A stretch of DNA of 64,000 nt, from assembly GCA_002887195.1 (NCBI GenBank), contig PJAB01000010.1, positions 1 to 64,000 of the forward strand, in the 5' to 3' direction. Below are positions 1-64,000 of this stretch, in pieces. A model generated the notes under the pieces. The model was given only the letters and a program-made list of their open reading frames with translations, was not told the DNA's origin and searched no databases. This DNA is from Chrysochromulina parva. Taxonomy: Eukaryota > Haptophyta > Prymnesiales > Chrysochromulinaceae. The number at the start of each line of letters is the position of its first letter. The stretch's first letter is position 1. Both the position numbers and the translations under genes were made by a program.

Positions 1-953
1 CGCAGCAGCCACCATTTCACCACGTAGGTGCACCCTCTACGCAGCCCCGACTCCAACGCACCTTTGGGCACCTCCTACCGACCAGATCTCGCCTACCGAC
101 CGCACTGCCCGCCCTGACCCTACATTTTCACGCCTACGGCGCCGACCCCAACTACGTAGCTTTCATTCAAGAACGAGCCTCTGACGTGGTGTGCAACGTG
201 CAGGTGCGCGATCTACGGTCGTGCGGTTCTGATGCGCCGCGGCTCGGCCCGCGTGCTTGCCGCCTTGCCATCGAATGGCCGCTTGCCGCAACGCCCGAGC
301 CCCTCCGTTGCCTCCACCGGAATCGCACGTTGCACGTCGGCATGCGATCTGACCGAGGCGGGCACAGCTGAATATGTGCCGTGTGGTCAGGTGTGATCGA
401 TTGCCGTTCGAACGCGCCCGAGATCGCCCTCGGGCGGCCTCTCCTCGTCAAGAATCGGCCTTGTGAGGCACGCGCTGTGCCTGAGCCCTCAGTGAATGAA
501 AAAAAGTCGTGACTTCGGATGGACATTTGTAAGCTATCCGTTGTGTGTTGAGGGTACCGATGGCACCGTTGTGATCAGCATACTCGGCGGAACACATGGG
601 TATGCTATTTGTTGCATGAGTGTCGAATGCCAAAAAGTCGATATTTCCCACCCAGGGCTCTACCGCCGGGCCCGGCCGCGCGGGCGGGGCGGCCGAACAC
701 GACGTGCAGTTTGTTGGCACCGACGATCGATCGGTCACGTGGCGCCGGCCGGCCACGCGTCTCGCCGACCGAGATCGACGTCGAAAGCCAAACGACGAGC
801 GCGCGCCCCGCGGCCGGGTTGCGGGGACCACGTTAACGACCAATACACGCCGTGACCGCCCGTCGACCCGGGATACGAACGGATGAAGTCAAAAAGACCC
901 CTGACCACGTTGGCCCTCGACCCGTCATATCACAGCCGCCGTGTCTCTATGAT
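1..953. other. No gene recognised (left edge)
   Basis: About 950 bases without a convincing reading frame. Open frames exist on both strands, but their translations are Arg/Pro/Ser-rich and resemble no family I know, as expected for random GC-rich DNA. The stretch lies downstream of the IFT dynein gene, so its right end probably holds that gene's 3' untranslated region. A short word, CCTACCGACC, occurs twice near positions 73-100. Confidence 0.5.
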
Positions 954-2099
954 TCAGTGCGCCGAGTAGAGGCTCTCGGCAGCCTGATATGCGTCGGTCA
1001 TCTTAGCTTCGAACTCGGCCTCCTTGCGCTGACGCATGAGCTCGCTGCGCTTCTGCTTGCGCAGCTCATCAATGGTCTCCTCGGCGAACTGCTCTGCCTC
1101 GACCATCGTGAGGTCCTGTGCCTCGCGCTTCGTCTCTTTGGGCGGGAAGGTGGCCTCCCACGCGGCCTTGAACTTGTCGGCCGCGCTGTCGGCAAACACG
1201 CCCTCGACAGTCGGCGGCTTACCAATGCCCGCAAACGTGTCGGCAGAGGCGGGAACGACGAGCGCCTTTGAGTGATCGAGCTGCACCGTCTTGATCGCGG
1301 CGGTGCCAAAGGCGATGTGCGAGAGCAGGTTACGAACGATGGCGGTGCTCGGCTTGTCCTTGTGCCGCGTGCACAGCAGCGAGGCGCCCGCCTGGTGCGC
1401 GAAGAAGCGTAGGCTGCGGCACACGAGCTTGCGGTACTCGCCCTCGACGTAGGCCGCCTCGAAGGCGTCCCACTTGTTCACGAGCACCACTACTGGGATG
1501 CCGATCGGCCGCACAGCCTCTATCGCCTCGATCGCCGCGTCGGGGTGCTCTGCCCACAGCTGGTCTCGTGCCTTGCGCACGCTGGCGAGCACAGCGGCGC
1601 CCTTGTCGCCTTGCTGCTTGAGCTCTGCAACCATCGCGTCCACATGGCGGCGCAGGTCCCCGAGCCATTGCAGCAGCGTGGCGAGCGCGTTCTCGGGCTC
1701 CGAAAGGTCGAGCGTGATCGCAACCGCGCTGCTTGAGAGGCGCTCAGGGCGCAGCACCACCTTGAGCAATGACGTGAGCTCCGCGGCACCGGCGAGCTCC
1801 CAGAGATTGGCGACGATGTTCTGACCGGTGGCGCCCGTCTTCCGCGCATACCGGAACTCGAGCGGCGTGCTCGGCTTGGGAACCTCATCCTTCTGAAGGA
1901 AGGCGTTCACGAGCGTGCTCTTGCCCGCACTCTTGGAGCCCACGAAGAGCAACTCAAAGTCTGCGGCACCCGATACCTCGGATGGAGGTGGAAGAGTGGC
2001 AGCGATGCGAGCAAAGAGATCACCTGGGCCAATGGAGGAGTCTGCGCTCGGCGCAGCGGCAGGCACCGGTCCGTCCGCGGGCTCAAAATCTCCCTCCAT
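954..2099 (-). CDS. DYNC2LI1: Cytoplasmic dynein 2 light intermediate chain (IFT dynein LIC)
   Basis: A 381-residue protein whose core matches the D2LIC/DYNC2LI1 family. This is the light intermediate chain of the dynein-2 motor, which drives retrograde intraflagellar transport. A P-loop GSKSAGKS sits at about residues 54-61. It is followed by the family-typical block with EFRYARK and a NLWELAG strand in place of a canonical DxxG switch. A later VLVNKWDAF element corresponds to the guanine-specificity region. The C-terminal 60 residues are a charged helix (AEQFAEETIDELRKQK), as in D2LIC. Length fits the family (about 350-400). The ATG at 2099 precedes a short Ala/Pro-rich lead-in. The gene is uninterrupted and lies head-to-head with the F-box-like gene 187 bp away. 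Its presence implies that the organism builds flagella at some life stage. Confidence 0.85.
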   Translation of the reverse strand: MEGDFEPADGPVPAAAPSADSSIGPGDLFARIAATLPPPSEVSGAADFELLFVGSKSAGKSTLVNAFLQKDEVPKPSTPLEFRYARKTGATGQNIVANLWELAGAAELTSLLKVVLRPERLSSSAVAITLDLSEPENALATLLQWLGDLRRHVDAMVAELKQQGDKGAAVLASVRKARDQLWAEHPDAAIEAIEAVRPIGIPVVVLVNKWDAFEAAYVEGEYRKLVCRSLRFFAHQAGASLLCTRHKDKPSTAIVRNLLSHIAFGTAAIKTVQLDHSKALVVPASADTFAGIGKPPTVEGVFADSAADKFKAAWEATFPPKETKREAQDLTMVEAEQFAEETIDELRKQKRSELMRQRKEAEFEAKMTDAYQAAESLYSAH

Positions 2100-2286
2100 G
2101 TCGGCAGACGCGCCGTTTGGTCGCGGACGGGGGCGCTGCGAAGGAAGTCAAGTCAAGTTTTTGCTTTTCCTGGCCAGGATGCACGATGCTCTTTAAACTG
2201 AAATCTGCCAACGACACACGTGCCGCATCCCCGTCTCGATTTTAAAAGAGAAAATACTGGAGTCACCGCAATTCCGCAATTTCAGA
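2100..2286. promoter_or_regulatory. Bidirectional intergenic promoter region
   Basis: This 187-bp gap separates two divergent start codons (IFT dynein LIC and the F-box-like gene). It must hold the promoters of both. It includes an AT-rich patch near 2238-2262 in otherwise GC-rich DNA. No clear TATA box was identified. Confidence 0.5.
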
Positions 2287-3162
2287 ATGTCAGTTGGCGC
2301 CGCCCTGGGTCCGCCTGCAACTGGTCCGGACGCGTTTTCGCTGATGGACTTACCTGACGACTGCATGAAGGCGATCTTTGTCTCACTCGCTCTGGACGAC
2401 TACCACATGCTCACACTTCCGCTCGTCTGTAAGGCAACACACCGTATGTGCAGCACAGCTCCGATCCTCGAGGCTGCTCGTCTCGCCTCACGGCTGCGCC
2501 AGGTCGCAGCTCTATTCGCCGACGCCCGACCGTGCGTGCTTGCCGACAGCTGGGCATTGGGCCACGCGTGGGGTGCGTTGCAGGCGGCAGAGGTTCACCT
2601 TCAGGGCGGTTTCTTTATTGATCGTGAAGCCCAGCTTGCTGCTATTCAGGGTGGCATGGAGAGCTTGCTTACGCTTTGCCGCCACGGTCGCGCACTCGAA
2701 GGTGCGGCTTGGATGCAGCCGACGCTGGTGAGCGCAGAAGGGCTCTTTCTCGAAGCGGAGGAGCAGAAGATCTCAACGCTGCTTGCGCGCGCCGAAAGAG
2801 AGGCGGCTCTTTCTCGAAGTGATCGCGCCGCGAGTGATGTGGCTGCTTCGCTCGGCCTCGATTACGGTGGCTCGCGCGCAGCAGTTTTCCGGGAAGCTCA
2901 GCAGCAGGCGCTGCGACATAGCGCGGCGGACATCCGTCGTCGCTGGAAGCTGATGGCCTTGCCCATGAGGCGGGCGTGGGAGCTGAAGGCCGCGAAGGCC
3001 AACGAGAGTGCCGAGCGGAGACAAGCTTTAGCAGTTGCGGCGGCGACCATTGCAAAGGCTCTCACGAGCCGCCTAGCAGCATGCAACGGCGGCAAGTGCA
3101 CACTAGCCGCAGCGCCCGCGTCGGTGGCGCGTGAGCTCTCGCCTGCAGCGTCAACTAAGTAA
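2287..3162 (+). CDS. F-box-like domain protein
   Basis: A 291-residue protein. Near the N-terminus, residues about 20-55, it has an F-box-like helical segment: LPDDCMKAIF, followed by LPLVCKATHRM, which matches the LPxxxLxxIF...LxxVCKxW pattern that binds SKP1 in SCF ubiquitin ligases. The rest is Ala/Arg-rich and helical with no recognised substrate-binding repeats (no WD40, LRR or Kelch). The target is therefore unknown. ATG at 2287 is the first in frame and directly follows the divergent promoter region. The F-box call rests on the short motif; the remaining 230 residues resemble nothing I recognise. Confidence 0.55.
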   Translation: MSVGAALGPPATGPDAFSLMDLPDDCMKAIFVSLALDDYHMLTLPLVCKATHRMCSTAPILEAARLASRLRQVAALFADARPCVLADSWALGHAWGALQAAEVHLQGGFFIDREAQLAAIQGGMESLLTLCRHGRALEGAAWMQPTLVSAEGLFLEAEEQKISTLLARAEREAALSRSDRAASDVAASLGLDYGGSRAAVFREAQQQALRHSAADIRRRWKLMALPMRRAWELKAAKANESAERRQALAVAAATIAKALTSRLAACNGGKCTLAAAPASVARELSPAASTK

Positions 3163-3582
3163 ACGCGGCAGGGCGGTCCTCCGCGCATTCGGACTTCCGC
3201 GGGAACCGCGACTAGCCGGCCAGGGGGCCGGAACATTGAGATCTTTCTACGCGCTTATGAAGACCCTCTAGTTACCCTAGGTTAAAGCGTCTAAGCTGTG
3301 TTTCGCAGCGGCCGACACCTTGGAGACCTTGCAAGATGTTTATAGTGATCATATAGTGATCACGTGCGATCGTACGGCCGTGCGGTCCACTGCATGCTTG
3401 GATGGTATGCTTACCGCTCAGAGACGAACGAATTCGAATCACGAACCCCACTCTCGCCGCGCCAATTTCCAAAATAAATACGTACGATCTCGGGAGCATG
3501 TGGGCCATGACTGTCCTCGAGAGACGCCGCGCCTTAGCGTGTCGGTACGCGCTTTGCGGTGTTCGCGGTATCGCCGCACGGT
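3163..3582. other. Convergent intergenic spacer with a short tandem repeat
   Basis: The 3' ends of two genes face each other here. No coding signal was seen. An 11-nt unit TATAGTGATCA is directly repeated at 3341-3351 and 3352-3362. Confidence 0.5.
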
Positions 3583-4185
3583 CTAGTAGGGCCTAGTCAT
3601 TCCAAAATGCCTCGACGGAGAGCCCGGCCTGACGGTATACGACGAAATGCCTCGAGGCTTTCTCCCTGGAGAGCCCGACGGAGAACTCGATCGCGATCCG
3701 GGTGATCCAGGCGACCCAGGCCTACCTGAGAAAGTGTTGCGTGAGTACAGGCTAGCCGTGTTCGCATGCTCAATCTCGGCGATTTCTCGTAGCCGCGCCT
3801 GCATTTCCATCGCCTTGCGGTTTTCCTCCTTGTCTCGCTGGCGCGCCTGTTCCATGGTCGACACATGCTCCTGTTGCCGCGCCGCAAATTCAGCGTCCAG
3901 CTTTGCACGCCGATCCTTTGCACGAGCCGCTTTCTTCTCCTGATTCTCTCGGATGGTCGCTGCCACGTCGTCACGATCCTTCTTGAGTCGTGCCTGTGCT
4001 GCAGCCTCGTCGGCCTCCGTGCGCACCGTGGGCTCAATGCCCGGCCACGACAAAATTTCTCGGTTGGTCCCCAACCGCAAGTGGCCGTCCGCTGTCTGTA
4101 GGCCCGTTTCCTGCTTGTCCCACAAACCATCTGCCGGCGTCCAGCGCTTGGGTCGGTACGGCGTACGGCCTGAAGAGACCGGCAT
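3583..4185 (-). CDS. Small coiled-coil protein with SPGSPG tail, family unknown
   Basis: A 200-residue protein. It begins with a Trp/Pro-containing segment (RPKRWTPADGLWDKQ), then has a continuous charged coiled coil at about residues 60-140, rich in Glu, Arg, Lys and Ala. It ends in a basic Ser/Pro/Gly tail with repeated SPGSPG motifs. ATG at 4185 is the first in frame. I do not recognise the family. The layout (conserved Trp/Pro head, coiled coil, basic SP tail) resembles many microtubule- or flagellum-associated proteins, but that is only an analogy. It is preceded by about 220 bp of non-coding DNA and lies on the same strand as the large IQ-motif gene upstream. Confidence 0.6.
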   Translation of the reverse strand: MPVSSGRTPYRPKRWTPADGLWDKQETGLQTADGHLRLGTNREILSWPGIEPTVRTEADEAAAQARLKKDRDDVAATIRENQEKKAARAKDRRAKLDAEFAARQQEHVSTMEQARQRDKEENRKAMEMQARLREIAEIEHANTASLYSRNTFSGRPGSPGSPGSRSSSPSGSPGRKPRGISSYTVRPGSPSRHFGMTRPY

Positions 4186-4405
4186 GTGCTACTAGTACCC
4201 GGAGTTTGTTCTTTGTTGCAGGCACATGAGGCCAAAAGTCCTCCCGAATTGGCTAAGTTCATGGAGTTTTGGTCGGACAGACACTCGCACGTATGTGAAT
4301 AAAGGATGAAACCAGATGATCCTATCCTAACATCTGAGTACAAACTTGTTTCTGCTTGTTCGCCCCACAGTAGTAATGTAATCATGAGACAAGAGCGTCA
4401 AGCTC

Positions 4406-7312
4406 TCAAGCAAGACGGGAGTTCTCTCGAAGAGGCGGCGGAGTAGTGGATGATGAGACTGGGGTGCTGGCGGGCGCATGGCGCAGCTGGAAGAGGCGCG
4501 AGGGCTGCGAGCGGGATGGGAAGGCGTTGCCTCCGAGGGCTACGCGCTGCAGTGCCGCCACGCTTGCGCTCTCCTTGAGCTGCACGAGTGTCACGTCTTT
4601 CGAGAGGGTCGCGGGCGAGACGATGGCAGCGGCGGCTGCCAGGAGTTGGTTCTGCTGGTGGGGCACGTGGCCACTCTCGGCATCCCACCCGCCGGTGGGC
4701 ATCGCAAACGATCCGGTGCTCGCGCTCGATGTGAGTGCGCGGCGCCCCCCTTTGAACGGCGACGAGCCCGGGCGCGACGACGGAGCGAAGCCGATGCGTG
4801 CCCTCAAGGGCGCTGACGTGGCGTGCGGCGTGCGCGCGCGCTCGATGGCTCGCTCCGCCGCCGCCCTGGCGGCAGCCATGGCGACCGCGACGACATCGTC
4901 CGCGTCGGCATCGGCGGGGTTGCAGGCGCCTGCTTCGCCTTTAGGCATCGCGCCAGGGATCGCGACAATGCTGGCGGCCGCCGTGGCCGTGGCCGCCTCC
5001 GTGCCTGCCATGGAGCTCGAGCGCACACATACACCCGAGGTGGCAGGTCGAGAGCGCGACATGCCCGACGGTATCTGTGCGCCCGCCGAAGGCGCACCGG
5101 TGGTGCCTAGCACCGCATAAACTCGCGGTGGACGCATAGTGACCAACGCGGTGGCGGCCATCTCGGGTCCAACCGCTTCCCCGCGTGGGGATGCCGGCGG
5201 CGCTAACAGCGATGGCGGGTGCCCAAGGGGCGGCGGCATCGTGTGATGAGCTACCGAGCGCGACGGCGCGATATCGGCTGGGGTGGCGGCAGCGGCAGCG
5301 ACTGGTGGACTCTCTTGCCGCCGGTGCGGAATGTAGGTGGTAGCGCTCGTGGCGCGGCGCATGCCGCCCGCACCGCCGCCACAGCGCACCCCAGCACTGT
5401 GCTGTGATGCGGGCATCGCACCGCCTGACGAGGGCCGCCGCACCGCTGCCGCCGAGGATGACGTGCCGCCGTCGGGCATGAAGAGCCGGCTGCCGTCGGT
5501 GCACCAACTTGCCGCCCCCGACAGGTCCCACCAGCCTGCCGCCCACGAAGCCTCCCTCGAAGAGGGGCGGGATGTGTTGGTGTCTGCTGCTTTTGCGGCG
5601 GTGGCGGCGGCGTACGCAGCAGCCGATGGGTGCGCCGCGGCAGAGTTGAGGTCAGCCTCGCCGTCGGTGCTTAGCCCCAGGAAGTAAACGGCGGCGTCCG
5701 ACAGCTCCTGCGACGTTCGTCGCGAGGTAGGCAGGCTGATGCTGAGCGGCCGGCCGCCGCGCTGCCGCAGGCTGGGGGGTCGCTCATGCACCCGCGCCTT
5801 TTCGCCCGCGCCGCAACGGGGCCACGGACCCTGCGCGGGCTCGTTGTCGATGTGCTTGTGCTTGTGTCGACGGTAGAGCGACGCAGCCACTGTGGAGGCT
5901 CCACCGATGGGCTCGCTGTCGAAGTACTTGAGGTTGGTGGGCGCGTGGATGCCAAGGCCAAAGGGGGGCTGGCTCGGCGCGGGGCGGCCGTCGTATTTGG
6001 TAATCACGGCCTCAAGCCCAAGCAGCGGCGTGCCTGGAGCCAGGGGCGTCATCTCGCGACGCGAGCTCGAAGGAGGCTCAGCAGTCGACGGGCGGCTCCC
6101 AAGTGCTTTGAACACGCGCATTGCATCTGCGAGGCTGCGAAGCGAGTTGGAGTTCGGCGGAGACGGCGGCCTCGGTGAGCTCGAGTTCGCCTCGCGCGTC
6201 ATGCTGCGGTTGGGCGGAATCCACGGGTCGGGCGCCCACTGGGTGCGCGTCTTCCCAATCTCCCCAGTGACACTTCGGGAGCTGTCGGGTCGACCCGCCG
6301 GGCTCCAGGCCCCCCGATCGCCGCTTGAGAGTTCGGCTCCCCGCCTCGGTCGGTCGTCGTCACCGCGCGTCACCCCCCCGCGCACGAAGGTGCCTGCGCT
6401 GTCACTTCCAGCCCCGGCCAATGCACCCTCTGCTCTTAGCGCGAAGGCTGCGACGGAAGCCAACGTCTGCGGCCGCTTGCTGAGCTGGCCGCCCATGTAG
6501 TCAGCCAGCTTTGAGTTTATGTCTGGGTCCCTGGGACTCCTGCGCTTGCGGCGCCGGCCGCCGCCGGGCCGCCTTCCTTTGCTGCTGCCGTAGAGGCGCA
6601 TCAGGTCGTCATCGTCTCGCCACGTGCACACCCCGTCCGGGCCTGGAACGGTGATGTCTTCGAGGCATTGCGTCGCCCACTTCACGTAGTCGTCCGCGCT
6701 GATCGACTCGGTATGCAGGTCGATGAGCTGGAACCACGCGCGCTTGAAGCCAGCCTCGTCGAGCACCGTCGCATCCGGCCCGGCGTCGTCGATCCAGTCC
6801 TCCTCGGTCGTATTGAGGAAGTCCCTCATGTTGAAGTCAGTCTCACCATCACGCAACTTCGACATGAGGTAGAGCTTGCGCATAAAAATTGTGTACGCGG
6901 GCTTGGTAAGCCCGTTGGCGAGCTCCGCGAGGGCCTGCTGCGCCGCCAGCTCGGCAGCCGCAGGGCCTTCTGCCGCCGCCTTCTTGCGCGCCTCCGCTGC
7001 TGCCCAGATGCGAGTACACTCCATGACTGCCTGCCACGCGCGCTCGCAGCACTGCGAAACCTCCTCGGACATGCGCACGTGCTCGCGTGCGGCGAGTGCG
7101 AGGCCAGTGTACCACTTGGAGCCTGCGGCGCCCGCTGCCTCTGCCTTTTTGTCCATGTAAAGCGAGCGCAGCTGTTCTACTGATGGAAAGGAGGCAAGCA
7201 ACCGGCGAAGCTTGCGACTCCTCCACTTGCGCTGAATGTACTTGGCGCATTCACTGTCGTCCCCGAAGAAGCGGACGGGCGGCGCATCCAGGGTGGGCGC
7301 CGTGAGGTCCAT
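4406..7312 (-). CDS. Large disordered protein with an N-terminal IQ motif
   Basis: A 968-residue uninterrupted frame. Residues about 20-40 contain an IQ-type calmodulin-binding helix (YIQRKWRSRKLRRLL). Residues about 50-250 are an ordered, mostly helical region with conserved-looking Trp and Cys (SKWYTGLALAA, ECTRIWAAAEA, EEDWIDDAGP, DADYVKWATQCLEDI-like). The C-terminal 700 residues are low-complexity Ala/Ser/Pro/Gly/Arg. ATG at 7312 lies 174 bp from the divergent uS10m gene. No family was recognised; helical IQ regions of this kind occur in calmodulin-regulated cytoskeletal proteins. The low-complexity half could hide small introns, because long open frames are common in this GC-rich DNA. 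Confidence 0.65.
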   Translation of the reverse strand: MDLTAPTLDAPPVRFFGDDSECAKYIQRKWRSRKLRRLLASFPSVEQLRSLYMDKKAEAAGAAGSKWYTGLALAAREHVRMSEEVSQCCERAWQAVMECTRIWAAAEARKKAAAEGPAAAELAAQQALAELANGLTKPAYTIFMRKLYLMSKLRDGETDFNMRDFLNTTEEDWIDDAGPDATVLDEAGFKRAWFQLIDLHTESISADDYVKWATQCLEDITVPGPDGVCTWRDDDDLMRLYGSSKGRRPGGGRRRKRRSPRDPDINSKLADYMGGQLSKRPQTLASVAAFALRAEGALAGAGSDSAGTFVRGGVTRGDDDRPRRGAELSSGDRGAWSPAGRPDSSRSVTGEIGKTRTQWAPDPWIPPNRSMTREANSSSPRPPSPPNSNSLRSLADAMRVFKALGSRPSTAEPPSSSRREMTPLAPGTPLLGLEAVITKYDGRPAPSQPPFGLGIHAPTNLKYFDSEPIGGASTVAASLYRRHKHKHIDNEPAQGPWPRCGAGEKARVHERPPSLRQRGGRPLSISLPTSRRTSQELSDAAVYFLGLSTDGEADLNSAAAHPSAAAYAAATAAKAADTNTSRPSSREASWAAGWWDLSGAASWCTDGSRLFMPDGGTSSSAAAVRRPSSGGAMPASQHSAGVRCGGGAGGMRRATSATTYIPHRRQESPPVAAAAATPADIAPSRSVAHHTMPPPLGHPPSLLAPPASPRGEAVGPEMAATALVTMRPPRVYAVLGTTGAPSAGAQIPSGMSRSRPATSGVCVRSSSMAGTEAATATAAASIVAIPGAMPKGEAGACNPADADADDVVAVAMAAARAAAERAIERARTPHATSAPLRARIGFAPSSRPGSSPFKGGRRALTSSASTGSFAMPTGGWDAESGHVPHQQNQLLAAAAAIVSPATLSKDVTLVQLKESASVAALQRVALGGNAFPSRSQPSRLFQLRHAPASTPVSSSTTPPPLRENSRLA

Positions 7313-7486
7313 CGGGGTTCCGACCTTCCTTTTTGAAACGCTGGGAAGACCCGCACGAGTTGCACACTACATATAAAGTCGTGCAGAGTTCGTGAGCAGA
7401 CGCGTCACGAAGGGGGTGAGGCCACACACTGGCCACACAAGATGAAGATCTTAATGATGTGAGCAATCCCTGCAACTTGCGACACG
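7313..7486. promoter_or_regulatory. Bidirectional intergenic promoter region
   Basis: This 174-bp gap between divergent ATGs must hold the promoters of the IQ-motif gene and mitochondrial uS10. I see an AT-rich patch (ACATATAAAG, about 7368-7377) that could serve as a TATA-like element on either strand. Confidence 0.45.
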
Positions 7487-7894
7487 ATGTCAATTCGCAG
7501 CTCCCTTCAGCGCCTCGCACAGTTGCATCTGCGCTCCTATCATCCCAAATATGTGACCGACGCGGTCAACGACATCCGCCGCTCAGCAGAAAAGATGAAC
7601 ATCAAGCTTGGGGGCACGGTGCCGCTGCCGACTGACAAGATGAAATTCTCTGTCAACCGCAGCCCGTTCGTGCACTCCAAGTCAAAGTTGCAATTCCAGA
7701 AGGACACGCACAAGCGGCTCATCGAGATCTATGGCGACTCAACCACGGGGCAGGACGCGACCAACGTCGTGCACTTTTTGCGCTACCTCGAGCACACGAT
7801 CCTTGTACTACATCCAGGCTGCAGTGCGAGAGTCAAGCTCTACAGCAGCGAGAAGCTGGACGTTGATGCGGCGCCCGAGCAACACCAAAGGTAG
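7487..7894 (+). CDS. MRPS10: Mitochondrial small-subunit ribosomal protein uS10 (MRPS10-like)
   Basis: A 135-residue protein matching ribosomal protein S10 of the mitochondrial type. The first 20 residues are basic and amphipathic (MSIRSSLQRLAQLHLRSYHP), compatible with a mitochondrial presequence or an extended N-terminus. Diagnostic S10 blocks follow: GGTVPLPTDKMKFSVNRSPF, then SKLQFQKDTHKRLIEI, which corresponds to the universally conserved K(D/S)xExxxxHKRLIDI region. The C-terminal strand (GCSARVKLYSSE) replaces the shorter bacterial ending. In the 30S-type subunit S10 sits in the head domain. ATG at 7487 fits the domain start. The gene has no intron and is divergent from the IQ-motif gene. 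Confidence 0.85.
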   Translation: MSIRSSLQRLAQLHLRSYHPKYVTDAVNDIRRSAEKMNIKLGGTVPLPTDKMKFSVNRSPFVHSKSKLQFQKDTHKRLIEIYGDSTTGQDATNVVHFLRYLEHTILVLHPGCSARVKLYSSEKLDVDAAPEQHQR

Positions 7895-8414
7895 TACAGG
7901 CGCATCTAGTGCGCAATCTTAGACTCTTGGAGCGTGAGATCTGTGAAGCCCGCGCACGCGATCGACGGCTTTCACCCCGTTGGCCTCATACGGTTTATCA
8001 GTATATCCTACTCATACGCGACACTCGTCTCGGGCGACTCTGGCTCTCTGGAGCTCGACTCGCCGACGTGCGTGTGTCGTACATAGAACCCTCTCCTCTG
8101 TATGATAGAATGCCCTGTTTAAACTCCCAACTCCACATGGCAACTTGCATGGCTAGGTCGAAGTCACTTGCTGCAATTTCGTACCGTAGAGTGCTGCACG
8201 CAGATGAGTCCACAGCACTCGCCTCACGAGTGTCAGAGAGCACAGAGGGCAGCTGTTCGCACTCGTTCACTTCCGCGGCTTGCGCTCCGCCTCTGGACCG
8301 CGCGACGCGGGGCCGCGCGTGCGCCTCGAACAGACCTCGTCTCCAGCTCACGATCATACAACACAGGCGAACCAGGCAAGATGTACAAGAGCTCGCCGGA
8401 AATCACTCGGGTAT
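7895..8414. other. Convergent intergenic spacer
   Basis: About 520 bases between the ends of mitochondrial uS10 and the FHA gene. Nothing coding was recognised; it presumably contains both 3' untranslated regions. Confidence 0.5.
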
Positions 8415-11400
8415 CTAGTTCTCGGGTTTCGTGGGCGAGCGGCCACGGAAGAGGCTCGTGAAGCGGCCGAGGAGCCCCTTCGACGTCGGCGTGCCCAAGC
8501 GGCTCGGCGGCAGCTTGAGCTCACGATTCGACTCAGCCGCGGCGGCCGTCGTCGCGGACACCACCTGCCCGCCTGGCAACGGACCGGGGACCATCGAAGG
8601 CGGCGGCAACGCGGGCACGGAGAGTCGCTCGTTACGCCTCCGAGCGTGCCGGGGAGCGAGCGGCGTCGCGGGCTTGACGGGCTCGGCCAGCGGCTGCGGC
8701 TGCATCGCCCACGCCCTGAGCGCTGAGAACGGCAGCTCGATTTCGTCCATCGGCACGCATGGCAGCGGCACCGGCTCAGGCGCCGCATCGGCGTAGTACG
8801 AAGCCGCCGCCGCCGCGAAATCGGCATAGCACGCCGCCGCCGAGCCCCCAGCAGCATTCATGCCACTATGGCTCATCGAGCTGACGATTGAGCTGACGGC
8901 TGCCGCCGCCGCCGGCACGCTCGTCGAGCCGCCCATCGAGCCACACATCGAGCCACCCATCGAACCGACCGAGCTCTGAAGCTCGCGACGGAGCTGGCTG
9001 AGCTCCGCCTCGCGCCGAGCGGCGGCGGTTTCGGCGGCGGCGGCGCGGCGGCGAGCGTCCTCGAGGTGCTCGCTCAAGATGGCCTCCGATTGCCGCCTCG
9101 CCGAGCGCTCCGCCTCCAAAGCCGCCGCCGCCTCCGCCAGCTCTCGCGCTGCGGTTGAGGCCGCCTCCTCGCGCGCGGCTGTGGCCGCCCACCATGCCGC
9201 CGCCTCCGCCTCTTGTTTCTGCTGCTCGGCAGCCACCGCGGCCGCACGCGCCGTCGCGATCACTTCCGCCTGGTTGGCGGTGCTCGCATTCATGCTCGCA
9301 TTCAGGGTGGCCTGGAGCTGCTCGCGTCCAGTAGGCGTGCCCGGCTCGGCCATCGCCGCGTGCGCCTCGTCCCGATCGATGGTCTCCACCTGACCCACGA
9401 TGCTCGCCATCGCCGTCATGGCCGCGTGGTGCGTCTCCTCGCGCGCACACATCTCCGCCCGCATCGCCGCCACCTCGAGCTCCATTAGCTCCGCCTGCTT
9501 GGATGCAGCAGCCGCTGCCGTCGCGGATGCACGAGCTGCCGCCCGCGCGTCTGCGAGCGCCGACTTGGTCAAGGCGAGGTCGGCAGCCGCTTGCTCGGCA
9601 GCCGCCTTGGCGACGGCTGCTTCCTCGGCCGCCACCTTAGCGGAGGCGGCCTCGCGGCTGCACAGCACCTCGAAGCGCGATGCATCGCATTCGGCACGCT
9701 TGCTGCGCTCCTCGGCGAGCTGCGCGCGCAAGGTGGCTTCGTGCAGCTTCGCTTCCAGACGCGCAGCATGCGCCTCCGCCGCCTCAAGCACCGCCCGGAC
9801 CGCATCGCTCGAGGGTCGATCGATGGCCGAACTCGAGTTCGCGGGCGCCTCCGTGCCACTCCCAGGTGCGGTGCCAGGCGCGGTGCCAGGCGCGGTGCCA
9901 GGCGCGGTGGCTGGCGCGGTGCCAGGTGCGGTGGCTGGCGCGGTGCCAGGCACGATTGGCGTGCCAGTTGGCACGGAAGGCGTCGTCGGCGACAGAGAGG
10001 CGGCGACGCGTTGCGCCCGTGTCGCGGCGGGCGACTCATCGACACTCTCCTCACCCTCCGGCAGCAGCTCGTGCAGCCGCGAGGACAGGTTGAAGACGCT
10101 TCCGGGCGAGGTGAGGCCGGGGGAGCCAGGGAGCAAAACTATCTGACCGGGGAGGAGAACCATCTTGCCACTAGGGTCGCTCGGGGTCTGCACATCGACG
10201 TAGGTGGCGTTCAAGACGGCTGCAGCGACGCTGGGGCGGCCGAGCGCGGCTGCTAACGGCGAGAGAGCTGGCGTGGCGGACGCAGGCAATGCCGGCACCG
10301 GCATCGCCTCCGCCTCCGCCTCCGCCTGCGCATCAACCGGCGCAACGGAAACGGTGGCCGCCTTGGTCGGCACTGCCGCCGCTGTCGCCGTCGCCTCTGC
10401 CCATGCAGCACGCGTCTGCTCGGCGGGCAGGTGGTCAGGGGTACTCGCGCTCCCCTCTGGGAGTGCGCCCAGGCCATTGCTGCAAAGGTTCGGCGCTGGT
10501 GCGCTGCTGGGCCGTTGCAAAGGTGGTGCACGGAGCGCCCGGCGCGCAGCGATCCACTCGGCGGGCGGCGGCGGCGTCGGGGGCTGAGACTGTGCTGGTA
10601 GCGGCAGCGCCGGCTGCGGTGCTGAAGCTCCAAGGCTGTGCGCATACGCCCTCGCTGCCTTCTCATCAGCGGCTGCCTGCTGCTGCTGCTGCACCGCAGC
10701 CGCAGCCACGTCTTGGGCTCGGCGCGCCTCGCTCTGCGCTGCCTCCGCCGCCCGCAGGGCCGCATCGCGTGAAACCTCCATCTCGGCCAAAGCAGAGCGC
10801 GCCTCTTCGTACGCTCGCGTCGCCACCGCGTGCGCCTGTTGGAGCTGGCAGACCGCGGCCTCCGCGTCATATGTGCGCTCCTCAACCGTTGAGAGCTCGG
10901 CGCTGAGCACACGGCAATCCACGACTCCCGCCGCACGGGCTGCGTCGCGCTCAGCCGTGGCGGCCTGAAGCTGTGTCGAGCTAGCCTTCATCTGAGCCTT
11001 GAGGGCAGAGAGCAGAGAGAGCAGTGTCGCGCGCTCGCCCGCCTCGTACGCAGCCTGGGCATCTTTACCCATGGCGGGCGTCGCCTTCTTTGTAGGCGGG
11101 CTGGCAGCAGCCTGCACATTTCTCGCAGCAGACGGTGGCGGCGGTGGCGATGCAGGCGCCGCAACTAGTGGAGACGGTGACAACACCGCGGGTGCCGCTA
11201 CTGGCGCCACCGCGGGCGCCGCCGTTGCTGTTGACGTGAGCGTTGGCGACGCCGGTGCGGGGAGCGATGGTGGGGCAACGTGCGGGAGAGCGGCGGCAGC
11301 AGTCTCGGCCGCAGTAGTGGCGGCCGCGAGCTCGGATGCGGTTGGTTTCCGCCGCGGCTTCATGCGCATCACGAAATGGAAGCGTGCCGTCTCGCGCTCT

Positions 11401-11951
11401 TTCTCCTTGGCCTCGGCGGCAACATCTTCTGCGCAGCTGCCGAAACCCACGTGGTCGCCTGCGTGCAAGTCAACCTGCGTTTCCAACGGGATCTTGACGC
11501 CATTCACGTAGGTACCGTTCGCCGACCCATTGTCGGCGATGCTCCAGAACCCCTTTTCCTCTGAGAAGTCCAGCCGTGCGTGCACACGGGACGCCTTGCT
11601 CAGCTTGCCTTCATCGTTAAGCCAGAGGTCCACCTTTTCGTGCCACCGGCCCACCCACAGTCGGGTGCCACCGGTAAGCGAGTGCTTCGCGCTGCCATCC
11701 TCCGTGTAGAGAACCCAAGCATCGGGGCTCGAGCTGAAGGCGACATGAGCAGGGGCCACTGCCTTCACAGCCGGCTTCTCCACGGGTGGCACCAGGACCT
11801 CTACCCGCGGCCAAGCATTGGGCTCCAGCGGGTGGAGGTTGCGGCGAGGATGCAGCGCTTTGGGCTCGCCGACCACCAGGGCATTTTGCCTCCTCGCCTC
11901 TGCGGCTTGCACAAGGACCTGTGGCTTAAAGCCACCTTGCATCAGCTTCAT
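8415..11951 (-). CDS. FHA-domain coiled-coil protein
   Basis: A 1178-residue protein taken from ATG 11951; the frame is open further upstream but has no ATG there. Residues about 70-195 form a forkhead-associated (FHA) domain, which binds phosphothreonine peptides. Visible features are a strand with VGRWHEKVDLWL, the SRVHARL signature and the NGSANGTYVNG turn with its conserved Asn-Gly pairs. A Pro/Ala-rich linker follows. Then come several hundred residues of Ala/Glu/Arg-rich coiled coil interrupted by a 12-nt minisatellite encoding GTAP/ATAP units. The C-terminus is basic (GLLGRFTSLFRGRSPTKP). FHA plus long coiled coil is seen in kinesin-like, centrosomal and nuclear signalling proteins. 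No motor or kinase domain is present, so the role is undetermined. Confidence 0.75.
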   Translation of the reverse strand: MKLMQGGFKPQVLVQAAEARRQNALVVGEPKALHPRRNLHPLEPNAWPRVEVLVPPVEKPAVKAVAPAHVAFSSSPDAWVLYTEDGSAKHSLTGGTRLWVGRWHEKVDLWLNDEGKLSKASRVHARLDFSEEKGFWSIADNGSANGTYVNGVKIPLETQVDLHAGDHVGFGSCAEDVAAEAKEKERETARFHFVMRMKPRRKPTASELAAATTAAETAAAALPHVAPPSLPAPASPTLTSTATAAPAVAPVAAPAVLSPSPLVAAPASPPPPPSAARNVQAAASPPTKKATPAMGKDAQAAYEAGERATLLSLLSALKAQMKASSTQLQAATAERDAARAAGVVDCRVLSAELSTVEERTYDAEAAVCQLQQAHAVATRAYEEARSALAEMEVSRDAALRAAEAAQSEARRAQDVAAAAVQQQQQAAADEKAARAYAHSLGASAPQPALPLPAQSQPPTPPPPAEWIAARRALRAPPLQRPSSAPAPNLCSNGLGALPEGSASTPDHLPAEQTRAAWAEATATAAAVPTKAATVSVAPVDAQAEAEAEAMPVPALPASATPALSPLAAALGRPSVAAAVLNATYVDVQTPSDPSGKMVLLPGQIVLLPGSPGLTSPGSVFNLSSRLHELLPEGEESVDESPAATRAQRVAASLSPTTPSVPTGTPIVPGTAPATAPGTAPATAPGTAPGTAPGTAPGSGTEAPANSSSAIDRPSSDAVRAVLEAAEAHAARLEAKLHEATLRAQLAEERSKRAECDASRFEVLCSREAASAKVAAEEAAVAKAAAEQAAADLALTKSALADARAAARASATAAAAASKQAELMELEVAAMRAEMCAREETHHAAMTAMASIVGQVETIDRDEAHAAMAEPGTPTGREQLQATLNASMNASTANQAEVIATARAAAVAAEQQKQEAEAAAWWAATAAREEAASTAARELAEAAAALEAERSARRQSEAILSEHLEDARRRAAAAETAAARREAELSQLRRELQSSVGSMGGSMCGSMGGSTSVPAAAAAVSSIVSSMSHSGMNAAGGSAAACYADFAAAAASYYADAAPEPVPLPCVPMDEIELPFSALRAWAMQPQPLAEPVKPATPLAPRHARRRNERLSVPALPPPSMVPGPLPGGQVVSATTAAAAESNRELKLPPSRLGTPTSKGLLGRFTSLFRGRSPTKPEN
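9862..9953. repeat. 12-nt minisatellite inside the FHA gene
   Basis: About seven tandem copies of a 12-nt unit (consensus GGTGCCAGGCGC on the plus strand). They encode repeated GTAP/ATAP tetrapeptides on the minus strand. The unit length is a multiple of three, so copy-number changes keep the frame. Confidence 0.85.
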
Positions 11952-12446
11952 GCGCGCAATGCCGAAAGACGAGTGCAAGACGGTTGAGAACAAAGCGCCA
12001 GAGGAGAATTCGAGCTTTCTCACAAAACACACCCCACGCACCGCACTCCACACCAGTTGGTCCAGGATTGTACTCCCAAACCCGACCGTCGAGCCCCTCG
12101 CTACATGTATCGTTTCTCAAATCCTTCTTCTGTTAAGAATTAGATAAATCTAAAGGTTTTCACACAGCCAAGTTGGTGTTCACAGCCAACGAGCAATTCG
12201 TTATGAAGAGGCGAACTCAACGCACACGTGCGTCGGCGATGGGTCATCTGACATCGTCTGCCGGGGAACACTACGAGATAAACAGCATCTGGATGGCCGC
12301 AGCCGCGCAACCGCCAACCCGTGGGAGGGCGACAAGAGCACAAAAGTGTGCTGTCAGCCTTCCAGAGGAGCGAAGTGCATAGACCAAGGATGTACACGAC
12401 CAAGAGCGCAGCAGAGGCGCGAATCCTCGAGAGCGCGGGTGCGCGC
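11952..12446. other. Intergenic spacer between two minus-strand genes
   Basis: About 495 bases holding the presumed promoter of the FHA gene (near 11952-12150, including an AT-rich patch around 12120-12160) and the 3' region of the KAD coiled-coil gene. No gene recognised. Confidence 0.45.
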
Positions 12447-14549
12447 TCACATCTTGCGCAGCCCAAGGAAGCCCTCGCCGCCCTCCTCTCCCTGGTAAGA
12501 GCACGAGATACGCGCCTTGGGCGGCAGCGCGAGGTAGTCGATGAGCGTGAGACCAGTGACGTTGCCCGCGGGGTGCGGTCCAACGGCAGCCAGACGTCCG
12601 GACGAGTGATGGACTGCGTACGAAGCCGAATTGACGGCGGAGAGCACCGGCTCGCCGTTGACGAGAAGCTGCACTGAGGGCTTCTTGCGCGTGAAGAAGC
12701 CAAATGTGACCTCGTACAACCCGGGGGCGACGGTGGTGATCGCGCACCGGTCTTTTTCCCACAGAAAGTTCTCCGGGTTGGTGTTGATGTTCTGCACGTT
12801 CCAGGGGACCGTGTTCTTCTCGCCTTTGGCCTTGCCTGACTTCCAAATCCAGCGACCGAGCAGGTGCTCTGAGCAGAGCGACTCCATGATCAGCGACTGC
12901 TCGCCAATCACCCGGTTGAGCTCGCTCAGCGTCGGCCGCTGCGCGAGCTCACGATTGACCTCCATGAGTGATCGGTTGATGTCATCCACGTTGGCCTTCT
13001 TGTCGAGCGCGAGCAGGGCCCCCTCGATCGAGCTCTTGCTCACGAGTTGCTCGACGACCGACTGCACGTCGGACACGTGCGCGAGGGACGCGGTGGCTTC
13101 GCGCAGCTGCACAGCTTGGCGCTCCGCGAGGGAGGTGAGCTTCGCGTCCACACGATGTTCGGTCGCGCGCAGATCGGCGCCGGTCGCCTTCGAGTCGAGG
13201 GCGAGCATCGTCTCGCGCTCGCGCATCTCGATCTGGGCAGTCACCTCCTCGAGCGATGCCTTGGACTGTAGCCAAAGCTCGACCTCGCGCGTGTCGCACT
13301 TGGCAGTGAGGGCGGCCTCCACGTGCGTTCGCTCGGCCTTACTCGCGATGCTCTCCGAGAGCGCATGCGTGTGCATCTGGGCGGTGGCGAGGCGCTCATC
13401 GACGAGGGCGCGCAGCTCGGCCGCCGCGCGGGACAGGTCTGAAGAGAGCCGCGACGAGAGCGCCGCCACCGACGCGTCCAGTTCCGATCGGTCAGGCTTG
13501 AGAGAGAGCATCGTATCCACTGCCGATGTGCGCGCGCGCTGCTGCAGCTCGGCGGCCGAGGCCTTACCCGCGAGCGCCGCGCTCGTCTCCTGCGCCTGCC
13601 GCGCCAGCTCACGCTCGAGCCGCGTGCTCGTCGCGCTCAGAGCCTCATAAGCCTTGGCCACGTCATCCTTGAGCCCGTGCAGCTGCCGTTTGGTTTCGCT
13701 CTGGGAGGCGCTCAGCTGCTGCGCGGTAGTCTCCGCCGCCACCCTAATGGCCGACTCGAGGGCGGTGCGCGCCTCGCCAAGCTTCTCGTTAAGCAGCGCG
13801 AGCATCTCCGTACGCGGAGCTTTCGCCGCGAGTGCCAAAGACACTGCCTCGACGTCCGCCTTGGCCGCGAGCGACGTGTTCACCTGCTCTGCGTGCGCGG
13901 CCAGCAGCGTCTCGACGTCCGAACGGGCCGTCTTCTTCTGCAGGGCCGCGGCCACCGAGGCTTTGCTCGCCTTGGCCTCAAGCGCCTCGGTGAACTCCTT
14001 GCGCAGGTCTTCGCGCAGGGCGTTGACCGCGTCGGAGATCATCTCGCGCACCTCGTTTGGCGTGGCCCGGCTCTCGAGGCCTTTGTCAACAAACGCCATG
14101 TCCACTTTGGCTGACAGAGTCTCGACGAAGCGCTCTTCCATGGACGCGAGGCGCGACTCGAGCTGCGCGCTCTTTTGCTGCATCTCCGCCACACCCGCCT
14201 TGGCATCGAGGCACCGCTGCACCTCGGTCACATCAGCCTTGGATGCGAGTGCCGCCTGCACCTCCGCGCGCCCGGCCATGCGCTGTACGAGCGCGTTCAT
14301 ATCGCGCGCGTCGGCCTTGTCGTCGATGACTCGAGAGAGCTCCTCGAAAGTGGTGCTGAGCTCGCTCGCGCTCACCTTTTCCGCCAGCAACGCCTGGTGC
14401 TCCTGCCGATTGACCTTGCTTCCGACTGCCTTCTCGACAGACTTGAGCGCCTCGCCGTGCGCCTTGACGACATCATGCAGTGCCTTGAAGTTGAGCCGCA
14501 CGATCTCCTGCACGGGCTGCCAGTCGGCGCCGCCAACTGAGTCGTCCAT
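12447..14549 (-). CDS. KAD-repeat coiled-coil protein with C1q-like C-terminal domain
   Basis: A 700-residue protein from ATG 14549 (MDDSVGGADW). Residues 1-560 are built from about twenty degenerate repeats of roughly 20-25 residues, of the type LxxKADxxEVxxxLxxKA (for example ALASKADVTEVQRCLDAKAG). This predicts a long segmented coiled coil. The last 135 residues are globular, with strands around RWIWKSG, NFLWEKD, GLYEVTFGFF, SVQLLVNGEPV and LTLIDYLALP. That strand order, including the GLYxVxFGFF and LxxxDYLxLPxxA positions, resembles a C1q/TNF-type jelly roll. Proteins with long KAD-type coils and a globular tail occur at basal bodies and flagella in protists; I infer a similar structural role. 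The gene is divergent from the Pro/Ser-rich gene, 191 bp away. Confidence 0.7.
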   Translation of the reverse strand: MDDSVGGADWQPVQEIVRLNFKALHDVVKAHGEALKSVEKAVGSKVNRQEHQALLAEKVSASELSTTFEELSRVIDDKADARDMNALVQRMAGRAEVQAALASKADVTEVQRCLDAKAGVAEMQQKSAQLESRLASMEERFVETLSAKVDMAFVDKGLESRATPNEVREMISDAVNALREDLRKEFTEALEAKASKASVAAALQKKTARSDVETLLAAHAEQVNTSLAAKADVEAVSLALAAKAPRTEMLALLNEKLGEARTALESAIRVAAETTAQQLSASQSETKRQLHGLKDDVAKAYEALSATSTRLERELARQAQETSAALAGKASAAELQQRARTSAVDTMLSLKPDRSELDASVAALSSRLSSDLSRAAAELRALVDERLATAQMHTHALSESIASKAERTHVEAALTAKCDTREVELWLQSKASLEEVTAQIEMRERETMLALDSKATGADLRATEHRVDAKLTSLAERQAVQLREATASLAHVSDVQSVVEQLVSKSSIEGALLALDKKANVDDINRSLMEVNRELAQRPTLSELNRVIGEQSLIMESLCSEHLLGRWIWKSGKAKGEKNTVPWNVQNINTNPENFLWEKDRCAITTVAPGLYEVTFGFFTRKKPSVQLLVNGEPVLSAVNSASYAVHHSSGRLAAVGPHPAGNVTGLTLIDYLALPPKARISCSYQGEEGGEGFLGLRKM

Positions 14550-14740
14550 GAGCGAGACACACACAATGGAATGGGGCAAAGGGCAAACAACCCGTCAGTC
14601 GAGCAAGTTGCCGGAATCTGCTTTCCACGCAACGGTTTCGTCACAAAAGTTCGAAGGACAGCACGATCCCCCTTTCGACGATTTCAAACTAATGGGAAAC
14701 GTCGACCGCGCGGCTTCCCAGCAATGCGAGTGAAGGTCCC
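14550..14740. promoter_or_regulatory. Bidirectional intergenic promoter region
   Basis: A 191-bp gap between divergent ATGs of the KAD coiled-coil gene and the Pro/Ser-rich gene. No specific element identified. Confidence 0.4.
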
Positions 14741-16687
14741 ATGTCGGCACGGCACCCTAGCCTCAGTCGCCCTCTGATGCGCTACAGTGGGCTGCTGTCC
14801 GGCAGCAACCGCGCCCCCCCTGAAGATGCGCAGCTCTTCCTTGAGCGCGTCCTCCACGGTACGCATGTGGACGGCGATACCGGCCGCGTGCCAATCTACC
14901 GGAAGGCATCCACCGGAGACGCTGTTTTGCACGGGGCCGCAGACGATGCGGAGCTGGGCCAGTTGCGCGGCCGCTTCGATGAGCTGCGTGAACGCATCCA
15001 AAGGGAGCTAAGCCGGCGTACCGACGGTGCCCTTGGCGGCCTCGATGACGACGAGGATGAGGACGATAAGGAAAGGGGCGACGAACGAACTGATGCTGCT
15101 TTCGACAACGTCTTCGACGACGAGGACGAGGACGGCGGGCCAAACGAAGGCGAGGAGGACGAGGTCGGGTCTGGCGACGCCCCCGCGTCCGCGGCCACTC
15201 GTGGTAGCTGGGCGACGCCGCCACCGTCAACACCAGCACCTTCACAGCCTAGGCCGCCCACGGGCTCCGAAGATCCGACAGCATCGGTGCCACCAGCTCG
15301 TCATGTCGACAACGTGCAGGCGTCGCCGTCGGTGGCTCGACGTGTGCCACCGGCACCCCCCGCCGCGGCCTTCCGCGACGTGGAGGCTGAGGCAATCGCC
15401 ACGCTGAGCGGCCGAAAGCCGCAAGCCGACCCTGACCCGGAGTCGCGCGGCGCGCGCGCGCAGGCGCTCAAACTCGCCCATCTCGCTGCGAGTGCGCTCT
15501 CGCCTGCCGCCGATGAGGACCTCAAGAATGCCTTCGCAACGGTGCGTGATTCTCTCCGGGGGATTGAGTGGGAGAGGGGTCATCCGCCGCAGCCGCCGCC
15601 TGTGCCGCCGCCGTCGGGTGCGAGACTCGTCACGCCACCGCCCGCTAACGCCAACGTCCCTCCGCCCACCGAGCGCCGCGAGAGGCCGCTCCCCAAGGAC
15701 TCGCCCATCGACTTTGGCGCCAATTACGCGTTCAAGTATGCCTCGGCGGCGCGCCGAGGCGGGTCGGGCCTCGTGGCCACCTCGCCACTCGTCCCACCTC
15801 CCACATCACCGCTCTATGGCGCTGCGGCCGGCCGCCTCAAGTCGCGTCCCATGCCGGTCGCGCACCTGTCGAGCCATGAGCTCTCGCGCAGCCTCAAGGG
15901 TGCGGCCGACTTGGGCAAGTCGCCTGCTCCACGCAAGCCCAAGAACGTCCCCATCACCGTGCCGTCGACAGCGCCAGCCTCGAGCCCAGCCGCCCCCATC
16001 CCCACATCTCCTGGTGGAGCCTCGAGCAGAGTCGCCTCCACCAAAGTCGTCGCGGTACCTGCCCATGCCGAGGCCTCACCGCCTCGATCGCCCTCGCACA
16101 TCCCTTCGCCGCCCAAGGTGGCCATACCGCTCCGTGTGCCCGATGGCCAGCCGCCGTCCAAGATCCCGCCCCCGAGCCTGCGCAGCCCACTACTCGAGAG
16201 CAACTCGAGCAACGGCAGCAGGCCACTCGAGCCAACCCCCTCAGAGCGTCCACCACGAGGAGGAGCCGCGCCTCTCTCCAAGATCCCCACACCGAGCCCC
16301 CGCAGCCCGAGGCTCGAAAGCAACACGAGCCCTCGCGTCCGCTGGCCGATGCCCACGAGCAGTGATGCCTTGGCGGCCGCAAATGCCGCAGCGGCGGCGG
16401 CGGCCTCAGTCACGCTGCCGCCGTCGCCGGGTCAGTCTCCGGGTGGTTTTCAGCCCTCCCGTATCCCCCTCCTGCGTGCCTCGAGTCCTCAAGTGTCGCC
16501 CGTCGGAGGCCGGTCCCCCTCTCTCGGCTCCGACGGGAGGGACCCGAGTGCGTCCGATGTCTCCCCCCGCGCGGTTGCACACGCGGCCGCGAACGCCTTC
16601 TCTCGAGCCTCGATCGAGCATGCTGAAGCGTACGCTGCTGTGCGTGCCATCGCGCGTGCGACCCGAGCCTCCCCGCGGCCACCTTAG
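14741..16687 (+). CDS. Disordered Pro/Ser-rich protein, family unknown
   Basis: A 648-residue frame. The N-terminal 100 residues look ordered (AQLFLERVLHGTHVDGD, then a helix ending in RIQRELSRR). Next is an acidic stretch of Asp/Glu runs around residues 100-145. The rest is Pro/Ser/Ala-rich and probably disordered. It contains an internal duplication: SKIPPPSLRSPLLESN and SKIPTPSPRSPRLESN about 45 residues apart. ATG at 14741 was chosen; a second in-frame ATG 12 codons later is possible. Many SP/TP sites suggest regulation by proline-directed kinases, which is inference only. I do not recognise a homologous family. Confidence 0.6.
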   Translation: MSARHPSLSRPLMRYSGLLSGSNRAPPEDAQLFLERVLHGTHVDGDTGRVPIYRKASTGDAVLHGAADDAELGQLRGRFDELRERIQRELSRRTDGALGGLDDDEDEDDKERGDERTDAAFDNVFDDEDEDGGPNEGEEDEVGSGDAPASAATRGSWATPPPSTPAPSQPRPPTGSEDPTASVPPARHVDNVQASPSVARRVPPAPPAAAFRDVEAEAIATLSGRKPQADPDPESRGARAQALKLAHLAASALSPAADEDLKNAFATVRDSLRGIEWERGHPPQPPPVPPPSGARLVTPPPANANVPPPTERRERPLPKDSPIDFGANYAFKYASAARRGGSGLVATSPLVPPPTSPLYGAAAGRLKSRPMPVAHLSSHELSRSLKGAADLGKSPAPRKPKNVPITVPSTAPASSPAAPIPTSPGGASSRVASTKVVAVPAHAEASPPRSPSHIPSPPKVAIPLRVPDGQPPSKIPPPSLRSPLLESNSSNGSRPLEPTPSERPPRGGAAPLSKIPTPSPRSPRLESNTSPRVRWPMPTSSDALAAANAAAAAAASVTLPPSPGQSPGGFQPSRIPLLRASSPQVSPVGGRSPSLGSDGRDPSASDVSPRAVAHAAANAFSRASIEHAEAYAAVRAIARATRASPRPP

Positions 16688-17066
16688 CGCGGGCTCCAAA
16701 TGTGTGCTGACTGCCTGTCTGATATGTTGCGAAAGCAGTCTGAGCGGCGACGAGATAGTGTGTTTACTGTGTGACTGTGTGCATCTCTGCAGCTGCGAAC
16801 CACATGCGTCCGGGGTGTTCTCGAGAACGCAACGACGGCGCCGCGGCGGGAGGGCGTTGCGAACAATGTACAACACCCGATAGCCATAACGATAATACAT
16901 AATTACATTTCGATAAATCGGTTTTACTATTGTAAAATCGGCTCGCGTTCGTTCGAAAGGCTTTCTCCGTCGGCTCTACTCCCTCCTCGCCCAGCCCCTC
17001 TCGAAGCCCCTCCGTTCTCATTGTGAATGGGGGCTCGGCGTGAGAGTCAAATAAAATTGTATTCAC
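16688..17066. other. Intergenic spacer and probable promoter of the SET gene
   Basis: About 380 bases. The stretch 16885-16935 and 17045-17065 is notably AT-rich and lies upstream of the SET-domain gene. No coding signal. Confidence 0.45.
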
Positions 17067-18221
17067 ATGAAAATGGAGAGACGTACGGCAGCGAGCAACC
17101 ACATGTTCGTCTCCTCTCTTAGTGGCATTATGTTAGCTGCGACTTCGCTGATGCGTTCAGCACATTCCCTCCGCGCTTGTCAACCACGTTTGTGCCTCAC
17201 CCAGCCGCGTGGCGCTATCAGCGACGATCGGTGGTGCACGTGGGCGGCGACACACGGCATATCTGCCCCAAAGCTCGCTGTGCACACACTGGCGCCAGTC
17301 GATCGTGGCAAGGGCGGCGTATTTGCAACCGAAACTATCGCTCCGATGGAAGTGGTTGCTCGCATTCCACGCGCTCTTGCCGTGACTGCTTCAGAAGACG
17401 ATTGCAATCTTGCCAGCACGGCCCGTGTCACAGGCTGGCAAGTAGAGTTGACCGCAGCCGTGCTTCGCATCTTGCACTCGAAAGACGACCGAGTGGCTCC
17501 CGTTCGCAGCTGGCTAAAAACATGGGAGCACGGAGGATGGGCGACAGATAACGCAGACCTCGGCGCCGAGGGCGTGCGTTGGGGAGCGAGCGATGTGACG
17601 GGCAACCTAATGGCGACAGGCAGTGATAATGATCAGAACATCTTCGCTAAGTTCCGATTCCCGTGCCATCCCGTGGTGCACCGTGCTGGCCTTGGCCTCG
17701 CGATGCTCACCGGCGCCGACAAGAATGCGGCGCTGGACGCGCTTACCTGCCGCGGCACCACCTTTCGTGCCATGAGGGATGCGTTGATACCTCTTGTCAT
17801 TGAGCCCTCGCCTCGGTCCAAAGGCTCGCTACGCGACCGCCGCTCGTGGGATGTGTCCGATGCACTGTCCAGGGTGCTCGCGCGAGCAACATACCTGCAG
17901 TGGACTTCGGATGCCGAGACTCCCACGTGTGCGCTCGTGCCACTGCACGATCGTCTCGCCCACTGCGACGCCCGCGGCGAGAACGTCAAGGTGGTCGGCT
18001 GCGACCCGCGCGACCCAAATATGGACGACGTCTTGCTCGTGGCGACGCGTGAGATTGCCGTTGGCGAGGCCATCACGCGAGACTACAATGACGCCCCGAG
18101 GCTCAAAGAGTGCCGATCTGACGGCGCGCTCCGGCTGCTGCTGCAGTTCGGACTCCCGCCAGAGGCGTGGCCAAAAGGGGGTTTATCTAAGAACGGAGAT
18201 GATAAGTCCGTGAAGTCCTGA
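17067..18221 (+). CDS. SET-domain lysine methyltransferase, RLSMT/SETD-like
   Basis: A 384-residue protein with a split SET domain of the rubisco-LSMT/SETD3/SETD6 group, enzymes that transfer a methyl group from SAM to protein lysine. The N-terminal SET strand with GKGGVFATETIAPMEVVARI is at about residues 80-105. The C-terminal half carries LAHCDARGENVKVV (the NHS-like SAM/substrate loop) and DDVLLVATREIAVGEAITRDY, whose final GE...xxDY matches the catalytic tyrosine region. The C-terminal LSMT substrate-binding domain is short or absent. The leader (MFVSSLSGIMLAATSLMRSA, starting at the in-frame ATG 17103) is hydrophobic and could be a signal peptide, so plastid targeting is possible. ATG 17067 and 17103 are both plausible starts. 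Confidence 0.75.
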   Translation: MKMERRTAASNHMFVSSLSGIMLAATSLMRSAHSLRACQPRLCLTQPRGAISDDRWCTWAATHGISAPKLAVHTLAPVDRGKGGVFATETIAPMEVVARIPRALAVTASEDDCNLASTARVTGWQVELTAAVLRILHSKDDRVAPVRSWLKTWEHGGWATDNADLGAEGVRWGASDVTGNLMATGSDNDQNIFAKFRFPCHPVVHRAGLGLAMLTGADKNAALDALTCRGTTFRAMRDALIPLVIEPSPRSKGSLRDRRSWDVSDALSRVLARATYLQWTSDAETPTCALVPLHDRLAHCDARGENVKVVGCDPRDPNMDDVLLVATREIAVGEAITRDYNDAPRLKECRSDGALRLLLQFGLPPEAWPKGGLSKNGDDKSVKS

Positions 18222-18410
18222 GCTCAACCAGCAGGTGGAGGGCATCGCGCTGGATGCGTACGTCGTCCTGAACCCCGGGGCGCCCTGGAATTTTTTCTCG
18301 ATAAATTAATACCTCATTATTAACATCTCTGAGATGAGATCACGAGCGGCGATTGGGACCGACCCCACAAGAAGGACCTTCGTTGTGTCGCGCGATCACG
18401 TCCTTCCGCG
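18222..18410. promoter_or_regulatory. Spacer and probable promoter of the methyltransferase-oxygenase fusion
   Basis: This 189-bp gap between two plus-strand genes holds an AT-rich patch (about 18290-18325, TTTTTTCTCGATAAATTAAT) about 90 bp upstream of the next ATG, which may be the core promoter. Confidence 0.45.
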
Positions 18411-20750
18411 ATGCTCTACGCCAGCTTTCTCACGCTTGCCGCGCTGATGCCGCAGCTGCAGACCGGTCCCGTGCAACAGCACGCGAGGGTTCCACTTTCC
18501 GCATCGCGATTGCCGCAAACGCACGCTGCACGGATGGCGCTCAAGCTGGAGGTGAATCCGCAAGCGGCAGCCGCTCTGCTAGTGGCCCCTGAGGACGCGA
18601 ACATGCCTGCGGCCTCGCAAGGCCCATTCGGCAAGGGTGGTGCGCTCGAGTGGCTTGGCAAGGTCTTCGACAAAGTGGGCGAGGACGTGCTCACCGTTCT
18701 GCACCTTTGGGACGATAAGGCCGTCCAGGACTCATCAAAAAACCTTCAGGTGCTATGGTCGCGAGCGGTGCTGGCCAAAAACGGCGAGCTGCCGGACGAT
18801 GTTGCCTACGACTTGCTGCCTCGCTCGACGCGCCACGTAGTCAAGGCAGGCCTTTTCGATGGCGTATCCGGCTGGCTTGAGTGGGTGGCTGCACGGACGC
18901 ACTTCCTCAATCAGGGATGCGACGCCTTCCTTTCGTCGCCGGCGTGCGCCGGCGGCAAGGATTGCCAGGTGGTGATCTTTGGTGCTGGGTTTGACACGCG
19001 CTCGATCCGCTACCAGCGCGAAGGGTTGCGCTTCTTCGAGGTCGACCTTCCTTCGACGATCGAGGCGAAGCGTGTCGTGCAGGAGCGCTACCGCGACGAG
19101 GTCGATCCGAACGTACGGCTGCCCACCCGCGTCGGTTTCGACCTCAACGGATGCGAGCGCACGTCACTGCTGGACCTGCTTGAGCGCGAGCACGGGTTGC
19201 GGCGCGACGTACCGACTCTCTTCATCTCAGAAGCGGTCATGTTCTATGTCAAACCGAAGGCCATCGCCAACCTGTACGGCGAAATCTTCCAGTTCGGGCA
19301 GCAGGCCGAGGCCATGTACTGCTTCACCGACTCGATGCGCCCGTTTGTGCAAGGGCCCTTCTCCGACGAAATTATGCGCTTCATGGACGCTCAGTCCGTC
19401 GATGTGCTCAGCCACACGGCGAGATGGTCTGGCGCCGTGCAGTTCATGCATGCAGTCGCGCGCACGCCGGGGACTGCGGGCCGGCCGACATCGCTGGCTG
19501 AGCACGTGCGCGCGCGCGTCGAGGCGCCTGTCAACTCGTACGCGCCCGAGCGGTGCACGCGCCAGCCCAGCGAGACGCCAAGCTTTTCTGACGCCTGGTA
19601 CGCGCTCGCGTACTCCTCTGAGCTGCGCCCGAAGACTCCATACTCGACGAGGCTCTTCGGCGAGCCGTTGACCCTGGAGCTTGCCGCCGATGGCAAGAAG
19701 CTGTCGGCCGTCTCGGCCATTGACGGCACGGAGTACGTGGCGGTGAATCACCAGGACCTGGCCTATGTCTGGCGGGGTGACCCGGCTAAGGCCGACGTGA
19801 CCACCCTGCCGACGCATCCCACGCCTGAGCAGACGCATGCGGTCGAAACCATCCTCGATTATGGCGTGGACTACAAGTACATCGTCGAGAACAATCTGGA
19901 CACGCCCCACCTGTACTGGCTGCACGACGGCTCGATCCCACCTATCGAATCCCTCGGCTGCAATCGTGACAACATCGCCAAGATAGGGCTGCGCTTCTTC
20001 ACGGATGACGTCGGCATCGGCCACATCGGGAAGACGTCGAAGAAGGTCACCAAGGTCGTACGGTTCGATGCGCCCAACATCGTGCGGCATGGCGGCGTCT
20101 CTGGCTTTTCGGAGGAGTTCAACATCATCCCTCTCGGCCCCCAGCGCACGCGTGTGCTGCTGCGGCAACGGTTCCCCAAGGGCCCCATTCTCACGACGCT
20201 GTTGCAGATCCCTGGCACCGCGGCGCTGCTGCAGTTCCTGGTGCGCCAGTGGAACTTTCAGATTGGCCTCGAGGATTACTCGGTCATGCAGGGCCAGGCA
20301 CACAACATCGACGACCTCGGCGCGGTGAACTGGCACGGCAAGTCCACAGGGGACGATTTGATCGTCAAGTACTGGAAGTGGGTGTTCGCGGCACGCGAGA
20401 ACGATGGCTTCGCGTCGGAGTATTACACGCGATGGGATGGCAGCACGCTGGATGCCGCGCGTTGCCTGGCCGTGCAGCCCATCCCGGTGCCCATCCCTTC
20501 GCACGGTAGCGAAAAACAGTTCGCGCGCGCCGACGGCGAGCACGGAGTCCGTGCTGCCTACCTGCAGAGCGCGCCGATTGCCGATTACCCGCCCATCAAC
20601 CACAACGGCTTCACCACGTCGGAGTCGCAGCTCGAATCCCTAAGGAAAGCCCTTCCTTCGCCCACCGCATTTGGTGCAACAATTGCGGGTCTCACTGGTG
20701 GTTTGAGCCTGGCCAACGCAGCGGCCAACGCTGCTCAAAGCTTTCCGTAA
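18411..20750 (+). CDS. Fusion: LCMT-type SAM methyltransferase + PaO-like oxygenase domain lacking the Rieske cluster
   Basis: An uninterrupted 779-residue protein. Residues 1-40 resemble a signal peptide plus transit segment (MLYASFLTLAALMPQLQ), suggesting plastid targeting. Residues about 80-350 are a leucine-carboxyl-methyltransferase-type domain (PPM1/YktD family): SAM loop VIFGAGFDTRSIRYQ (188-202), FFEVDLPSTIEAKR (208-221) and LFISEAVMFY (270-279). Residues about 392-700 match the pheophorbide a oxygenase/chlorophyllide a oxygenase group. The first Rieske-domain strand (DAWYALAYSSEL) and the last (VAVNHQDLAYVWRGDP) are present, but the roughly 55 residues between them that should hold the CxH and CxxH cluster ligands are gone. 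The catalytic mononuclear-iron site is intact: N494, D497, H500, H505 in VENNLDTPHLYWLH, with ED at 621-622 as the likely third ligand. Substrate unknown; a chlorophyll-type molecule is a guess from the family. Confidence 0.8.
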   Translation: MLYASFLTLAALMPQLQTGPVQQHARVPLSASRLPQTHAARMALKLEVNPQAAAALLVAPEDANMPAASQGPFGKGGALEWLGKVFDKVGEDVLTVLHLWDDKAVQDSSKNLQVLWSRAVLAKNGELPDDVAYDLLPRSTRHVVKAGLFDGVSGWLEWVAARTHFLNQGCDAFLSSPACAGGKDCQVVIFGAGFDTRSIRYQREGLRFFEVDLPSTIEAKRVVQERYRDEVDPNVRLPTRVGFDLNGCERTSLLDLLEREHGLRRDVPTLFISEAVMFYVKPKAIANLYGEIFQFGQQAEAMYCFTDSMRPFVQGPFSDEIMRFMDAQSVDVLSHTARWSGAVQFMHAVARTPGTAGRPTSLAEHVRARVEAPVNSYAPERCTRQPSETPSFSDAWYALAYSSELRPKTPYSTRLFGEPLTLELAADGKKLSAVSAIDGTEYVAVNHQDLAYVWRGDPAKADVTTLPTHPTPEQTHAVETILDYGVDYKYIVENNLDTPHLYWLHDGSIPPIESLGCNRDNIAKIGLRFFTDDVGIGHIGKTSKKVTKVVRFDAPNIVRHGGVSGFSEEFNIIPLGPQRTRVLLRQRFPKGPILTTLLQIPGTAALLQFLVRQWNFQIGLEDYSVMQGQAHNIDDLGAVNWHGKSTGDDLIVKYWKWVFAARENDGFASEYYTRWDGSTLDAARCLAVQPIPVPIPSHGSEKQFARADGEHGVRAAYLQSAPIADYPPINHNGFTTSESQLESLRKALPSPTAFGATIAGLTGGLSLANAAANAAQSFP

Positions 20751-21688
20751 GACGTACAGCATCGCGACGGAACTGTGGATCCTTTCCATTGTGTAGGCTA
20801 GTACGCCGGTCCCGTGCTTCCTACGTGCTTCTCACGCGCATTCGCACGCCGGCTTCGTGCTCTGCTCCGCGATCGTTTGTCTCGCGAGACCGCACTCCGT
20901 CGAGTGTCGAGAGCATCTGCTTCGTTCTCAGAGGCGTCCGGCGAGAAGCGGCGACTAGTACGACGCGGTTTCGGCCCGGATTGGACATTGCGCGGTTTCG
21001 TATAAATACTGGTGATCGGGTCGCGATACCAAGGTATTTTGTTCGGCGGCGACAATTAGAGTTTAACCGTTAAACCCCCGCGCCTCAAGTACGCCTGAAG
21101 AGCGTCAAAAGTCATTCCGCCGGCCTCGTCGCCTGACCGCGGCTACCCCGCCCACCGTGCTGGTCCGCGGTTAGTGCTTAGTCGCGGGTTGATGCGATGA
21201 CGAAAATATACCGCGCGGCGTCCGGTCCGGGGGGGCGTATCACGTGGGAGACCGGGCTGACACCGCGGCCGGACCGCAGACGCGAGATGGTCGGGGCAGG
21301 CCAGCAGCACGCCACTCCACACTCAGCCACCTGCCTCGGCACCGACCCGCTCCCTCAGCTCACGCAACCATGATCTCGACGACACGGTCGGCACACACGA
21401 TCGCCGGCACATCACTCACACGACACGCGGGGGACATACACACCAGACCGGAGCGGCACAGTCACAGGACCACGCATGTTAACCACGCATGCAACGCACG
21501 CACGCATGCAACGCAGGGTCTCACGAGTCGATTCGCTCCATGAACAAGCAACAACCGAAAGGCTCAAGGGCGCGAAGATACAGCGAAGAAACAGACACGA
21601 GACCAACTGCCATCTGAACCAGAGCTGTTGCAACGTTGCTGCCGCGTGCGAGTCGCCCGATGCTGCCGCTGCCACCGCCCTTGTTGGC
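20751..21688. other. Convergent intergenic region, no gene recognised
   Basis: About 940 bases between the 3' ends of the fusion gene and the EF-hand gene. No conserved reading frame. It includes short CA-rich tandem-like sequence around 21400-21500 (repeated ACGCATGCAACGCA words). Confidence 0.5.
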
Positions 21689-24193
21689 TCACGCGTGCGA
21701 CCCTCCCCAGACGACACGTCGGCTGTCGACCACGGGAGGCGATTCGGAGAGCCACTTCATACTCTTGCGACCGCCGGCGGCGTGTAGCTTGTGAGCTTGC
21801 GGGTCACGTGGCGGGTCTACGTGATGGCCCGAGATCGTCTTCCAGTGCGACGACATGTGCGGCGGCACGGGCGCCCAGTTGGGTAGCGGCGATGGCTCGA
21901 GCAACACAGGCGCATGGCCGTGCTCCATTCCGCGGGTGAGCTCGATGAGCTGGTGATGGCCCACACGGCGGTTGTACGCCTGGGCCTTGTTTCTATGCAG
22001 AGCATCGAGGCTGGCCATCGACTTCTCGACGTGGAGCACCATCTGGCTGAGGAGCTCCTGACGCTCCTGCTGGCGCGCACCGATCGAGCGCAGCCGATCC
22101 GCACGGCACTCCTTGTCGAAGCGCTGGAACCCAATCTCCTTGCTCGAGCCGGCGCCCCCGGCGGCCGACGACATCGAGTTGAGCGCGGCGATCGAGGAGG
22201 TGTGCGCGAGCCGATCGAGCTCATGCACGTGGTGGTGCGATGTTTCGTCAGGGTAGAGGCACTCACGCGAGGAGCGCGAGCCAGCTAAGTCGCGCGCGAG
22301 CTCGATCCGCGAGCGCGTGCGCATGAGCGTCGAGTTGGCCATCGAGCTGCTCAGGCTGCCCAGAGTCGATTGCGAAGAGAACGCCGGCGGCAGCGAGGGC
22401 TCTTGCTGCTTTCGACTTGCGATCGTCGGCGCGGCGTACGAGGGCAGCAGCGGAGACCTTGATCCGGTGGGCGGCGGCGCCTCGGCCGACTTGGTGTCCG
22501 CAGCAGCGACGGGAGCGGCTTCTGCTCCGGTTTGCGGTGGCGCCTTTGTGGGGGAGGCGACCGCCGGGGGCGTGCGCGAGGGCGCCGCGACACCCATCTC
22601 CAGCGTCGTCGACAGAAGGTTGGGCGCTGAGGCCGATGCGAACATCGACTGCTTGGCCGGCCCCTGGATACTTGAGCGCCAGTCGATGTCGCGGCCTGTC
22701 TTGAGGATCTCCTTGCCGAGCATGTCGCCGCCACCGTCGATGGCTTCATCGCCTTGGGCGTTTCGCCAGCCTGCCATCTGGTCAAGTCTGCCGCGCGCCT
22801 CACGATCCCTCTCGATCCCTCTTAATGTCTGGGTGGTTGCCGCGTGCGAGAGCGGTGGCGTGGGCGCGATGCAATGAAGCGAGCGCATGTGTTCGTCCAT
22901 GCTGCGCTCCCCAAATGCGGCGAAGCCTACGCTGGAGCTCCTCGATGCATGTAACGACTCGAGCGAACGCGTCGGCCCGAGCGACGCGTACTCGCGCTCG
23001 TCGATCGGCTCGCGCTGGCGCACGTGGACGTTGGTTTGCGGCTCTTGGAACGCGACAGAGCCCATGCGCGGCGGTCCCGCCGTGGGGTTGAAAGCGACCG
23101 CGAACGAATTGTAAGTAATCGGTGCATCGGCGGGCTTGCCGACGATACGGTTTATCTCCTTGAGCACCTCTTTCGCCTGCTGCTGGCTCACGTGAAGCTC
23201 AAAGGGGCGCAGCGCCTCCGGGATCTCATCGAGATCGACCTTTCCGTTGACGTTGGTGTCGATCACCCGGAAGACCTTCTCGGCTGAGCCGTGCACCGCC
23301 ACCTTCTCGGCGAGTACCTTCATGATATCAGGCGTGCTCAGCTGGGCCGGCTGATCAAACTGCACCGCTAGAGCGTCCGAAAGATCTACACGCTCTTTCT
23401 TGGTGAGGTTGCCTGCCAGGTTCACGTTCGGTTCGGGTTTCGTCCAGAAGAAGCGCTCACGAGGCCAGTGATCATGGCGGAAATTGACGAAGAACTCATG
23501 GATCCCGATCGAGCCCGAGCCATCCTGGTCGGCGAGCTTGAAGAGCGCGTCAGCGTCCTTGTCGCCAAGCCCGCATTTCATGGCCTTGATGGCCTGCCGA
23601 AACTCAAGCTGGTCGAGCTCGCCCGAATCGTCCACGTCGGCGTTGCGAAAGGCATTGCGCATGTGCTCAATCGGCCTCCGACCAAAGAAATCCGTCATCA
23701 CTTGCACTGCGTACTCCTGCGCGCCAGTGATGGTCGTAGTATTAACTTTCCTGAAATGATCCGAGGACGGCTGCGACCCGACAGTCGCTGGCCTTGAACC
23801 ATTCAAGGACGACTGCGACCCGCCGACGGTCGCTGGCCTCTGAACTATCGGGTACATAGACTGTGTGAGTGAGGGCGGCAACTCGCCCGACTTGGGACGT
23901 GGTCGACGCACCGCACGCAGCTGTGGCCCCGTAGTCATATCGCAGGTCTCCAGATCGGCAGAGCTATTGTTGAATGATGAGCCTGAAAACTGCTGCAGCG
24001 TCGTGATGGAAGTCACTGTCGGCGGGATCACCGGCGCAAGAACAATCTCCTTGCGGCGCTCCGCTTCAGTCTGGTACACAACCGGCGTGCGAGGGCGAAG
24101 CGCAGGCGAGCCCGGCAACGACCCATCGGACGCTGTGGTGTACACGCGGCGGTTGCTCCCCCCGATGACGGATCGGGACGTCGAGCGCCGCAT
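21689..24193 (-). CDS. EF-hand calcium-binding protein, probably flagellar/cytoskeletal
   Basis: An 834-residue protein from ATG 24193 (the frame upstream lacks an ATG). Three EF-hand loops are visible: DVDDSGELDQLE (about 186-197), DQDGSGSIGIHE (about 222-233) and DTNVNGKVDLDE (about 312-323). The first two have good Asp/Gly/Glu spacing for Ca2+ binding; the third has Asn substitutions. A DHWPRERFFW segment follows the second loop. The rest is Ser/Pro/Ala-rich with scattered basic helices, and the C-terminus (QRFDKECRADRLRSIGARQQERQE, then APVLLEPSPLPNWAPVPPHM) looks like a conserved filament-binding tail. I infer a cytoskeletal or flagellar calcium sensor; no exact orthologue recognised. 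It is head-to-head with the Pumilio gene. Confidence 0.7.
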   Translation of the reverse strand: MRRSTSRSVIGGSNRRVYTTASDGSLPGSPALRPRTPVVYQTEAERRKEIVLAPVIPPTVTSITTLQQFSGSSFNNSSADLETCDMTTGPQLRAVRRPRPKSGELPPSLTQSMYPIVQRPATVGGSQSSLNGSRPATVGSQPSSDHFRKVNTTTITGAQEYAVQVMTDFFGRRPIEHMRNAFRNADVDDSGELDQLEFRQAIKAMKCGLGDKDADALFKLADQDGSGSIGIHEFFVNFRHDHWPRERFFWTKPEPNVNLAGNLTKKERVDLSDALAVQFDQPAQLSTPDIMKVLAEKVAVHGSAEKVFRVIDTNVNGKVDLDEIPEALRPFELHVSQQQAKEVLKEINRIVGKPADAPITYNSFAVAFNPTAGPPRMGSVAFQEPQTNVHVRQREPIDEREYASLGPTRSLESLHASRSSSVGFAAFGERSMDEHMRSLHCIAPTPPLSHAATTQTLRGIERDREARGRLDQMAGWRNAQGDEAIDGGGDMLGKEILKTGRDIDWRSSIQGPAKQSMFASASAPNLLSTTLEMGVAAPSRTPPAVASPTKAPPQTGAEAAPVAAADTKSAEAPPPTGSRSPLLPSYAAPTIASRKQQEPSLPPAFSSQSTLGSLSSSMANSTLMRTRSRIELARDLAGSRSSRECLYPDETSHHHVHELDRLAHTSSIAALNSMSSAAGGAGSSKEIGFQRFDKECRADRLRSIGARQQERQELLSQMVLHVEKSMASLDALHRNKAQAYNRRVGHHQLIELTRGMEHGHAPVLLEPSPLPNWAPVPPHMSSHWKTISGHHVDPPRDPQAHKLHAAGGRKSMKWLSESPPVVDSRRVVWGGSHA

Positions 24194-24452
24194 TGAAATG
24201 TGCGAAACGGAAGGGAGCGAGCGAGGAAGCAAGTCAAGTCAAGACAAGTCAAATCGCTACCTCCGCCCACTTTCCCTCCGTTCGAACATGTTCCACACAA
24301 AGTGTGTATCAATGAGTAGTGTCTAACCCAGCGCTTTTCTCTCAAGTGCTATTCCCCAACTGCCTGATTGCCCCAACTCGCGTGCTCGCGTTCGTCGGCC
24401 TTTCGTCGGCCAACGCCTGTTCTTGCCGACCGAAAGATCGACGACGGAGACC
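24194..24452. promoter_or_regulatory. Bidirectional intergenic promoter region
   Basis: A 259-bp gap between divergent ATGs of the EF-hand and Pumilio genes. No TATA box was clear. Confidence 0.4.
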
Positions 24453-25522
24453 ATGGTGGCGTTGGCGAGCGACACTGGAGGCTGCATTGGCCAGCTGGTC
24501 AGCCAGAAGTCCTTCCCGGAGTCGCCACCGACGACGGGCCGCCGAAAAAGCGTGCGCTCGCCGCTCGGACTGAATGCGGCAACCGCGCCACCAAACCTAT
24601 ACTCGGCGGAGATGCGCGCAGCCAACCTGCAGAACGAGAAGGCGACCGAGACCGGCCCAATTGCCGACGTCGGGGCGCTCACGATCGGGCGTCGCCACTC
24701 GATCGGCACCAACAGCTACAAGCACATGCAGCACGAGCTCTCGTTGTCCAACAACTGCATCGAGATCGACCTGAACGCCTCGCTTGACTTCGAGCTGCAC
24801 CGCTCGATATCGCGCCTCTTCGACGAGGAGGACGAGCACGCAACCGAGGAGACTGGAGAACCCACGGCACCGCGCCCCGAGAGCTCGGGTCCGCGCCTCA
24901 CCCGCAGCTACTCGATCGGCGCGTCCAACCTGAAGTACGACTCGCATGCGAGCCGTCAACCCGACCTGCACGAGGTGCTCTACGCGCCCAAGCGCGTCGG
25001 TCCTCAGGACTGGCTCTCTGATGTCGACAAGGTGCACAAGACCAAGACGTGTAAGGCGTCGGCCAACGCCTCGGCCGGCTCGCCACCCTCGACGCCGCCG
25101 CGCATGATTTCGCCTGCCGCCGCCGGCTCGCCGCCACTCGCCACCGCGAGCGAGTCCGACTCCGGCGGCTCGCCTGTCTCCGACGTCACCACTGGCAGCC
25201 CTCTTCCGCCGATGGGGGCAGCGCCGGCCGCCGCCGCCTCGCCGCGCTCGATGCAGCGCTGGGCCACGTACGAACGCCACGCGCTCTCGGCGCTCAAGCA
25301 GCCCGTCCTCGAGCCCCTGCCCTTGCCCGCAGGCTTCTATGGCGAGGTGCTCCCCGGCGCGCAGCCCGTCTCGCCGCCGACGATGGGCGTGGCACCCTTT
25401 GCATTGCCCATGCTCGCGCCGCAGCCAGGCCTGCTGCCAGCGCCTTGGCTCATGCAGCAGCAGCACGCGCAGCAAGGGTTCCAACAACAGATGGCCTCCG
25501 CCGTCATTCAGCATCAGCTCCT

Positions 25523-25583
<61 letters not shown>

Positions 25584-26630
25584 ATGCAGCAGCAGCAAAT
25601 GCAGCAGATGCAGCAGCAGCAGATGCACTTCCAGCAGCAGATGCTTCTCCCGCCGCCGCTGCTCCCGGGGCAGCCCAACCCCTTTTTCGCCCACCAGGGC
25701 TTCGGCTTCGTCATGGGCCCGATGCAGCCGCAGCACGCACCTGCACCCTCCGCGGGGGTCTACTCGCCCGCGCGCGTGCCGCAGCACGTGCTGCAGCCGG
25801 GCCGGCTCGTTGCGATGGCCAAGGAGCAGGAGGGCTCTCGCACGCTGCAGCGCGCGCTCACGGGCATGTCGCCCGTGAGGCTTCAGGCGGCGTGCGACGA
25901 GCTCGGGCCCCACCTCGGTGAGCTCTCGACCAACCTGTTTGGCAACTACCTCGTCTCGAACATGGCCTCGCTTCCCGAGGCACAGCCGTGGGTGGAAAAC
26001 GCGCTGCGTGGCCGCGTGGTCGAGTTCATGAAGCACGCACAGGGCTCGCGCGTCGTGCAGGCCGCGCTTCACTCACTCCCGAGCAAGATGGCGGCGGCGC
26101 TCATCGACGAGCTCCAAGGTCACGTGGCGACCACCGCCACGACCATTAACGGTTCGTGGAGCGTGTGCACCGCCTTCAAGGTGACGCGTGCGCCCTTCAT
26201 CGTGCGTGAGATCGCCGGGGCGATCAGCGTGCTGTCGACGCAGCAGAGCGGCTCGCGCGCCGTCCAGAAGATCCTTCCCGAGGCGGAGAGCCATGGCGTC
26301 GACACGCGCTGCGTGGCGGCCGCGCTCATCGCGTGCGGCGCCGACGAGCTCACACGCCTCTCCCTCGACCAATATGGCAACTACGTGGTGCAGATCGCGC
26401 TGCGGATCGCGCTACCCAGCCAACGCGAGGACCTCGCCAACCTGCTGCTGCCCGTGCTGCCGCAGCTCGCCACAAGCAAGGCGGGTTCCAACGTGGCCGA
26501 AGCGGTCATTGGCTGCGCGACCGCCGAGCAGCTCAATGCGGCCGTCTCGCTGCTGCACGGCTGCGGCATCGATCTCGCGACGCACTGCTTCGGCAAGCAC
26601 GTCATCGCGACGCTCGACCGCCGCAAGTGA
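24453..26630 (+). CDS. Pumilio/PUF-repeat RNA-binding protein with polyglutamine tract
   Basis: A 725-residue protein from ATG 24453. Residues 1-360 are disordered Ser/Pro/Ala sequence with repeated TRSYSIGASNLKYDS-like motifs (RRHSIGTNSYKHM near the start). Next come 20 consecutive Gln and further Gln/Met-rich sequence. The C-terminal 300 residues are PUF repeats, which read single-stranded RNA one base per repeat and usually repress mRNA translation. Repeat signatures include LVAMAKEQEGSRTLQ, LSTNLFGNYLVSNM, FMKHAQGSRVVQ, LSTQQSGSRAVQKIL, LSLDQYGNYVVQIAL, LATSKAGSNVAEAVI and ATHCFGKHVIATL. I count seven or eight. Several repeats keep the canonical SR/NY-type base-contacting triplets. No intron is needed. 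Divergent from the EF-hand gene. Confidence 0.9.
25524..25583 (+). repeat. (CAG)19-CAA trinucleotide repeat encoding polyQ
   Basis: Twenty consecutive glutamine codons, 19 of them CAG, inside the Pumilio-like gene. The near-purity of CAG suggests recent slippage expansion. More interrupted CAG/ATG codons follow to about 25640. Confidence 0.95.
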
Positions 26631-27467
26631 TTGCGCACGTGCAGCAGCTGTAGAGGCGACGCCGCATTTCATCCGTGTCTGCTTCTGAGACTTCAGCCTT
26701 GGGACGGTGGCTAGTCGTCGGCCTGCCGCGAGGAATATCGAACGCGGCTCCTCCTCTCGTGCTCTCGAGGCTTCTCGAGGCCAGCGCATCGATGCCGCGT
26801 CCGCGCACATACTGGGGCGTGGTAATCTATGGTGAGAACTTCCCATGCCTCGCGCCGTTCTGGGCGCTACGTGGGTTACATGGCATCAGCGAAAGGGGTC
26901 TCCTGAGCGGCACGGCGGATTGATGTGATGATGATAGAGGCGAGGGCGCTGCCGGAGATGCAGATGATGCAGAGAGACCGTTGGAATCCATTAAGTAGCC
27001 GTTGATAGAGAGATTGGGGATAGCATGCTGCTGGATGTTGAGTGGGACGTGTTGCCTCGACGTGTTGCGAGCCGCACGCACGCGTGTGTATGTGAGAGAA
27101 CTCACTGAACGCGTCGTCGACGTTGAGCTTGCGAGTTGGGCGGTCAACGTATACGGACAACGGCCGCGTGTTTTTTTATATTTCTCGTTGACTTGGCGTC
27201 GTGCGACTGTGTTCCTGTTCGTTCCGTTAGTGCGATTTTGTATTCAGTATTGGGCTCAAGTGAAAGCTGTGCAAGTAGAAGTACCCAACAGCCAGCCAGC
27301 ACAAGATCAAGAAACAGCCAAGACCTGTCGAAACAATTGAATAGTTCGATCGATGATGACGAATCTGTGCCGAGGGAGCTAAGGCCCGGGTCTGGTAGAG
27401 GGCATGTTCACACTGTACTAACTTTGATTCATACTTTTGCACATGAGTGGAGAAGGCGGGAATAATT
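26631..27467. other. Intergenic region, no gene recognised
   Basis: About 840 bases between two plus-strand genes. Its right part (27170-27350) is AT-richer than the surroundings and probably contains the promoter of the WD40 gene. No conserved reading frame. Confidence 0.45.
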
Positions 27468-29117
27468 ATGCGGAAGATGAAGCAATGCACACTGACCTTC
27501 TCCACTCAATCCGCGCCGTCACGTGTGCCGCCCCAGCCCACGCCGCTTCCTGCGCCGCCGCAACCCGCGCCGCCTGAACCCGCGCCGCCTCCTGCACCGC
27601 CGCGAAACGCGCCGCCTCCTGCTCCGCCGCCATCTGCGGAGCACAATGGCGGCCTCAGCGCGTACGAGATTGAGCGCCAGGCCAACATAGAGCGCAACAA
27701 CGAAGTGCTCCGCTCGCTCGGCCTGATCGAGCCGATGCTCGCGCCGCCGCCTCCGCGGCGCGATTCCACCGGCGTCAGCAAGCGGCGGCGGACAGCTTCG
27801 CCGCCTCCGCCCAGCTCTCGGACGCTCCGAGCTCGAGCGCCGGGCGGCACAATGGTCAAGCGCTCCGAAGCGAGTGGCGCTAACGATGACGCTCAGGACG
27901 CCAACGACGACGGTGCCAGCGACGGCAGCGACGCCGACGATGCCGACGGCACCTACTCAGACTCCTCTGTGCTCCGCTACTTGTGCGATAAGGCTGCCGG
28001 CGCAGGCGCCGTTCCGGAGTGTTCGCCGATGAGCGCGTCATTCGAATCGGGTATGTTGCATGGCTGGCGCTGCGCAGTGCCCATCACTACCGGCAAGTGC
28101 AAAGCCGTCTACTCGATGACTGTCAGTGCGGGCGCTCGGCCGCTCCTGGGCTGTGCTGGCTTCCAGGGCTACGTGAGCCTTTACCGTGCATCGCATCTCC
28201 ACGACCCGTCGGCGCCGCCGCTCGAGCCCCTCTGGAGCTTCAAGGCGCACAACAAATGGGTGGCTGACCTGCAGTTTTGCTCGGCGGCCGCCGGGGACGA
28301 TGATCCTAATCTCATGCTGACAGCATCGGATGATGCGACAGTCGTGCTGTGGGACCTGCGCAAGATCAAGGGACGCGATGAGGAGCCGCTCAAGCTCGCC
28401 ACATGCAGCCCACACAGCAGTGGCATCTTTTCGATGCACGAGTGCGGCGGGCGAGTGCTGTCGAGCTCCAAGGACAAAACGGTCGCCATCTCGTTGCTGC
28501 GCGAGGCGTCGCTCACATGCTCGCACGCCTACCTTCCCAATGTCGGCGTCGTCAAGTGCGCGCGATGGCGCGATGCCCACATGCTTGCCTGCACGGGGAA
28601 TACTGGCGAGGTCGTTCTCGTTGATACGCGCTGCGCAGACGCCCGCGCGGCCGTCTTGTCTCCCTTGGCAGACGTGCACGGCCGCATCGCCTATTGCGTG
28701 CGCTGGTCTCCGCTCTCGGAACACGTCGTGCTCAGCGTCGACCCCGCCGAGATACTGGTGCACGACCTGCGCCGTCCGCCGGCGCCGCAACTTCGCCTTC
28801 GCGGCCACGCGAAGCCTAAAGATGGCCAATTCACGGACAAGATCTTCACCCCGAGCTTCTCGCACGGTGGTCGCGCGGTGAGCGCACTTGGCTGCCACTC
28901 GCAGATGCTGAGCGTCTTTTCGCTCGATGATGGGCGCCGTCTCTCAGAGTGCAACCTGGAGATGGACGGGATGAAAAAGGTCGTCGAAAAGGGCGGCGGC
29001 GTGTGTGCGGTGCCGGCGCAGCCGAGCAGGGGCGTGCCCGAGGTGCTGCTCTTCACCAGCGGTAGCACTCTCGAGAGCTTCGTCCCGCAACCCCTGACGC
29101 AACCCCTCGGAGGCTGA
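27468..29117 (+). CDS. WD40 protein of the CMR1/WDR76 family
   Basis: A 549-residue protein starting at ATG 27468 (a second ATG three codons later is possible). After a Pro/Ala-rich N-terminus it has the CMR1/WDR76 head motif LSAYEIERQANIERNNEVLRSLGL, here spanning about residues 63-86. An acidic Asp-rich linker and a seven-bladed WD40 propeller follow. Blades are visible as LLGCAGFQGYVSLY, LMLTASDDATVVLWDLRK, VLSSSKDKTVAISLL, LACTGNTGEVVLVDTR and HVVLSVDPAEILVHDLRR. CMR1 and WDR76 act in the nucleus at stressed replication forks and damaged DNA, and WDR76 also in ubiquitin-dependent turnover. The assignment rests on the head motif plus blade order. No introns. Confidence 0.8.
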   Translation: MRKMKQCTLTFSTQSAPSRVPPQPTPLPAPPQPAPPEPAPPPAPPRNAPPPAPPPSAEHNGGLSAYEIERQANIERNNEVLRSLGLIEPMLAPPPPRRDSTGVSKRRRTASPPPPSSRTLRARAPGGTMVKRSEASGANDDAQDANDDGASDGSDADDADGTYSDSSVLRYLCDKAAGAGAVPECSPMSASFESGMLHGWRCAVPITTGKCKAVYSMTVSAGARPLLGCAGFQGYVSLYRASHLHDPSAPPLEPLWSFKAHNKWVADLQFCSAAAGDDDPNLMLTASDDATVVLWDLRKIKGRDEEPLKLATCSPHSSGIFSMHECGGRVLSSSKDKTVAISLLREASLTCSHAYLPNVGVVKCARWRDAHMLACTGNTGEVVLVDTRCADARAAVLSPLADVHGRIAYCVRWSPLSEHVVLSVDPAEILVHDLRRPPAPQLRLRGHAKPKDGQFTDKIFTPSFSHGGRAVSALGCHSQMLSVFSLDDGRRLSECNLEMDGMKKVVEKGGGVCAVPAQPSRGVPEVLLFTSGSTLESFVPQPLTQPLGG

Positions 29118-29628
29118 GCTGCCGTCTGTGCGCTCTCAGCGCCTCTCCGACCCGCTTCTCGCTTAGATACTATACCGCTGCACAATGCGTGCACAATGCG
29201 TGCACAGTACCCCCGCCCGACGCTCGGTCATGCCAGATTTTTGAGTAAGATTTGAGTTTTTAGTAAGATTCATATTTCAGTACCGATCAGCGATCTTGAC
29301 TCTTTTTGAGTACACACATATAGGTGTGATTGCGGGTCACGCCGCTCCGCGCTCCACGGTGACGGTCTCGCTTGAAGTTTCAACTTGTTCGTTGTTGCGC
29401 CTTACGGTTGTATCACGTATGCGCCTTGCGCGCTTCGGCCTACTACGGCCTTGGGCCATCCCCATCGCGCGCGGTTGTGTCCACGCTGGTCGCTGCCCGG
29501 CATGCGCCTGTCGGCACCGGCCGCGGTGTCATCGATGTATCATGTGGAATGAAATTGTGTTCACAGCCGAGGCGAAAACCTGGAAAAGACATCTCTCCTC
29601 ACCGCCGCGGCGACGTCCGTCGCGCGCA
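29118..29628. other. Intergenic spacer and probable promoter
   Basis: About 510 bases. The 29235-29335 part is AT-rich and includes repeated TTTGAGT words. The following frame is open from 29296, but the first plausible start is the ATG at 29629. Confidence 0.45.
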
Positions 29629-30516
29629 ATGTGGCGCTTGGTCTTCGGGGCTCTCGTTGCAAGCGCGGAAGCCTTCGCCTTCAGCTTGGTCGTTCAGAAT
29701 CGAGGCAGACGGCTTTGCGCGCTAGCTTCCGAGGATCCGTTTAAACGAACGCCGCCAATCGCGCCCACAAAGGAATTGGATTTTGAAGCAGCAGATCCCG
29801 ACACAGTAGTCGGTGCCCGGATCCTGGGTGCCTCACTGGGTGGCATCGCCGGGAATAATATATATTATGGGCTGCAGAACGTAGGTCTCCTATCGTGTTC
29901 ACCGTTCAATTTAGAGGGATGCTCTGCAAGACCATCACCAAGGCCTTCTGCCGCCGCTCCACTGATGAATGATGAGGCCATGGACGCGTTTCCCTTTGCC
30001 GATGTGCTGCGTCACCCCACCTCTTTGCTACCAAAGGAATGGAAGCTCGAGGGCCGACGATATTTGGAGAGCGCGCCAGCACCGGCACCCACCTCGTCGC
30101 CACCACAAGATGCTCCTGAAGCCGCTCTCAATGAGCTGCAGCAGCTGCGCGATCAGCTGCGCGAGGAGCTATCACGGCTCCAGCAGACCTCGTTTGTGTC
30201 ACCACCTATCGGGGTGCCGGCAGCAAGTGCTGCCGAGCCACCGACTACGTTAGTTGATACCAGCTCGTTCCTCCATGTGAGCGCCAGCGCCAGTGGAGGG
30301 GACACCTTCGCTGGTCTCTTTTCAGCTCTGGTGTTCGCGGCTCTCGGGGCGCTGATCCTCGAATATGTGGCCGTTAATCGCGCGCCACCAATCCCAGATC
30401 CCCTGCTCGGAGGCGTCTGGGGCACATTGCACTTCTTGGCGAAGCAGCCCAGCAAATTGACCGGCTTGGTTGCACGGAAGGCTGCGGAGGCTGTCAAAGG
30501 AGCGCTGCCGTTTTAG
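29629..30516 (+). CDS. Probable plastid-targeted membrane protein, family unknown
   Basis: A 295-residue protein taken from ATG 29629, where a clear signal-peptide-like segment begins (MWRLVFGALVASAEAFAFSL). Cleavage near AEAFA, followed by a Phe and a basic stretch, is typical of bipartite presequences of secondary plastids. The mature part contains a Gly-rich segment ARILGASLGGIAGNNIYYGL, a 25-residue coiled coil (LNELQQLRDQLREELSRL) and one strongly hydrophobic helix (TFAGLFSALVFAALGALILEY). It ends in an amphipathic basic tail. No family recognised. The open frame extends upstream of 29629, but that portion looks non-coding. Confidence 0.6.
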   Translation: MWRLVFGALVASAEAFAFSLVVQNRGRRLCALASEDPFKRTPPIAPTKELDFEAADPDTVVGARILGASLGGIAGNNIYYGLQNVGLLSCSPFNLEGCSARPSPRPSAAAPLMNDEAMDAFPFADVLRHPTSLLPKEWKLEGRRYLESAPAPAPTSSPPQDAPEAALNELQQLRDQLREELSRLQQTSFVSPPIGVPAASAAEPPTTLVDTSSFLHVSASASGGDTFAGLFSALVFAALGALILEYVAVNRAPPIPDPLLGGVWGTLHFLAKQPSKLTGLVARKAAEAVKGALPF

Positions 30517-30799
30517 ATTAACCGACGAGGCATTCTGGGCCAGTACGATGCGTGACACTAAAATCATTTAACCTCATACACACTTCGCCATACGCACCCA
30601 CCTTATACACCGCGCGCGTATAGCACACCCACCACATAATACAGTTTCAGAAGTGGCGAGAAGGCCCAATGCAAGCGGTTCGGTGCGCGTGTAGAGACTG
30701 GGGTCACCGAACCGCCCAATGCTCATGCAAAAACCCATCGATGCCATGTGCTGTTGAATGCTTTCGAACGGGCTCTTGCAAGTTCGTCATGACGATGAC

Positions 30800-32279
30800 T
30801 TACTTGTTCATCCACAGCGGCGTGCGGAACTTGGCGCCTGCGTACGGGGCAGACGAGCCAAGCTCCTCCTCGATACGCAGCAGCTGGTTGTACTTTGAGA
30901 GGCGCTCCGAACGGCAGGGCGCGCCCGTCTTGATCTGGCCCGTGCACAGGCCAACGGCAAGGTCTGCGATGTACGTGTCCTCCGTCTCACCCGAGCGGTG
31001 CGACGTCATCACGCCCCAGCCTGCCTTCTTGGAGTCCTTGACCGCCTGGATGGCCTCCGTGATCGAACCGATCTGGTTGACCTTGAGCAGCAGCGCGTTG
31101 CACGCCTTGTCGGCCACGGCACGCTTGATCTTCGTCGGGTTGGTGACGGTGAGGTCATCGCCCACAATCTGCACGTCCTTGCCGTACTTGGTGACCATTT
31201 CTGACCAGTTCTCCCAGTCGTCCTCGTCGAAGCCGTCCTCGATGGTGACGATCGGGAAGTCGCGGATCAGCCCACCGTAGAACTCCATCAGCTCAGAGCC
31301 CGAGATCTGCTGCGGGGCCGTGTCCCACATGCCGAGGTCGTACTTGGCATCCTTGCCGTTCGGGCTGCCTTTGACCTTGAACTCGGAGGCGGCCACATCC
31401 AGGCCCACCTTGCACGAGCCCAGGTAGCCCGCCTTCTCAATCGCCTCCATCACAAGCTCGATGCCCGAGCGCGAATCGCACGGCGGAGCAAAGCCGCCCT
31501 CGTCGCCGATGAGCGTCGCGTCGCCGCCAAACTTCTTCTTGAGGATCTTGGCAAGGTTGTGGTACACCTCGGTGCCGATGAGCATGCCCTCCTTGAAGGT
31601 CTCTGCGCCGGTCGGAATCACGAAGTACTCCTGGAAAGGCAGCTTGTTGCCCGCGTGCGAGCCGCCGTTGATGACGTTGAAGCACGGCACGGGCATCATC
31701 AGCTGAGTATTGCCCGCGAGGTCGGCAAAGTGACGGTACAGAGGCACACCCTTGGCAGCCGCACCAGCCTTGGAGGCGGCAAGAGAGATGCCAAGCACGG
31801 CATTCGCGCCGACCTTCCCTTTGTTGGCAGTGCCGTCGATCTCGTTCATCATCATGTCGAGTTTAGTCTGGTCCCTGCAGTCCATGCCGATGAGCTTGGG
31901 TGCAAGGATGTTGTTCACGTTGGCAACTGCCGTGAGCACGCCCTTGCCCATGTGACGATCGCCACCGTCGCGAAGCTCCACTGCCTCGTAAGCACCGGTC
32001 GAGGCGCCGGAAGGCACGGACGCGCGCGAGAGCACGCCACCGACGACCATGTCCACTTCTACCGTCGGGTTGCCGCGCGAGTCCTGCGAGCACACGGACA
32101 TGCACAGAGACTTGTGGGCATGCCCGGAAAAGAACAATCGGGAGGGGCTTTCAGATGGCGCAGCGCACATAGATCTGGCGCGCCTTGATGCTCTGGATGG
32201 CGTTCATGGAGATGGGCCCGGCCCGAAGGCTCTGCACCGTCTGCAGAATCACGACGAGAACGGTGAGTACGTAGAGCAT
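30800..32279 (-). CDS. ENO: Enolase with an N-terminal hydrophobic leader
   Basis: Two exons, complement(join(30800..32083,32169..32279)), 464 residues. The enzyme interconverts 2-phosphoglycerate and phosphoenolpyruvate. The splice joins ...IKARQIY to [11 protein letters not shown], restoring the invariant enolase N-terminus across an 85-nt intron (donor GTGCGC, acceptor CGCAG). Catalytic elements are present: GDEGGFAPP with the general acid Glu, [11 protein letters not shown] with the Lys base, and SHRSGETED. An insertion EDDWENW after the second metal-ligand region resembles those of plant and protist enolases. The first exon begins [20 protein letters not shown], a signal-peptide-like segment. 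A second ATG ([13 protein letters not shown]) could give a cytosolic form. A plastid/ER-routed or dual-targeted enolase is inferred. Confidence 0.92.
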
Positions 32280-32818
32280 TTTTTTCTCCGCTTGGTATCG
32301 AGCGCCGCACCGCAGCTTCGGAGATCGGAAAGATACACAATCAGAGAAAACGAGATGCCAAAGAGCTGGCGAATGAAACCTCGAACTCTTTTGCACGAGA
32401 ACGAATTACCCTCTCTGGACTCTTCCCGTTCGTGCTCCTTCCGTTGCGTGTCATCATCTCCAGCCTCGAGTGTCGAGACACGAGAGCGGCACATTTGATT
32501 CGACGTACATGTAGGGGCCGGTCAGGCGTAGGGCATACACCTCGGGCATCGCACCATAGTCTCCATACTAGATACTTCGGCTTTATTCCCTAGCCGTTAG
32601 GTTCTTGTCTGTTGTTTATGAAGTAACTTGAACTTGAACTTACCCTCTAGATCTCTCGTTCTCCTTGTATTTGCACCCGTGTTCCTTGCTCCCATGTTCG
32701 TGGGGGCTGGCATCACACAGGGCCTCAGCGCGGAGCTCCCCTCCAGCCTCCGCCGGCACAGCGCGGCGCCGTGTCAGCCACGACAATTCAACCACGACAA
32801 TCCAGCGTGGGGGACCGA
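32280..32818. other. Intergenic spacer, promoter of enolase
   Basis: About 540 bases between two minus-strand genes. The part next to 32280 is the presumed enolase promoter. It also contains the 3' region of the GARS-GART gene. No coding signal. Confidence 0.45.
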
Positions 32819-34792
32819 TCAGCTCAGAGCAGGCGGGTCAGAACAGGCGGCTGCGCGCACTTGGGCGGCCACTATGCCAATCGCCTCGAGGAAGGCGACG
32901 CCCTCGAGGGGCTGCACGCGCGCCTTGAGGCTCTCGGGCGTGTCCAAGGGCAGCACAGGGCAGCGCTTCTGAACGACGATCTGGCCGCCATCTACCGCCT
33001 CCTCGATGAAGTGCACTGTGCAGCCGCTCTCCGGCACGCCGGCCGCGAGCACGGCCGAGTGCACCTCGAGGTCCATGCCGCCCGCGAAGGCGGGCAGCAG
33101 CGACGGGTGCACGTTGAGAGCGCGCTGACGCCAGCGCATGCAAAAGGGCGCCGAGAGGATGCGCATCCATCCAACGCACAGGACGGCATCACAGCCAGCC
33201 TCCTCCAGCCGCTGCGTGATCTCGGCGTCGTACGCATCGCGGCTGCGGCCGTTCACGGGCACATGGGCGTGCGGTAGGCCGTGCAGCGCTGCGCGCCGCA
33301 GGATGCCAGCGTCCTTCTTATTGCTGAGCACGAGGTTAATCGTCACGTGGCGAAGCACACCCGCGGCGAGCGCGCGCAGCACTGGCTGCAGCGACGATCC
33401 GCGCGTGGAGCCTAGCACACCAAGGCGCACGACACGCCCCCCAGGGGCTCCGTCCGCGGCGGCCGCCGCCTGCAGTTCGAGCATCCGCTTGACGCGCGAG
33501 GCGACGAGCGGCTCCTTGCCTATGTCACTCCGGTGGAAGAGCGACCCCTTGACGGCGCTCACCTCGCGCTCGGCCCGCGCTTCAGCCGAGTTGAGGTCGG
33601 CGGCGAGCGCGACGACTCCGACGGCGCGCGAGCCGGTGCCGCGCAGCGTGCCCGCAGCGTCGCGGTCGATGGCACCGAGGAAGGCGAATTCGGGCGACTC
33701 GAGGCCGCTGAGGTCCACCTCGAAGCCCTTAAGCGGCGTGTCGGGATAGCCCTCGGGGCATGCGTACTTGCAGCACGAGGCGAGTGGCTGGAAGTGGACG
33801 GGCACGCGTGCGAGCCCGCCGCTGGCAGTCGCTTCGCACACCGTAAGGAAATCGGTGCGCTCATGGTCGAGGAGCGCGAGCAAATTGATGCACTCGGGGT
33901 CGCCGAAGCGGGCGTTGAACTCGATGAGCATGACACCCTTGGGCGTGAGCATGTAGCCACCGTAGAGGATGCCACGGTAGAGCTCGCCGAGTTCGCAACG
34001 CAGCGCGCGCACGCACGCTCCATTTATTGCGCGCGCTTCATCGAGCGCCTTCTGCGAGAGGAAAGGCAGCAGGTGATCCTCGCACGTGTACGTGCCCATG
34101 CCCCCCGTGTTGGGCCCTTGGTCGCCCTCGTACGCGCGCTTGTGGTCCTGCACGGCGGGCATGTGCGAGAGCGTCTCGCCGTCGGTGAAAGAGAGAACCG
34201 AAAACTCCTCGCCACGCAGTCGCTCGCACAGCACGAAGTGTGGAAGGCACTCCTCACAGTACGCAAGCGCCTCGTCAATTGAGCTCAGGTGGTCTCCAGC
34301 CACCTTGACACCCTTACCACCGCAGAGCCCATCGGCCTTGACGACGTAATTTCCCTCGCCGAGCTCCTCGAGGTACTCGCGTGCACCATCCATGGAGAGG
34401 AACTCGCGGAACTTGGGGATGCCTGCGACGCAATGACGCTGCAGAAGCTCAAGTGCCCACCCCTTGCTGCTCTCGATCTGTGCCAAGTGCGCTGATGGGC
34501 CCACGACGGGAACCTTAACGGCGCGGAGGGCATCGGACACACCCGCGGCGAGCGGTGCCTCCGGTCCGCAAATCGCGAGCGTTGCACCACGCTGATGGGC
34601 AAACAACGTAATTGCTGACACGTCTGTCAACTTGCCCACCATGTAGCCGTCGTCCATGCAGAGGGCGTGGATGCCAGGATTGTTGGCCGACCCAAAGCAG
34701 AGCAACGACGGCTTGCGCGGGCTGCGGGCGAGTGCAGATGCGATGGCGTGCTCACGTGCACCCGAGCCGATGACGAGGACCGTCGCGCTCAT
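32819..34792 (-). CDS. Bifunctional purine enzyme: GARS-GART fusion (no AIRS)
   Basis: A 657-residue single-exon protein. Residues 1-430 are phosphoribosylamine-glycine ligase (GARS/PurD, step 2 of de novo purine synthesis). It shows the ATP-grasp features VVKADGLCGGKGV, GPNTGGMGTYT and IEFNARFGDPE. Residues about 450-650 are phosphoribosylglycinamide formyltransferase (GART/PurN, step 3). They start with VRLGVLGSTRGSSLQPV and carry the catalytic NVHPSLLPAF (Asn, His) and CTVHFIEEAVDGGQIV (Asp) motifs. The animal trifunctional protein has AIRS (PurM) between these two; here it is absent, so the fusion covers only consecutive steps 2 and 3. ATG at 34792 matches the PurD start (MSATVLVIGSGAREHAIA). 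No obvious targeting peptide, so probably cytosolic. Confidence 0.92.
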   Translation of the reverse strand: MSATVLVIGSGAREHAIASALARSPRKPSLLCFGSANNPGIHALCMDDGYMVGKLTDVSAITLFAHQRGATLAICGPEAPLAAGVSDALRAVKVPVVGPSAHLAQIESSKGWALELLQRHCVAGIPKFREFLSMDGAREYLEELGEGNYVVKADGLCGGKGVKVAGDHLSSIDEALAYCEECLPHFVLCERLRGEEFSVLSFTDGETLSHMPAVQDHKRAYEGDQGPNTGGMGTYTCEDHLLPFLSQKALDEARAINGACVRALRCELGELYRGILYGGYMLTPKGVMLIEFNARFGDPECINLLALLDHERTDFLTVCEATASGGLARVPVHFQPLASCCKYACPEGYPDTPLKGFEVDLSGLESPEFAFLGAIDRDAAGTLRGTGSRAVGVVALAADLNSAEARAEREVSAVKGSLFHRSDIGKEPLVASRVKRMLELQAAAAADGAPGGRVVRLGVLGSTRGSSLQPVLRALAAGVLRHVTINLVLSNKKDAGILRRAALHGLPHAHVPVNGRSRDAYDAEITQRLEEAGCDAVLCVGWMRILSAPFCMRWRQRALNVHPSLLPAFAGGMDLEVHSAVLAAGVPESGCTVHFIEEAVDGGQIVVQKRCPVLPLDTPESLKARVQPLEGVAFLEAIGIVAAQVRAAACSDPPALS

Positions 34793-35268
34793 CGCACGGG
34801 CAGATTTTTACCTGTGAACCTTTGTTAGGTTGAACCTTTTCTAGGACACCTGTGTGAATGTCGTAACACGACAGACACGACAACCGGTGCAACGTGCAGT
34901 CCGTGTCAACATCAGAAACAGATAGTTGTACTCTCCATACCAACAGTGGCACCCAGGACCATGAGGACCACAGGACTCCGCACGGACCAAAGTGTGTGCT
35001 TGCATGCGTGCCAGATCGACACTATTGTTCACCACAGCATGCTTGCCATATGCTCTGGCCTCTGGGGCATTTCGCCACTCTGCGCTCGTGGCCTCTGGTC
35101 CTCGCTTCCCTGGACGAGCAAGAGCCCTCGAGTGCTTCTGGAGAGACAGAGACGCCCACACACCCCGTCACTCCTTGCGCTCGGCTCTGCCTGCTCGCTC
35201 CTCGAACTCCCGACAGCGTGCAATGGCAGGCCCACCGCGTCCTTCTTGCCCGGTCCGTGCAGGCGGGC
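34793..35268. other. Intergenic spacer
   Basis: About 475 bases. The left part is the presumed promoter of the GARS-GART gene (AT-rich at 34800-34850). The right part is 3' of the sialic-acid synthase gene. No coding signal. Confidence 0.45.
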
Positions 35269-36301
35269 TCACGCACCGTGCACCTTGGCGGCATTGTATT
35301 GGCCCCACTTCAGCTTGGCACGCTGCTCGGCCTCGATGGGCAGAATGTCCGTCTGCTTGTAGGTCATGCACTTATACGTGTTCTTGAGGTCGCGGCAGAG
35401 CTTGGTCATGCCCGGCGGTTCGAGCGACGCGGCGTGATCAGTGCCCTTCCACGTGCGGTCCTTGGTGAAGTGGCGCTCGTTCCACGTCGCCCCCATCGCA
35501 TACGCGGCGATATCAATAGCAATGCCGAGATGGTGGCCCGAAAAGCCAATCGCCTGGACGCGATGCGAGTACAGGTCGACCAGCGTGCGCAGCTCGAGCA
35601 TGCACACGTCCTCGAACGGGACTGGGTAGCCCGAGGTGCAGTTGTAGAGGACGAGACGGTTCTTGGCATCGCCCTTGCCCTCCTCCCAGAAGGTCACAAT
35701 CTTCTCGATCTCCTCTTTGGTCGTCATCCCGGTCGAAATATGCACGTCGCCGGTGTACTCGTCACGCAGCACCTTCTGCATCTCCCAATGCTGGTTCGAC
35801 GGGCTGCCGACCTTGATCAGGTCCGGGTTGAGCGAGACGATCTCCTTGGCCGAGGTGGTGTCCCAGACGGAGCACGAGTAGCCAAGACCAATCTGATCGC
35901 AATGATCCTTGAGCTCGCGGTGCTGGTCGACCGTGAGCTCGAGAAACTCGCGGTGCGCACCGTACGTGTCGCCGTACGAATTGCGCGGGTTGGGGTGCGG
36001 CGCCTCATACTGTGCCTTGGTCAGCAACTCCTTCGGGTTGCGCTTCTGGAACTTGCCATAATGGCACCCGGCCTGCTTGGCAAGGGTGAGAAGCTCCTTG
36101 GCAATCTCAACGCTACCCATGTGGTTGCAGCCGATCTCGGCCATAATCTTGGGCTCCTTGTATTGGACGACTACTGGAGTGGTCTCATGTCTGGCCACAG
36201 AGGGGCGTGCGACGTGTCAGAGTGCAACACTTTAGGGCGGGACGGCTGAAGGCGATCGGTCCCGCTAGGCCAACGCACCGAGCTTTCTTGGCAGCTGACA
36301 T
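35269..36301 (-). CDS. N-acetylneuraminate (sialic acid) synthase family protein
   Basis: Two exons, complement(join(35269..36190,36279..36301)), 314 residues. NeuB-type enzymes condense ManNAc (or its phosphate) with phosphoenolpyruvate to make sialic acid. The TIM barrel starts PKIMAEIGCNHMGSVEIAK. It continues with CHYGKFQKRNP, DLIKVGSPSNQ, VHISTGMTTKEEI, YNCTSGYPVP and AIGFSGHHLGIAI, and ends with ITKDRTWKGTDH-like and SLEPPGMTKL, all NeuB landmarks. The C-terminal antifreeze-like SAF domain is absent. The first exon is only 23 nt (MSAAKKA plus two bases of the next codon). It was found by a GTGCGT donor and a GGCCAG acceptor flanking an 88-nt intron. Head-to-head with the VMO1-like/SAM gene. 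Confidence 0.85.
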
Positions 36302-36524
36302 AGTTCCTGCACGTCAACCGCGGCCGACCAAGAGCGGCACCCGCGCGGCTTCCTAGCGAATCGGAGATCGGGATGCGACGAAGCCGGCGCGAAAAAAGGT
36401 GAAGTTCAGTCCGGGCCCCCTTTGATACATGTATGTGCGATCCAATATGACACTTCAAGAAAGTATAAAAAGTCATCATTCACAGCACGTCCTCGTTCCT
36501 CGCTCGTTCTCGTCCGCGATCTCA
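36302..36524. promoter_or_regulatory. Bidirectional promoter with TATA box and CCAAT
   Basis: A 223-bp gap between the divergent ATGs of the sialic-acid synthase and VMO1-like/SAM genes. On the plus strand it has TATAAAA at 36464-36470, 55 bp upstream of the ATG, and CCAAT at 36442-36446. The spacing fits a core promoter for the plus-strand gene. Confidence 0.6.
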
Positions 36525-38100
36525 ATGCTGACGAGAGCCGCGCTGGCTCTCTGCTGCCTCATCCAGCCCGCCGGTGCGCTCGCGTGTTCTGCCCTCATCA
36601 TTCCCTAAGCCGGGGAACTGTGCTTGTGCAACCGAATACTGCCTCTCAACAAAGCCCCGAGTGTGCAACTGCCTGCTTGTTCCGCAGCTACGACAGCGAC
36701 GACGGACTCGGCGACGTGGACCGGCCTGATGGGGCTCACTTTTGAGTCGGATGTACCCGTGGAGAGGCGAGCGATGCATTGCCCTTCGGGCTACATCACT
36801 GGTCTCCAAGTTCGACACGGGCGTGACAGCAAGGCAGACACGGACATGTATGATTTCAAGCTCAAATGCGGCGGGCGCTGGGGACCGTGGTCGGGTATGA
36901 CGTTCAGCAGCTACAAGGAAGAGAAAGCCCAGGAATGCCCGCTGAAGATGCACATGACCGGCCTTGAGGTCAAGCAGGGACGCAAGGAGATCGGCGATGT
37001 CGACACGTACGACTTCAAGCTGCAGTGCTCAGGCGTGTGGCAGCCATACATGGGGCTGACCTTCTCGAATCAGCAGAATCTCGCGAGCAAGGAGTGCCCT
37101 CCTGGGACGATGGCCTTTGGATGGCGAGCCTACCGCGGCTTTGTCAAGTGCGCCTCCGCCGCCGCCTTCCTTGCATGCCATCGTCTGATCCCAAGGACGG
37201 GATCGCCCTTGACCCTAGCGCTCTCTTGCTCTGCGCAGGCGAGGAGACCGCGACTTCTACGAGTTTGACCTGAACTGCAAGTCGGCGGAGGACGCGGCAG
37301 AGGCAGTGCGTCGGTCGCCCAGCCTGCACGATCTTGGGCTGCCCCAGAACGTCTTCGTGTGGTCAACCAAGGACGTGAGCGTGTGGCTCGGAGCGCTGGG
37401 GCTGAGCGAGTATGCGGCGGCATTTGTGGAGAACAAGCTCCAGGGTGATGTCATCTTCCTGCTGCTCGAATCGCACCTCCAGGACCTCGGCATGAACAAA
37501 ATTGGCGACCGGCTCTACTTCATGGAAGTCCTCACACAGCTGCACGACTCGACCAATCGGCTGGCCAAGACGGTTGGGCAGCTCGCGTCCACCCGCTCGC
37601 TGCCCAACCTTCAGCGAGCGGGTCTGCCCATCGAGGTGGTCTCGTGGTCGGTCAAAGAGGTGGCTGGTTTCCTGCGTGCGCTTGGCCTAGCCGAGTGGAC
37701 GGAGGCCTTCCTCAAGCACCGGATCCAGGGCGACGTCATGTTCTCGCTCACTGAGGCGACCCTCGCCGAGATGGGCGTGAAGAGGATTGGCGACCGCCTC
37801 TATCTCGTCGACTGCCTGCAGTCTCTCTACGAAGAGCTGACCGCGTGGAAGCAAGCCAAGGAGGCCAGCATCGCTGGCAAGGTGCGTGCCACGGTGCCGG
37901 CCCTGCCTGGAGGCACAGGGGCTCCGTCTTCGTCTGGAGGTGCCGCTTATGGCCAAGCGCAGCAGGCAGCAGCAGCTGGTGGCAGAGGGAAGCAGCCGAC
38001 GGCGCTGTTGCAACAGCTTCTCTCTCAAGGCTACAGCATGCAGGAGGTCCTTGCTCTCGCACAGCAGCGGCCCGAGCTCGTTCCGCAGCTCTTCCGATGA
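36525..38100 (+). CDS. Secreted VMO1-like beta-repeat protein with two SAM domains
   Basis: Three exons, join(36525..36573,36688..37147,37239..38100), 456 residues. Exon 1 encodes a signal peptide (MLTRAALALCCLIQPA). Exons 2-3 encode three related repeats of about 50 residues with the pattern CPxGxxxTGLxVxxGRxxxDxDxYDFxLxC, then GxWxPxxGLTF. This resembles vitelline-membrane outer layer protein 1 (VMO1), a beta-prism fold. Two SAM (sterile alpha motif) domains follow, at about residues 190-260 and 285-350. Each contains a VSWSxKxVxxxLxALGLxEY/W start and an LxxxxLxDLGMNKIGDRLYF-type end. The tail (LLQQLLSQGYSMQEVL) is Gln/Leu-rich. Introns of 114 and 91 nt both have GTGCGC donors, and both joins restore the repeat pattern. 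The role is unknown; SAM domains usually form polymers. Confidence 0.75.
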
Positions 38101-38626
38101 TTGGGTACAGAGTAGTGCGCTTCACTTGCGTGCGAGCTCGGTCCACCATACGCGCGTCCGAAAGACCGAATACGCTCGCCCCCCTTCGCGACGCGCGAGG
38201 CTGTGGCGCCCGGGAGCGAGTCCCTTTACTCGTAAGCTTTATCTGCGAGGGTGTTTCAAAGACGCGCCCCCGCCCGTTTTCTAACCGTTATCCGTTTTCA
38301 CCACAGCCTGAGCGCGGCCGCCGCGGGCTCCCGCCGGCGTGCACCCGGCCGTCGACGAGGTGGCGCGGAAGCGAAGCCGGAAGCGGCGCCGCTCGGAGGG
38401 TACGCGGTACGGGGACTTTACGGGGACCGCCGCTCGCTCGCCGTCGAGCGACGCCCCGTCTCCGATCTCGGCTTCGCGTATGTGTCGGCCCCGCACTCAG
38501 CACGATTAGCTCACGATGATCAAATACGTAGCGACGAGTTGTGAAGCCTTCAACTGGAAACAATTTAGAAACAATTGACTATTGTGTTGGCCAGTTGGTG
38601 GTTCGGAACCTGATGACCCAGATGAA
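38101..38626. other. Intergenic spacer
   Basis: About 525 bases between two plus-strand genes. GC-rich to about 38480, then AT-richer before the glycosyltransferase start, where its promoter should lie. No gene recognised. Confidence 0.45.
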
Positions 38627-40195
38627 ATGCATGCGAAAACACTCCACGTTATGCGGGCATCCTATGCTGTAGCGCTGGCTTCATTCGTTGCAGCTGTTTG
38701 CCTGTTTGCGTTATCTGCAACGATGCAGCCACCAGTTCGTGTCCGCCACCTTGACTCTCTATCGTCAGCTTCTCATGCTGTCGATGCACATCGCGATCAA
38801 TATCCAACCACGTGGAGTCACATGCAGACGTTTGAGACGCATCTCGACCCGCTTATGAACAGCACCATGACCGCCGCTGCACCACAACCTCCCGAAATAT
38901 CAGAGCAGACACGTCCTCACGTATCTGTGCCGCCGCACGTGATGCCGTATGTCGTCATCGGCGTGGCCACGTCACCAAAGAATACGGGCCACCGCACCTG
39001 GATACGGAACACTTGGATGACCCTGCAAAACGTGCGAGCTGGCACAGTGCATGCCGTCTTTTTGATCGGCCTGCTGACACCTGGAGCAACTGCCCATCCA
39101 CCAGCAGTGCGGAAGCAGCTGCGTACTGAACGTACGCGTAGTTGATGATAACTCCTTTTTGAGGTCGATTTGAAGCAGCTCACTGCAGATACCAGAGTGT
39201 CACAGTGCTACTGACTGTGTGAGAACACTGTGATGCAGACTATGACGAGCTGCAGACTAACACCTCCACGTTCGAATCACGTAAGCCGCGCTCCAGAGAA
39301 TGCATTTGGCGACATACTGCTCCTCAACGCTCGGGAGACGAAGCCACCCGGCGAAAAGATGATCGGCTTCTTCAGATGGTGCGCCACTGCCTTCGGGTCG
39401 AATGGTGCTGCGTCTCCTCGTGGACAAGGCCGGTCGTCTGGGGAGCAAACGCGATACTGCGTGAAGACAGACGATGACACGTACATCCATACGGTGCGGC
39501 TCGAGCTCAATCTGCGCGCACTTTGGTCTGGCAAGCCCGACGGCCCCATGGCCGCCACTGTTGATGGCCGAAACACTCCTGGTGAACCAGGGCCTTACCA
39601 GTATGCGGGGGCGACGCTGTGGGCCTCATACATTCCAGCCACCTTTGAGGTCTGTGGCCATGGCATGGGCCCGAACATGGCCAACGGAGCCGCAAAGACA
39701 GAGAAATGCGCCGAGCGAGGCGCCGTCGGGCCGTTCCCATATGTGGCTGGTACTCTCGAAGTCCTTTCTCTTCCCCTTGCGGAATGGATGGTCGAGCAAG
39801 CCAGCGTCAATCAGTTCGTGCAGCGAGCGCACGCGAGGAATCCACACGCATGGAACATTGGCGAGGATACAGTCCTTGGTATGTGGATCCATCAGTCGCC
39901 ATTTGCGATCACCGCTATGCACTGGGGCTGGGATAAGATACATGACCTTTGCTTCTTGTGCAAGGACAAAGCACAGTTGTGGAAGCCCATCACCGACCAG
40001 TCTGTTGTCATCCATATCAAGGGTCACCAGGCTTTCTGGGAGAACTTCGACGCCGTCCACCGCAACTTCTCGCAGCGCTGTCCATCCAAGTGCCTCGACA
40101 CTGTACTCCCCTTCGACGTGCCCTCGCTCGCCGATCTGTGCAGCCGAAATGAGGCCATCCGCAACGGCTACTCAAAATGCAAACTGGTCCCCTGA
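38627..40195 (+). CDS. Type II membrane glycosyltransferase, GT31 (beta-1,3-galactosyltransferase-like)
   Basis: Two exons, join(38627..39131,39297..40195), 467 residues. A short cytoplasmic tail precedes a signal anchor (SYAVALASFVAAVCLFAL), giving type II Golgi topology. The catalytic domain has the GT31 landmarks: RTWIRNTWM near the start (the RxxIRxTW motif), DILLLNARE (the DxxxxDxxDxY block), YCVKTDDDTYIH (the DDD metal/UDP-sugar motif), FPYVAGTLEVLSLPLAEWM (the GxGYVLS counterpart) and NIGEDTVLGMWI (the ED motif). The 165-nt intron (donor GTACGC, acceptor CCAG) was placed so that the frame stays in register between QLRTE and QNAFGD. It probably transfers Gal or GalNAc/GlcNAc from a UDP-sugar onto glycoprotein or glycolipid. 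ATG 38627 is the first in frame. Confidence 0.85.
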
Positions 40196-41072
40196 GAACT
40201 GCTATACCACTTACCTGAGAGTGACGCCGCAACAAGGAAGCATCAAGAGGTGTTACACGCCGACCTAGGGTCCGCCAACGGGGGCACAGTGTCGACGCGC
40301 AGGAGCACGCTTGAGTGTTCGCTCGGTCGTCGGTCCGTGTACTCGCGACTGTGTTCGCTCGGTCCGTGCGTTTGTGGTGGGGCTGGGGGGCGGGGTGGCG
40401 CGCTTCGCGAGCAACATCCAACAAGTCAGCGAGCAGCTCGAGGCCCGGGATAGGCACCTAACGACCTAAGCGCGTTAAGGTAGGGGCGAAGGGGAGCAAG
40501 GCCGCAAGAGGCGGGTGGAGCTGGGAGCTCGCGCCAGCTCGCCCACGCCCTGTGCACGCTCGCACCCGCTGCCTCGCCCGGACCCGGGTCGCGCCGGCCG
40601 GCGCACGTACGATACACGCGGCGCGCGCGCGCGCGGCTGACGGGACGGAGGGTGCGTGTATGGAGCTTGCACCGGCGACCGGGTCGGGCTGGGGCCGGGC
40701 GGCTGTTTTATAGCAACTTCGATGTAACCTACGTGTTCCCGACTTTAAGATCGCACAAATCGGCGCGCGCCGCCGTCCAGGTAACGACGTACGGGCGGAA
40801 GCCGCGTCCGGCAGTGGGCACTACTCATCGCGGGCCGGCGTTATCGATACCGATGCCTACAAGTGGGCACTACTCTTAGTCTGACTACCTCCGTCGTACG
40901 CCTCTCGTCGCGCGCTCGGCTGGACACGCGGCCGCGGCCCTTAAGCCTTAAGCCCCTCTGCGTGCACACGAGCTGTCACGTTAGCGCACTTCCGTCCAGT
41001 CCTTTTTCCAGACTGCCACCGAATCTAACCGTGTGGCTCCGAAGCAAACAGTTGCGCCGGCCGGTTTCCGCA
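40196..41072. other. Convergent intergenic region
   Basis: About 875 bases, GC-rich, with a GCGCGCGCGCGC run near 40620. The word GTGGGCACTACTC is repeated near 40815 and 40863. No coding signal. Confidence 0.5.
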
Positions 41073-42419
41073 TCAGCGTCTTAGCAGTGTGGCGTTAATG
41101 TCCACATTGAGGCAGTGCGTGGCATGCAAGACGAGCTCACCATTACGCGCAAGAGGCCGATTGCATAACGGGCAGCAGCAAGGACAGCTGCGCAAGTGAA
41201 GTGGCACCCAGTCGGCAACGGACTGGGTGCAGACGCAGTGCGAAGGCTCGGGCATGACTGGAGCCGTCCGTGGTTGCACCGGCGGTGGGGCGGCAATGCT
41301 TGGCGCTTTACCTTGAGCGTGTCCTGAGGGAACACTACGCGGCGCCACGAATCGTGGCTTCTTGCCGCCGCCGCGTCCAGCATCCAGGGCTGATGGGCGG
41401 CCACGGGCCGAGGCTGCAGAGCGGCCTGGCGGCTCATCAACGCGGTCCGCAGCCGCCATGGCCACCTCATTCGACGTGCGCGGCTTCTTGAAGCCGCTAA
41501 TCTTGCCAGGAGGGAGCGATGGGTTTCTGCGCTGTAGCCCGCCTGTCACGGCGGTGTTGACTGTAGCTGTACCCGCTCCTGCAGGCGCGGCCGCTCCTGC
41601 GCCCGCGCCTGTTTCTGCACTCGCTCCCGCTCCGAAAACCGTGTTCGATCCCGAAGCGAGAGCGGGAGCCGTGCCGGCGGCTGCCTTGCTGCCAGCCGCG
41701 GCGGCAACTCCGACTATCGTGCCGTTCGCAGTCTGAAATGCCTTGAGCGCAGACCGGCCCAAGTTGGTGGCGGCAGGCGCCCCAGGGCGTGCTGCAGTTC
41801 CGCGTCGTGGCGGTAACGCCCCGGCGATGGCATCAGCGCCGTCGTTGGCGTCGGCGCCGTCAGGAGAGCTGAGCAGCATCGCTCGCATACGGGCGACCGC
41901 CGCTGGGTCAGTGGCGACTGCGACGCCTTTCCCAGTGAGGAACCCGATTGTCGCAGGAAGCCGCGCGGGTGCAGCACCCGCTGCGCTGGCCGCCGCATGG
42001 CGTCGTGGCGGTAACGTCCCGGCGATGGCATCAGCACCGTCGTTGGCGTCAGTGCCGTCAGGAGAGCCGAGCAGCATCGCTCGCATACGGGCGACCGCCG
42101 CTGGGTCAGTGGCGACTGCGACGCCTTTCCCAGTGAGGAACCCGATCGTCGCAGGGAGCCGCGCGGGTGCAGCAACCGCCGCGCTGGCCGCCGCGTGGGA
42201 TGATTCAAGTGGAGGAGGTCCGAAGGGCGCTCGCAACCCCGAGCTGTCAATGCATGAAGCCCGCAAAGCGATGGGTGACGGAACAGAGCCCGAGCCGCCA
42301 GCTCCGCCCTCTGTCGGCGGTCCTCGCTCCACGAGCGGGGAGCTCGCGAACAACGCAGCCGCACGCGCGCGCGCGTCGGCACTCACCACTACCGTTGCGC
42401 CCTTGCCGGTCTTGAACAT
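41073..42419 (-). CDS. BRC-repeat protein with UBZ4-type zinc finger, probable RAD51 binder
   Basis: A 448-residue uninterrupted protein starting MFKTGKGATVVVSADARARA. This start matches the BRCA2 BRC repeat, FxT(A/G)xGKxVxVSxxALxxAxxLF, which binds RAD51. Two more copies, GFLTGKGVAVATDPAAVARM at residues 93-112 and 159-178, lie in a 66-residue tandem duplication. A weaker fourth, AFQTANGTIVGVAAAA, is at 228-243. Middle segments are Ala/Pro/Gly-rich and disordered, with basic patches (GFKKPRTS, GGKKPRF) that may be nuclear localisation signals. The C-terminus has C416-P-L-C419 and H432-xxx-C436, fitting a UBZ4 (RAD18-type) ubiquitin-binding zinc finger, with extra Cys residues just before it. 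There is no OB-fold or helical DNA-binding domain, so this is not a full BRCA2. Divergent from the Cys-rich membrane-protein gene, 181 bp away. Confidence 0.7.
   Translation of the reverse strand: MFKTGKGATVVVSADARARAAALFASSPLVERGPPTEGGAGGSGSVPSPIALRASCIDSSGLRAPFGPPPLESSHAAASAAVAAPARLPATIGFLTGKGVAVATDPAAVARMRAMLLGSPDGTDANDGADAIAGTLPPRRHAAASAAGAAPARLPATIGFLTGKGVAVATDPAAVARMRAMLLSSPDGADANDGADAIAGALPPRRGTAARPGAPAATNLGRSALKAFQTANGTIVGVAAAAGSKAAAGTAPALASGSNTVFGAGASAETGAGAGAAAPAGAGTATVNTAVTGGLQRRNPSLPPGKISGFKKPRTSNEVAMAAADRVDEPPGRSAASARGRPSALDAGRGGGKKPRFVAPRSVPSGHAQGKAPSIAAPPPVQPRTAPVMPEPSHCVCTQSVADWVPLHLRSCPCCCPLCNRPLARNGELVLHATHCLNVDINATLLRR
41802..42197 (-). repeat. 198-nt tandem duplication carrying a BRC-like repeat
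   Basis: Two adjacent 198-nt units, 42000-42197 and 41802-41999, encode two 66-residue blocks that differ at four residues. The units are in frame, so the duplication adds a complete BRC-like motif. The near-identity indicates a recent event or ongoing homogenisation. Confidence 0.9.
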
Positions 42420-42600
42420 GCCCGGAGGGGGGAGACGGAGGGGAAAGTGGTGAGCGAAGAAGCCATTCTCAAGCCTTCCTTTTCTGGTGTGAAGGCTGAC
42501 CTAGCGAACGATCCAAGTTGTGTAGGCCTGGGGCGGAAGGCCCCACTTTTCCTTTCGCCGCCCAAGTTCTCGAGGCCGCTTTTCTCTTCGGAACGCCAAA
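42420..42600. promoter_or_regulatory. Bidirectional intergenic promoter region
   Basis: A 181-bp gap between the divergent starts of the BRC-repeat and Cys-rich membrane-protein genes. No specific element recognised. Confidence 0.4.
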
Positions 42601-43524
42601 ATGGCGATCAGCTTCATCACCTTCGTGCTGGCGAGCACGCTGTCCCTGGAGACGGCGGCGCCTGAATCGCATGCGCCCCGGCAGCTCGCTTCGGTCGGCT
42701 GCGACAACTGCTGCTTCAGAAACGACTGCAGTGTCGCCTTTTCGCAGACGACGCCGGGCGTGTGCTGTGGAGCGCATCCTTACAGCGTGCGCCGACAGAC
42801 GGGCTGCTGCCCGATGGGCGCCTCGTGCGTCGCGTGCGGAAACATCTGGAAGTGCACGCAAGCATCGTACGTCTCGCGCTCAGGCAAGTGTAGCATCTGT
42901 CGCGACGACCAGTTGCGCGAGTGCATGTACAACCCGTCGTACGACCATTACCATTCCTCCTCGTCCTTCTCGTCGATGCTGCTCTTGTTGATCATCATGT
43001 GCGCACTGCTGGCCTGCTTATCATATGGGCAACGGGACGAGCCAGACTTTGTCGTCGTCCAGGGCGGCATCCCCGGCCAGTACGTGCAGGGCCCTGGTGG
43101 GCAGACTGTCATCGTCCAGGGAGGATGTACGCGCCCCGCCCTTGCCCAATTAACCACCGGCCCTCTTCTCGATCTCCTGCAGAATGCCGCCCCATACTGA
43201 GCGCTGCTCTCACCCTTCGCGTCGCAGATGGCGGCGGTTACGGCTACGGCGGCGGTGCTGGACTTGCGACTGGCGCCGCGGCAGGCTTTGTCGGTGGCAT
43301 GATGGTTGGCGAAGCCCTCGACCATGGGGGCTACGGTGGCGGCTACGGTGGCGGCTACGGTGGCGGCTACGGTGGCGGTGCGCGTGCCCACCCTTGCACT
43401 CGAGCGCCCCCCATTATTCCTTCTGGCGCACGACCCTCGGCCGCTAACGTACCTTCCCTGTGCGCACATCTCTTCCGTCACAGACATGGGAGGTGGCGAT
43501 TCTGGCTTCGGGGCCGATCAGTGA
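42601..43524 (+). CDS. Cys-rich single-pass protein with Gly-zipper and GGY-repeat tail
   Basis: Three exons, join(42601..43126,43228..43377,43484..43524), 238 residues. The signal peptide (MAISFITFVLASTLSLETAA) is followed by a Cys-rich domain with many paired cysteines (CDNCC, GVCCGAHPY, GCCPMGASCVACGN, CSICRD). A Ser/His stretch and one membrane helix (SMLLLLIIMCALLACLSYG) come next. The C-terminal part has a Gln/Gly segment, a glycine-zipper-like helix (GAGLATGAAAGFVGGMMVGE) and GGYGGGYGGGYGGGYGGG. Introns of 101 nt (donor GTACGC) and 106 nt (donor GTGCGC) preserve the frame: QGGYGGGYGYG across the first and GGDMGGGDSG across the second. The Cys-rich ectodomain resembles disulphide-rich secreted modules. 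No family was recognised, and function is unknown. Confidence 0.7.
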
Positions 43525-44939
43525 GCATCGGCCGTGCAATCGGCTTGCGAACGTCCCGATCGCTGGCGCCGTCGCCTCTCTCGGTGTACGCGTGCAAAGG
43601 CATCCTACTGCAAGCCTGCAAGGCACCTTCTTCGGCGATGTACCTTCGTCGGCGGTGTCCCTGCGCCATAGGCGTGCCATTCGTTGTGGTAGACCGAACC
43701 AAGCATGTGCGTCTTCGGCTATCCCACGCCCTTTTCAGAAAGTGGCGGGCGTGGTGTTCGAATTGAGCGTCTCCATTTGGCGCGGTGTGGCATGCAGCAG
43801 TCAGCGTCGGCCGCCGCGCACTGCTCGTCCCGTCGTCGCCCCCGCCGCTGCGCCACGCCCCGGGTCCCAGCCTTGAGCCTGCATCAGCCGAATCACGGAG
43901 AGCATGCTTAGCGCAGTCGCGTTCGCTATTTTGTGTCCCAGTAGGTCGTGTCGCTGTGATACTGCAGATACGCGGTGTCACGTGCTAAATGAAAATGATA
44001 TCGGACGCGCGGTGTCTCCGAAGCCCCGGGCCCCGCGCGCGCGCGGGATACCGCCCACGCCCCGCTTTATTAATGCTCACCTTAATGCCCAAGCCCGCGT
44101 ATCCGTATGCGTTAATGCCCGTTAATGCATCGGCGCCTTGTTCCCCGCGCCCCGCCAAGTTCGCCGCGTCGGCGCGCGCTCCGCGGCCGCGGCCTTTGCC
44201 TTTCGCCCGCCGTCCCGCGTTGCCTTCCTTAATGCCTTCCGCGTTCTCGGCGTTTCCCGCCTTTTCGTCTTGGCGCGCGTCCCGCGCCGCCGTGGCAATG
44301 CGATGCGCCGCGGTCCCCGGTCGAGTACAACTCGAGTTCTCGACGGCGGTAACTTTGGGTATGGGGCCTATGCCACGTGAGACGTGTTTCGAATTCCCGG
44401 CCGCGCCGCGCCGCACATGCGAGGCGGTTTTCGTACCCGCTGTCATTCGTGATCGCGACAATACATTGTATACTTAAACGTACGGTCCGATGGTGCGCCT
44501 CCAGCGAACCGCCAGCGCGGCGGGGCAAAATGTAACAATTCGCGATTCCGATTGTCCATCGGTTCCGTTCGATGTTCCGTTCGGTTGCAAGACGCAGCGC
44601 CCGGCAGAGGAGAGACGAGTACTATGCCACACCGCGCGCGCGCCGCGCGCCCTCGGCACGGACACACTCGCACCAGTCGTCCATCGGAACGTGAGTCGCA
44701 TTAGTTTCCGGAAAGCACGATAGGCCAAACGCCGACGGCAGGTGCACTGAGCTCTCGCTCTGCTAGAAGTCAGCGAAGAGCTCCTGGTCGCGAGCGTCAA
44801 TAGGCTGCCCACCACCTCCTGTTGAGTCCGGGTACTTCCTGCGGACAGCGAGGAGCGTGGTCGAGAGTGAGCGCAGCGAGAGGCGCGCTGCGTTACGCTG
44901 TGTGTCAAGGCTCGTTTTGTCGCTTTGGGCCCACGGCCC
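43525..44939. other. Convergent intergenic region with TTAATGC motif cluster
   Basis: About 1.4 kb without a recognisable gene, one of the longest gaps. Long open frames exist but give Arg/Pro/Ala-rich, non-conserved translations. TTAATGC occurs at least five times between 44069 and 44236 (44070, 44082, 44113, 44122, 44229). Small words such as TTCCGTTC and CCATCGG recur around 44555-44690 and also in the gap near 48580. Confidence 0.5.
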
Positions 44940-46132
44940 TTACTCGAAGCTGCGCGTATCTTTTTCGTCCTCCACATCCGGCTCAATCGGCGGTATCTTC
45001 TTTTTATCGAAGAGGTCCTTCCAGTCCGACTCTCCCCAACCAAACCATTTGTGAGTTTTGATATCTTGCGCGCCACCCTGCACGCCGCAGACAGTTGAGC
45101 ACGGGAAGCGATCAGCTCAGCTGGCGAATCGCAGGCACTCGCAGGCCAACTCGAGGTGAGACGTGCAGCCGCGCCAGCACAGGCAGGGCAGAGCCTCAGT
45201 AGGCGCAGGTGGCACGTGCCTTGAGGTTCCCTAGCCTCTTGCTCAGGTCAGCAGTCAGCAGCTTCTTGATGAGATCCTTGCTGTGGCGGTCAAAATGCCA
45301 CGGGAATTTGAGCTTCCCTTCGAGGATCTTCTGGTAGATGCCGAGTGGATCTTCGTCATAAAACGGCGCATACCCGGCGAGCATCTCGTACATCAGGATG
45401 CCCAGCGCCCACCAATCCACCGCCTTGCCGTGGCCCTTAGACAGAATGATCTCAGGAGCGAGATACTCGGGCGTGCCGCAAAGCGTCCACGTGCGGTACT
45501 CGACCCTCTTAGCGAAGCCAAAGTCGGTGACCTTGCAGTTCCCCTGCCTATCCAGCAGCAAGTTCTCTGGCTTTAGATCGCGATACAGAATCGTCTCGCC
45601 GTGCAGATACTCAAACACCAGCGTTATCTGGGCAGCGTAGAATCGCGATGTGTCGTTCGGGAAGCGCCCTGCCTTTCGCAGGTATAAGAAGAACTCGCCT
45701 CCGATGATATACTCCATCATCAGGTACAGGATTTTGTCGTCCTGCCAGGCACCTAACAAATTGACAATGAAGGGGTGTGTGATACACTCGAGCAGCTTCT
45801 TCTCCGTCTTGACGTGCTCCACCTGCTTGAGGTAAATGACCTCTGACTTCTTCATGATCTTGAGAGCATAGTATTGCCTGCGGGTTATCAAGCGGGAGGC
45901 GGATTTGGTGAGATGCTGCTCCGAACCAGCGGCCGCACGCCGCCACAGCAGCCGATTGGCACCAGCCCGCCGACAGTCCACATGCATGGCAGAAGGCACA
46001 GGCAGGAGGTGGGAGATCGTACCCATTGGCTTTGAACTTCACAAGCCGCACCCTGCCAAAACTACCCAAGCCCAGCGTGTCGAGCAGCTCGAAGCTGTTC
46101 AGGTCGATGCTCTTGTACTTGAGCGTCGCCAT
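44940..46132 (-). CDS. cAMP-dependent protein kinase catalytic subunit (PKA-C)
   Basis: Three exons, complement(join(44940..45077,45220..45877,46023..46132)), 301 residues. An AGC-group Ser/Thr kinase with the PKA pattern throughout. It has the glycine loop GLGSFGRV (21-28), ATP lysine K43 in YYALKIMKK, catalytic loop [11 protein letters not shown] and DFGFAKRV. The activation loop and P+1 region are [14 protein letters not shown], where the Thr of TWTL is the PDK1-type site. The hydrophobic C-terminal tail ends DTRSFE*. The first intron (145 nt, donor GTACG) joins KANG to QYYALK. The second (142 nt) is a GC-AG intron that joins KRLGNLK to [12 protein letters not shown], restoring the exact PKA order. 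A first-exon myristoylation glycine is not present (MATLKYK). Confidence 0.9.
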
Positions 46133-46452
46133 CCCGACCCGGCGGCCAAAAGAGAGACCTCCGTCGTCTGCTCATATGATCCGACATCGCCAAGAAAAAC
46201 GTGTCAAATTAGGGAAAAAAACATGCAAGTCATCCAGTGGGGACCACAGACCAACCGACTGCGCAATCAAGGGCATGCACAGCTCTCTCCTAGCGACCTA
46301 ACAATCACCTTTGCTCGCCAAACCTTCATCGAACGATGCACATGCCGCTGTGGGTGCCGAAGCCGATGGGGATGATGCTTTTCAAATACACGCGGAGGAA
46401 CGCCATCAGGCTCGTAAGTTGGGCGCGTCGGCGCGGCCCTAGCGCGACCCAT
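46133..46452. other. Intergenic spacer
   Basis: A 320-bp gap between two minus-strand genes. It should contain the PKA promoter (near 46133-46250) and the METTL9 3' region. No coding signal. Confidence 0.45.
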
Positions 46453-47830
46453 TCACTCTGCAGAGGCCGGTGACGCTTCGCACGCAGTGCAAATGGGCGT
46501 TGCGCCTGAAGACTGAGCCGACGATTCGCCCCATGCGGGTGCATCTCTCGAGCCAGGGCGCGCGATCGGACGAAGGACCATCACGGCCGCATCTAAAGCT
46601 GCGACCGGCGAGTAAGAGTCGCCAGCGCAGAAGTAAGGCGCACGGACGATTCGCAACGGCTCGAAACCAGAGGGCAGGAAGACGTCTCGGATGAGCGAGG
46701 CCGCGCCAGATTCGAAGTCGTTGCCCTTGACGTTCCATCGGCGCTGACGTGTGCCATTGTCAGCTGCAGCGTCTGACTGAGATGCAGGCAACACGACTGA
46801 TACCACGAGCCAGCCGCCTGGTGCGAGCAAGTCGCGAGCCTGATCGAGCATACGAAAAGGATCCTTGCAGCGATCGAGCACGTTAAGGATGAAGATGGCG
46901 TCGAAGCTCGAGTGGCCGAGCCAAGCTGCCCGCAAATCCTCAGCAAGCACCGCATCGAGCCCGACGGCGCGCAACCTGCGGCGCAACCAAGGCGCAATCA
47001 GACCGAAGCGCACGCGGAGGGCACCTTATGCATGGCGAAAGGATCGCATCGCGCTTGCGTGTTGCGCACCTCAGAACCAGCGGCGTCGTTAGCTCCGTGG
47101 CAACGATCTTGCTGAAGCTCGAACGGAGCGGCAAGTTGAGCGACCCATCGCCAGCACCCACGTCGAGGGCGACTGCCGAGGCCGAGCGAGGGCGCCCGCT
47201 GAGCAGGTTCTGCCACTGTGCCGTCGAGAGCAGGAAATTTCGCGGGAAGCCGTAAAAAGCCACGACGCCAGCATCATAATGGTACATTCGGCGCTTGAGG
47301 GCCCTCCATACCGCGAGTTGTGTGCCAGGGGCCGGCGTCTCCACATGTGCTCGCACCCACGCCTTGGTTTCGTTGTCGAGCGCCAATGGGACGCACACGT
47401 CGGCGTCCACCGAATCAGGGAGCAGCGAGCGCAGCCGTGCGACGTCGTACGTGTACCGCATCCGCAGCAGGCCGTTAGGACGCTCGCCCACCCATACCTC
47501 ATACGCAGATGGGAGCAGGCGCTTGTCGTTCAAGGCACCCTCACCGAGCCGTAGCTCGTGCAAAGTCGTTTCCCGGATCTCGTTCACCGGCAGTCCGCCG
47601 GAACCTCCGAGTAAGCGCTCAATACGCCCGATAGTCGCAACCACAATGGCGATGGAGGCGATGAGGGAGTTGGCCAAGCGCGCGCGGATGGACGGAACAC
47701 CTGGCTCGGGTGGCGGCACGGTGCGCTCAGCGAGGCATGCAACCTCGGCGATCGCCTCTGCGAAGATCTCGGAGGCAAGGACGCGCGTGCGCCGCCTCAG
47801 GGAGGGCCACTGGCTTGGAGGACTACGCAT
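46453..47830 (-). CDS. METTL9: METTL9/DREV-type protein-histidine methyltransferase
   Basis: Two exons, complement(join(46453..46975,47070..47830)), 427 residues. METTL9 transfers a methyl group from SAM to the N1 of histidines in HxH motifs of substrate proteins. The SAM-binding block is SAVALDVGAGDGSLNLPL, and FSKIVATELTTPLVLR continues it. Across the 94-nt intron (donor GTGCGC) come AVGLDAVLAE, FDAIFILNVLDRCKDPFRML, GGWLVVSVVLP and the C-terminal PYFCAGD...LDAAVMVLRP, all DREV-family landmarks. An N-terminal hydrophobic stretch (ANSLIASIAIVVATI) may be a membrane segment. ATG 47830 was chosen because the frame upstream has no ATG. It lies 59 bp from the divergent DUF3128 gene. Confidence 0.88.
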
Positions 47831-47889
47831 TGGCAGCGCCACGTGTCCGAGAAAACTTGCACTCACCTGTCAGAAAGTCGCAAATCCAA

Positions 47890-48344
47890 ATGTATAGGAC
47901 GCCCAACCACGTTCCTTACAAACTTAAAGATCTATTCCCGTCGACGCCGATGTCCGACCTCGATACCCGGATCGCTGAGGAGCGCGCCAAGCATAGCTGC
48001 TTGAAACGCCTCGATCAGTTTATGTACTGCATGTGTAAGGAAGCCCTTCGCATCGCACGCTGCGCCTCTGCCACCTCACTTGTCGACCATTTGGTTGTGC
48101 TGTTGCAGCGGTCACGCACCAGGCGGAGACGTACTTCCGCGACGCCACATACGCCGATTGTCCCGCGCTGTTCGCTCGCTGGCAAACGTGTTTACGATCC
48201 AAACTCAAGAAGCCGGAGGAGGCCGAGGAGATGCTTCGCGTTGAGCAGTACAACGCTGCACCTGGCCACCACATCTTTCGATTCCAGCCAGTGTATGCCG
48301 CAGAAGCGAGAGCCCGTTACGGGGTGGAGTCCACGGCTGACTGA
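47890..48344 (+). CDS. DUF3128 (PANTS-like) small CHCH-type protein
   Basis: Two exons, join(47890..48034,48109..48344), 126 residues. The splice (74-nt intron, donor GTAAGG) gives a continuous DUF3128 domain: SCLKRLDQFMYCMSVTHQAE, then TYFRDATYADCPALFARW and QTCLRSKLKKPEEAEEML. The cysteine pairs at CxxxxxxxxxYC and C...CL positions match the family. Members are small proteins of mitochondria or vesicular compartments; the vertebrate member PANTS binds reticulon. Two starts are possible: ATG 47890 (used here) and ATG 47950 (MSDLDTRIAEERAKH). The latter leaves a wider 119-bp gap to the METTL9 start. Confidence 0.8.
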
Positions 48345-49054
48345 GATCCGCGCGATTGCTGTACCAGTACGCTATGCGCATTCACCATTATCAACGTTAT
48401 CATCAATATGATCACATCATTTGGCGGGGCGGGCACACGCGCGCGCGTCCGTGGCGCCACCGCCATTCCGCCTCGTCGTCGCTCTTGACTCACGTGTCTC
48501 GACCGCACGGGCCGCTTACGTGCGTGGCGCGAACGGCCCGAAGCGCGAAGACGAAGCAGACTTATAGCACGATACTGCGGGATCGTTCCGTTCCATCGGA
48601 CGCGACGGTGAATTCGTTTCGATTCTACCGGCGGGATATAAAAGATTTCGTGGTCCGGGCCACGGCCTCGGCCGCGCCCCGGCGCGGGCCGCGGGGTGTC
48701 CCGCGTGTCCGCGGGCCGGCGGGCGGTCCGGTGCGAGCGTGTAATCGCGCCGTTTAATTGGTACGCGATAATAGTACAGCTTCGACGCCAGACCGATGAT
48801 GGAAGCGGCGCGCCAGTGCCCGCGAGCCGGCGGCAGCGCCGAGCGACTAGACGGTACGGTAAACTGGCGTCGGTAGGTCGGTATCAATGCCGGCGGTTGA
48901 ACATACAGATGTGTGGTGTCGGCTGACAAAATGAGTGCGCGTCCTGATCCAGCGACGCCGCGCGCTGGCAGATCGGCGCCTCCGCCGGTCTGCGGCCTTC
49001 GCTCTCGACAGACGCCTTCCACCAGAGTTCAAGTGCTGGGCACGCGCGACTCCC
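48345..49054. other. Convergent intergenic region with a TATA-like element
   Basis: About 710 bases without a convincing reading frame. A TATAAAAG element occurs near 48638 on the plus strand, followed by very GC-rich DNA, but no downstream gene was found. A 14-nt word, CGGGATCGTTCCGT, lies at 48578-48591 and recurs at 59011-59024. Confidence 0.5.
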
Positions 49055-49776
49055 CTATCCACTGGACGCTGCCTGCTTAGCGCGATTCCGTTGATGCTCT
49101 TGCTTTGCGAGCTGCTGCCGGGACGGTGCGGGCAGCAGCAACACATCCACAAGCCAGTCCAACCCAGCTGTCAGTTTCGTCTCTAAGGGATCTGGGTGCG
49201 TGGCCTGTGTTTCGATGATGTACCAGTTTCTGTTTGAGAGAGAGTAGAGCTGCAAGACCTCACATATTTTGCTCATGTCCATGGCATTTGGTAGATCGTG
49301 TTTGTTCGCAAGCACGAGCAGCGGCGCATCCCAGAGCTCATGCTCGGTCAGCATGCGATGAAGATCCTCGCGAGCCTCGTCCTGCGCCAGAGTAGATAGC
49401 GGGAGCGCAACATACAGCAGTGAGAGGAGAGATGATCACAACACCGTGGGATTCGATGCCTGAAACGCACCATGCGATTGATATCACTGCTGTCGATGAC
49501 AAATATGACGGCTTGCGTGTCCGGATAATAAAATCGCCAGAAAGTGCGTGCATCTTGAGCGCCACCGAGGTCCCACAGTGAAAAGATCATCTTTTTGTGC
49601 TCAACGCACTCGACGTTGAAGCCAACGGTCGGGATGATCTCCGAGTCGTCTAGTGCACCATGCTTCAGGCGGTGCACTATCGTGGTCTTCCCACAACCAT
49701 CCAGCCCGACGACTATGACCCGGCACTCATCGCGACCAAGAAACCGCGCACGTAGCGCCTGCATGAGCGCCGACAT
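49055..49776 (-). CDS. ARF-like small GTPase (divergent)
   Basis: Two exons, complement(join(49055..49381,49471..49776)), 210 residues. The ARF/ARL family shows in P-loop GLDGCGKTT, switch I IIPTVGFNVE, WDLGGAQDARTFWRFYY, VIFVIDSSDINRM, the restored DEAREDLHRMLTE across the 89-nt intron (donor GTGCGT), VLANKHDLPNAM and the C-terminal GLDWLVDVLL. Two departures stand out. The protein has no Gly at position 2, the usual myristoylation site. The catalytic-glutamine position of the DxGGQ motif is Ala (DLGGA), with a Gln one residue later. Both suggest a GTPase with slow or altered hydrolysis and different membrane attachment. The C-terminal extension after residue 190 is basic. Divergent from the GPALPP gene. 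Confidence 0.85.
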
Positions 49777-50027
49777 GTCCGAAAGCGCACGGCCCCTCCA
49801 TTCTACGATTGATGCCAAACACGGCACAACTTTCAGGTCCAATATATATGACGAGTTTCGTCCGAGAACTCCGTTTTTTGAAAGAGCACTCGAACTCAAG
49901 AAAACACGTGGCGAACACGAGAAAACGTCGTGGTGAAAATATCTGACGATCCACATTTTTCCGAGGCGATTGCGAATGGTTCCACTTATTCTCGTCCGGC
50001 AACCACAGCGTGCTTGTGTGCGGCATA
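49777..50027. promoter_or_regulatory. Bidirectional intergenic promoter region
   Basis: A 251-bp gap between the ARF-like GTPase and GPALPP gene starts. A TATATATG patch lies near 49842-49849, oriented ambiguously. Confidence 0.4.
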
Positions 50028-51410
50028 ATGGAGGCAGGCGACGACGCTCTCAATCGCAAAAAGAAGCGGCGGCACCATCACCATCGCCACGATGATGGAA
50101 GCGAGAGGAGCTCACGCCACCACAAGGACAAGCGCGTCCACGATGAGTCTGACAGCAAGCACCACAAATCACACAAGAAAAGCAACCGCCACCACAAGGG
50201 CACGCACAGCCAGCGCCGTATGCACGAATCAGCCGCCACCGCAATTCACGGCGGAGCGGAGCTCTTCGTGGCATTTGTTGAGGCACATCCGAAGAGCCGT
50301 GGAGAGCTGCGTTCCCTCCTTGCGCTCCTGGACGATGGCCAGGCTGTGATCCTGGAGCAGATTCCCGATACAACGGTGCGCGCACGTCTACGCGGCGCTC
50401 TCGAGGCGCTCGGGCTCCGACCAGCTACCTCGCCCGATGGCAGCCTCGCGTTCGCCGCTCCTGACAACAGCTGTCTCTCACGGGAGTATGCTGAGCTACT
50501 GCGGGACGTCCACAGTGCCGACAGCTCGTCTGATTCCGACCCAGGCACTACAGCACACGAGCGCACCGCCGTGCACGTGGCAGCCTCATGCCACCATTCT
50601 CATCCGGTGCTGCCGAAGCGTGTGTACGGCGTGGCCTTGCCGCCTGCGGCTGACCTCGTTATTCCAAGTCTGGCACCAGCAGCGCCGCATGGCGTTCACG
50701 ACAACGAGGATGAGAGCGAGGTCGCGTCGTTGGATTCGTCGGCAGTGGGCCCTTCTTTGCCGACGGGTGCAGAAGCGGCATGCAGCAGCAGCGATCGTTG
50801 GTGGAAGAGTACAGCGAAGCCTGCCGCAGCAGCAGACGCCGACACAGGGAGGGCTGCTCCTGACAGTGCGTCGCGCGATGGTTGGATGGTTTCCATTCCA
50901 TCTGGCAGAGGAGGCCTGCCAACCGACCAGGCTCGTCAGTTCCTTAGGCGACCTCGGGAGCCGGTGGGTGAGTGCGCTGCGAGTTGGACCGAAACGCCCG
51001 CTGAACGCCTGTGCAAGGCCGCTGCTGCTCAAGACGGGGAGTCCTCGTTTCAGCCTCCACCGATGACGTTGGCAGAAGCGGTGGCCATCGCATCTGCTAA
51101 TGCCGCAGCCGGCAAGCATCCGCGGGCCGCATTTGCGAGTCAAGCTTCCGAAGGCGGCGCTCGAAGTGAGCAACCGGGCGCCAAATCTCTTGTCGAGGTG
51201 CACGCAGAAATCAAGAGGAGCGACTCAAAAAGCAGGTCGGGCAAAGCCGAATGGGAGGGGCAGCATCCGTGGAAACCATGGAATCGCGACACGGACCTCG
51301 ATGTGCGAGCAGCGAATCCGAAGGGTAAGGAGTCTATTCTGAATCACGTCAGTGCCCATTTCGAACGCATAAATCCACTGCCTGAATCTTGTCGACGTTG
51401 GATCGTCTGA
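50028..51410 (+). CDS. GPALPP/DUF3752-domain protein
   Basis: A 460-residue protein from ATG 50028. It starts with a Lys/His/Arg/Ser-rich basic region (RKKKRRHHHHRHDDGS), typical of RS-type nuclear proteins. GPSLPTGAEA at about residue 245 matches the GPALPP motif. SRDGWMVSIPSG follows (the RxxWMxxLP element), then SWTETPAERLCKAA, SLVEVHAEI and PWKPWNRDTDLDVR near the C-terminus. These are the ordered blocks of the DUF3752/GPALPP family, whose members are nuclear and linked to RNA processing. An acidic Ser/Asp segment precedes the motif. No introns detected. Confidence 0.75.
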   Translation: MEAGDDALNRKKKRRHHHHRHDDGSERSSRHHKDKRVHDESDSKHHKSHKKSNRHHKGTHSQRRMHESAATAIHGGAELFVAFVEAHPKSRGELRSLLALLDDGQAVILEQIPDTTVRARLRGALEALGLRPATSPDGSLAFAAPDNSCLSREYAELLRDVHSADSSSDSDPGTTAHERTAVHVAASCHHSHPVLPKRVYGVALPPAADLVIPSLAPAAPHGVHDNEDESEVASLDSSAVGPSLPTGAEAACSSSDRWWKSTAKPAAAADADTGRAAPDSASRDGWMVSIPSGRGGLPTDQARQFLRRPREPVGECAASWTETPAERLCKAAAAQDGESSFQPPPMTLAEAVAIASANAAAGKHPRAAFASQASEGGARSEQPGAKSLVEVHAEIKRSDSKSRSGKAEWEGQHPWKPWNRDTDLDVRAANPKGKESILNHVSAHFERINPLPESCRRWIV

Positions 51411-51909
51411 AGCTCGTTTTTGTTCGTACTTTTGGCAGAATGTCATGGGCTCTCTTGGCGATCGTTTCGGGGGCTCAACCCGTGAGAGCACTTTCATGTA
51501 GTGACACTTTGGATCGCCGCACGACGTCTCCCACGCTGGGGCCGCTTTTCGGATGTCTGCGGGCGTTCTTCGGGGCATTCTTCGAGGAGCAAAGCCAGCC
51601 ATGCACGACTGATCGCGCGGACGTTTTCAGAACAAGTAAACTGACTCTAGCAAGAGACGTTGGTCTTGTTCGCCGTTGCTCGCCGCCGGCCCTCACCACC
51701 ACCAACGTCGCCGCCGCCGCCCTCGCCAGAGTCGAACCAGCGGAAAAAGGTCAACTACCAGCGCCGGGCGCTCTCCGATGAGGCCAGACGTGCTCTCGAG
51801 GCGGTGAATGTACAATGAGCCTGTATTTTGGAGGGGTGAACCTCTGAAACGACATAAATACTTGCGGGTTCAAGGTACTTTTCGCTATCTCCAACCCCCT
51901 ACCCGAAGA
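51411..51909. other. Intergenic region with a weak coding-like end
   Basis: About 500 bases after the GPALPP gene. On the plus strand a frame ending at 51820 reads SPESNQRKKVNYQRRALSDE and on to a stop. It looks like a C-terminal coding piece, but no start or exon could be attached. A possible TATA box (CATAAATAC, about 51854-51862) precedes the small reading frame at 51910. Confidence 0.35.
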
Positions 51910-52098
51910 ATGTCGTCTCCTTGGGTCTGGGGTCTGTTCGGAGGGGCGTCCGCGTGTGAGCCGGACACGCAGCACCAGCGGCAGCCTGCTGCGCGAACGT
52001 TCCCGACATCGGTTATCAAGCAAGCGAATCACAGCCTGCTCGAACGCGCGCGATTGCTGCAGGTCGCAACCGCAGGGTACAGCAATGCCATGAGCTGA
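51910..52098 (+). CDS. Possible small protein (62 residues), family unknown
   Basis: A short frame, MSSPWVWGLFGGASACEPDT to a stop at 52098. It is preceded by a TATA-like CATAAATAC about 50 bp upstream and followed by AATAAA near 52120. The amino-acid composition is not low-complexity. It has no recognised relatives and could be a chance frame or the last exon of something larger. Reported because promoter, frame and polyadenylation-like signals are ordered as in a gene. Confidence 0.3.
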   Translation: MSSPWVWGLFGGASACEPDTQHQRQPAARTFPTSVIKQANHSLLERARLLQVATAGYSNAMS

Positions 52099-52185
52099 GG
52101 CAAGTCGCTGCTGGTACTCAATAAAGATCGCAACCCCGATGCTATCCTTACGTGGTCAGCTTACGCATGAGCAGGAACAACTGCC

Positions 52186-52991
52186 TCAACAACGTCGCGT
52201 AGTTGTTCTAGCATTGACTGAGCGTCTCGTCACATGGCAATGTAATGGAATGAGCTGTCCGACATCTTCGATGCGCAGCATCTCGCACATGAGTTGTTGA
52301 ACATCTTGAGACGTCTGCTGGCGGGGCTGCTGTGCTTCGGCGGCAGGAAGGGCTTGGCCCACGCCATGGGCTCCAATGCTGCTGCACGAAACACCCAGCT
52401 TATAAGTACACTGGGTTTTCTTCGCGCGGCAGAACCAGCTGGTGAAGGTTTGGGGCGGCGGTGCCCAGCAAGATGGTGCGCTTTCAGCATATTGGTCTGC
52501 GGAAAAAGGCTGCTGGTTTTCCGGGAGCTCGGTCGGCACGAATGAGTTGGAAGCACGCTCGGTGTCTTGAATGTCTGCCGCGAGAGCCTTGAGATCTGCA
52601 GCAGATTTGCGTGCTTTGCGCGGCCAACGCCTCGTCAGAACGTGCGATCTTAGCGTGCGCACTCTAAGCTCAGCGCGAACGATGGCTAGAGCCTGCTGCT
52701 GGGTAGCTGCGCATTTCCGTGCCGATGCGGCCTTGTGCTCCTCACGCCGCGCGACATTCAGCGCTCATCCTCGGCGTGTTCGACTTCTGTAATGCGCATC
52801 CGCGCGGCGGCGTAGAGTTGCGCTCGAGATGCGGCGTCTTGTTCCAACTCTGCCTCACGCTGCTTGAGTGCTAGCACGAGTCTTAAACACGCTTCTGCAT
52901 CCGCCTCCGCCTGCAACAAGCGCTCCGCGCGCTCGCCGCTGAGCTCAAGGGCACGTCGCAGCTCCAAACGTAGCTTCGTAGCCGCTGGATC
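52186..52991 (-). pseudogene. Coiled-coil coding segment interrupted by an apparent frameshift
   Basis: On the minus strand, starting after a CAG acceptor at 52991, the frame reads DPAATKLRLELRRALELSGE and a strong Ala/Glu/Arg coiled coil, ending EVEHAEDER then a stop at 52758-52760. Immediately downstream, one base out of register, the helix continues (NVARREEHKAASARKC, then RKSAADLKALAADIQDTERA) to a stop at 52186. A single missing base near 52760 would join them. A gap this small is no intron, so this is a sequencing error, a real frameshift, or decay. The coiled-coil exon at 53334-53789 may be the upstream part. Confidence 0.5.
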
Positions 52992-53120
52992 CTGAAAGGG
53001 TGCGCACCCCGCACAACATTTGGAAAGGTTGATGAGGAATCCACAGGCTGTGCCATGCCATTCGTCGACTTTTTGGCGTGCTGTCCTGTGGACGCCATCA
53101 TCATCAAATCAAGGGCGTCG

Positions 53121-53285
53121 TCACGAGCAGCAGTGCGTGTACGGGTGCGCGTACCAGGTCGTGAGCGCCTGCAGGCCGCACGTGAAGCTGACGGCCTCGG
53201 CGGGATTGCGCACGGGCTGCGGCAGGCTCACGTAGTCCCAGAGCACGCCGACCGTGAACGCGTCGCCTCCGCACGAGTGCAGCAT
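53121..53285 (-). pseudogene. Remnant of a VWDYxSLPQ-family gene
   Basis: A 55-codon minus-strand frame begins MLHSCGGDAFTVGVLWDYVS and continues with the SLPQ motif and YAHPYTH. I recognise this pattern (a TVGVFWDYxSLPQxPR...LxxMxxxYAHxxT block) from a family repeated in algal genomes. It ends abruptly in a stop. One base out of frame, the expected LLLVTTPL continuation is legible to about 53096, so a one-base frameshift is likely. Only a fragment of the domain remains. It lies between two coiled-coil segments on the same strand. Confidence 0.45.
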
Positions 53286-53333
53286 GCGCACGACACTCAA
53301 ATTGCGTGAGTGAGCAAGTGTGACTAGCCTCTC

Positions 53334-53789
53334 TTATTCGGCCCGCAGCAGCTGCGCCTCAAGTCGGCGCGCCTGCCGATAATAACCTTCAAGCGCCTCT
53401 TGCAGCGACGGAAGCTCGGCGTGTGCGCAGCTGAGATCTGCGCGGGCGTTGTCGAGAACCTGCTGGTGTGCAACATCTGCGCCATGCCGGGTGGCGGCAG
53501 CCGTGAACACGACCTCTGCCTCGGCGCGTCCTGCCCTCTCGAGAGCGTCGGACAGATGCGCTCGGGCCGTTGAAAGCTCCTGCATCAGCGCTGCGTGCGC
53601 ATCAGCCTGCTCGATCGTGTTCCGTACGCTTTCATGCAGGTCCAGAGCACGAAGCTCGCCGGCGAGGAGCCGGAAGTGCACACGCGCACAGGCTGCTTCG
53701 TCGGCTGCACTACGTTGCCACGCGTGCAGTTGTCGCTCCTGCTGCCGTTGACGGCTAACGAGCGCCGTGAGCGTACGGCGGTGCACGAT
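53334..53789 (-). CDS. Coiled-coil coding exon, incomplete gene model
   Basis: About 150 residues of minus-strand coding sequence with heptad-like Leu/Ala/Glu/Arg pattern (RQQERQLHAWQRSAADEA, QELSTARAHLSDALERAG, RADLSCAHAELPSLQEAL). It has no ATG at its upstream edge, so a 5' exon is missing or unresolved. It ends in a stop at 53334. A GC donor inside RRLE (about 53350) could instead splice it to the coiled coil starting at 52991, removing about 360 nt that contain the VWDYxSLPQ remnant. No family recognised. Confidence 0.45.
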   Translation of the reverse strand: MVHRRTLTALVSRQRQQERQLHAWQRSAADEAACARVHFRLLAGELRALDLHESVRNTIEQADAHAALMQELSTARAHLSDALERAGRAEAEVVFTAAATRHGADVAHQQVLDNARADLSCAHAELPSLQEALEGYYRQARRLEAQLLRAE

Positions 53790-53828
53790 TATCCGGGAAG
53801 TCCGTGGTGATTCCTTTCGGCATCACCG

Positions 53829-53868
53829 CATGGCCGAAATCATTACCGCATCGACCATTTCGGCCATG
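53829..53868. repeat. Perfect 12-bp inverted repeat (hairpin)
   Basis: CATGGCCGAAAT at 53829-53840 and its reverse complement ATTTCGGCCATG at 53857-53868, with a 16-nt loop. It lies between the coiled-coil exon and the centrin gene. A cruciform, a terminator-like RNA hairpin or a mobile-element end are all possible. Confidence 0.8.
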
Positions 53869-54275
53869 TGAAGTGTGTGTCTTGGGCAGGGTGTCGAATT
53901 CTAAACATTGGCTATGTAAACCTTTCGCAGTGAAAACTCGGCCGCCCCTAATAAGGTTGGTTCAAAGAAGGTTTCAAGTTGGGGATTGGTCCTTAGGAAA
54001 AGATGACGTCCTCTTTTCGCGTACGTTCACACGTTTAGCACCGGTCGAAAAATCCACTTGGCGGGTGTCTAAGGTGCCGACGGCTCTGCGCGCGCCGCGC
54101 CGGACGGCAACACACTTCATGGCGCATGCGGCTTGCCTGACCCTTGACCATGCCGATGACGTGCACGCCACGCCTATCCCGTGTGTCGGCGCCAGCAGCC
54201 TGCTCAGCAGTCTCCGCTCTTGCTCTGCCTGATCGCCCATCTCTGTGCTTCGTTGCGCAGCAGGCTCCAGCCACC
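53869..54275. promoter_or_regulatory. Upstream region of the centrin gene
   Basis: About 400 bases ahead of the centrin ATG; no TATA box clear. The ATG itself sits in a CCACCATGG context, matching a strong Kozak-type start. Confidence 0.4.
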
Positions 54276-54997
54276 ATGGACTCTCAACCGTACGGTAAGA
54301 AGGCATCGCCGATGGTGCGCGCGCCGGCCTCAGCCAAGAAGGCGGGCGGCGCGGTCGCAGCACGGCCAGGAATCCCGGAGTGGCAGATGCAGGAGCTGCG
54401 TGAAGCATTCGACCTCTTTGACACGGATGGCTCCGGCACCATCGACACCAAGGAGCTGCAGGTGGCGCTCCGTGCGCTCGGCTTCGACTCAAAGAAGGAG
54501 AAGGTGCGCAAAATGATCGCCGACATCGACTTGGACGGCTCCGGTGCGCTGCGCCCGCCCTCTGTGCCGCTTGCTGTGCGCTGCTGCATTAGGCGTGTTG
54601 GCACCCTAGCGAAGACCCTGGCACGCTTCTTGCGCTTCTGGAGATGGCATTCCTGCGGTAGAAGGGTGCGTCTGGAAAGCTGAGCACGGACGTGGCGCGC
54701 CCGCTCTCAGGCACGATTGACTTTGAGGAATTTGTGGAGATGATGACAGGCAAGATGGGCGACCGTGACTCGCCGGAGGAGATTCGACGCGTCTTCAAGC
54801 TCTTCGACGATGACGAGACGGGCAAGATCTCGTTCCGCAATCTGAAGCGTGTGGCGCGCGAGCTCGGCGAGAACATGACCGATGAAGAGCTGCAGGAGAT
54901 GATCAACAAGGCCGATCTCGATGGCGATGGCGAGGTGAACGAGGACGAGTTCATGCGAATCATGACGTACAAGCACTCGTTCAAGGCTGGGCCTTGA
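54276..54997 (+). CDS. Centrin
   Basis: Two exons, join(54276..54543,54711..54997), 184 residues. Centrin is a four-EF-hand Ca2+ protein of basal bodies, centrioles and flagellar rootlets. Loops visible: [24 protein letters not shown] (restored by splicing out a 167-nt intron, donor GTGCGC), [12 protein letters not shown] and [12 protein letters not shown]. Strong centrin signatures are [37 protein letters not shown] and [17 protein letters not shown]. The C-terminal tail [14 protein letters not shown] differs from the consensus KKTSLY/F end. The N-terminal 35 residues are basic and Ala/Pro-rich ([18 protein letters not shown]), as in many centrins. ATG in CCACCATGG context. Confidence 0.95.
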
Positions 54998-55761
54998 GCG
55001 ACACTCGCTCTGCCCGCGTCGCATGGCAGCAGCCTGTCGACTGCCTCACCCATCGTTCAGTCCGCGTGCCTGTCGTAGCGCCGCCCGTCAAACACGCGGC
55101 CAGCGCGCCGCCCGCGCGGAGCCCCGGAACCGCTGTGCGCCCTTTGGCCCGGCTTGGCGCGCGCACTTGAGTCACGCTGCGCGTATGACTTGGACGTTCA
55201 TTTTAGTACTTTCACCGTGCAGAAGTGTGTATAGTTTTGGTGGTGCGCACGCACGCATCGGCAACATTACTCCGTGGGCGTCTTGGCGGCCATCCCGCGG
55301 ACCTCCCGTGCTCGCCGAGGGCTTGCGTGTCCGCGCGTGCTCGAGGTCGGCGTCCGGTCTGTGTGCGGACAAACGTATATGCCGCGATCCGCTCATCCGG
55401 CGCTACGACTGCCGTCGAGCGGGCGGCGCACGGTCGAGCTCGGAGCTCGTTGCGCGGCGCGCCGAGCGGACGCGGACAATCATTGCGGCATAGGCGATAG
55501 GGGCGGCCCGGGACCGAACGTGTGCGGACCGCGCGCCGGCCGCCGGCGGGGCGCGGGTGTCTCTCGGCCGTCCGCCCCCGCCAAGCTCGGCCCGCGCGCG
55601 CGGCCACTTGTTCGGTGAGGCGGCGCGTTGCCGTTTGAGACCACGTGAGCTAACTGTGCGACTGCTGCGCAGTAAGGTCGCTAGCTCGATACAAGCCGCG
55701 CGCGCGGCGTGTCTGCGTGCAGCCATCTATGGTCATCAAGGCGAGATCGACTGTCCTGAGC
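54998..55761. other. Convergent intergenic region
   Basis: About 760 bases of very GC-rich DNA between the centrin and zeaxanthin epoxidase 3' ends. No coding signal recognised. Confidence 0.5.
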
Positions 55762-57336
55762 TTACCAGTAAGTGGCTAGCCAATCCTTGAAGCTCGTCTG
55801 CGCCAACGTCCTCTCCGCGACGCCGCGCGTGCTCGGCCCAGCTCTGTCTTTCTTAACCGCATCAGGTGCGGCAAAGTCACCAGACGTGGCGGGGGCAAAG
55901 ACCTGCGGATCGAGAATCTTTCCCGGGAAAGAGAACAGGAACTCGAACTGCAGCGGAAACGCGACACGTTCGAGGAAGCCCTGGCATGCACGCGTGATGA
56001 GGGAACGCGGCCCGACGTTGCGTATCCGCGGCGGCCAGACGGAGTCCACGACCGTAGGGTGGTTGTACTGGAAGAGGATCGCGCTCGAGAGGCGCGACAT
56101 GCCTTGGACGGCAGCAGCCCGCACGACGCGGTTGTTGTTGTACTTGGTGAGCGCGAGCGGCACCGCCTCCGGGGTGCCAATGCGACGCAGCTCCTGTCCC
56201 AGTACAAGCGCGTCCTCGATCGCCATGCCGCCGCCCTGCCCGAGGTTGGGCATCATAGGATGCGCCGCGTCGCCGAGCAGGCACACCCGGCCCGAGGCCC
56301 AGCGGAGCTCGGGGATGCGATCATAGAGGTCGCGCTGCTCGACCTCCTCGATGGGTGTGCTATCCAGCAGCTGATGCACCTCCGGGCTCCAGTCGTTGAA
56401 CTGGGTCTCCTTGAGCCAGCGCAACTGATCGCCCGGCGCTAGCGAGAGCGACTTGGGCGGCACGTTGAGAAATGCATACCACTGCACGCGGCCGCCGCCC
56501 ACGTCGACGGAGACGAAGTATTTGCGGCTGCCAAGGTAGACTTTGTAGCCCACCTCTTTGATGTCATCCGGAACGCAGTTGGCGATCGCCGCGAAGCACG
56601 TGTACCCGGACCAGACAGGGTCCTTGGGGTTGGGGTCTAACACGGCGCGCACCTTGGACCATATGCCGTCTGCACCCACGAGCATGTCGGCCTCGTGGCG
56701 CGTGCCATCACTGAGGATACCGATCACGCGGCCGTTGGCGGCGCTGGGCTCATATCCCACGACCTCCGCACCCGTCTGCACGCAGTCGCCGATGGCGCTC
56801 AGCAGAATGTCCTGCAGCTTGGGCCGGTCAATCACGACAGACACATCCTGATTACGCGCCTTGGCCGGCGAGTAGAGGTCAAAGGTGGCGAACCACTCTG
56901 AGCTCAAGCCGTCTTTGAGACCATTCTTACGATCGCCGATCACCGTCGCCTGCGACATGATCTGCTTGTACACGCCCGCATCGATGCGCAACAGAGACTC
57001 AAGGGCATTGCTCGCGATCTGGATGGGACCTCCGAACGGCTTGTAGGTCTCCGTCTTTTCGAAGACGCTAACATCAAAGCCCTGATTCTTGAGCACGAGC
57101 GCCGCGCAGAGTCCACCTATGCCGCCTCCAGCCACCATGACACGCAGAGGCAAAGCTTTGCCTGTCTGCAGCTGTGAAGCCAATGCGGCCGGGCCTGTGG
57201 CGAGCACGCCGCTGCTGCTGATGGTGCTCGGTCCCGTCGTGAGCAGATATGTGGACGGGGTGCGCACGCACGTACGTGCTATCGCTGGCGGTCGCAAGGG
57301 CACCCAAGCCAAGAAGAAAAGGACAGGAAGCATCAT
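55762..57336 (-). CDS. ZEP: Zeaxanthin epoxidase-like FAD monooxygenase
   Basis: A 524-residue single-exon protein. ZEP uses FAD, NADPH and O2 to epoxidise xanthophyll rings in the plastid, in algae as part of the violaxanthin or diadinoxanthin cycle. The leader MMLPVLFFLAWVPLRPPAIA looks like an ER signal peptide, followed by a transit-like stretch, as in secondary plastids. FAD-binding sites: VMVAGGGIGGLCAALVLK (N-terminal dinucleotide fold), ADMLVGADGIWSKVR and the C-terminal GDAAHPMMPNLGQGGGMAIE. The block YTCFAAIANCVPDDIKEVGY, followed by the KYFVSVDVGGGRVQWYAF segment, is diagnostic of ZEP rather than of general monooxygenases. No C-terminal FHA domain as in plants. It lies 59 bp from the divergent TPR gene. 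Confidence 0.88.
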   Translation of the reverse strand: MMLPVLFFLAWVPLRPPAIARTCVRTPSTYLLTTGPSTISSSGVLATGPAALASQLQTGKALPLRVMVAGGGIGGLCAALVLKNQGFDVSVFEKTETYKPFGGPIQIASNALESLLRIDAGVYKQIMSQATVIGDRKNGLKDGLSSEWFATFDLYSPAKARNQDVSVVIDRPKLQDILLSAIGDCVQTGAEVVGYEPSAANGRVIGILSDGTRHEADMLVGADGIWSKVRAVLDPNPKDPVWSGYTCFAAIANCVPDDIKEVGYKVYLGSRKYFVSVDVGGGRVQWYAFLNVPPKSLSLAPGDQLRWLKETQFNDWSPEVHQLLDSTPIEEVEQRDLYDRIPELRWASGRVCLLGDAAHPMMPNLGQGGGMAIEDALVLGQELRRIGTPEAVPLALTKYNNNRVVRAAAVQGMSRLSSAILFQYNHPTVVDSVWPPRIRNVGPRSLITRACQGFLERVAFPLQFEFLFSFPGKILDPQVFAPATSGDFAAPDAVKKDRAGPSTRGVAERTLAQTSFKDWLATYW

Positions 57337-57395
57337 TCTTGCGGAATTTGACGAAGTCCTTCGACGCTTTCGAGTCGCGTCTGTTGGGTTCCAGC

Positions 57396-58451
57396 ATGGC
57401 TCGAGGGCTCGACACCTCTGCTAAAATCGGCTACTGGAAGGAAAAGCTTGAGAAGGTGATCCGTGGCGAGGAGGACCCCGCCATCCCGACCGGCGTGTCA
57501 GACGCGCTGCAGGCCTCCCGGACATCGGTGCTTGCCGAGCCTCTGGTGACTGTGCCTCCAACAGAGCGCGGATTCAAGGAGGGCGTGACTGAGGCGATCG
57601 GAGCGCAGCGCACGGAAGTGAAGGACGCGTTTGGCCGCCGGCGCGATACCGGCAAACCGTGCGAACCTGATGGCAAGGGCAAGGTGCGCCAAACACCGCA
57701 GTTTGACTCGTCCAAGCTGCAGAAGATGGAGGCCGACATGAAGAAGAAATTTGCCGATAAGGTCGCTATGCCGGAGGGCGTTATACGGCCTTCGCGCGTC
57801 GACGAGCACAGCGCACACCACGTGCGCGACTTCTGCCGAGGCAACGAGCTATTCGACAAGCGCGATTTCTACGGTGCTGCGGCCGAATTCGCCGCCGCAG
57901 CGATGGAAGCTCCGCACCTGATCGTGTTTGCGTTGATCAATCGCGGCAACGCGTACAAGGCGCTCGGGCTGAGCGCGGAAGCGATCTCGTGCTACCAGAA
58001 TGCGATGGACGAGGCGCCGCCCGTGAGGTCGCCTGACGGCCGGCTGCTGCACTCGTGTGCGCTCAACAACCTCGGCGCCGCTTGCCAGGACGACGGACGC
58101 ATGGAGCAGGCGCTCCAATACTTTGCGTCCGCGGTGGCGCTCAACCCGCGGTGCAATCTGTCACTAAAAAATCGTGCCAACCTTCATCTCACCCACGCAG
58201 AGGCGCTGCAGCGCAGTGCGAATGTGCCCGCGCTCGTTCCACCACAGCACGAGCTGTCGTACGGCTATTATGGCAAGTCGCTCGAGCAGGACTGGCATCT
58301 GCCCGTCGTCTTCCCCGTGGCCCACGGCGTGCTCGTGCGCCTAGATGCGCGCATCACCTCGCAATTTGAGGAGCCCTCCGATAAACTGGGGCGCAATGTC
58401 AGCTACCACTTCACGACGAACCTGACGCACGCCACGAGTGCGCATGTGTGA
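57396..58451 (+). CDS. TPR-repeat protein, family unknown
   Basis: A 351-residue protein from ATG 57396 (MARGLDTSAKIGYWKEKLEK); the open frame upstream overlaps the ZEP start and looks non-coding. Residues 1-130 are charged and probably helical. Residues about 145-290 hold three or more tetratricopeptide repeats (NELFDKRDFYGAAAEFAAAA, LINRGNAYKALGLSAEAISC, CALNNLGAACQDDGRMEQAL). TPRs scaffold protein complexes. The C-terminal 60 residues (SYGYYGKSLEQDWHLPVVFP) are not TPR and may be a partner-binding domain. Flagellar or chaperone roles are both possible, and I do not recognise an orthologue. The 59-bp divergent gap implies a shared promoter with ZEP. Confidence 0.7.
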   Translation: MARGLDTSAKIGYWKEKLEKVIRGEEDPAIPTGVSDALQASRTSVLAEPLVTVPPTERGFKEGVTEAIGAQRTEVKDAFGRRRDTGKPCEPDGKGKVRQTPQFDSSKLQKMEADMKKKFADKVAMPEGVIRPSRVDEHSAHHVRDFCRGNELFDKRDFYGAAAEFAAAAMEAPHLIVFALINRGNAYKALGLSAEAISCYQNAMDEAPPVRSPDGRLLHSCALNNLGAACQDDGRMEQALQYFASAVALNPRCNLSLKNRANLHLTHAEALQRSANVPALVPPQHELSYGYYGKSLEQDWHLPVVFPVAHGVLVRLDARITSQFEEPSDKLGRNVSYHFTTNLTHATSAHV

Positions 58452-59164
58452 ACGGATTTGCAAGCCCGCAAGCTTCGTCGACTATCAGCAGAGTCGAACG
58501 ATTCTGTGCTAGCCATTCTTTGCGGATTGATGCTGACGAAGCGAGTGGCTTCGCCTATTGGATCTACTACGCGCGTCGTGCCACCGTCCTGCGTCCATCG
58601 CCCAGGACCTTATAGTCCATCGGGCGATGGTGTGGTGTATACCCGCAGCAGCAGGCTGTGCAAGCCCGTGGCGTATCCCCCTGGAAATGGGCGGGACATC
58701 GGCCCGGCCCCGGCTCGGCTCCCGGGTCCAAGTCCACAGAGAGATTGAGAATAGAGGAAGGTGAGAATAGATGAAGGTGAGACTAGAGCCGTGCGGCGCG
58801 CGCGCAATTTGAGTCTGTCCACGGCGCTCGTGTATGTCGGCGCACACAAGACGCCGCGAACAAGTAACGAAAAAAGCAGCGTGAACTTCGCGGCTCGGCC
58901 CGCGGGCCGCGCGACGGCCGACGCACCGCGTAGCCGCACCATCTACGAGCGTGCGCCCGCGACGTGGAGGCTGGAGCCGCTTAACGCGTATCTAGCGCAC
59001 AAGAAGAATACGGGATCGTTCCGTCGCCGCGCCGATGCGGAGACCCCGCCCGGCAGCACGCGCGGTCTTCGCAGCGGCCAGGCGCGAGGTGGCACGGGCT
59101 GACCGGCCCCCTGCAGCTTTCGGGGGCGCGTGCTCCTGTTCTACGACCAGCGCTGGCCCCTCGC
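58452..59164. other. Convergent intergenic region
   Basis: About 710 bases without a recognised gene. AGGTGAGA is repeated near 58760 and 58780. The word CGGGATCGTTCCGT at 59011-59024 also occurs at 48578. Confidence 0.5.
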
Positions 59165-60220
59165 TCAGGAACGCTTCATCATCAGCCGTTTCGTCCAGGA
59201 TGGCATGGAAAACCTGAGAGCGGAACGTGCTTCGGATAGCTCATCGAGCAGCAGTTGCTCATTGGTGCTGCCTGGGGATACGTTGATCGGATCAGCGCGC
59301 ATGTCCTCCTCCACGGCATCCAAGACACGATGAGCGGCTGCGTTGCTCAGCAAGCCGAGCTTAGCAGCCTTGGATGCGGCTGTCGCGTACGTTCGAAAGT
59401 AGCGGAAGGGCACGCCATCGATGTCGTTATCCTGCGCCACCACCGAGAGCACAGAGCACATGGCTCAGATTCAGGGGTGCCACCACAAAGCCTTCGTAGA
59501 CCCGAGTTGCATGGGAATCACCTCTGGGAGCGTCGCCGGCTGCTCATTGCCAGAAACTGCGTGCATGAACACAGCCCGCAGCGCGCGCGGATACTCGCTG
59601 ATGATCATTTCAGCCGCTTCGAGGTCCTTCTCGGAGGAACCATTATCACCAACAAACACCCATCGCAAGTCTGAGTCGCCGCTGCTTGCACGCAAGACCT
59701 TGAAGTTCTCAAATTTTCGCCATCCTTTCCGCTCCTGGCAGATCCACTCCTGCACGCTGCCATAAAGCACGGGCCCGATGCCCCACTCACTCAGCCCAGC
59801 CGCCTCGCCTGCCCGCCGGAAACCCTGACAGATCTTGTCGGATTGTTTGATCTCGAGTGCCCACCGAAACTCACGAGCTCGTGCTGTCAAAACAGCCATC
59901 GGTGCAGGCGGCCGACTGGAGCCCATGGCGTGCGCCGCAAGCTCTGCACCGAAGCGGAACACGCCTGGGTAGCACGCACCCCGCGCGAAAGACGTGTCCA
60001 CGCCACCAAGGGGTATGGTGCCAAGGGCTACGCCGCCAGATGACTTGATGGTGTCGTCAATGTCAGTGATCACCTGGACGCGCCGGCCACGTAACAGAGC
60101 AACTACTGGGCAACTGCATCGCCTACTGGAGCACGGGATGTGCGGGCTGGTAAATGGTTGAAACTGATGCTGCAGCGAGGTAGCATAGGAGAGCAAGAAC
60201 GGAGCGAGGGCGCAGCTCAT
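59165..60220 (-). CDS. App1-type phosphatidate phosphatase domain protein (DUF2183)
   Basis: Two exons, complement(join(59165..59431,59492..60220)), 331 residues. The key motif is VITDIDDTIKSSGG, the DxDxT nucleophile block of HAD-type phosphatases of the App1/lipin LNS2 group. It is followed by YPGVFRFGAELAAHAMG, MAVLTARAREFRW, WRKFENFKVL and LRWVFVGDNGSSEKDLEAAE, then AVFMHAV, the App1 order. Yeast App1 dephosphorylates phosphatidic acid. The N-terminus (MSCALAPFLLSYATSLQ) is hydrophobic and may be a signal or membrane segment. The 60-nt intron is a tentative GC-AG type (donor AAG then GC) joining GSTK to DNDIDGVPFRYFRT; the exact boundary is less certain than others. Confidence 0.75.
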
Positions 60221-60714
60221 CGTCGGGCCGCCGCCGTCACTCTTTTCTCACGCGAGCACGCGCTTGCGAAAGTTCGCGCAGTTTCGAAAGATTGAAACCG
60301 TTCAATCGTTCCGCAGAAACCTGAAACCGCAAAGGCAAAGCTTTTTTGCAGCAGGATGCTCTCCCACGTGTGGACGTTACATGACGTGAGCTCGGTAAGG
60401 GATTGCCTTCCTATAATAACGAGGGCGAGCTCGCAATGGGAATGGCCCTTGCGCGCGCGAGTCCGGGTCGAATGATTATGATACTATACTGAATACTATA
60501 CTACTGAACAACGCCCTACTGCCCTCAGGGACAGCGAACACAATCCTCTACCTCTAGCCTTTACCCTGAGCGCAGTCCGAAGAGGCCTGTTGTGCAGTGC
60601 CGATTGGATTCATGGGAGGAGTAGTGTACGGAGGAGATCGCAGAGCTGGCAACCCATCTCGAACACAAGCCTGGCCTTGCTTGCGTCTCTTGGCATGTTC
60701 GCCCATGCCCTGGT
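60221..60714. other. Intergenic spacer
   Basis: About 490 bases between two minus-strand genes. The promoter of the App1-type gene should lie just right of 60220. The 60470-60520 part has a short repeated ACTATACT word. No coding signal. Confidence 0.45.
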
Positions 60715-62019
60715 TCAGTCCGGATACACGCCGGAGACCTGCAGCGAGTTGAACGCAAAGTTGGTGTCGTGCATGTTCTCGCACACCATGGATGTCATTT
60801 GCACATAGTCGTGACGGACGATGATCCCTGCCCACGCGTTTGCCGACGCCATCAGTTGTGCGACGCGAACAGACAAGGGGGGGCGGGAAAAGTGAACAGG
60901 GCGCTGGGTTTCGATCGGCGTATGCCCGCACGCACAGTTGTACTTTCCATTGTTGGGTATGCGCTGACCACAGTACCGTTGGCGAACTGGGCGAAGGTGC
61001 TGATTGTCGACATACAGGTACTGCAGAGATGTCAGGTTCTGCAGCGATGCGGGCACATCGCCAACCATGGCATTCTCGTAGAGGTCGAGCGTTACCAGAC
61101 TGCGCAAGTTACCCAGTGTTGTGAACTCGGTGAAGTTGCCATTCAGCATGTTGTTTTGCATGCGCAAGTTGCGCAGTGGTGCTATGTTGCCGAGTTCCAG
61201 GGGCAAGGAGCCGGAGAGGCGGTTCTCGAAGAGCGACAGATCATTTAGCATGCCAAGATTGCCAACAGACGGCGGCAACGTTCCAGAGATGTTGTTTTCG
61301 GAGAAGTTCAGGTACCTGAGTGCAGTCATGGCGCCGAGGTCCTCTGGGATCGTGCCCTCAAGGCTCATCCCGTGAGCATAAAAAACCTGCAGGGCCGTGA
61401 GATTCGTCAGCTGTGTTGGTATGGAACCAATCATGCGGTTGAGCCCCACGTTGAGCATCACGAGGTCCGTCAGACGGCCAATTTCAGTGGGCAGCGACCC
61501 AGTGATGTTGTTGCGATGGAGCGTGATCTCCTCAAGCTTGGCGTTGCCGTTGCTGTTAATATTGCCAAGCGTGGTTGGCAACTGCCCTTCGAGCTTGTTG
61601 AAGGATAAGCTGATAATCTCGATGTTTTGGATTTGGCCGATTTCGGCAGGTAGGGAGCCAGAAATTGCATTCAACGACATGTCCAAGTACGTTAGGTTGT
61701 GCAGGTCGCCAATTCCCGTCCAGTTCGTGATTGAGCCCGTAAGGTTGTTATCACGCAGGTTCAGCGCCGTGACACGGCCGAACGCGCAGTCAGCTCCGTC
61801 GCGGTAGAAGTCACAAGGGTCAATGCAGCCAACGCCTCTCCATCTCGTGTTCATGTCACACGGATCTGTTCCACCATCCGGGTCCCAACCTTCGTTGTGC
61901 GTCCAGTATGGGCCACCAAGCAATCGGAATAGCTGGACGAGCGCAGCGCGATCTGCCCTTCTCATCCCTGTATGCACTAGCGGAAGACAACAGACGAGGA
62001 GCAGCCCATGCGCGCGCAT
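60715..62019 (-). CDS. Secreted plant-type LRR protein
   Basis: Two exons, complement(join(60715..60827,60936..62019)), 398 residues. The signal peptide is MRAHGLLLVCCLPLVHTG. A cap region with WTHNEGWDPDGG and CxxW-type pairs resembles plant LRR N-caps (RWRGVGC). Ten or more plant-type LRRs follow, LxxLxxLxLxxNxLxGxIP/LP (for example LEEITLHRNNITGSLPTEIG, ALRYLNFSENNISGTLPPSV). The C-terminal tail (LRPVRQRYCGQRIPNNGKYN, then EYVQM-like and NMHDTNFAFNSLQVSGVYPD) is a conserved ending I know from algal LRR proteins. The 108-nt intron (donor GTGCGT) was identified because it removes 36 out-of-register residues and restores that tail. Function is unknown; probably extracellular recognition or wall structure. 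Confidence 0.85.
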   Translation of the reverse strand: MRAHGLLLVCCLPLVHTGMRRADRAALVQLFRLLGGPYWTHNEGWDPDGGTDPCDMNTRWRGVGCIDPCDFYRDGADCAFGRVTALNLRDNNLTGSITNWTGIGDLHNLTYLDMSLNAISGSLPAEIGQIQNIEIISLSFNKLEGQLPTTLGNINSNGNAKLEEITLHRNNITGSLPTEIGRLTDLVMLNVGLNRMIGSIPTQLTNLTALQVFYAHGMSLEGTIPEDLGAMTALRYLNFSENNISGTLPPSVGNLGMLNDLSLFENRLSGSLPLELGNIAPLRNLRMQNNMLNGNFTEFTTLGNLRSLVTLDLYENAMVGDVPASLQNLTSLQYLYVDNQHLRPVRQRYCGQRIPNNGKYNCACGHTPIETQRPVHFSRPPLSVRVAQLMASANAWAGIIVRHDYVQMTSMVCENMHDTNFAFNSLQVSGVYPD

Positions 62020-62287
62020 GGCCGCGGCGTCGGCGACGGGGCTCTGTGACCGCGTTCTGTGCGCAAGAAATGTGGTTCCGCGTAGTGGTAAGCACGCTTT
62101 GCGCGTTGGTACTCAATCCCCCCAAAGTCAAACCGGACGCGACACAGCAGCCGGCACATACACCGTTACTCTTGAAGTTACTCTGACACCAGTGGCAGTG
62201 ACAGCGCACAGCCGCACGGAGGCATTTTGGACGGTCGCCATGGACTTAAGCCAGCATCGCGAGCACAAAATTTCGGATTAGCGATTA
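62020..62287. promoter_or_regulatory. Promoter region of the LRR gene and 3' region of the TTC13-like gene
   Basis: A 268-bp spacer between two minus-strand genes. No gene and no clear TATA element. Confidence 0.4.
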
Positions 62288-64000
62288 CTAGTAGTAACAT
62301 TTTTCTTGGTCGGGTATGTTGAGCGCGTCGAGCATCTGGCGGTACGTTGCGATGGTGTTAGCCACTGATGGCAGCTCGTCCACTGACTGCTTGCGACGTC
62401 TGCAGATGGGCAACAACCAGGTGCGTGTCGCTGCAATAAAATCGTACGGGGATGGGGTCAAAATAGCTTCCCAATCAAGAGAGATTCCATCAGGTGCCTG
62501 CGAATCCACTTCGAAGCCACAGGCAAGAAGCAGCGCCATGAGGAAAGTCCAACCCACTGCTGCAGAGCCTCTCGTCAAAGGCATGAAATTGTACCAGAAA
62601 AATGTGATGCGTAACACAGCATTGACGAAAGCGTCGTTGGGCGGACCATCACCGCGGGCCGCAAGCAAAGGCACAGCTACGTCGCACACGTGCTCCCACG
62701 CAGCTTGCATTTCGAGGTGGTAGCCGGACCATCGGCTCGGCGTCAGAGGTGTTCGAATGGATACATCGACACCTTCAGGTGGTCGATCTTGCACAGTGAG
62801 ACGAGTGCCCTCGAGCTGACCACTGATGAATCCGCCGCACGGGCTGACCACATAGTCATCCCGTCCTCGTAGCCGCCGGATGTCAAGGCAGTCTTTGGCA
62901 CGCGCAAGCTCTGCCTTCTGCTCGTCGTCCAACAGCCACTGCTGTGCAGCCAGGGCCTTCATTGCACTAAAGACACGAGGATAGTGAGGATAGTAGCGAA
63001 CGGTCTCGTGCTGGCCCTTCAGGATGGGCGTATGCGAGCCAAAGCCCTCTTCGAAGTCACGCCGAGGCATGCCGTCGATCCACCAAACGTTGTCATTGGG
63101 CTCACCCAGCTGTCTCCAGCACACAGCCACGTCGTACGCGCTGCGCCACCCATATGTCTTCGACTTGTCTAGGCCTTGTGCCCACAGGAGGCGAAGCTGC
63201 TGTGCAACGTCCAGCACGGCCAGGCCGGCCTGCCGTTGCAAGCGCAGGTTCTCTACGAAGCCAGCAAGGCGAACCTGCATTAACGTCCCGAATGGCCGCG
63301 CCGCGAGGAGGAGCGAAGTCACATCCCCAGAGCGTGCATCTCCGACAGACGCTCGGGCAGAAGTGCCAAGGGACTTTTTGATCTCGGCTAGGCTCGCCTT
63401 GCTGGCAGCTGCTGACGTGGCGGCCGGAAGTTGCTTGCACATGCCGAGCTTCACTTCCGCTGGTACAAGAGAGCAGATGCGTCGTGCTGAGCGCGGCGCG
63501 TCGAGCTCACAGCAGAGGATTTGCGTGAACACGTACTGGTGATATGCGGGGTGCTGTGGGTCGCGCTCAAGTAGCTGCTCAAACGCTTGCGCTGCTCTCT
63601 CGAAGTCATTGCATGCAGCGTAGGAGATAGCGAGCAGGGCTCGGGCTTCCATGTGGCTCGGTTCGATGCGCACGACCTCGATCAAGTCCTCGATTGCCAT
63701 CGCTGTTCGGCCCACGACATGCCGAAGCAATGCTCGTCGATAATGTGAATGCACGAAGCCTCGCTGCATGTCCACTGCTCGTGAGAAGTGCACTTCGGCC
63801 TGATGAACTTGGCCCAAATCACGGCACGCCTGGCCCAGGTTGATGTAAACCTCTTTGAGCGAAGGATCGAGTTTCAGCGTTTCTTCATATGCCCGGATTG
63901 CCTCCGCGCATCGACCCATAGCAGCGAGAGAAGTGCCGAGCAAATTGAAGATAGCAGTCGACCCTGCCGGGGCAATGTGCAGCAAAGCTTCAAAATCGAG
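62288..64000 (-). CDS. TTC13-like TPR protein, 5' end cut by the window
   Basis: At least 571 residues; the frame stays open to the right edge, so the N-terminus lies outside. The visible N-terminal part has TPRs (NLLGTSLAAMGRCAEAIRAY, YINLGQACRDLGQVHQAEVH, LLAISYAACNDFERAAQAFE). The C-terminal 350 residues match the uncharacterised conserved domain of TTC13: GWRSAYDVAVCWRQLGEPND, VWWIDGMPRRDFEEGFGSHT, SRWSGYHLEMQAAWEHVCDV, and FFWYNFMPLTRGSAAVGW followed by SLDWEAILTPSPYDF. TTC13 has no settled biochemical function. The end is EKCYY* at 62288. No intron detected in the visible part. Confidence 0.8.
   Translation of the reverse strand, partial: LDFEALLHIAPAGSTAIFNLLGTSLAAMGRCAEAIRAYEETLKLDPSLKEVYINLGQACRDLGQVHQAEVHFSRAVDMQRGFVHSHYRRALLRHVVGRTAMAIEDLIEVVRIEPSHMEARALLAISYAACNDFERAAQAFEQLLERDPQHPAYHQYVFTQILCCELDAPRSARRICSLVPAEVKLGMCKQLPAATSAAASKASLAEIKKSLGTSARASVGDARSGDVTSLLLAARPFGTLMQVRLAGFVENLRLQRQAGLAVLDVAQQLRLLWAQGLDKSKTYGWRSAYDVAVCWRQLGEPNDNVWWIDGMPRRDFEEGFGSHTPILKGQHETVRYYPHYPRVFSAMKALAAQQWLLDDEQKAELARAKDCLDIRRLRGRDDYVVSPCGGFISGQLEGTRLTVQDRPPEGVDVSIRTPLTPSRWSGYHLEMQAAWEHVCDVAVPLLAARGDGPPNDAFVNAVLRITFFWYNFMPLTRGSAAVGWTFLMALLLACGFEVDSQAPDGISLDWEAILTPSPYDFIAATRTWLLPICRRRKQSVDELPSVANTIATYRQMLDALNIPDQEKCYY

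Follow-up and report, generated by a model that had tools for sequence, protein, structure and literature searches.

A gene in the 64,000-nucleotide stretch of the Chrysochromulina parva genome analysed here (the window) probably encodes the subunit that carries the iron site and a methyltransferase in a Rieske oxygenase divided between two proteins, with a paralogue on contig C1876 as the Rieske subunit. The presumed ancestor was a three-part protein, consisting of a methyltransferase of the leucine carboxyl methyltransferase (LCM) type, a Rieske domain and an iron domain, which is still whole in other algae. Following its duplication, the window copy would have lost only the [2Fe-2S] cluster-binding segment, and the C1876 copy would have kept the Rieske cluster, lost the methyltransferase and suffered decay of its iron site. 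Since the same genome holds these mirror-image losses, the two proteins probably make up one plastid enzyme.

The fusion gene and its domains

It had been predicted from the DNA alone that an LCM methyltransferase and an oxygenase are joined in one frame, and this is borne out by a 779-codon frame (Table 1) in which Pfam LCM (PF04072) is matched at 66.9 bits against a cut-off of 22.3. Within the SAM motif GxGxD, residues G191, A192, G193 and D195 are nearly invariant across 48 sequences, and E210 and D212 are invariant. Enzymes of the LCM fold, such as LCMT-1 and TYW4, methylate carboxylates, and the same activity is predicted for the LCM domain of the window protein. The remainder of the protein has the catalytic-domain fold of the alpha subunit of a Rieske non-haem iron oxygenase, with a 2-His-1-Asp iron site and its bridging Asp (D497, H500, H505, D622); the alignment agrees with the earlier statement that these ligands and N494 have been retained. 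Pfam Rieske (PF00355) found no match in the window protein, and the C-x-H and C-x2-H pairs that an alpha subunit carries in the same chain are present in 0/33 Rieske-less rows, the window protein included.

Table 1. Position of the fusion gene and its parts in the window
Feature	Position	Strand	Remarks
Fusion gene: leader, LCM carboxyl methyltransferase domain and Rieske-less oxygenase	18411..20750	+	779 aa, single frame
N-terminal leader, residues 1-41, hydrophobic start then basic stretch	18411..18533	+	putatively plastid-type, from homologues; low confidence in structure model
LCM (leucine carboxyl methyltransferase) domain, residues 106-371	18726..19523	+	SAM motif GAGFDTR, E210/D212 conserved
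Oxygenase domain, residues 389-683	19575..20459	+	
Rieske remnant, strands in residues 395-455, cluster-binding part gone	19593..19775	+	structure model, comparison with P0027
Deletion point, about 51 residues absent (P0027 445-495, including all four cluster ligands)	19703..19704	+	
Mononuclear-iron motif ENNLDTPHLYWLH: N494, D497 (bridging Asp), H500, H505	19887..19925	+	
D622, third iron ligand	20274..20276	+	

A plastid leader had also been proposed, and comparison with homologues makes it plausible. Homologues in both protein groups have leaders with a hydrophobic start, in several of them with an ASAF-, ATAF- or AAY-like site, and among 31 N-termini chosen by hand and judged by hydropathy score and by eye, P0005 and P0144 were without a clear hydrophobic stretch; a plastid location of both groups is plausible from these leaders. 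The 58 matches to light-harvesting proteins in the window's genome, some of them partial, indicate that the genome is a photosynthetic one.

The label PaO/CAO-like did not survive. Pfam PaO (PF08417), which CAO itself carries, was matched by none of 48 fusions at E up to 0.01 (E up to 1 for the window protein, up to 0.01 for its 47 relatives) and by nothing in the genome, and membership of that family was rejected. The nearest solved relatives of the oxygenase are DdmC, SxtT/GxtA and similar oxygenases, the substrates of which are dicamba, saxitoxins, guaiacol and other small molecules.

Two further frames in the window may be recorded here. Just upstream, at 17067-18221 (+), lies a 384-aa frame with a SET-domain match of 21.7 bits against a cut-off of 22.4, possibly a protein lysine methyltransferase, and at 24423-26630 (+) there is a PUF-repeat RNA-binding protein with a long glutamine run.

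Homologues with and without the Rieske segment

About 5.8 billion proteins were searched with the window protein, and scoring of the 8000 candidates with the most shared words yielded 105 matches. Absence of the fusion from orthologues had been named as a possible refutation, and the fusion does recur: 57/105 matches have LCM and Rieske domains and 26/105 have LCM alone, the other 22 being without an LCM match and many of these shorter. In all 26 of the LCM-only proteins (P0001-P0026, chosen by Pfam content) the pattern C.H..C..H is absent and ENNLDTPHLYWLH is kept. The postulated loss of the cluster-binding segment, amounting to about 51 residues by comparison with the intact fusion P0027, is thus found alike in 26/26 full-length LCM-only homologues. 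P0001 is a near-copy of the window protein and P0021 comes from an MMETSP transcript, so that the Rieske-less state is also met in RNA. A hand-chosen set of 48 members, comprising 26 Rieske-less proteins (the window protein included) and 22 others, gave Pfam LCM in 48/48 (E up to 0.01) and Rieske in 22. Because the 26 LCM-only homologues and the 48-member set agree, the Rieske-less state is a fixed feature of one clade. In P0026, a Rieske-less protein, the place of the lost cluster segment is taken by a low-complexity linker of threonine and alanine, which is what a loss of constraint would lead one to expect.

The original prediction had regarded the fusion as being of an undescribed kind; this has to be revised, as the architecture is older and is found with an intact Rieske domain, its named carriers being diatoms, Triparma and pelagophytes, and the special part is the reciprocal split. 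The Rieske-bearing fusions that carry a species name are from Ditylum brightwellii, Corethron (taxid 216773), Thalassiosira sp. AJA248-18, Triparma laevis, T. verrucosa, Chrysophaeum taylorii and Aureococcus anophagefferens, to which the best 120 of 136 matches from a second search add Thalassiosira exigua and Triparma pacifica (deposited as Bolidomonas). Every species-named fusion is therefore from a diatom, Triparma or a pelagophyte, all of them groups with chlorophyll (chl) c. No species name is attached to any of the 26 Rieske-less fusions, and among the matches listed there is no named fusion from Phaeodactylum, T. pseudonana, Isochrysis, Tisochrysis, Emiliania or green algae. Such gaps say little, because few matches carry a name at all (9/105 in the window-protein search, 6/62 in the C1876 search and 12 of the 120 listed out of 136 in the second search).

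A Rieske-only paralogue in the same genome

In the window's genome (45.07 Mb in 2199 contigs) the fusion protein as query matched a single oxygenase paralogue, at C1876:3883-4614 with 36% identity, and a single LCM protein. The paralogue has the four Rieske ligands (CPHR..CFYH) and no methyltransferase, and the separate Rieske-bearing partner that had been suggested for the window protein thereby has a strong candidate. Its iron motif is AANLGAPHLHPML at the place of the window's ENNLDTPHLYWLH, and to judge from the lost ligands its iron site is presumably non-working. When P0027 was used as the query, matches of high identity were obtained on contig C10, which holds the window gene (two pieces, 55 and 57%), and on C1876 (one piece, residues 393-779, 52%); three further matches in the genome were an LCM protein (34%) and two Rieske proteins (29 and 28%). 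The window gene and the C1876 gene have similar GC at third codon positions (0.789 and 0.811), which gives no sign of a foreign contig.

Two other frames of the genome join a Rieske-type ferredoxin domain to an unrelated partner. On contig C664 (L005:508-1860, -) such a domain (43.6 bits) stands N-terminal to a ferrochelatase domain (141 bits), the ferrochelatase match covering about half of the profile and the frame having a leader-like start; on contig C1911 (L006:1390-3213, -) the Rieske-type ferredoxin domain (about 43 bits) lies at the C-terminal end, joined to a DnaJ domain (34.8 bits).

Reciprocal loss across the sequences

A search with the C1876 frame, again with 8000 candidates scored, gave 62 matches, including Prymnesium parvum and Haptolina ericina (checked to be a haptophyte). 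The Rieske-only set was taken by search rank and not by ligands, and consists of P0105-P0157, less the intact fusion P0153, together with the C1876 protein (53 rows). All four cluster ligands are present in 51/53 of these rows, the exceptions being P0155, which is without the first pair, and P0157, in which Arg replaces the second His. The full iron site with the bridging Asp is present in 2/53 and the bare 2-His-1-Asp triad in 7/53, P0105 and P0110 among them, single columns being less certain than the overall picture because the iron region of the Rieske-only rows aligns poorly. The Rieske-less rows give the opposite result, with the cluster in 0/33 and the iron ligands N, D, H, H and D622 in 33/33, this set having been picked by a motif that holds the first four. 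The intact set has the cluster in 88/91 (exceptions P0093, P0097 and P0099) and the iron site in 88/91 (P0068, P0076 and P0088 differing at the third iron ligand). In a further set of 36 rows, made up of 33 Rieske-only proteins and the fusions P0027, P0068 and P0040, Pfam Rieske was found in 36 and LCM in 3, which is the number of fusions added.

P0105 and P0110 belong to the Rieske-only clade and have no LCM domain, and both metal sites are complete in them; they may mark an earlier stage or have another function. As these two and the five further triad rows keep iron ligands, the split may not hold throughout the Rieske-only clade.

Mean pairwise identity in the catalytic part is 0.872 for the Rieske-less set, 0.715 for the intact and 0.421 for the Rieske-only proteins, and in the Rieske segment it is 0.657 for the Rieske-only and 0.583 for the intact proteins. 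The high value for the Rieske-less set may come in part from a younger divergence, the LCM part of these rows also reaching 0.722. On these figures constraint is mirrored between the two groups, as a division of one enzyme between them predicts.

Descent of the two clades

In the main tree, of 48 chosen rows, the Rieske-less clade has a support of 100/100 and the Rieske-only clade of 99/95, and a branch with 100/95 sets both of them and the intact P0027 apart from the 18 remaining intact fusions. P0027 is placed with the Rieske-only clade (96/67), and neither of the alternatives was rejected, these being P0027 with the Rieske-less clade (p-AU 0.179) and the Rieske-less with the Rieske-only clade without P0027 (p-AU 0.265). 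A second tree of 109 rows gave the same clades, with the Rieske-only clade at 87 and P0155 placed there. A local profile was used to look for leftovers of the LCM domain at the N-terminal ends of the Rieske-only proteins and gave no significant match (best E 0.15), and descent of these proteins from a full fusion is therefore argued from the tree and P0027. The simplest reading would be a duplication in the lineage of these algae followed by reciprocal loss; a stand-alone ancestor for the Rieske-only clade is still conceivable.

A proposed divided enzyme

In ordinary trimeric Rieske oxygenases the electron leaves the cluster in one subunit and reaches the iron in the next. Because this transfer crosses between subunits, the electron path would be restored in a ring built from both the window protein and the C1876 protein. 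Electrons would pass from ferredoxin to the Rieske cluster of the C1876 protein and across the interface via D497 to the iron of the window protein, where O2 would be activated, and the oxygenase product would then be methylated by the LCM domain. We infer complex formation, this electron path, the plastid location and the order of events, as well as the substrate considered below, and the retention of D497 would be easiest to explain if this is still a docking place for a Rieske cluster. For CAO, a 2026 review describes an AlphaFold3 model with cross-subunit transfer, the iron ligands N, H, H and D and a distance of 12 A between the centres (PMC13297055).

Both genes were sought in one genome, the window's own. 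Prymnesium parvum has a Rieske-only relative (P0126), and among the matches listed no Rieske-less one bears its name.

The possible substrate

The domain pair predicts the series CH3 to COOH to COOCH3, and the likeliest substrate class would be a ring methyl that is oxidised three times to a carboxylate and then methyl-esterified. Among known reactions the formation of chl c3 seems to fit the fusion best, a judgement made with rather less than even confidence. It is possible, and is proposed tentatively, that the fusion is the chl c3 synthase, converting the 7-methyl of chl c2 or of a protochlorophyllide precursor to 7-methoxycarbonyl in one polypeptide, and that in one haptophyte lineage reciprocal decay of duplicated copies has turned it into a complex that requires both genes. 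According to a 2024 review, no enzyme has yet been assigned to the 7-methoxycarbonyl group of chl c3, and the route proposed there is an oxidation like that of CAO and then an esterification (PMC11879082). The 2026 review describes enzymes for c1 and c2 and, in the part consulted, directs readers to a separate review on how chl c variants are made (PMC13297055). No literature was found in which chl c3, Rieske and methyltransferase occur together, and in the accessible text of PMC12716418 the matches to "chl c3" are site numbers such as c314.

There is a considerable chance, if below one half, that the split enzyme is real and acts on something other than chl c, for example a methyl of a carotenoid, sterol or lipid. 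The oxygenase lies outside the PaO/CAO Pfam family and its nearest solved relatives act on small molecules, and Prymnesium parvum was met, among the matches listed, only with the Rieske-only form, which counts against chl c3. A strain designated Pt in a survey of 37 strains is presumably Phaeodactylum. That survey, in the part available, gives chl c3 for Emiliania huxleyi alone, and not for T. pseudonana, Isochrysis, Tisochrysis or Pt (PMC5322898), yet no match bears the name of E. huxleyi. A 7-methoxycarbonyl pigment is also reported from the green algae Micromonas and Ostreococcus (PMC11879082), yet no match is a named green alga, and chl c3 is described as a minority pigment among diatoms (PMC4584358); in the portions of the literature searched, the chl c3 content of the named fusion-bearing diatoms was not found. 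Against this, the combination of methyl oxidation and carboxyl methylation with plastid-type leaders closely fits chl c3, the scarcity of species names deprives absent names of much weight and green algae may have another solution. It also counts for chl c3 that the named fusions are all from chl c groups and that the names Phaeodactylum, T. pseudonana, Isochrysis and Tisochrysis do not occur among them.

Synthesis of 19'-acyloxyfucoxanthin was considered as another function and placed second, because it needs acylation, not methylation, and the named diatoms have the fusion.

Other readings of the two proteins

It is unlikely that the iron subunit is fed by a different donor, either a soluble Rieske protein or a plant-type ferredoxin, with the Rieske-only paralogue serving some other oxygenase. 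The genome has 13 Rieske matches in all, small stand-alone proteins among them (e.g. a 245-aa frame on contig C1050), but the Rieske-only paralogue is of the same family with a complementary loss, and the bridging Asp D497, which in this class of enzyme helps the electron across from a cluster docked on the adjacent subunit, is kept in 33/33 rows. Very improbable is the reading in which the methyltransferase works alone and the oxygenase half is a structural relic: the cluster for its electron supply is indeed absent from the chain, but drift would then be expected, as in the iron site of the Rieske-only clade, and instead the catalytic part is the most conserved in the Rieske-less clade (0.872 against 0.722 for LCM) and its ligands are kept. 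An artefact, in the form of a missed Rieske exon or an assembly or frame error in this fragmented assembly, was rejected as next to impossible on the same in-frame absence in 26/26 full-length homologues from several data sources, one of them RNA, and on the finding that 0/13 Rieske matches of the genome lie on contig C10.

Comparison with known systems

The divided enzyme favoured here would be a clear natural case in which mirror-image decay of paralogues has apparently broken an electron-transfer enzyme into two halves that depend on each other, outside the family of Micromonas CAO. The split is also a test of whether, as a rule, electrons in Rieske oxygenases move from one subunit to another. 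The gene is also a concrete candidate for the chl c3 step, the fused oxygenase and carboxyl methyltransferase being the pair of activities suggested in the available text of PMC11879082. If this is true the gene would find wide use, since chl c3 is treated as a haptophyte marker pigment in ocean pigment work (PMC7043335).

Split Rieske oxygenases are already known in kind. In Micromonas CAO, as reportedly found by Kunugi in 2013, the Rieske cluster and the iron are on different chains. The NdmC/NdmD caffeine N7-demethylase of Pseudomonas putida likewise has a Rieske-less oxygenase that is served by the Rieske domain of another protein, but it is bacterial, the Rieske domain is on a reductase rather than on a decayed paralogue and there is no fusion to a methyltransferase. 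Dicamba monooxygenase (DdmC), an alpha3 Rieske oxygenase, differs in having both metal sites on one chain and no methyltransferase, and to our knowledge neither LCMT-1 nor TYW4 is fused to an oxygenase. The direct relatives are the LCM-Rieske-oxygenase fusions of diatoms, Triparma and pelagophytes (P0058, P0077, P0084 and others), which have the same domain order and are homologous along their length, but hold both metal sites in one chain (88/91 rows each). In vitro, the Micromonas CAO works as a two-chain enzyme, for which an arrangement as a trimer of dimers has been put forward (PMC9615114). By analogy the window protein and the C1876 protein would assemble in a comparable mixed form, one oxygenase on two chains, but the available account of the Micromonas enzyme describes no methyltransferase, and the present oxygenase, without a Pfam PaO match, is of another family and involves reciprocal decay of paralogues. 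As far as the searches go, that of the literature having been aimed at chl c3, what is new is the fusion to a carboxyl methyltransferase, the reciprocal decay of two paralogues, with dozens of sequences showing it on both sides, and a concrete candidate gene for a biosynthetic step that still lacks one.
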